Shown: positions 1 to 32,568 of the stretch, piece by piece | Layout: each line of letters starts with the position of its first letter | Position numbering within the stretch: the first letter of the stretch is position 1 | NCBI GenBank assembly: GCA_026985785.1 | Contig: JALSPT010000172.1 | Span: 1-32,568, forward strand | Direction of reading: 5' to 3' | Origin: Anaerolineales bacterium | GTDB taxonomy: Bacteria; Chloroflexota; Anaerolineae; Anaerolineales; DRMV01 | DNA length: 32,568 nucleotides | Translations under genes and position numbers: made by a program | Notes under the pieces: model-generated | Told to the model about the DNA's origin: nothing | Database searches by the model: none | What the model saw: only the letters and a program-made list of their open reading frames with translations

Positions 1-569
1 GGTTCGGCAGCCATCCGGCGCACCACCCGCGGCGCTTCCACCCACATTTCGGCCACGAAACGGTCGGAAGGCAACCCCGCGTTGAGGCCATCGCGCATCG
101 TGCCGTACACCTCCCGCCAATAAGTGCGGCACACCGCGCCCAATTTGCGGATGTTGAGATGCGCATTGCGGCTGAGCAGGGGGTCGTAAGTCCAGGTGAT
201 GAGCGGCAACCCCTGATGGCGCACCCACTGCCATTGGGCGCGTTTGAGGTGATAGGCCAGGCCCAACCCCCGATAGGCCGGGAGCACGCCGAGTTGGTGC
301 GAGCAATGCTTGAAGCGACGCGCCCCATCCTGCTCATGAATGCCGGGGAAGCCGTACACAAAACCCGCCATCTCCTCATCCGGCAGATGATAGGCCCCCA
401 GCACCACCCCGCCGTTGTGGGCAAAGGTCAGCAGGATGTGGTCGGGGACGATATCGGTCTCCGAGCCGGGCCACACGGCGCGCTGGATGGCTTCGACCGC
501 CCGCATCTCGGCAGGCGTTTCCAGGAAGCGGATTTCAAATACCTGGCCGTGGAGGTCAAGGCGACGCAT
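1..569 (-). CDS. GNAT-family acetyltransferase-like protein (3' end outside window)
   Basis: Minus-strand open frame from ATG at 569 (MRRLDLHGQVFEIRFLETPAEMRAVEAIQRAVWPGSE...HQLGVLPAYRGLGLAYHLKRAQWQWV...) runs off the window; acetyl-CoA-loop-like VLPAYRGLGLAYHLK. Absent from the ORF track because it has no stop in the window. Confidence 0.8.
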   Translation of the reverse strand, partial: MRRLDLHGQVFEIRFLETPAEMRAVEAIQRAVWPGSETDIVPDHILLTFAHNGGVVLGAYHLPDEEMAGFVYGFPGIHEQDGARRFKHCSHQLGVLPAYRGLGLAYHLKRAQWQWVRHQGLPLITWTYDPLLSRNAHLNIRKLGAVCRTYWREVYGTMRDGLNAGLPSDRFVAEMWVEAPRVVRRMAAE

Positions 570-572
570 GGT

Positions 573-1502
573 TCACCTCGCAAAGAGCAAGCGCAACAAG
601 CGACGGCGCCAGGGAACACCTTGCAAATGGGTCAAGCGGTCGACGAACCGCTCCGGCAGCAGGCCAAACTCGCGCGGCAGGGTGTCGGCGGGGGCAATGC
701 GGTCGGCGGCGAAGTAATCCAGCCAGAAGGCCGAAGCGGGCAGGCGGGGGAAAAAGTAGCGCACCCACAGTAAGAGATGGCGCAGGTAGGCCGGCGTCAG
801 GCCGATGAAGCGGCGGCGCAGCCCCACCGCCCGAGCGACCTCCTCCGCGACCTCCCGCAAGGTCAGGTGCTCCGCGCCACCCACCAGCAGCGTCCGGGCT
901 GCCGGAGGCAAAGCCTCCAACGCCAGCACCACCGCCGCGGCCAAATCCTCCACCCACAGGGGGTGCAACAGGTTCTCACCGCCGCCGGGGAGGGGAAAAA
1001 CCGGCGCAGCGTGCAGCAGCAGCGCCAGGGTGGTGGTGAAATCGTCTCCCGCCCCAAAAGGCAGCCCCACCCGAAAGACCGTGGCAGGCAGGTCAAAGCG
1101 TTGGAACGCCAGTTCGGCCAGGCCGTGGGCCTTGAACCACGGGTAAGCCGAGGCCGGTTCGGCGCCCAGGGTGCTGAGGTGAAGGATGTAAGGCGTATGG
1201 GCTTCGGCGGCGGCTTCGGCCAGCGTTTGCACATGGCGGACGAAGGGCAGCACATCGGCATCAGGCGGGGGAAAAACCACGCCGGCAGCCGAAACCACGG
1301 CCTCGATGCCCACCAGCGCGGCACGCACCCCGCGCGGGTCATCGGGAGAGGTCAACACAGCCTCCACAGTGACGCCTGTCGGCAAGGCTCGGCGGTTCGC
1401 CCCCGGCGGGATGAGGGCGCGCACATCGTGGCCGCCTAACGCCAGATGGCGTACGATGGCCTGCCCCACAAAGTTGTCCGTTCCAATGACCAGCACCCGC
1501 AT
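573..1502 (-). CDS. NAD(P)-binding NAD-dependent epimerase/NmrA-like protein
   Basis: [30 protein letters not shown] Rossmann start; the ORF-track start at 1538 is upstream of the -10 box, so ATG at 1502 is preferred. Confidence 0.8.
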
Positions 1503-1508
1503 GGTTTC

Positions 1509-1514
1509 ATTATA
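1509..1514 (-). promoter_or_regulatory. -10 box TATAAT, 6 nt upstream of the 1502 ATG
   Basis: Minus strand reads GGTATAAT-GAAACC-ATG. Confidence 0.6.
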
Positions 1515-1589
1515 CCGCCGCGGCAAACTGCGGTACAATCACGGATATCCAGGGGGCTGCCCCTGTTCACCTTATCGTGGAGGCTTTCC

Positions 1590-2219
1590 ATGTCTTCCCC
1601 AAACTCCATCTACAACGCCGCCGGCTTGCTGGACGGCGAGATCGACGAAGCACGCATTCGCCGCGCGGTGGCCGACATGCTGACCGCTTTCGGCGAAGAT
1701 CCCCAGCGGGACGGCCTGCTGCGCACCCCCGAGCGCGTCGCCCGCATGTACGGCGAACTGCTGGCCGGTTATCGCACCGACCCGGTGGCGTTGGTCAACG
1801 ACGCCCTGTTCGAAGTGGATTACGACGAAATGGTGTTGGTGCGTGACATTGAGTTCTATTCCCTGTGCGAACACCACATGCTGCCTTTTGTGGGGCGTGC
1901 CCACGTGGCTTACATTCCCAAAGGGCGGGTATTGGGGCTGTCCAAAATTCCCCGCATCGTGGACATGTTCGCCCGCCGCTTGCAAGTCCAGGAACGGCTG
2001 ACCCGCCAGATTGCCGACTTTCTGGACGAATTGCTGCACCCCCACGGCGTGGCCGTGGTGATCGAAGCGTATCACATGTGTGCCATGATACGCGGCGTAA
2101 AGAAGCACGATGCAAGGATGGTCACGTCCACCATGTTAGGGTCGTTCCGCACCAACCTGGCCACCCGCAACGAATTCATGGCCCACATCAGCCGCGGTGC
2201 AGAGCCTTTGCGTCTGTGA
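1590..2219 (+). CDS. folE: GTP cyclohydrolase I
   Basis: Conserved FolE core ([63 protein letters not shown]); GGAGG upstream of ATG 1590. Confidence 0.95.
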
Positions 2220-2225
2220 GCGCGG

Positions 2226-2231
2226 TATAAT
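2226..2231 (+). promoter_or_regulatory. -10 box (GGTATAAT) for tRNA-Arg
   Basis: TATAAT 13 nt upstream of the tRNA 5' end. Confidence 0.5.
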
Positions 2232-2244
2232 TGGCACCACCAAT

Positions 2245-2317
2245 GCCCCAGTAGCTCAGAGGATAGAGCAACTGCCTCCTAAGCAGTGGGTCGCGGGTTC
2301 GACTCCCGCCTGGGGCT
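2245..2317 (+). tRNA. tRNA-Arg (anticodon CCT)
   Basis: GCCCCAG...CTGGGGC acceptor stem, anticodon stem-loop ACTGC-CTCCTAA-GCAGT, T arm GCGGGTTCGACTCCCGC. Confidence 0.95.
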
Positions 2318-2334
2318 TTGCCCTGAAAACCCAA

Positions 2335-2359
2335 AAGGCGGCCTGCAGAAGGCCGCCTT
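2335..2359. terminator. Hairpin between convergent tRNA genes
   Basis: AAGGCGGCCT-gcaga-AGGCCGCCTT perfect 10-bp stem; on the minus strand it is followed by TTTTGGGTTTT. Confidence 0.7.
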
Positions 2360-2363
2360 GCTG

Positions 2364-2450
<87 letters not shown>

Positions 2451-2460
2451 ACGCAGGGTA

Positions 2461-2489
2461 AGTATAATCGGATTGGTAAAAGGGGTCAA
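2461..2489 (-). promoter_or_regulatory. Sigma70-type promoter for tRNA-Leu
   Basis: TTGACC - 17 bp - TATACT ending about 10 nt upstream of the tRNA 5' end. Confidence 0.7.
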
Positions 2490-2600
2490 TAATTTTCAGA
2501 GTGCTGTTGAGAGAAAAACGCATCACGGACGCCCCCTTCTCCGCCCACGCACGCCGCCAGCAGAGGAATACAACCTGCCTGGGACACAAACACCTGCCGG

Positions 2601-2640
2601 CTTGTGCAAATTTGCACAAGGAGACGGTTTGTGGTACATT
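2601..2640 (+). promoter_or_regulatory. Rex-type operator overlapping the rex promoter
   Basis: Perfect 20-bp palindrome CTTGTGCAAATTTGCACAAG (2601-2620); -35 TTGCAC (2612-2617), 17-bp spacer, -10 TACATT (2635-2640). Confidence 0.75.
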
Positions 2641-2683
2641 TTGAACAGCAATCGTTCGACCTTTTCACCCAGCGAGGGTTTGC

Positions 2684-3304
2684 ATGGCCAAGAAACCGGA
2701 AATTCCCCACGTCGTCGTCAGCCGCCTCCCTATCTACCTCCGAGCATTGGAACACGCTCGGCAGGAAGGGCTGACGTGCATCTCTTCGCAGGAACTCGGC
2801 GAGCGGCTGAGCATTTCCTCAGCCCAAATTCGCAAAGACCTTTCCATGTTCGGCGAATACGGCAAACAAGGCCGCGGCTACCCTGTTGATGCCCTCATCC
2901 ACGCCTTGCGTCAGCATCTGCACGTCGACCGGGTATGGGACGTCGTCCTCGTCGGTGTGGGCGACCTGGGGCACGCTCTGGCGCGCTACAAAGGCTTTGC
3001 CGAACGCGGCTTCCGCATCGCCATGGCCTTCGACAAGGACCCAGCCAAAATCGGCACCACCGCGGGAGACCTCACGGTGGAAGACATCCGCCTGTTGGCC
3101 CGGCGGGTACAGGAAGCCGGTATCAAGATCGGGATGATCGCCACCCCTGCCGCTGCCGCCCAGGAGGTTGCCAACCTGCTGGTCTTTGCAGGCGTCAGAG
3201 CCATCCTCAACTATGCCCCCATCCATCTCACCGTGCCAAACGACGTGCGCGTGGAATACCTCGACCCGGTGATCCCGCTCCAACGGATGACCTATTACCT
3301 CTAA
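2684..3304 (+). CDS. rex: Redox-sensing transcriptional repressor Rex
   Basis: Winged-helix SSQELGERLSISSAQIRKDLSMFGEYGKQGRGYPVDAL plus Rossmann VVLVGVGDLGHALARY. Confidence 0.95.
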   Translation: MAKKPEIPHVVVSRLPIYLRALEHARQEGLTCISSQELGERLSISSAQIRKDLSMFGEYGKQGRGYPVDALIHALRQHLHVDRVWDVVLVGVGDLGHALARYKGFAERGFRIAMAFDKDPAKIGTTAGDLTVEDIRLLARRVQEAGIKIGMIATPAAAAQEVANLLVFAGVRAILNYAPIHLTVPNDVRVEYLDPVIPLQRMTYYL

Positions 3305-3341
3305 AAACATCATCCCCCAAGGCAACGGGGGATGATGTTTT
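3304..3341. terminator. Bidirectional terminator between rex and the mreB-like gene
   Basis: 15-bp perfect stem AAAACATCATCCCCC / GGGGGATGATGTTTT, A/T-rich stem base, convergent genes. Confidence 0.85.
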
Positions 3342-3360
3342 CACAAAAAGGGGAGGCCGC

Positions 3361-4368
3361 CTACAGCGGCACGAGATGTCGCCGCAGGATGGCAAACTGT
3401 TCCAGGCCGCGAGCAGCGCCCAGCGCCGCTGCCGTCTGGGGGTTGTCCACCAGGTAAGCCGGCACGCCGAGTTCCTTGGTCATCAAACGGTCGAGGCCGC
3501 GCAACAAAGCCGATCCGCCACAAAGCGCAATCCCCCGGTCGATAACATCGGCAGCCAGTTCGGGGGGGGTCTTCTCCATCGCCAGCCGGACGGCCTCTAT
3601 CATTTCACCCAGAGGGGCTTCCAGCGCCTCGACCACCTCGCTGGTGGTCAGCGTGATTTCGCGCGGCAGGCCGGTGACCTGGTCCTGCCCCTGCACCTCG
3701 GCACTCATTTCCTCGTCCAATGGCACCGCCGCGCCAATCTTGATCTTCACCTGCTCGGCGGTCGGCTGGCCGATCACCAGGCCATACTTGCGGCGGACAT
3801 AGGTGATCAGCGCCTCGTCCAGCGCCCGACCGCCTTTCCGCAGGGTTTCCGCCGAGACCACGCCATACATCGCGATGACGGCGGCCTGGGTAGTGCCGGA
3901 GCCAATGTTGACGATCATGTTGCCCGCCGGGCTGCCCACTGGCAGATCGGCGCCCAGCGCCGAGGCCAACGGCGTCGGCAGCAGATAGACTTCGCTGCTC
4001 CCGGCCTGCAAAGCCGCCTCGTGCACCGCCCGCCGCTCCACGCTGGTGACGCCGTAGGGCACGGTAATCATCACCTTGGGACGGAAAAGCCACGATCCCC
4101 CACCCGCTTTGCGCAACAGGATGTGGAGCAGTTTCTCCGTCAGTTCGTAATAGGCCACCACCCCGTTCTGCAACGGGCGGATGACCTCGTAAACATCGGG
4201 GGCGCGGCCTTCCATTTCGGCGGCCTCCGCGCCGGCAGCCACCATTCGGCGCTCGGCCACCGCCACGGCCACCAGGGTCGGTTCGTCCAACAACACCTGG
4301 TCGCCTTCGGCAATCCGCACCCGCTCGGTACCCAGGTCGATACCCAGGTTCCGCGAAAAAAGTGCCAT
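3361..4368 (-). CDS. Divergent MreB/Mbl-family actin-like protein
   Basis: LGIDLGTERVRIAEG, PKVMITVPYGVTSVERRAVHEAALQAGSSEVYLL, RALDEALITYVRRKYGLVIGQPTAEQVKIKIG, LCGGSALLRGLD; catalytic motifs are altered (see findings). Confidence 0.88.
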   Translation of the reverse strand: MALFSRNLGIDLGTERVRIAEGDQVLLDEPTLVAVAVAERRMVAAGAEAAEMEGRAPDVYEVIRPLQNGVVAYYELTEKLLHILLRKAGGGSWLFRPKVMITVPYGVTSVERRAVHEAALQAGSSEVYLLPTPLASALGADLPVGSPAGNMIVNIGSGTTQAAVIAMYGVVSAETLRKGGRALDEALITYVRRKYGLVIGQPTAEQVKIKIGAAVPLDEEMSAEVQGQDQVTGLPREITLTTSEVVEALEAPLGEMIEAVRLAMEKTPPELAADVIDRGIALCGGSALLRGLDRLMTKELGVPAYLVDNPQTAAALGAARGLEQFAILRRHLVPL

Positions 4369-4376
4369 CGGGGGGC

Positions 4377-4829
4377 CTAATCCTCATCCTCTGCGGGGCC
4401 GCTCTGAATCTGCGGGCCGCGCTTGGGGCGGAAACGGCGGGCGGCTTCCAGACGAATGCGCGCGCGCTGCAAAGCCGCCTGGGCAGCAAGGTGTTCTGCG
4501 GCGCTCGGCGGGGTCTTCTTCAACAATTCTTCGGCGCGCTTGCGGGCGGCCTCGGCGCGCTGAACATCGATTTCAGCAACATGCTCGGATGCATCGGCCA
4601 ACACGGTCACCTTGTCGGGGCGCACTTCCACCACTCCGCCCGTCACGGTGAAAACCTCTTCCTCGCCGTTGCGCACCACTTTGATGAAGCCCGGCTTGAG
4701 GGTGGAAAGCAAGGGGGCGTGGTTGGGCAGGATGCCCATCTCACCACCGGCCCCCGGCACCACCACCATATCGGCCTCGCCGGACCACACCATGCGATCC
4801 TGGGAGACGATTTCGCAACGAATGGGCAT
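4377..4829 (-). CDS. atpC: F1F0 ATP synthase subunit epsilon
   Basis: MPIRCEIVSQDRMVWSGEADMVVVPGAGGEMGILPNHAPLLSTLKPG; last in the atp gene order. Confidence 0.93.
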   Translation of the reverse strand: MPIRCEIVSQDRMVWSGEADMVVVPGAGGEMGILPNHAPLLSTLKPGFIKVVRNGEEEVFTVTGGVVEVRPDKVTVLADASEHVAEIDVQRAEAARKRAEELLKKTPPSAAEHLAAQAALQRARIRLEAARRFRPKRGPQIQSGPAEDED

Positions 4830-4837
4830 AACGCCTC

Positions 4838-6301
<1,464 letters not shown>

Positions 6302-7228
6302 TCAGCCGCCTGCGGCTTTGCGGGCTGCGGCAGCCATAGCCTGCGCCAGGGCTTCGGCACCGCCAGCGATGTCCAACATTTCGCTGGTAATGCTCTGCTG
6401 GCGGGCTTTGTTGTATTCCAGTTGCAGCGCGTCGGCCAGTTCGCTGGCGTTATCGGTCGCATTCTTCATCGCCACCATCCGGGCGGCGTGCTCACTGGCT
6501 TGCGACTCCAGAATGGCGTGGAAAACCTGCAACTGGGTAAAGCGCGGCACAATTTCGTTGAGAATCTCAACCTCATCCGGCTCGTAAATATACGCAGCCA
6601 GCGGCTTGTGCCCCGCCGTAGGCGCAAAATCTTGCACCCGCCCCGCATCTTCCACTTCCAAAGGCAGCAATTTCTTGGAAGTGGGATTTTGCCGCAGCAT
6701 ATTGACGAAATCGGTGTACACCAGGTAGATTTCGTCGGCTTTGCCGCTGAGGAACTCTTCCACCAGCAGATGGCCGATGTGGGAAACATCGGCAAACTTG
6801 GGGCGGTCGGGCACGCCGCTGAAATCCGCCACGATGTGCTTGCCGCGCCGGTGAAGAATCTCCCGCCCTTTGCGCCCGATGGTGACGTAATGCACAGGCA
6901 CAGGGTAATCGTCAAATTTCCTGAAGGTATAGCGCAGGATGTTGGTGTTGTAAGGGCCGGCGAGGCCGCGGTCGCTGGTGATCAGCGCCACGAGGACGTT
7001 TTTGACCTCGGTGCGGCGCGTCATCAGCGGGTGCATCTGGTCACGGCCAGGCTGGTTGGCAATGTGCGTCAACACCTCCCACGCCTTGGTGGCATAGGGG
7101 CGGGTGGCCTCTACCGTGGCAATCGCCCGCTGCACCTTGCTCGCGCTGACCGCCTGCAAGGCGCGCGTAATCTGCGCGATGTTCTTGACGCTGCGAATAC
7201 GAAGTTTAACCTCTCGTGCTGTTGCCAT
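6302..7228 (-). CDS. atpG: F1F0 ATP synthase subunit gamma
   Basis: MATAREVKLRIRSVKNIAQITRALQAVSASKVQRA; VALITSDRGLAGPYNTNI. Confidence 0.95.
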   Translation of the reverse strand: MATAREVKLRIRSVKNIAQITRALQAVSASKVQRAIATVEATRPYATKAWEVLTHIANQPGRDQMHPLMTRRTEVKNVLVALITSDRGLAGPYNTNILRYTFRKFDDYPVPVHYVTIGRKGREILHRRGKHIVADFSGVPDRPKFADVSHIGHLLVEEFLSGKADEIYLVYTDFVNMLRQNPTSKKLLPLEVEDAGRVQDFAPTAGHKPLAAYIYEPDEVEILNEIVPRFTQLQVFHAILESQASEHAARMVAMKNATDNASELADALQLEYNKARQQSITSEMLDIAGGAEALAQAMAAAARKAAGG

Positions 7229-7240
7229 AGGCGTTTATCC

Positions 7241-8908
<1,668 letters not shown>

Positions 8909-8924
8909 TTCGCCTCCAGAATAC

Positions 8925-9995
8925 TCACCGCGTCAATGCGGCCACCGTCTGCGCGTCCAACCGCTGCAGCACGGCCACCAGCAATTGCACGGCCTGATCA
9001 AAGTCGTTACGATGAATGATCGCACTATGAGAATGAATGTGCCGTGCAGGCACACTGAGCACCACGGTGGGCACGCCGGTGCGGTGGAGGTGGATCACCG
9101 CCCCATCGGTTGCGCCGCCTTCTACGAAGGAAATCTGCAAATCCACACCGATTTCTTTTGCCGTATCCACTAGCAAGTCGCGCAAGGCCAAATTGGGCAC
9201 CATGCTGCGGTCGTAGATTAGTAAGGAAGGCCCTCCACCCATTTTGGCGGGCGCCTGGTCGGGCTGCACGCCGGGCACGTCGCCGGCAATATCCGATTCC
9301 AACACGATGGCAACGTCCGGCTCCACAGCCCACACGCTGGTATGCGCGCCACGCACCCCCACTTCTTCCTGCACCGTCGCCACGGCGTACACCGTGTTGG
9401 GGTGCGCCTGCGTTTGCAGCGCCTCCAACACCTCCAGCATCATCGCCACCCCCACCCGGTCGTCGAACGCCTTGGAGAGATAGGACTTGCCATTGGCCAA
9501 AACGACAAAGTCGGCGCGCGGCACCACCGGATCCCCAGGCCGCACACCGGCTTCTTCCACCTCTTCCCGCGAGGTTGCGCCAATGTCGATGTACATATCC
9601 TTTTTTTGGACGACCTTGTTGCGCTCATCAGGCGGGAGGATGTGGGGCGGTTTGGCGCCAATCACCCCCACCACGTCGCCCTTGCGGGTTTTGATGATCA
9701 CCCGATGCCCCAAAAGCACCTGATCGAACCAACCGCCCAGGGGCAAAAACTTGATGAAGCCCTCCTTGGTGATGTGTTTGACCATGAACCCCACTTCGTC
9801 CATGTGGGCGGCCAACATCACCCGGGGGGCTTCCGCGCTGCCGGGTTTACGGCAAACGAGACTTCCCAGGCCATCCTGAGAAATCTCGCCCAACCCTTCA
9901 AGATACTTCCGAATCAACGTCCGCACCGGTGCCTCATAGCCGGGAACGCCGTGCGCTTCGGTCAAAACCTTCAAACGCTGTGCAATTTTATCCAT
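8925..9995 (-). CDS. M42-family metallopeptidase (glutamyl aminopeptidase/endoglucanase-like)
   Basis: [66 protein letters not shown]; start MDKIAQRL at 9995. Confidence 0.93.
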
Positions 9996-10041
9996 GCGGA
10001 ACCGTTTCCTCGGAGGGGGGGATGCCTTCAAGTGACACGCC

Positions 10042-10071
10042 AAAAAGCCTTAGGCCTGCTTCGCCCTAAGG
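10042..10071 (-). terminator. Hairpin plus U-tract upstream of the M42 gene (terminator or attenuator)
   Basis: Minus strand CCTTAGG-gcgaagcagg-CCTAAGG followed by CTTTTT. Confidence 0.5.
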
Positions 10072-10284
10072 GGAACGCTAAAATGATACCCGAAAGGGAG
10101 TATATTGTCCAGTTTTACCGTTTTACTGCGAGCGCGCATAGATGGGGGAAGGCCATGCTGGATGGCGTCCCTGCCCTTTGGCGTCGGTTCGCCGCCGCCA
10201 GCCACTAAGCACGTGCAACGCACGTCACCCTTTGCTATCCAACGAGGAGCAGGTTGTTCCTTGAAGACACACCCAGGAAGCACC

Positions 10285-10317
10285 GGGGCAAGACACCGTC
10301 CAGGGGTGTCCTGCCCC
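10285..10317. other. Stable hairpin 3' of the membrane-protein gene pair
   Basis: GGGGCA-a-GACACC / GGTGTC-c-TGCCCC, 12 pairs with one mismatch. Confidence 0.55.
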
Positions 10318-10324
10318 TTGCGTG

Positions 10325-10663
10325 TCACGGCAACTTAAGCCCAGGAAAAAGCCACACCAACAACGGCGACCCGATCACCCACCCCAACAGCAACAACCCA
10401 CCACTCCAATAAAGCACTCTGCGGGCAGCGTACGCACGCCCCTGCCACGCGCGACGCAACCGCCACCACGTGCCCAGCCAAATGGCGAAAGCCAGCGCCG
10501 TAAGCGCCGGCCTTACCCAGGCACAAGGCATCCAGTGCAGCGCCATCAACCACGCCCCCACCGGCACCACAGCGCCCACCGCCAGCACGCCCACCCCCGC
10601 TGCGATCACCGCCGCCGCTTCGGCGCCATCCATATAGTCTTCCGAGTGAAAAGGCAACGCCAT
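10325..10663 (-). CDS. Small multi-pass membrane protein, unknown function
   Basis: 112-aa ORF with several hydrophobic segments; follows 10677-11135 on the same strand. Confidence 0.6.
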   Translation of the reverse strand: MALPFHSEDYMDGAEAAAVIAAGVGVLAVGAVVPVGAWLMALHWMPCAWVRPALTALAFAIWLGTWWRLRRAWQGRAYAARRVLYWSGGLLLLGWVIGSPLLVWLFPGLKLP

Positions 10664-10676
10664 ACGCCTTGTTCCC

Positions 10677-11135
10677 TTACGGATAGAAAACGCCCTGGGC
10701 CGTCACACTCCCCAAGAGCGCAGAAACCAGTACATTGATCAAACTCACGAGCATCAGCACGCTCACCGCCCGCCGAAACCACACCGGCATCACCAGTTTT
10801 TCTTCCCCTCGACGGGTGAGATAAATACACGCCGTCATGGTAATCGGCACCATTGTCCCCCACGAAGCCATCCACGGCAGCGCCCAACTCACCCACGCTT
10901 CAGGCGCTTTCATCCAATACGCAGGGCGCGCATACATCACGGCTATTCCACTGAAAACCGTGAGCCAGGCAAAAGCCACCATAGCCTGCCAGGGACGTCG
11001 CCGCAGCAAGCGTCGTCGCCGCCCCAGCCAGGGCACGATTTTCCCCAACCGCCCCGCGTCCGCCACACACAGCGTGGTCAGCACCACCAGCGGCAGGCCA
11101 AACACTATGCCGTGCACCAACGCCCAAAAGCGCAT
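10677..11135 (-). CDS. Small multi-pass membrane protein, unknown function
   Basis: 152-aa ORF MRFWALVHGIVFGLPLVVLTTLCVADAG... with about four hydrophobic segments; AAGGTGAGGTGAG upstream of the ATG. Confidence 0.65.
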   Translation of the reverse strand: MRFWALVHGIVFGLPLVVLTTLCVADAGRLGKIVPWLGRRRRLLRRRPWQAMVAFAWLTVFSGIAVMYARPAYWMKAPEAWVSWALPWMASWGTMVPITMTACIYLTRRGEEKLVMPVWFRRAVSVLMLVSLINVLVSALLGSVTAQGVFYP

Positions 11136-11276
11136 CTCACCTCACCTTGCCCAATAAAAAATAACGGCAGCATCGTGCATTACTGCCCCAGTATCCATTG
11201 TAGGGGCTGTCAGGGCACATGCACAGCGACAAGTGACACGATTTTTTTATGGATTTGTCACATTTTTTCGGCGGCG

Positions 11277-12521
11277 CTACCCCCGCCGCCACAGGCTCAC
11301 CGTTTCGATGTGATACGTTTGAGGGAACATATCGAACGGCGTCGCTTCCACCAGGCGATAGCCGTGCCGCCGCAAGCGTTTGCCGTCGCGGGCCAGCGTG
11401 GCCGGATCGCAGGACACATACACCACCACCTCGGGCTGCAATGCCACAAGCCCGTCCAGCGCCGGGCGACTCAGGCCGCTGCGGGGCGGGTCGAGCAGCA
11501 CCACATCGGGGCGGAAGCCATCGCGAACGAGGTGCTCCACCACGCTTTCCACCGGCGCTTCGTACAGGGCAATATCCCCTTCCTCATCCGCCAGGTTGAA
11601 GCCGAAGTCGTCGCACGCGCTGGGGGAGGATTCGACCGCGACCAGTTGCCGCACCCGTGAAGCCAGAAAAGCGCTAAACAGCCCCACGCCGCTGTAGAGT
11701 TCCAGCAGCACGGTCTCGGAGGTCAGGGGAAGGCGCTCCAGCACATGGCTTACCATGGCCTCGGCCACCGGCAAATTCACCTGGAAGAACGACGCCGCCG
11801 AGACACGAAACAGCCGCCCATGCACCGCCATCACCAGAAAGCCCCGCCCGGCCATGACGAACGTTTCACCTCGCGGGGCGGTGTAAACCACCGAGAGGGG
11901 CAAATCCACCGTCAAGGGGGGCGGCAGCGGCGCTTCGCCGCGCAGCCAGAGCAGCACCTCATCGCCCGCGCCCACCCGCAGGTGCGCCCGCGTGACGCCG
12001 CTTTCGCCCTCGAAGTTCAAGCGAGGGATGATCTCCCGCAGCGGTTGGGCTGCCAGCAGGCAATCTTCCACCGGCACCACCCGCTCCGAGCGTCGCGCCC
12101 GAAAACCCACCGCGCCATCCGGCGCGAGGTGCAACTGAATGTGGTTGCGGTAGCCCCACGGTCGGGGGGAGGGCACGGTGGGTGCTACCGGCGGGTCGGC
12201 AAAACCGCCAATGCGCTGCAACTGATCGCGCACGATGGCCTGCTTAGCGGCCAGTTGGGCCGGATAGTTCACGTGCTGATAGTGGCAGCCACCGCAGCGC
12301 CCGTAATACGGACAACGGGGCGCCACACGGTCGGGCGAGGTCTCCAGCAATTCAACAGTCTCCCCGCGGGCATAGCGCGGCTTATCCTCCACCAGGCGCA
12401 GGCGCACCCGCTCACCGGGCAGCGTAAAAGGCACGAACACCGCCCGGCCATCGGGCAGTCGCCCCATGGCTTCGCCGCCGTAAGCCCATGTGCTCAATGC
12501 CACCTCATACTCAGTGGTCAT
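11277..12521 (-). CDS. Class I SAM-dependent RNA (uracil-C5) methyltransferase, TrmA/RlmD family, with TRAM domain and 4Fe-4S Cys motif
   Basis: CPYYGRCGGCHYQH cluster motif, LLELYSGVGLFSAFLA, VVLDPPRSGLSRPALDGL, VYVSCDPATLARD. Confidence 0.9.
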   Translation of the reverse strand: MTTEYEVALSTWAYGGEAMGRLPDGRAVFVPFTLPGERVRLRLVEDKPRYARGETVELLETSPDRVAPRCPYYGRCGGCHYQHVNYPAQLAAKQAIVRDQLQRIGGFADPPVAPTVPSPRPWGYRNHIQLHLAPDGAVGFRARRSERVVPVEDCLLAAQPLREIIPRLNFEGESGVTRAHLRVGAGDEVLLWLRGEAPLPPPLTVDLPLSVVYTAPRGETFVMAGRGFLVMAVHGRLFRVSAASFFQVNLPVAEAMVSHVLERLPLTSETVLLELYSGVGLFSAFLASRVRQLVAVESSPSACDDFGFNLADEEGDIALYEAPVESVVEHLVRDGFRPDVVLLDPPRSGLSRPALDGLVALQPEVVVYVSCDPATLARDGKRLRRHGYRLVEATPFDMFPQTYHIETVSLWRRG

Positions 12522-13800
12522 CAGAAGCGCCTTCCACCTCACCGGCTACCGCCACGGCCAGCCGCTCCGGGTCCAGATAGCGCCGGGCGGCCTCCAGAAT
12601 GACCTCCGGCGTGACGGCGCGCACGCGGTCGGCAAAACGGCGGTAATAATCCAATCCCAGGCCGTATCGCTCGATGGTCAGCAGCGCACCGGCCACCCCG
12701 GCATTGCTCTCGAAACTAAGCGGCAGGTTACCCACAATGCCCGCCTGCGCGTCGGCCAGTTCCTCTGCAGTCACCGGCTCGCTGACAAAGCGGCGGATCT
12801 CGGCGAGGATGAGGGCAACCGCCCGTTCCACATTGGCCGGTGCCACGCCGGCATTCACCTCCCACGGCCCGGGGCCGTAGCCGCCATGCAGTTCGGAATA
12901 GGCATAATACGCCAGGCCCGCCTGTTCGCGCACCGCGTCGCCAATGCGCCCCATCAGGCCAAAGCGCCCCAAGATGGTATTGCCCACCATCGCCGGTAGG
13001 TAATCCTCGGCAGTGCGCGCCGGCCCGGCCGCGCCCACCACCACATCACACTGGCTCTTGCCGGGAATGGGCACCGCGGCACGGGTAAGGCGCTCCAGCG
13101 GCTGCAGCGGGGGTAGCGGCGGCGGGGTGGGCTGTTCGGAATTGCGCCACTCGCCCAAGGCTGCCGCCACGGCCTCCACCGCCCGCTGCGGCTCGACTGC
13201 GCCGACCACGGCCACCACCATCCCGCGCGGCCCAAAATGGCGGCGGTGGAAGGCCTGCAAATCCTCCCGCGTGATGGCCTGGATGGTCTCAGGGTAACCG
13301 TCGTCGGGGCGGGCATAAGGATGCTCGCGATATACCAGTTGGTCGAAGGCCAGTTCGGCCATCTCGGCGGTATCCTGCGCGCGCAACGCCAAGGAAGTCA
13401 GCCACTGGGCGCGCTGCTTTTCCACCTCCTCGGCGGGGAAGGTGGGCGTTTGCAGCACCTCCGCGAGCAGATCCAGCAGCAAGGGCAGATCTTCGGCCAG
13501 GGCCTTGCCGCTAAAGCCAGTGGTGTGGGTATGGCCGCGGAAGCCCAGCCGCGCGCCGTTGGACTCCAAGAGGTCGAACAAGGCATCGAAAGTATGGCGC
13601 TCGGTGCCGCGCAGCAACATGCTGGCGGTGAAATTCGCCAGGCCGAGACGGTCGTCGCGGTCGTAAAGCGCCCCCACTTGCAGGAAGCCGCTCACCACCA
13701 CCGACGGGCTATGGAAGTTCGCGCGCGCCAGCACGGTGATGCCGTTGGAAAGCGCGACACGGAGGACATCGTCCGGGCCGGGGATGGCCTGAGAAGGCAT
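12511..13800 (-). CDS. M16-family (insulinase-like) protein lacking the HxxEH motif, probably non-catalytic
   Basis: M16 fold signatures (VSGFLQVGALYDRDDRLGLANFTASMLLRGTERHTFDAL; VREQAGLAYYAYSELHGGYGPGPWEVNAGV); Zn motif replaced. Overlaps the next gene by 11 nt. Confidence 0.85.
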   Translation of the reverse strand: MPSQAIPGPDDVLRVALSNGITVLARANFHSPSVVVSGFLQVGALYDRDDRLGLANFTASMLLRGTERHTFDALFDLLESNGARLGFRGHTHTTGFSGKALAEDLPLLLDLLAEVLQTPTFPAEEVEKQRAQWLTSLALRAQDTAEMAELAFDQLVYREHPYARPDDGYPETIQAITREDLQAFHRRHFGPRGMVVAVVGAVEPQRAVEAVAAALGEWRNSEQPTPPPLPPLQPLERLTRAAVPIPGKSQCDVVVGAAGPARTAEDYLPAMVGNTILGRFGLMGRIGDAVREQAGLAYYAYSELHGGYGPGPWEVNAGVAPANVERAVALILAEIRRFVSEPVTAEELADAQAGIVGNLPLSFESNAGVAGALLTIERYGLGLDYYRRFADRVRAVTPEVILEAARRYLDPERLAVAVAGEVEGASDDH

Positions 13801-13831
13801 CGTTCGTCTCCATTAAAGAAGGGATAAGAAA

Positions 13832-13856
13832 ACAGCCGCCTCCGATTTGCGGCTGT
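13832..13856 (-). terminator. Leader hairpin plus U-rich tract upstream of the M16 gene
   Basis: Minus strand ACAGCCGC-aaatcggag-GCGGCTGT followed by TTTCTTATCC, about 30 nt before ATG 13800. Confidence 0.45.
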
Positions 13857-14016
13857 GAGGCAAGGATATGGTACTGAGAGGCGGCAGCCATGTCAAGCAT
13901 TGGCGCCCCACGCCGTCAAAACCGGCCATTTTTCCGGGCTTGCAATCCCTCGCCAGTTGTGCTAAAGTGTAGACGTGCAGGCTGGGTAGCCGCAAGCGGG
14001 CAAGGAGGAAGGCAAC

Positions 14017-14325
14017 ATACACGACGAACTGGAGCAAATGGCCGAGAATATCCGCCGCGCGCTGAGGGCCGTTGAGCGTGCCCACGAAGAGGGGCAAAAC
14101 CTGCAGCGCGAGGCCTCGGAGGAAAGCCTGCGCCGCTATCAACGCGAACTGCAGCGCCTCCTCAAAGAGCTCCAAGCCATTGACCGCTTCATTCACAATG
14201 AAGTGGAGGTGGCTGTGGAAGACATCAGCGAGCTGGTGCATCGCGCCATCGAAGGGCATCCCTCTCCGCTGGCATACCGCCACACTCCCAAGCCGGAGAT
14301 CACATCCCAGGAAAAGGACGGTTAG
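14017..14325 (+). CDS. Small charged, probably coiled-coil protein of unknown function
   Basis: ORF (ATG at 14038) ...MAENIRRALRAVERAHEEGQNLQREASEESLRRYQRELQRLLKELQAIDRF; strong SD AAGGAGG (14002-14008) points to an upstream in-frame ATA at 14017. Confidence 0.65.
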   Translation: MHDELEQMAENIRRALRAVERAHEEGQNLQREASEESLRRYQRELQRLLKELQAIDRFIHNEVEVAVEDISELVHRAIEGHPSPLAYRHTPKPEITSQEKDG

Positions 14326-14328
14326 CCT

Positions 14329-14730
14329 ATGCCTTTCATCCTGCCTGAGTCTTTCGCTGAAGTTGCCATCGTGGAAGATGACGATGACACGGCGGAAATG
14401 CTGGCCGAAATGGTACGGCTCAGCGGGTACGAGGTGCGGCTTTATCATGGGGCACAAACGGCCATGGCGGCGTTCAGGAAGCACGCTCCTGACCTGGTGA
14501 TGCTCGACATCATGATGCCCGACATCTCAGGGCTGGAAGTGCTTCGGCACCTACGCCGCGACCCGGCTTTGCACAGCATCCCCGTGATCATCCTTTCGGC
14601 CAAAGGCACCCCCCAAGAGGTAAAAGAAGGGCTGGAGGCCGGGGCAAACATGTACCTCACCAAGCCGGTACAATTCGGTGAGGTCAAGGCCGCCTTGCAA
14701 AAATTCCTTCCTGGCGCCCCGGCAGAATGA
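14329..14730 (+). CDS. Stand-alone response regulator receiver protein
   Basis: VAIVEDDDDTAEML, LVMLDIMMPDISGLEVL, PVIILSAKG, YLTKPV. Confidence 0.92.
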   Translation: MPFILPESFAEVAIVEDDDDTAEMLAEMVRLSGYEVRLYHGAQTAMAAFRKHAPDLVMLDIMMPDISGLEVLRHLRRDPALHSIPVIILSAKGTPQEVKEGLEAGANMYLTKPVQFGEVKAALQKFLPGAPAE

Positions 14731-14748
14731 GGTTCCGTTGAGGTATTC

Positions 14749-15351
14749 ATGGGCGTATTGAGAGCCTTCATTGCCATTGATTTACCGGCAGAAGTCCGCC
14801 AAAACCTATCCAAGGTGATGCATAAACTGCAACAGGATCTGGCAGGCTACCCCATTCGCTGGGTCACGCCCGGGAACATTCACCTGACGCTGAAGTTTCT
14901 GGGCGATGTCTCCGAGCAGAACCTCAACGTCCTGACCCATTTGCTCGAGGGTGAAGTACAAACCCACCCGCCCTTTGAATTCAGCGTCGGGCAACTGGGG
15001 GCATTCCCAGATGTACGACGGCCGCGGGTCATCTGGATCGGCGTAGAGGCACCGGATGAGTTGTTTGGCTTGCAACGAGGGGTCGATCATGTCATGGCTA
15101 AACTCGGCTATGCGCGGGAGCGCCGCGCCTACCAGCCCCATCTCACCTTAGGGCGGGTGGCGCGCAACGCCAGCGGTTCCCAGTTGCGCGAGATCGGCCA
15201 TCACCTGCGAGAAACGCACGTCGGTTTCCTGGGAAGCGTTCGCGCTACCGAGGTTCACCTTTACCGTAGCGACCTGCGGCCTGAGGGACCCATTTACACC
15301 CGTTTGTTCACCTCTCAATTGAACCCCGCCGCCCCGCCGGCCATCCTGTGA
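14749..15351 (+). CDS. thpR: RNA 2',3'-cyclic phosphodiesterase (2H family)
   Basis: RAFIAIDLPAEVRQNL; paired HxTx motifs IHLTLKFLGDV and PHLTLGRV. Confidence 0.93.
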   Translation: MGVLRAFIAIDLPAEVRQNLSKVMHKLQQDLAGYPIRWVTPGNIHLTLKFLGDVSEQNLNVLTHLLEGEVQTHPPFEFSVGQLGAFPDVRRPRVIWIGVEAPDELFGLQRGVDHVMAKLGYARERRAYQPHLTLGRVARNASGSQLREIGHHLRETHVGFLGSVRATEVHLYRSDLRPEGPIYTRLFTSQLNPAAPPAIL

Positions 15352-15394
15352 AACACACGCCCTATCAATCCTTTCTCTCGTCCAAGGAGGCTCC

Positions 15395-15736
15395 TTGAAC
15401 GCGTTGACTTTTGCACATCAACTGGTTGATGCCCTGGTGGAACACAAGGGGGAGGACATCGTGTTGTTGGACATCCACGAACTGGCGCCCTTCGCCGATT
15501 ACTTTGTGATTTGCTCCGGCACCAGCGACCGGATGCTGGATGCGCTGGCGCGCGTCGCCGCCGACGAAGGGAAAAAAGCCAAAATCCCCGGACGGATAGA
15601 AGGCACAGCCCGTTCAGGTTGGGTGCTGATCGATTTTGGGGAGGTCGTCGTGCATCTTTTCTCCCCCGATTTACGGGCCTATTATCGCCTGGAGGATCTG
15701 TGGGGAGACGGCCAGGTTTTGTTGCACGTCCAGTAA
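15395..15736 (+). CDS. rsfS: Ribosome silencing factor RsfS
   Basis: DIVLLDIHELAPFADYFVICSGTSDRMLDALARVAADEG...GWVLIDFGEVVVHLFSPDLRAYYRLEDLWGDG; TTG start after AAGGAGG. Confidence 0.93.
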   Translation: MNALTFAHQLVDALVEHKGEDIVLLDIHELAPFADYFVICSGTSDRMLDALARVAADEGKKAKIPGRIEGTARSGWVLIDFGEVVVHLFSPDLRAYYRLEDLWGDGQVLLHVQ

Positions 15737-15874
15737 CCCCTCCAAGAAGCCATTGCCCCAAACGCCACACACGCGGCAACACCACTCCTCTTGCCACCAA
15801 CAGACGAGCGCGCTATAATCAGCGTGCCCATCGAGGCAGGTTTTGTGAACTTTCTGGTGGGACGAGGTGCTGCT

Positions 15875-16198
15875 ATGCCGGTTTACACTTACCGTTGTGA
15901 CGCGTGTGGTTTTACCTTCGACCAACGACTGGGATTCAACGATGCTCCCCCAACCCGCTGTCCCGAATGCGGTGCGGAGGCATTGTATCGCGTCTACAAG
16001 CCGGTGGGCATCGTGTTCAAAGGCTCTGGCTTTTACGCCACCGATCACCGCTCACCCTCCGGCACGAAAACCAGCGGCAACGGGAAAGAGCCAACCGCCA
16101 AAACGGAACAAAAAGCCGAAAGCAGCGCCGAGAAAAGCCCGGCAGCCAACAAAAAAGGCGAAGCCAAAGCCACCCCAAAGGCCACAACCACAGCGTAG
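15875..16198 (+). CDS. FmdB-family zinc ribbon protein
   Basis: MPVYTYRCDACGFTFDQRLGF...PTRCPECGAEALYRVYKPVGIVFKGSGFYATDHR with Lys/Ala-rich tail. Confidence 0.9.
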   Translation: MPVYTYRCDACGFTFDQRLGFNDAPPTRCPECGAEALYRVYKPVGIVFKGSGFYATDHRSPSGTKTSGNGKEPTAKTEQKAESSAEKSPAANKKGEAKATPKATTTA

Positions 16199-16280
16199 GC
16201 ACCTCCTTCGTCGTCGCGCTGTCCAAGACATCGTGGAAAAGCGTTGCACGGATAGCCTGCAAGGGGGCATTCCACCCGCG

Positions 16281-16496
16281 CAGGGCTTTTCAATAATAGC
16301 CAAATCTATCGCATTTTGCCGCGCCAAGGCTGATCTCACCCATCCCCCAGCCGCCTGACGGCGGCTTTCCCCCTTCCCTCTCTTAGTAAGAGAGGGAAGG
16401 GGGTGCCCAAAAAGCGCAAAATGCGCTTTTTGGGCGGGGGTTAGGAGAGATCTTCGTCTCTGGAGTAACCAAGTGCAAGACTTTTGAAAAGCCCTG
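16281..16496. mobile_element. MITE-like non-autonomous element, 216 bp
   Basis: TIRs CAGGGCTTTTCAA (16281-16293) / TTGAAAAGCCCTG (16484-16496), directly flanked by CCACCCGCG at 16272-16280 and 16497-16505; no coding capacity; internal hairpins 16369-16403 and 16405-16435. Confidence 0.8.
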
Positions 16497-16537
16497 CCAC
16501 CCGCGCAGGGTGAGCCCATCCCTCTCCCTGCCCATGG

Positions 16538-16543
16538 TATAAT
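16538..16543 (+). promoter_or_regulatory. -10 box TATAAT, 6 nt upstream of ATG 16550
   Basis: TGGTATAAT-CGCTCC-ATG; no SD. Confidence 0.65.
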
Positions 16544-16549
16544 CGCTCC

Positions 16550-17290
16550 ATGGCAAAGAAAAAACCTCTACCTCCAAGCACCAGCCAACCGCTGGTGGTA
16601 AGTGCTTTTTACGCCTTCATCGTGGTGGCCTTCGGGGCAGGGTTGCTGGCAGGCTATTTGCTGTGGGGGGGAAATCACCCCGCCCCTCAGCAGCAGACTG
16701 CGGCTGCCCAGCAACAGCCCCAGGCGCAAAACCAGCCCAACGGCACTCCCACCGCCGCCAAACGCTATGACGTCGACACCGACGACGACCCCAGCATCGG
16801 CCCCAAAACCGCGCCGGTTACCATCATCGAGTTCTCCGATTACCAATGCCCCTACTGCCGCCGTTGGGCCGAGCAGGTCGAAGGGGAATTGCTCAAAACT
16901 TACGGCGACAAAATCCGCATCGTGTACCGCGATTTCCCCCTCACCAGCATCCACCCCGAAGCATTGCCCGCCGCCGAAGCCGCCAACTGCGCCGGCGAGC
17001 AGGGAAAATACTGGGAATACCACGACGCCCTCTTTGGGCGCAAGCATGGCCTGGGGCACGACGCCTACCTGGCCTATGCCAAAGACCTGGGGCTGAACAT
17101 GGCACAGTTCACCCAGTGCCTGGACGAACACCGCTATCAGGATGAGATCAAAGCCGACCAGCAATATGCCATGCAACTGGGTGTGCGCTCGACGCCGACC
17201 TTTTTCATCAACGGCATCCCGGTGGTCGGTGCCCAGCCCTTCTCGGTGTTCAAGCAAATCATCGACAAAGAACTCAAGAACGCCCAGTAA
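16550..17290 (+). CDS. Membrane-anchored DsbA-family thiol:disulfide oxidoreductase
   Basis: N-terminal TM segment; TIIEFSDYQCPYCRRWAEQVEGELLKTYGDKIRIVYRDFPL; cis-Pro region GVRSTPTFFINGIPVVGAQPF. Confidence 0.93.
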   Translation: MAKKKPLPPSTSQPLVVSAFYAFIVVAFGAGLLAGYLLWGGNHPAPQQQTAAAQQQPQAQNQPNGTPTAAKRYDVDTDDDPSIGPKTAPVTIIEFSDYQCPYCRRWAEQVEGELLKTYGDKIRIVYRDFPLTSIHPEALPAAEAANCAGEQGKYWEYHDALFGRKHGLGHDAYLAYAKDLGLNMAQFTQCLDEHRYQDEIKADQQYAMQLGVRSTPTFFINGIPVVGAQPFSVFKQIIDKELKNAQ

Positions 17291-17308
17291 CCCTCCCCCT
17301 CCCCCACG

Positions 17309-17340
17309 CAGCCCCATCGTTCAGGTGGGGCTGTTTTGCT
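17309..17340 (+). terminator. Rho-independent terminator of the DsbA-like gene
   Basis: CAGCCCCA-tcgttcagg-TGGGGCTG followed by TTTTGCTTTT; overlaps the stop codon of rsmA. Confidence 0.8.
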
Positions 17341-18166
17341 TTTGCAAAAAAGCCGCCGTCAACACCGCCCACTCTTCCAACTTCAAGGTTTCCGCCCGGC
17401 GCGTGGGCGCTATCTCGGCAGCACGGAGCAATCCCTCCGCCTCAGACGGTGCACACCCCAAACCGGCAGCCAGGGCGTTGCGCAACGTTTTGCGGCGCTG
17501 AGCGAACCCGGCTTTTGCCAGCCGGAAAAAAGCCGAAAGATGCGCTTCGGGAATACGGGGCTGGGGAAAAATCTCCACCCGCACCACCGCCGAGTCCACC
17601 TTGGGACGGGGGTAAAAAGCCCCGCCTGGAATGCGGGCAGCAATGCGGGGCTGACCAAACACCTGCACACTGAGCGCCAGCAGGCTCATGTGCGGCGGCG
17701 TGGCGGCAATGCGCTGGGCAACCTCCCGTTGTACGGTGAGCACCACGCGTTGAGGGCGCGCCGCCGCGGTCAGCAGATGACGAATGACCGCCGAAGTGAT
17801 GTAGTACGGGATGTTGGCCACCACCACGTAAGGTTCTCCCCCCATCAACCCGGCAGGATCATGCTGCAAAACATCCCCAAATACCAAACGGACATTGGCA
17901 TAAGGACGCAGAACTTCCTCCAGCGCCGGTTGCAGGCGAGCATCCAGTTCTACAGCCACCACCCGGCGGGCGCGCTGCGCCAGCAAGCGGGTAAGGCTGC
18001 CCACCCCCGGCCCGATTTCAAGCACGGCTTCATCCCCCCGCAGTTCGGCAGCAGCCACCACCCGCCGCAAGGCGCTTGCGCTGACCAAAAAATTCTGCCC
18101 CAAGCGACGATCGGGGCGCAGGCCGTAACGACGCAGCAGGGCAGGTAGGTTCAGGGCAGAATCCAC
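17321..18166 (-). CDS. rsmA: 16S rRNA (adenine(1518)/(1519)-N6)-dimethyltransferase
   Basis: LRPDRRLGQNFLVSASALRRVV, VLEIGPGVGSLTRLLAQRARRVVAVELD, VVANIPYYITSAVI. GTG start at 18166 proposed (GGAG 8 nt upstream); the ATG at 18226 is inside the upstream gene. Confidence 0.93.
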   Translation of the reverse strand: MDSALNLPALLRRYGLRPDRRLGQNFLVSASALRRVVAAAELRGDEAVLEIGPGVGSLTRLLAQRARRVVAVELDARLQPALEEVLRPYANVRLVFGDVLQHDPAGLMGGEPYVVVANIPYYITSAVIRHLLTAAARPQRVVLTVQREVAQRIAATPPHMSLLALSVQVFGQPRIAARIPGGAFYPRPKVDSAVVRVEIFPQPRIPEAHLSAFFRLAKAGFAQRRKTLRNALAAGLGCAPSEAEGLLRAAEIAPTRRAETLKLEEWAVLTAAFLQKQNSPT

Positions 18167-19404
18167 GGAATTTGCTCCGGCGGGGGCGGGGGTGCGACGA
18201 AACACAACGTCGTCCACTGATGCCACGATTGATAATCGTCATCCGAATAGCCCAAATCGATCCACGCACGGCCAGGGATGCCCCCGCCGATGTCGGCAAT
18301 CACCCCAAAACCGTAGCCCGGCACGTACACTTTTTGCCCCCCCATGTAGGCATACCACGAGCGCTTGACGGCCACGATGCCCTTGCGCAACGTCATCCCG
18401 CTGAACGTGCGGTCGGAACAGTAGTCCACCCCCAGCCGACACGGCGAATACGAAGTTGCATACACCCGCACGATGCGCCAACACGTCACCGGGCCATCGG
18501 GCGTTTGCAGCGTTTGGGGCACGATTTTGGTGCCATAGCCCACGATGCGCGGCTTGGGCGGCTGCGCCAGCCAGGCGTCTTCCACTGTCCGCGCCACCTC
18601 GACGCCATCTTGGTAACGCACCCGTACCCGCTGCACCTGCAAGCCATAGGTTCCCTTCTGCACCACCTTGACCGTGTCCAGCGGCACATCGGGCAGCGGC
18701 TGGGTCTTGGTAGCGAACGCCACGGGCAATTGGCGCAGCACGACGGTTTCCCACACGCGATGGAAGGTGACGAGCGCCTGTGCGCCGGTAGGCAAGGGCG
18801 CGGTATCCTCAGGGGCGGTCGTTTCCAACCCCTGAGGGGCAAGGCGAGCAGCGGCCAAAGCCTCGCCCACCGTGGCCGAGGTGCTGTAAAGGCGCAGTGT
18901 ACGCCTGCCAACGCGCACGGAGAGCGGGCGGGCACGCGTCAGGGTGACGTGGAGGGGGGCCGTCAGCCAAGTCGATGCTTCCGGGCGTAAACGGTCGGCT
19001 TCGGACAAGACGATGCCTTGCGCCCACAGGGCTTCTGCCAGGGTGGGCGCCGTCGTGCTCAAACGCACACTTTTGCCGCCGGTTCTCAGCGTGATGGGCA
19101 CCGCGGCGCGAAGTTGGATCACCGGCGGCACTTTTCCTTGCGGCAACGCCTGGTTTGCCCCCCAACGCCGGCCATCGACGGTGATTTCGCTGCCATCTGG
19201 CGCGGCCATACCCGCCGCCTTCAATGCCTCGGCAGGGGTCGTCGCCCCAGCCGCCCACGCTACACGTTCCGCACTTACCACCCACGCCCCACGCGCGGGC
19301 GTTCCCCTCGCTGCTGCGGCGTCGCCGAGATGTCCCCACACCCCCACAAAAACGGCCAGCAGCACCGCGACGAACACCGGCCACCGCCGCCAATGCATCG
19401 CCAC
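18151..19404 (-). CDS. YabE-like secreted protein: DUF348 repeats, G5-like region, C-terminal 3D domain
   Basis: N-terminal TM/signal; repeated ubiquitin-like segments (TLAEALWAQGIVLSEADRL; TVGEALAAARLAPQG); VQKGTYGLQVQRVRVRYQDGVEVARTV; 3D domain VYVPGYGFGVIADIGGGIPGRAWIDLGY. Confidence 0.85.
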   Translation of the reverse strand: MAMHWRRWPVFVAVLLAVFVGVWGHLGDAAAARGTPARGAWVVSAERVAWAAGATTPAEALKAAGMAAPDGSEITVDGRRWGANQALPQGKVPPVIQLRAAVPITLRTGGKSVRLSTTAPTLAEALWAQGIVLSEADRLRPEASTWLTAPLHVTLTRARPLSVRVGRRTLRLYSTSATVGEALAAARLAPQGLETTAPEDTAPLPTGAQALVTFHRVWETVVLRQLPVAFATKTQPLPDVPLDTVKVVQKGTYGLQVQRVRVRYQDGVEVARTVEDAWLAQPPKPRIVGYGTKIVPQTLQTPDGPVTCWRIVRVYATSYSPCRLGVDYCSDRTFSGMTLRKGIVAVKRSWYAYMGGQKVYVPGYGFGVIADIGGGIPGRAWIDLGYSDDDYQSWHQWTTLCFVAPPPPPEQIPWILP

Positions 19405-19416
19405 AATATCACTTCG

Positions 19417-19548
19417 TCACTTGATGAGGGTAATCACAAAGGAAAGGATGATCAACGCCCCAATGGCTGCCATCACAATCTGCTGGCGGCGCATAGCACG
19501 CTGCTGAGCCTTGCTCAGTTTGTTCTTCTTGGACTTGCTTTTGGCCAT
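19417..19548 (-). CDS. Small single-TM protein, unknown function (43 aa)
   Basis: GGAGGTGTCTTATGGCC start; MAKSKSKKNKLSKAQQRAMRRQQIVMAAIGALIILSFVITLIK. Confidence 0.65.
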   Translation of the reverse strand: MAKSKSKKNKLSKAQQRAMRRQQIVMAAIGALIILSFVITLIK

Positions 19549-19612
19549 AAGACACCTCCGAGGCCGAATTTTACCATGGCGCCTCGGGCGTAGCCCCATC
19601 CACTGCGCAGGG

Positions 19613-19969
19613 TTAGCAAGGAGGGGCTTCTCCAAGATCTCTCAAAATCTGACAGATAGCCCGTTTCAGTACAGGAATATCTTGCTCCGCTGTAGCCCAT
19701 ACGAGATCCACATCTACCCCAAAGTAATCGTGTATCAACTTGTTTCGCATGTCCACAATATCCCGCCACGGCACCGAGTACATCTCCTTCAACTCAGCGG
19801 ACATGCGCTTGGTAGCCTCGCCAATTATCTCCAACTGCCGAATTACCCCATCTTGGAGTAATTCTGCCCTGGTAAACTCTTCCGCTGTCACCCCCGCCAA
19901 ATAGCGCTCTATGCGCTCGATCGCGTCCAAAATGTGCCGCAGGTAAACCCTGTCCTCATGTGTTTTCAT
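19613..19969 (-). CDS. hepT: HepT-like toxin (DUF86)
   Basis: [15 protein letters not shown]...[15 protein letters not shown] with RX4HXY motif; follows and overlaps mntA. Confidence 0.9.
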
Positions 19970-20279
19970 ACATCACCCGCGCCTCGCCAACCACCTGGGA
20001 ACGCATATAGGGGCTGAGTGCCTTCTCGGTCACAAGGTCGACAGGCCTTCCCAACACTTCGGACAACTCCCGTTGCAAACGCACGAGGTGCAACAGAGTC
20101 ACCGGCTCGGTAAATTCTACCAACAAATCTATATCGCTGCCCTTTCCCGCTGAGCCTCGGGCAACTGACCCAAAAACCCGCAACGAGCGCACCCGATAAC
20201 GCCGGCAAATTGCATCAATTTCGCCCGCGTGGGTAGAAAAAAGCATCAGGGAAGATGGTGCAAGGTTGTCGTTGCTCAT
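19956..20279 (-). CDS. mntA: MntA-like minimal nucleotidyltransferase antitoxin
   Basis: [27 protein letters not shown] (GSX10DXD); start MSNDNLA at 20279. Confidence 0.9.
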
Positions 20280-20285
20280 GTCTCT

Positions 20286-20291
20286 ATTGTA
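20286..20291 (-). promoter_or_regulatory. -10 box TACAAT, 6 nt upstream of mntA ATG
   Basis: Minus strand TACAAT-AGAGAC-ATG. Confidence 0.55.
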
Positions 20292-20347
20292 CTCGAAAAA
20301 CCTCACCCTACGGAATCCGCAAAACCCACAACCGGACCGCCCATTTG

Positions 20348-20707
20348 CTACCCCTCGAGCGCCCGTTCCAACTCCTCCAAGACCACCGGTTTGGTGAGAT
20401 AAGCGTTCGCCCCCAGCCCCAACAGGCGCTTGCGCTCGGTTTCGGCAAATTCCGACGTCAGCATGACCACCCGCACGTGCTCCCAGCGGGAGCGGCTGCG
20501 CACAAATTCGAGAAATTCATCCCCGCCCACGTGCGGCATGTTGAGATCCAGCAAGATGACATCGGGGGGCGCCTCTCGCAGCAAGGCTCGCCCAGCAGCC
20601 CGCGGAGAGAGGAAAATGCGGTAGCGCCAGCCCAACAGGCTCAACATCAGCCCAATGGCTTCGGCCATTTCACGATCGTCGTCCACAATCCACGCCACAC
20701 CGGGCAT
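20348..20707 (-). CDS. Stand-alone response regulator receiver protein
   Basis: VAWIVDDDREMAEAIG, VILLDLNMPHVGGDEFL, VVMLTSE, YLTKPV; SD AGGAG. Confidence 0.92.
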   Translation of the reverse strand: MPGVAWIVDDDREMAEAIGLMLSLLGWRYRIFLSPRAAGRALLREAPPDVILLDLNMPHVGGDEFLEFVRSRSRWEHVRVVMLTSEFAETERKRLLGLGANAYLTKPVVLEELERALEG

Positions 20708-20796
20708 AAAACTTCTCCTGGGCAGAAGGATACCAGTACCTCAATTGTACTCCAAAGCGTCGTTGGTGTCGGCAGCAGGTCTTGGGTGTTCGCTGG

Positions 20797-20802
20797 TATA
20801 AT
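20797..20802 (+). promoter_or_regulatory. -10 box TATAAT, 6 nt upstream of tsaE GTG
   Basis: TGGTATAAT-CACGCC-GTG; no SD. Confidence 0.65.
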
Positions 20803-20808
20803 CACGCC

Positions 20809-21306
20809 GTGGTGATTTTACGCGCAGATGCCCTGGAGTTCATCAGCCGTTCAGCGGAGCAAACTCGCCGGCTGGGAATGCGCTTGGGAGCGTGGTTGCA
20901 ACCCGGCGATGTCCTCGCGTTGGAAGGCGACTTAGGCGGCGGCAAAACGACCTTTGTCCAGGGGCTGGTGGCCGGATGGGGTTCAGCCGAGCACGTGGTC
21001 AGCCCGACATTTGTGCTGGTCAACCTCTACCGGCGTGACGACGGCGCGCCTTTCTATCACATGGATGCTTACCGCCTCTCCGGTCCAGCCGAAGCCCTGG
21101 ACTTAGACATTGCTGCCATGTGGGAAGAAGCGCCCCTGGTGGTGGAATGGGCAGACATCATCGCCGAGGCCCTACCGGAAGAGCGGCTCACCATCCGCTT
21201 TGCATGGCTGGGCGAGTTGCAGCGGACGCTGGCCTTCCTGCCCACCGGTGAACGCCCCCGCCATCTGGTTCGTCGGTTGCGGGCAGCCATTTTACGCGGC
21301 CTGTAA
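20809..21306 (+). CDS. tsaE: tRNA t6A biosynthesis ATPase TsaE
   Basis: VLALEGDLGGGKTTFVQGLVAGWG, VVSPTFVLVNLY, FYHMDAYRLSGPAEALDL, VVEWADII. Confidence 0.95.
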   Translation: MVILRADALEFISRSAEQTRRLGMRLGAWLQPGDVLALEGDLGGGKTTFVQGLVAGWGSAEHVVSPTFVLVNLYRRDDGAPFYHMDAYRLSGPAEALDLDIAAMWEEAPLVVEWADIIAEALPEERLTIRFAWLGELQRTLAFLPTGERPRHLVRRLRAAILRGL

Positions 21307-21318
21307 GGAGCAAACGCC

Positions 21319-21993
21319 ATGTTGCTGGCGCTGGACACTTCTACCGAACGCATTGGCGTAGCGCTATACGACGGAACGCGCGTCGTGGCCGAGTGTGCCT
21401 GGCAGGGCGGGCGTCGCCATACGCGCCAACTGGCGCCTCTGATCCACGAAGTGCTAAGTCGCGTCGGCGCGTCAATGGACGAGGTGAGCGGCATTGCCGT
21501 GGCGTTGGGGCCGGGATCGTTTACCGGCCTGCGGATTGGCCTGGCTTTTGCCAAAGGGCTGGCGGTAGGGCGGGGGCTTCCCTTGCTGGGCGTGCCCACG
21601 CTGGACGCGGTGGCCGCTGCCGTGCCGCCGACGTCGGCGTTTCCCACCCTGGCGGCTGTTCTCCCTGCCGGGCGGGGACGGCTGGCTGTGGGCTGGTATC
21701 GGTTGAACGAGGGGACCTGGCAGCCCGGGCAAGCGCCGGAAATCCTGACTGCCGATACCCTGGCACAGCGCATCCACAACCCCACCGTGGTGTGCGGCGA
21801 ACTGCAAGCCGAAGAACGCCGCCGCTTGGCCCGTAAGTACCGCCGCGTGTGGCTTCCCTCACCGGCAACATGCGCCCGCCGCCCGGCCTACGTGGCCGAA
21901 CTCGCCTGGCAGCGTTTGCAAGCCGGAGAGAGCGATCCCGCCGCCACCCTCGCCCCCATCTACCTGCACACCGGCACCCCCATCCCGGCATGA
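21319..21993 (+). CDS. tsaB: tRNA t6A biosynthesis protein TsaB
   Basis: MLLALDTSTERIGVALYDG, HTRQLAPLIHEVL, GIAVALGPGSFTGLRIGLAFAKGLA. Confidence 0.94.
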   Translation: MLLALDTSTERIGVALYDGTRVVAECAWQGGRRHTRQLAPLIHEVLSRVGASMDEVSGIAVALGPGSFTGLRIGLAFAKGLAVGRGLPLLGVPTLDAVAAAVPPTSAFPTLAAVLPAGRGRLAVGWYRLNEGTWQPGQAPEILTADTLAQRIHNPTVVCGELQAEERRRLARKYRRVWLPSPATCARRPAYVAELAWQRLQAGESDPAATLAPIYLHTGTPIPA

Positions 21994-22463
21994 CGGTTGT
22001 TCGCATTCGCCCGATGCGGGCGGAAGACATCCCCCGCGTGCAGGAAATCGACCGCCTGGCCTTTACCGTCCCCTGGCCGCCCTCGGCCTTCCCTCACGAG
22101 TTGCGCCACAGCCCCCATTCCCGCCTGTGGGTAGCCGAGGTGGATGGCGAAGTGGTGGGGTTTGTGGTCGTGTGGCTGATCGTGGACGAGGCGCATATTG
22201 CCACCATCGCCGTCCACCCCGATTTTCGGCAGCAGGGCATCGCCCGCCGTCTGCTGGAAACCGCCATCCAGTCCGCCAGAGAGGAGGGGGCGGCGCTGGC
22301 CACGCTGGAAGTGCGCGCCGGCAACACCGCCGCCCAAGCGCTTTACCGGCAGATGGGCTTTGCGGTCGTGGGGCGGCGGGCGCGCTATTACACCGACAAC
22401 GGCGAAGACGCGCTGATCATGACGCTCGTATGGCAGCCCGAAGGAGGAACGCATGAACGCTGA
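21990..22463 (+). CDS. rimI: RimI-like ribosomal-protein N-acetyltransferase (GNAT)
   Basis: ATGA overlap with tsaB; ATIAVHPDFRQQGIARRLLETAI, LEVRAGNTAAQALYRQMGFAVVGRRARYYTDNGEDALIMTL. Confidence 0.88.
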   Translation: MTVVRIRPMRAEDIPRVQEIDRLAFTVPWPPSAFPHELRHSPHSRLWVAEVDGEVVGFVVVWLIVDEAHIATIAVHPDFRQQGIARRLLETAIQSAREEGAALATLEVRAGNTAAQALYRQMGFAVVGRRARYYTDNGEDALIMTLVWQPEGGTHER

Positions 22464-23088
22464 GCAGATTCTGGCCCAGGTGGCCGAAGAGGTGCGGTCA
22501 TGCCAGCGATGCCCGCTGCATCGGGCGCGCCGCAAAGCCGTGCCGGGGGAAGGCCCGGCGGATGCCGAAATCATGTTCATCGGCGAAGCCCCCGGCTTCC
22601 ACGAAAACGTGCAAGGGCGACCTTTCGTGGGGGCGGCGGGGCAATTCTTGGACGAATTGCTGCACAGCATCGGTTTGCGGCGCGAGGAGGTTTACATTAC
22701 CAACGTCGTCAAATGCCGCCCGCCGGGCAACCGCGACCCTGAACCGGAGGAACTGGCTGCCTGCGAGCCTTACCTCGACCGGCAGATCAAGGCCATCCGT
22801 CCCAAAGTGATCGTCACCTTAGGGCGCTTTTCGATGGCCAAGTTCATCCGCAACGCCAAAATCAGCCAGATCCACGGCAAACCGGTCAAAGTGCGCGGCC
22901 AGTTGGTGGTTCCCATGTACCACCCCGCCGCCGCATTGCACCAACCCTCGCTGCGGCGGGTGGTAGAAGCCGACTTTGCCCGCCTCCCCGACATCATCCG
23001 CCAGGCAGCGGAGATTCCCGAAAGCGTGGAAGAGATCGCCGAGGAAAAACCGTCCAAGGACAAGCCGCAGCAACTTTCGCTGTTTTAG
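22453..23088 (+). CDS. Type-4 (4Fe-4S) uracil-DNA glycosylase
   Basis: CQRCPLHRARRKAVPGEGPADAEIMFIGEAPGFHENVQGRPFVGAAGQFLDELL, YITNVVKCRPPGNRDPEPEELAAC, PMYHPAAALHQP. Confidence 0.95.
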   Translation: MNAEQILAQVAEEVRSCQRCPLHRARRKAVPGEGPADAEIMFIGEAPGFHENVQGRPFVGAAGQFLDELLHSIGLRREEVYITNVVKCRPPGNRDPEPEELAACEPYLDRQIKAIRPKVIVTLGRFSMAKFIRNAKISQIHGKPVKVRGQLVVPMYHPAAALHQPSLRRVVEADFARLPDIIRQAAEIPESVEEIAEEKPSKDKPQQLSLF

Positions 23089-23096
23089 GAGCGGGC

Positions 23097-24071
23097 ATGA
23101 GCGTTTACCTGGTCACCGGCGTGGCCGGTTTCATCGCCTCTCGGGTGGCCGAGATGCTGCTGGCTGCCGGCCACGAAGTCGTAGGCATCGACAACCTCAA
23201 CGACGCCTACGACCGGCGGCTGAAGGAATACCGCCTGCGCCGCCTGGAGGGGCAAACGGGGTTCACCTTCCAGCCGCTGGACGTGACCGACAAAGAGGCC
23301 GTGCTGGCATTGGGCGCGGCGCAGCGGTTCGACGCGGTCTTCAACCTGGCCGCCCGCGCGGGAGTGCGCGCCAGCGTGGAAAACCCGTGGGTTTACATCG
23401 AAACCAACACCACCGGCGCGCTCAACCTGCTGGAAATGTGCCGCCGCAGCGGCGTGCCCAAATTCATCCAGGCGTCCACCTCCAGCCTCTATGGCGAAGG
23501 CAACGCCGTGCCCTACCAGGAAGATGCACCCACCGACCGGGTGCTTTCGCCCTATGCAGCCAGCAAAAAGGCCGCCGAGGCGCTGTGTTACACCTACCAC
23601 CGGCTCTACAGGCTGGACGTCACGGTGTTCCGCTATTTCACGGTGTACGGCCCGGCGGGGCGGCCTGATATGGCACCGTTTCGCTTCATCCAGTGGATTG
23701 CCGAAGGGCGACCGCTGCGGTTGTTTGGCGATGGCTCCCAGTCGCGCGATTTCACCTATGTGGACGACATCGCCCGTGGCACCGTGCTGGGATTGAAGCC
23801 GCTGGGCTACGAAATCATCAACCTGGGGAACGATCGCCCTTACACGGTGCGGGAACTGATTGCGCTCATCGAAGAGGCGCTGGGGCGCAAAGCGCACATC
23901 GTCCACGAGCCGCGCCACCCTGCCGATGTGGAGACCACCTGGGCGAGCATCGAGAAGGCCGAACGGCTGCTGGGCTGGCGGCCTGAGGTGGGTTTGCCGG
24001 AAGGCATCCGGCGCACGGTGGCGTGGTATTTGCAGGAGCGGGAATGGGCAGCACAAGTAGTTACAGGGTAA
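23097..24071 (+). CDS. Extended-SDR epimerase, UDP-glucuronate 4-epimerase-like
   Basis: VTGVAGFIASRVAEMLLAAGHEVVGIDNLNDAYDRRLKEYRL; NLAARAGVRASVENPWVYIETNTTGALNLLEMCR; YAASKKAAE. Confidence 0.85.
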   Translation: MSVYLVTGVAGFIASRVAEMLLAAGHEVVGIDNLNDAYDRRLKEYRLRRLEGQTGFTFQPLDVTDKEAVLALGAAQRFDAVFNLAARAGVRASVENPWVYIETNTTGALNLLEMCRRSGVPKFIQASTSSLYGEGNAVPYQEDAPTDRVLSPYAASKKAAEALCYTYHRLYRLDVTVFRYFTVYGPAGRPDMAPFRFIQWIAEGRPLRLFGDGSQSRDFTYVDDIARGTVLGLKPLGYEIINLGNDRPYTVRELIALIEEALGRKAHIVHEPRHPADVETTWASIEKAERLLGWRPEVGLPEGIRRTVAWYLQEREWAAQVVTG

Positions 24072-24075
24072 GCCG

Positions 24076-25941
24076 ATGAAAGCATGGTGGGCGCGATTAG
24101 GGGCGCAACGGTGGTTTTGGCGGCTGGTGGCCGGTGCGGCGCTGGGGGCGTATCTCGGCGAGGCGCTTTACTTTGCGCACCACCAGCGCCCGGTGCTGGA
24201 CGAAGGGCTGTACCTTTACAAAGGGTTGCTGTTCGTGCGCGGGGTCTATCGCCCTTTTCAACCCTACGGGCCGTGGACGAACCACATGCCGCTTTCGTTT
24301 CTCATTCCCGGCTATGTGCAGGCGTGGTTTGGGCCGGGGCTGCGGGCGGGGCGATACTTTGCCGTGCTGGTGGGGCTGCTGTTGTGGGTGGGTGTCTGGG
24401 TGCTGACGCGCCGCTTTGCCGGCGAGCGCTGGGCGGCGTGGGCGATGGTGGCTGCGGCGGCCATGCCGATCTGGGCGCGGGTGTACAGCCTGGCGATTTC
24501 GGAAGGGTTGGCTGCAATGCTGTTGGTGTGGAGCGTAGTGGCTGCTCTGCACCCACTTCAGCGCCGCCGCGATGCGGTTTTGGCTGGGTTGCTCAGTGGC
24601 CTTCTGGTCATGACCCGCATCAACATGGCCCCGGTGCCGATCGTGTTGGCTTTTTTCTTTTGGCGACGCCATGGCTGGCGGCGCGCGTTATGGTTTGTGG
24701 TTCCCACGGCTGTAGTAGTTGGTGGCTTGCATGCACTATATTGGCCCGATATTGTGAGGTTGTGGGCAAAGTGGTTGCCTAGAAATCTCTTCCCGGGGCT
24801 GGCAACGTGGCAATGGAGTATTCCTGGAGAACCTGTATGGGCAGGACGGCACGAGTCTTTGATCGCTCGAGTGGATACTGCCGCAGGGTTTTGGCAAACG
24901 TATGCTTTGGCATGGGTAAGTCTTACCTTGGCTACGGTGGTCGCCTTGCGTCCTTTCCGCCGTCCTAAGGAGTGTTTGTTAGGAGCCGCCGCAGTGCGGT
25001 TGGTTGTGCTGCTTTCGTGGTTTTTGGTTTTGCTTCACGCTGCCGCCACTTTGAGCGGCCAAAATTTCCCCGGCCGATTGTTGATCTATGGCGCTTTTTT
25101 TGCGCCATTGGCGCTAATCGCTTTGCCTTTGGGGTTGAGCCTTCCCGACCCCCCTCCCTTCCTGCGTGCAGCCACCCTCGCTGTGGCTGGATTGACAGCG
25201 GTAGCCGTTGGTGTAGGAAATGCTCACACGATCTTGCGAGGCGTTGAAATCGGTAATGCCGCCTTGCAATTTATTCCCTTGGAGGCTGTTGGGCATTGGA
25301 GTCATTGGTTTGTAAGAAGGCTGGTGGGTGCTCCAGGGTGGCGCCACCGCTTGTTGCTTGGTGCCTTCCTGGGAGGAGGGGCTTTTGGGGTTGGTTGGCT
25401 TGTGCGTCGGCGTTATCCGTGGCAACGTTCTGCCTCCGCAGCCGCTGGTTTGATGCTCACCCTCACCCTGCTATCGCCTTTCCCATGGATGAGTGGCTAT
25501 TTTCGAGAGTATGACTGTAGGATTACAGATATGCTCGACCAAACTGAGGTGACGGCATTTGCCTTGCAAAAATATATACCCGAGGGCGTTACCCTCTACT
25601 GGCGGGCTTATTCGCCGGTTGCCCTGCTATACCTGCCATTGAGCGTGCACACCTTCCCCCAGCAGTTCAACGGCATGTATTCTTACCGCCTGGGCGGCGA
25701 CGCCGACGCGCTGGAGCGGCACGGCTTTTGGAATCAGGCTTCGGCGCGCCGCTGGCTGGCACAAAGCGACGTCGCGGTGATCGAAGCACGCTATCTGCCC
25801 ACCAAGGTCACCGACAAGGAAACCTGGCGGACGTTGTTTGCGCGGGCGGGTTTTCGGCGGGTCGGCGCGACGCCGCCCACCGACCCCTGCCACGCAAGCA
25901 CGCAACTTTTGATTTACCGCCCGCTCTCGGCGCGCCCGTGA
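24076..25941 (+). CDS. Polytopic membrane glycosyltransferase, GT39/PMT (GT-C) like
   Basis: 621 aa, many TM segments; N-terminal luminal HHQRPVLDEGLYLYKGLLFVRGVYRPFQPYGPWTNHMPLSFLIPGY. Confidence 0.72.
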   Translation: MKAWWARLGAQRWFWRLVAGAALGAYLGEALYFAHHQRPVLDEGLYLYKGLLFVRGVYRPFQPYGPWTNHMPLSFLIPGYVQAWFGPGLRAGRYFAVLVGLLLWVGVWVLTRRFAGERWAAWAMVAAAAMPIWARVYSLAISEGLAAMLLVWSVVAALHPLQRRRDAVLAGLLSGLLVMTRINMAPVPIVLAFFFWRRHGWRRALWFVVPTAVVVGGLHALYWPDIVRLWAKWLPRNLFPGLATWQWSIPGEPVWAGRHESLIARVDTAAGFWQTYALAWVSLTLATVVALRPFRRPKECLLGAAAVRLVVLLSWFLVLLHAAATLSGQNFPGRLLIYGAFFAPLALIALPLGLSLPDPPPFLRAATLAVAGLTAVAVGVGNAHTILRGVEIGNAALQFIPLEAVGHWSHWFVRRLVGAPGWRHRLLLGAFLGGGAFGVGWLVRRRYPWQRSASAAAGLMLTLTLLSPFPWMSGYFREYDCRITDMLDQTEVTAFALQKYIPEGVTLYWRAYSPVALLYLPLSVHTFPQQFNGMYSYRLGGDADALERHGFWNQASARRWLAQSDVAVIEARYLPTKVTDKETWRTLFARAGFRRVGATPPTDPCHASTQLLIYRPLSARP

Positions 25942-25958
25942 GGCCGAAGGAGGAAGCG

Positions 25959-26921
25959 ATGACAGTGTTTCTCTCGGTGGTGGTGCCGGTCTACAACGAG
26001 CGGGAAAACTTGCCCTTGTTGCATCAGGCGCTGCAGCAGGCGTTGGCGTCTTGCCGGCGAAGGTGGGAGATTATCCTGGTGGACGACGGCAGCAGCGATG
26101 GCAGCGCTGAGGTGCTGGAGCAACTGGCCGCCGATGACCCGGCGCATGTGCGCGTGGTCTTCCTGCGGCGCAATTTCGGCCAAACGGCGGCCATCGCGGC
26201 GGGGATTGATCATGCCCAGGGGGAAGTGGTGGTGCTGATGGACGCCGATTTGCAAAACGATCCCGCGGACATCCCTTTGCTGCTTGCCAAACTGGAAGAG
26301 GGCTACGATGTGGTCAGCGGCTGGCGGAAAAACCGCCAGGATCCTCTCCTCACCCGCGTGTTGCCCTCGCACCTGGCCAACGTCCTGATTTCGTGGGTGA
26401 CGGGGGTACACCTGCACGACTACGGCTGCACGCTCAAGGCCTACCGCCGCGAAGTGCTGCGCGATTTTCGCCTCTACGGCGAGATGCACCGCTTCATCCC
26501 TGCCTATGCGGCTTCGGTAGGGGCGCGCATCGCCGAGGTCGTGGTGCGTCACCACCCCCGCAAGTTCGGACGCTCCAAATACGGGCTGACCCGCACCCTG
26601 AAGGTAGTGCTCGACCTGTTTACCGTCAAATTCCTGCTGAGTTTCTTCTATAAGCCGATCTATCTCTTCGGCGGGCTGGGGCTGATGCTGATCATCCCCA
26701 GCAGCCTGCTGCTGGTCTTCCTCATCGTGCGGCGCATTTTCTGGCAGGTGGCACTGTTCACTTCGCCGCTGTTCCAACTTAGCCTAATGTTCATCATCTT
26801 AGGCTTTCAATCCATTTTGATGGGGCTGATTGCCGAACTGCTGGTGCGCACCTACCACGAAGCCCAAGGCAAACCGACCTACACCGTGCGGCGGGTGCTC
26901 AATCTGCCTGAGGGGGAGTGA
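25959..26921 (+). CDS. GT2 glycosyltransferase, dolichol/undecaprenyl-phosphate sugar transferase-like with C-terminal TM helices
   Basis: SVVVPVYNERENLPLLHQAL, IILVDDGSSDGSAEVL, FLRRNFGQTAAIAAGIDHAQGEVVVLMDADLQNDP; GAAGGAGG SD. Confidence 0.92.
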   Translation: MTVFLSVVVPVYNERENLPLLHQALQQALASCRRRWEIILVDDGSSDGSAEVLEQLAADDPAHVRVVFLRRNFGQTAAIAAGIDHAQGEVVVLMDADLQNDPADIPLLLAKLEEGYDVVSGWRKNRQDPLLTRVLPSHLANVLISWVTGVHLHDYGCTLKAYRREVLRDFRLYGEMHRFIPAYAASVGARIAEVVVRHHPRKFGRSKYGLTRTLKVVLDLFTVKFLLSFFYKPIYLFGGLGLMLIIPSSLLLVFLIVRRIFWQVALFTSPLFQLSLMFIILGFQSILMGLIAELLVRTYHEAQGKPTYTVRRVLNLPEGE

Positions 26922-26925
26922 ACCG

Positions 26926-28062
26926 ATGCGGGTGCTGGTCCTCAATCCCGAGTACCCCCCCATTGGCGGAGGGGCGGGCAACGCCAGCCGCCACCTGGCC
27001 CAGGCGTTGGCAGCCCAGGGGCATGCGGTGACGGTGTTGACCGCTCATTATCGCGGCCTGTCGCGGCGGGAAGAAGCAAACGGCGTGCAGGTGGTACGCA
27101 TCCTCGCGCTGCGGCGGCGCGCCGACCGCTCGGGTGCGCTGGAGCAGGCGGCCTTCATCCTCAGCGGCCTGGTGCACACCGCCCGCCTGGCGCGCCGGTG
27201 GCGGCCTGACGTCATCCTGGCTTTCTTTGGCGCTCCCAGCGGCATGATTGCCTGGGCGCTGCGTCCCTGGCTGAAAGTGCCTTACGTGGTTGCCTTGCGC
27301 GGCGGCGATGTGCCCGGCTTTCGCCCCTACGATTTTGCCACCTACCACCGCCTCATCGGCCCGCTGCTGAGGCGGGTGTGGCGTGGGGCGGCGGCGGTGG
27401 TGGCCAACAGCCAGGGCCTGCGCGACCTTGCCCGGCGCTTCGACCCGGCGGTGCCCATCCGGGTAATCCCCAACGGCGTGGACGCCCACCGCTTTGCCCC
27501 GCCGGAAGCGCGAGCCTGGACGCCGCCCCGGCTGCTTTTCGTGGGGCGGGTGGTGTATCAGAAAGGGCTGGATGTGTTACTGCAGGCGTTGGCGGGCATT
27601 CCCGACCCGCCGCCCTGGCATCTGACCATTGTGGGCGATGGCCCCTACCGGCCGGCGTTGGAGGCGCTGGCGGAACGGTTGGGGCTGCGTCCGTTCATCA
27701 CTTTCGCAGGGTGGCAGCCGCCGGAACGCATCCCTGCTTTTTACCGGCAGGCCAACCTCTTCGTTTTCCCTTCCCGTGATGAGGGGATGCCCAATGCAGT
27801 GCTGGAAGCCATGGCTGCCGGGCTGCCTGTCGTCGCCAGCCGCATTGCCGGTAACGAGGAGCTGATCACGCCGCAAGTCGGCGTCCTGACACCCAAAGAC
27901 GACCCCGAAATGCTGGCGCGTGCGTTGGATTCGCTGTTTACCGCACCGCCGGAAACCTGGCGGCAGTTGGGGAAAAACGCCCGCCGGCGGGTGTTACAGC
28001 ATTACACCTGGGAAATCACCGCCGGGCAATATGTGGCGCTTTTCCGCGAGGTGGTGGGCTGA
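26926..28062 (+). CDS. GT4-family glycosyltransferase
   Basis: MRVLVLNPEYPPIGGGAGNASRHLAQAL...LLFVGRVVYQKGLDVLLQAL...FVFPSRDEGMPNAVLEAMAAGLPVVASRIAGNEELI. Confidence 0.93.
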   Translation: MRVLVLNPEYPPIGGGAGNASRHLAQALAAQGHAVTVLTAHYRGLSRREEANGVQVVRILALRRRADRSGALEQAAFILSGLVHTARLARRWRPDVILAFFGAPSGMIAWALRPWLKVPYVVALRGGDVPGFRPYDFATYHRLIGPLLRRVWRGAAAVVANSQGLRDLARRFDPAVPIRVIPNGVDAHRFAPPEARAWTPPRLLFVGRVVYQKGLDVLLQALAGIPDPPPWHLTIVGDGPYRPALEALAERLGLRPFITFAGWQPPERIPAFYRQANLFVFPSRDEGMPNAVLEAMAAGLPVVASRIAGNEELITPQVGVLTPKDDPEMLARALDSLFTAPPETWRQLGKNARRRVLQHYTWEITAGQYVALFREVVG

Positions 28063-29954
28063 TGTGCGGCATTTGCGGTTTGAGTTTGTCCTCCTCTACG
28101 GCGGCACTCTCTCCCGCCCAGCAGGCCGCCGTGCACCGGATGAATGCCCGCATGACTCATCGCGGGCCGGACGGCGCAGGTTCCCACTTTGCTCCCGGCG
28201 TGGGCCTGGCCATGCGCCGTTTGGCCGTCATCGACCTGCAAACTGGCGACCAGCCCATCCCCAACGAGGACGAATCCCTGTGGGTGGTTTTCAACGGCGA
28301 AATCTACAACTTCCCCCAACTGCGAGAGAAGTTGCTGCGTCGTGGGCACCGCTTTCGTTCCCGAACCGACACAGAGGCCATCGTCCATCTTTACGAAGAG
28401 CACGGTCTCGACTTCGTTCACCACCTGCGGGGGATGTTTGCCTTTGCCCTGTGGGATGCCCCCCGGCGGCGGTTGCTCATTGCACGCGACCGCCTTGGTC
28501 AGAAACCCCTCTATTACACCGTGCAAGGCGGTGCCCTGTATTTTGCTTCAGAACTCCCGGCCTTGCTGGCTGCCCTGCCTCACCTGCCCGAGATTGACCT
28601 TCGCGCTCTGGATATGTATCTGGCGCTGCAATACATTCCCGAACCCTGGACGCCCTATCAAGACATTTTCAAATTGCCGGCGGCCCATCTTTTGCTGTGG
28701 CAGGAAGGCCGCCTGGAAGTGCGGCGCTATTGGGATGTCACCTACACGCCCAAATGGGAGGCTTCGGAGGAAGATCTGCTGGTCGAACTGCGCGCCCGCG
28801 TGGAAGAAGCGGTGCGTTTGCGGCTTATCAGCGACGTCCCGCTCGGCGCTCACCTGAGCGGTGGGATTGATTCCAGCATTGTGGTGGGGGTCATGGCCCG
28901 GATGAGCAGCGAGCCGGTGAAAACGTTTTCGGTGGGGTTCGAGGAAACGGCTTTTTCGGAGTTGCGTTACGCCCGCCTGGTGGCGCAGCGTTTCGCCACC
29001 GACCACCACGAGTTCGTGCTCACCTACGGCGATATTCCGGCTACGGTCGAGACGCTGGTGGCGCACCTGGGGGAGCCGCTGGCCGACCCTTCAGTGTTGC
29101 CCCTTTACCACCTTTCGCGCCTCACCCGGCAGCACGTCACCGTGGCGCTCAACGGCGACGGCGGCGATGAGGCGTTTGCAGGCTATGCCCGCTACTGGCT
29201 TGACCCCTGGGCCAACCGTTACCTGCGCCTCCCCCCATGGCTCACCCGCCGTCTGGTGCCCAGCGTGGTCGCCCGCCTGCCCGACCACAGCAACCGGCCT
29301 GTGGGGCACAGCCTGCTCAACGGGATGAAGCGCCTGGCCCAACTGCCCGGCGTGGACGCGCGCGCCAGCATCCTGCGCTGGGGGTCGTACTTTTCCCCCG
29401 CCCAGCGGGCTGCCCTCTGGCGGGAAGAGCATCGCGCCGCGCTACCGCACCACCCGGCGGAGGCGTTGTTGGTAGAATATTTCACTGCCTTGCCTGCAGG
29501 CGACCTGCTGGACCGCACCCTGTACACCGACGTGCACACTTACCTGCCTGGCGATCTGCTGGTCAAAGCCGACCGAATGACCATGGCGGTTTCTCTGGAG
29601 GGGCGTTCACCTTTTCTGGACCACGAACTGTTTGCCTGGGCAGCTCGTTTACCCAGGCGGTTAAAAGTGCGCGGATTGACGGGTAAAGTCGCTTTGCGCA
29701 AGGCTTTTGACGATTTGCTGCCGGCGGAAATCTTGCGCCGCGGCAAGCAAGGCTTCGGCGTGCCGGTAGGAACCTGGCTGCGCGGGCCGTTGCGCTCCTG
29801 GATGCAAGATCTGTTGCTCGGCGCTGGCAGTCCTTTACGCCCCTGGATTCGCCAGGAGGTAACGGCTCGCCTGATCGAGGAACATCTCACTGGTCGAGAA
29901 GATCATGGCAAGCGCCTGTGGGCGTTAATGGTATGGGGAGCGTGGCAAAAATGA
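28062..29954 (+). CDS. asnB: Glutamine-dependent asparagine synthase/amidotransferase family
   Basis: MCGICGLSL class-II amidotransferase N-terminus; MNARMTHRGPDGAG; VPLGAHLSGGIDSSIVVGVMAR; overlaps the upstream stop (TGATG). Confidence 0.93.
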   Translation: MCGICGLSLSSSTAALSPAQQAAVHRMNARMTHRGPDGAGSHFAPGVGLAMRRLAVIDLQTGDQPIPNEDESLWVVFNGEIYNFPQLREKLLRRGHRFRSRTDTEAIVHLYEEHGLDFVHHLRGMFAFALWDAPRRRLLIARDRLGQKPLYYTVQGGALYFASELPALLAALPHLPEIDLRALDMYLALQYIPEPWTPYQDIFKLPAAHLLLWQEGRLEVRRYWDVTYTPKWEASEEDLLVELRARVEEAVRLRLISDVPLGAHLSGGIDSSIVVGVMARMSSEPVKTFSVGFEETAFSELRYARLVAQRFATDHHEFVLTYGDIPATVETLVAHLGEPLADPSVLPLYHLSRLTRQHVTVALNGDGGDEAFAGYARYWLDPWANRYLRLPPWLTRRLVPSVVARLPDHSNRPVGHSLLNGMKRLAQLPGVDARASILRWGSYFSPAQRAALWREEHRAALPHHPAEALLVEYFTALPAGDLLDRTLYTDVHTYLPGDLLVKADRMTMAVSLEGRSPFLDHELFAWAARLPRRLKVRGLTGKVALRKAFDDLLPAEILRRGKQGFGVPVGTWLRGPLRSWMQDLLLGAGSPLRPWIRQEVTARLIEEHLTGREDHGKRLWALMVWGAWQK

Positions 29955-31072
29955 AGGTGTTGCACTTTATTGATAATGGCCGTATGGGAGGAGCCCAAAC
30001 ACTGCTGTCGAACATCTTGCCCCTTTTACCTTCCTTTGGAATAGAAAATCGGGTAGTTGTTTTGGGGGAGGGCCGATGGTTGGCAGCGCGGCTTGGAGCC
30101 AACAGAGTGCCTGTGGAAGTGCTTAACCTCCCTCGGTGGAAAATGAATGTCATGCCCGACCTTGCTAAAGTTATCCGTTCTTTTCACCCCGACGTTATCC
30201 ACACCCATTTGTTTAAATCGGTAATGTTAACCACATTTTTGAAGGCGAGGGGGGCAATACAAACCCCTGTAGTGGTTCATGATCATCAAGGTTTCTATCC
30301 ACAAAATTGGAGATTTTACTATCCTTTCCCAGTCCGTTGGGCGTTGGAAGTGATATATCAAAGGATGCTTGCTCACGTAGAGCGCATCATTGTTCTCACT
30401 AAAGAAATGAAAGAAAGATACGAGCAAGCGTACCACGACGTCCCTTCGGATAAAATTGTGCTTTTACCTAACGCCATAATTTATCATAAGCGCACAACAG
30501 AATGCCTAAATTTTCGAGAGAAGTATGGATTGCCTTCAGATATCCCTCTTGTGACCATGGTGGGGCGCTTTGCAAAAGAGAAGCGTTGGGATTTGTTTGT
30601 AAAATTGGCCTATCAATGCCGGGAAGAAGATATCGCTTTTGTGGGTATAGGAACGGGCAAGTTGTTTTCACGGATAAAAAAGCAAATCAACGCTTTACGG
30701 CTCAAAAGAGTATTTTTACTGGGAGCACGTCAGGATGTGGATTGCTTTCTCAGGCAATCCACCGTTTGTGTTCAAACCTCCGTGCGAGAAAATTTTAGCC
30801 TCTATGTGATAGAGGCGATGAGATGGGGATGTCCTGTGGTGGCGATGTATAATGGGGGGACAGAACACATTATTGAACACGGCCGCACAGGCTTGCTTGC
30901 GCCGTTTGGCCGAGTGCAAGAAATGTGTACTCTAACAAAACGCTTGCTATCTCTGCCTGAGGAGCGAGAGCGGCTCTCTCTTTTGGCTTATCAAAAAGTC
31001 TTGGCACAATATACAATACAAGCCGTTTTACCTCAGTGGGTTGCCTTTTACCAAAATCTATCGCCGCCTTAG
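29951..31072 (+). CDS. GT4-family glycosyltransferase
   Basis: MKVLHFIDNGRMGGAQTLLSNIL...VTMVGRFAKEKRWDLFVKL...SVRENFSLYVIEAMRWGCPVVAMYNGGTEHIIEHGRTGLL; ATGA overlap with asnB. Confidence 0.9.
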   Translation: MKVLHFIDNGRMGGAQTLLSNILPLLPSFGIENRVVVLGEGRWLAARLGANRVPVEVLNLPRWKMNVMPDLAKVIRSFHPDVIHTHLFKSVMLTTFLKARGAIQTPVVVHDHQGFYPQNWRFYYPFPVRWALEVIYQRMLAHVERIIVLTKEMKERYEQAYHDVPSDKIVLLPNAIIYHKRTTECLNFREKYGLPSDIPLVTMVGRFAKEKRWDLFVKLAYQCREEDIAFVGIGTGKLFSRIKKQINALRLKRVFLLGARQDVDCFLRQSTVCVQTSVRENFSLYVIEAMRWGCPVVAMYNGGTEHIIEHGRTGLLAPFGRVQEMCTLTKRLLSLPEERERLSLLAYQKVLAQYTIQAVLPQWVAFYQNLSPP

Positions 31073-31188
31073 CGTGAATTCTGGGTGCCCAGTGTTCCCT
31101 TTTTGACCAAATCAGCCCCATTGGATAAGAGAAAAAGGCGCGTTGGGCAGCCAATGGCAAACCGATACCGACGTGAGCAGATGTGCTT

Positions 31189-32187
31189 ATGAGAAAAGTC
31201 TCCTTTGAAAATCAGGGTTTAAGTAAACGCGGCTGGACGATCATTAAAATCGTGCTGGCCGCGATTCTTTTGTTTTTTGTGCTAAAGAAAATAGATCCTT
31301 CGGCGCTTCGCTCGTCTTTGTCACTTTCTCCGGTATGGCTGCTGGCTAATTTTGGGGCATTCCTGGCAATGCTCTTGCTCAAAGGGTTGCAATACAAGGT
31401 GCTTCTGGGCGAGCAAGAACCTTACCCTGCTGTGTTGAAAGTCATCGCGTGGCAAAGCGCTATTTCGAATTTCGTGGCAACGAGTGCAGGGATCGCTTCT
31501 TATATGGCGATGTTGAAGGCGGAGCGAAATGTTAAATTACGCCGCTCTGGGGTGGTTTTTTTGCTGGTCAAGTTTGGAGATCTGCTGGCTATCGCTTTCT
31601 ACTTGATGCTGGCCGCAGCATGGGTGTGGGGCGATATCGCTCCTTTAAGGTGGTTAACGGTGCTTCTCGCGCTGGGAACATTAGGAGGGGCGTTTGCTTT
31701 TTTGGTCGTTGTACTTGGACGTCAGCATTTTGTGCGCCTTGTAACAAAGATTCTATCGTGGATGAAGTTGACACGCTCGCCGTGGGCATTTCAAGGTCTC
31801 GCGGCTCTTCACGCGCTTGCCCAAGAATCTCAAACATTGATAGTAAGGATGTTGGGGAAAAGTATTGGGTTGTCGTTTTTGTACATGACAGTGACGATGA
31901 TTTTCGCCTATACAGGCATGCAGATATTTCATGTACAAGTGAACCCCTGGGCTATTTTCTACGTTGCCTCTGTGATGCAATTGGTTTCTTTTATCCCCAT
32001 ACAGGTATTGGGGGGGTTGGGCGTCTCGGAAATAACGGCGGTTTACCTTTATGGGGTCTTCGGGTTAGATCAAGGTAAAATCTCAGCCGTTATGCTGGGG
32101 CTGCGTGCCATCTTTTATTCGATGAACGCTATCATCCTGTTGAGTTTACTATTGGAGACCTCTTTGAGGCGCCGTCTTTCTCGCTGA
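31189..32187 (+). CDS. Lysylphosphatidylglycerol synthase TM-like / flippase-like integral membrane protein (UPF0104)
   Basis: Polytopic; IVLAAILLFFVLKKIDPSALRSSL N-terminus and C-terminal FIPIQVLGGLGVSEITAVYLYGVFGL signature. Confidence 0.82.
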   Translation: MRKVSFENQGLSKRGWTIIKIVLAAILLFFVLKKIDPSALRSSLSLSPVWLLANFGAFLAMLLLKGLQYKVLLGEQEPYPAVLKVIAWQSAISNFVATSAGIASYMAMLKAERNVKLRRSGVVFLLVKFGDLLAIAFYLMLAAAWVWGDIAPLRWLTVLLALGTLGGAFAFLVVVLGRQHFVRLVTKILSWMKLTRSPWAFQGLAALHALAQESQTLIVRMLGKSIGLSFLYMTVTMIFAYTGMQIFHVQVNPWAIFYVASVMQLVSFIPIQVLGGLGVSEITAVYLYGVFGLDQGKISAVMLGLRAIFYSMNAIILLSLLLETSLRRRLSR

Positions 32188-32450
32188 TAAGGTTCCCCTT
32201 TTCCGTAAAGTAGAGCGGCTGGCAGGCGCATGCGGTTTTCGTACCGAGGGGCGCGCACTCTCGTGCGTCAACAATGCCTTGCTGGGTGTCTCCATTGCCG
32301 ACGTGACAATATTGTAAAATTCAATGATTGCGTGGGGTATTAGATACGGTGAAAGAAATGGATGGGCGTCTGGCCCCGCGAAGCGGCAGGGTTGGGGGAG
32401 GAAATTAACGCCTCAACGCCCACGACCAAGGCCGTGAGCGTTGTGTAAAG

Positions 32451-32522
32451 TGGGCGCGACAGGATTCGAACCTGCAACCAATGGCTTAAAAGGCCACTGC
32501 TCTACCGTTGCGCTACGCGCCC
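32451..32522 (-). tRNA. tRNA-Lys (anticodon TTT)
   Basis: Reverse complement GGGCGCGTAGCGCAACGGTAGAGCAGTGGCCTTTTAAGCCATTGGTTGCAGGTTCGAATCCTGTCGCGCCCA. Confidence 0.95.
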
Positions 32523-32533
32523 ATCCGGCAAGA

Positions 32534-32562
32534 ATTTTATCACGGCTGAAAAAGAGCGTCAA
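32534..32562 (-). promoter_or_regulatory. Sigma70-type promoter for tRNA-Lys
   Basis: TTGACG - 17 bp - TAAAAT, 11 nt upstream of the tRNA 5' end. Confidence 0.7.
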
Positions 32563-32568
32563 CCGCCC

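Follow-up and report, generated by a model that had tools for sequence, protein, structure and literature searches.

Sequence comparison supports the identification of the 216-bp unit studied here as a multi-copy MITE of ISAs1 type, and its interior appears to be a repeat in its own right. The whole account, an ISAs1-type non-autonomous transposon with a nested palindrome resembling the rickettsial palindromic elements (RPEs), has in our estimate a probability of about 85%. In the proposed mechanism, an ISAs1-family transposase would bind the CAGGGCTTTTCAA ends in trans and move the 216-bp unit, duplicating 9 bp of target. The interior would be a second, independent repeat, a cloverleaf palindrome of ~90-155 bp of the RPE kind, which may also insert alone, in frame, into genes, and which would now be carried as cargo by several MITE families that different transposases move. 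MITEs are usually explained as shrunken copies of a parent IS. The MITE interior here is a separate palindrome common to unrelated MITE families and protein genes, which points to selfish DNA at a second level, and suggests one mobile element nested inside another.

The analysed stretch of 32,568 nucleotides (the window) is contig C172 of the host genome G000, which comprises 1.8 Mb in 261 contigs and is 81% complete; the genomes from its genus and family with which it was compared are MAGs of Anaerolineales. Read directly, the exact order at positions 16272-16505 is CCACCCGCG, CAGGGCTTTTCAA, 190 bp, TTGAAAAGCCCTG and again CCACCCGCG. The two 9-bp target duplication copies thus occupy 16272-16280 and 16497-16505, and the terminal inverted repeats (TIRs) 16281-16293 on the forward and 16484-16496 on the reverse strand. 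Between these lie, on the forward strand, the left subterminal arm of the ISAs1-type MITE (16294-16331), recognised by conservation among copies, the palindromic core (16332-16452), matched by the covariance model R1 with 115.5 bits, and the right subterminal arm (16453-16483), recognised by copy comparison. With its 216 bp (<600 bp), perfect 13-bp ends and no transposase gene, the unit at 16281-16496 has the make-up of a MITE; both the sequence and the host copies agree in this with the original prediction, which had described a MITE of this length with 13-bp TIRs and a 9-bp duplication. A 14-bp reading of the duplication, suggested at the time by a CAGGG that follows the right copy, is a local coincidence, since the remaining copies show 9 bp. 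The upstream neighbour encodes a zinc-ribbon protein (15875-16198, forward strand; PF09723), and the downstream one a DsbA-like thioredoxin (16550-17290, forward strand; PF13462, PF01323). The promoter that had been placed just beyond the element was recognised by the TATAAT box of the DsbA-like gene at 16538-16543 (forward strand), which starts 41 bp beyond the element end.

A search of the host genome with the element, as had been proposed along with the prediction, showed it to be multi-copy rather than a single occurrence. Twelve further copies were found, 11 of them nearly full length with 89-92% identity, and several truncated copies besides, many located at contig ends; these copy numbers are minima, because MAG contigs break at repeats. 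The target duplication was assessed in 13 distinct two-ended copies, including that of the window, by comparing the 9 bases outside each end. All nine bases matched in 7/13 copies and eight of nine in 4/13, so that 9-bp duplications are found in 11/13 copies; as a control, ends paired across different copies never gave more than 6/9 matching bases. The two copies in which the duplication is absent are neighbours on contig C41 (G000:C41:3250-4479), where two MITEs of the window type lie 1 kb apart, each without target duplication, which suggests a rearrangement between copies. It is doubtful that the family is currently active, because its copies are ~10% diverged. The searches yielded no orthologous locus in which the site is empty. 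The same MITE, with its left end deleted and an apparent duplication GCTCCTGAG kept, was also found on a 1315-bp contig of a Hyphomicrobiales bin (JALSNA010000502.1; L140), as a result of either mis-binning or transfer.

The CAGGG termini and a duplication in the range of 8-10 bp had been likened to the ISAs1 family, and this likeness was matched by ISAs1 elements of the same family and order as the host. ISAs1 transposases are present in the relatives G005, G007, G008 and G012. G007, of the same family, contains a 1307-bp ISAs1 element that terminates in CAGGGCTTTTCGTT and CAGGGCTTTTTCAAG and is flanked by a perfect 9-bp duplication, GACGGCCTG; its transposase frame is interrupted by a stop. 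The end CAGGGCGTTTTCAAGG lies beside the ISAs1 transposase gene of G005 (same genus) and the end CAGGGCTTTTTTAAAG beside that of G008, the ISAs1 of G040 has the end CAGGGCTTTCTTAA with the duplication CCCACCCGG, and ISAs1 copies in G030 and G058 have duplications of 10 and 9 bp, respectively. The NCBIfam ISAs1 model NF033564 matches the transposases of G007 (E 7.8e-14) and G005 (E 6.8e-46). The window MITE and the same-family ISAs1 elements have up to 10 first end bases in common, its CAGGGC-type terminal repeats agree with those of ISAs1 elements from the host's own family and order, and the duplications, 9 bp in the window family and 9-10 bp at the relatives' ISAs1 copies, fall within the 8-10 bp of ISAs1. 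Mobilisation of the window MITE by an ISAs1-type transposase is well supported, because ISAs1 transposons of the same family have very similar ends and 9-bp duplications, and we hold it to be very probable. It is quite improbable that the ends derive from another IS family, e.g. IS4-type, and share CAGGG and a 9-bp duplication with ISAs1 by chance; a host genome without a parent and a weak match of the G005 ISAs1 protein to the IS4 model would suit such an origin, but the end bases shared with same-family ISAs1 elements, together with the 9-bp duplication, argue against it.

Like ISAs1 IS and MITEs, the window element has CAGGGC... ends and a 9-bp duplication, and ISAs1 elements of the same family have near-identical ends. 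It differs from an ISAs1 IS in its length of 216 bp, in having no transposase, and in an interior that is unrelated to an IS, and the host assembly yielded no parent for it. A full-length parent IS elsewhere in the genome had been called plausible; in the assembled host genome, 81% complete and with repeats lost at contig breaks, neither PF01609 nor PF13808 was detected, and 21/21 exact GGGCTTTTCAA sites belong to MITE copies. As the ISAs1 transposase is absent from this assembly and the driver was not seen in the host itself, we conclude on ISAs1-type ends and not on a proven driver. At the level of the genus, an ISAs1-type transposase with CAGGGCTTTTCAA specificity probably worked, because G002 (same genus; L117-L130) has a different but related MITE in which the CAGGGCTTTTCAA ends enclose other GC-rich hairpins. 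The contigs of G002 often break inside this MITE. Two further candidates were set aside: the CAGGGCTTTTCCA repeats of G007 (some 20 occurrences of this end motif) belong to a different MITE of ~153 bp (L075, L091) and are not copies of the window MITE, and the ISAs1 contig of G012 has, by eye, a different end, CAGGGCAAACGCATC.

The interior of the MITE contains the two strong hairpins that the original prediction had described. Two further parts had been missed, another hairpin at 16349-16366 and an outer stem that pairs 16332-16348 with 16436-16452; together they make the interior a cloverleaf. This core, 121 bp long (16332-16452), consists, all on the forward strand, of the outer stem (left strand GATCTCACCCATCCCCC, 16332-16348; right strand GGGGGTTAGGAGAGATC, 16436-16452), side hairpin A (AGCCGCC TGAC GGCGGCT, 16349-16366), whose sequence varies between core types, the central hairpin CCCCCTTCCCTCTCTTAGTAAGAGAGGGAAGGGGG (16369-16403), conserved between core types, and side hairpin B (GCCCAAAAAGCGCA/TGCGCTTTTTGGGC, 16405-16435). 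The stem and side hairpins were recognised by folding and covariation, the central hairpin by searches of the host and GTDB genomes and covariation. The single-strand folding energy has a z of -12.4, and 0/200 shuffles were as good. Within the window MITE family, two pairs changed on both sides; in hairpin B, the window copy alone has a G-C pair replaced by A-T, and the central hairpin has a T-A/C-G exchange with pairing retained. Over the complete set of cores, about 16 dissimilar sequence types could be told apart for side hairpin A and likewise for B; almost every type folds better than its letters do when shuffled, and thus the pairing was kept while the sequence was replaced. This could be due to structural selection, to palindrome correction at replication or to exchange between elements. 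So stable a fold, the compensatory changes and the position of the window copy just upstream of a promoter could also belong to no transposon at all but to a regulatory element or structured RNA such as a terminator or attenuator. We consider this highly improbable in view of the 9-bp target duplications with unrelated flanks, the lack of a T-run after the hairpins and the inconsistent placement of the window MITE family relative to promoters; the arm changes also fit palindrome correction at the DNA level.

The nested palindrome is not confined to the window family. The R1 model relies on a hand-picked alignment with the structure supplied, so that its matches lean towards that structure; it matched the core at 66 distinct places in the host genome and at numerous places in the majority of genus members and in several genomes of the family; further out in the order, some genomes (G018, G032) gave weaker matches. 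The central hairpin was found at 48 places in GTDB genomes, 47 of them in Anaerolineales MAGs and one on a short contig of the Hyphomicrobiales bin. Among 111 distinct cores in the fetched loci, a non-random sample, 94 sit in the MITE families A, B, C, D and F, which have unrelated ends, and 17 lie outside. Family A, the window type, has the end CAGGGCTTTTCAA and a 9-bp duplication; family B the end TGCATNNTCAANC and a 4-bp duplication, mostly YTAR; family C the end CTGRTTGACTGACAAA and a duplication of about 9 bp; family D the end CTGGTGATTACCC, with a 9-bp duplication in 1/2; and family F, which is ISKra4-type, the end GGGTGCANNCAAATG and a 9-bp duplication. Since ends and duplication lengths differ among them, these families imply movement by different transposases. 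The MITE interior is not mere filler; it is a palindromic module common to other element families. A possible sixth core-bearing family, with the end TTACGCASTTG, was noted by eye in G001.

Single cores of 90-98 bp were also found within genes, most of them read as insertions of about 30 aa; DLSPPPTAAGGRPLPSLTKGGEGDGGRGEIY is an example of such a core peptide of about 30 residues. Several of the 17 cores outside the MITE families measure 90-96 bp and are in frame; their carriers in the host are glyS (L258) and polX-like (L255) and menD-like (L270) genes, the latter two named by eye, and in G008 a uvrD-like gene (L066; named by eye). The host glyS has 34 residues (between 498 and 533) against 7 in the solved homologue 7lu4. 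A single core also lies within a phosphotransferase-like gene (L289, named by eye). The host uvrA (named by eye) and metH contain in their reading frames a DUF559 domain (PF04480; 1.5e-26 and 2e-39, respectively) with core matches on both sides, the core pairs being at 30416-30510 and 30943-30982 of contig C188 (L281), where one match is cut by the contig end, and at 1045-1143 and 1594-1692 of contig C139 (L185), where the matches are weak. The same order of core, DUF559 and core is present in uvrA of G003, G005 and G008, and G024 has DUF559 and palindrome-like peptides in a valyl-tRNA-synthetase-like frame. The loci bearing DUF559 are L281, L185, L057, L059, L203 and L199 (uvrA, metH, ValRS-like).

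These genic copies bear on how the core came to be shared. The main rival explanation attributes the sharing to recombination or conversion between MITE families, the palindrome itself never having been mobile; it would account for side-hairpin types common across families in related genomes and for the co-variation of the palindrome arms, which is expected from template switching or conversion. We think it unlikely, as free cores without MITE ends lie in frame inside unrelated genes and cores surround DUF559 in uvrA and metH. An independently mobile palindrome, which would have been acquired by progenitors of the MITEs and have spread along with these, is to us the probable explanation, if by no means an assured one. 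For its mobilisation, the co-location with DUF559, a Vsr-like endonuclease, makes this protein a possible agent, which we put forward tentatively; it offers a testable candidate mechanism by which palindromes inserted in frame, such as those of Rickettsia, could be mobilised. The full combination, in which the core, with the window MITE as one of its carriers, is independently mobile, inserts in frame into essential genes, owes its amplification to five or more unrelated MITE systems (ISAs1-type, ISKra4-type and others) and has, as its autonomous form in genes like uvrA and metH, a larger relative with a DUF559 endonuclease between two palindromes, we would give close to an even chance, with the odds slightly against it.

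RPEs are short palindromes of about 100-150 bp that lie in frame in unrelated housekeeping genes (PMC10969869). The window-type core resembles them in being inserted, also in frame, in unrelated genes (glyS, polX-like, menD-like, uvrD-like, uvrA and metH), a likeness that is drawn from the pattern of insertion. The core differs in its host, Chloroflexota, and in its four-stem cloverleaf, and it also lies within several MITE families and adjoins DUF559. REP/BIME sequences are dispersed palindromes of 20-40 bp with many copies (PMC3733652); the core, too, is a dispersed many-copy palindrome but is much larger (90-155 bp) and sits inside MITEs and genes. Inspection revealed no REP tag GTAG or CGTC at the core end, and the core begins with GATCTC and ends with GAGATC. 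No description of the palindrome, or of DUF559 flanked by palindromes, was found in the open-licence literature, which is weak evidence of novelty.

Family F shares the core and the 9-bp duplication with the window family and differs from it in its GGGTGCANNCAAATG ends, in its transposase, whose C-terminus matches the ISKra4 model NF033572, and in a promoter phasing that is not seen in the window family. The host genome contains about 27 oriented copies, the majority of them flanked by 9-bp duplications. Beyond the right end, 17/24 host copies have a -10 box at a distance of 10-60 bp, mostly at 38-40 (shuffled control: mean 3.2, maximum 8), as against 6/25 beyond the left end. The full-length IS of the family F type in G005 likewise has a -10 box beyond the transposase 3' end in 12/14 cases, ten of them at 37-40, and beyond the opposite end in 3/15, so that one element end is strongly preferred beside promoters in both G000 and G005. 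When the fetched sites were pooled (G000, L262-L290; G005, L325-L354; G003/G023, L389-L408; ends GGGTGCANNCAAATGTYGTAGA), a strict -10 box was found at +37 to +40 in 49/165 distinct ends, against a background of 0.3 per position; outside the duplication, at +16 to +20, a TTGAC-like -35 became apparent. The MITEs and IS of family F thus seem to be spaced at a constant distance upstream of sigma70 promoters, which could reflect either target choice or later selection. A partial match at L162 was rejected as an ISKra4 transposase, being a chance match.

For ISKra4 and ISLre2, a preference at the level of the family for 50-250 bp from genes has been described (PMC9208149). The open-licence literature yielded no description of a fixed ISKra4 promoter distance, again weak evidence of novelty; such a distance would provide a clear example, in bacteria, of transposition phased by promoters. 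The window MITE family is not enriched for promoter phasing, a strict -10 box being found within 104 bp of only 3/25 ends, and the promoter-adjacent position of the original prediction therefore holds for the window copy and not as a general property of its family. The window copy itself has its TATAAT at +41.
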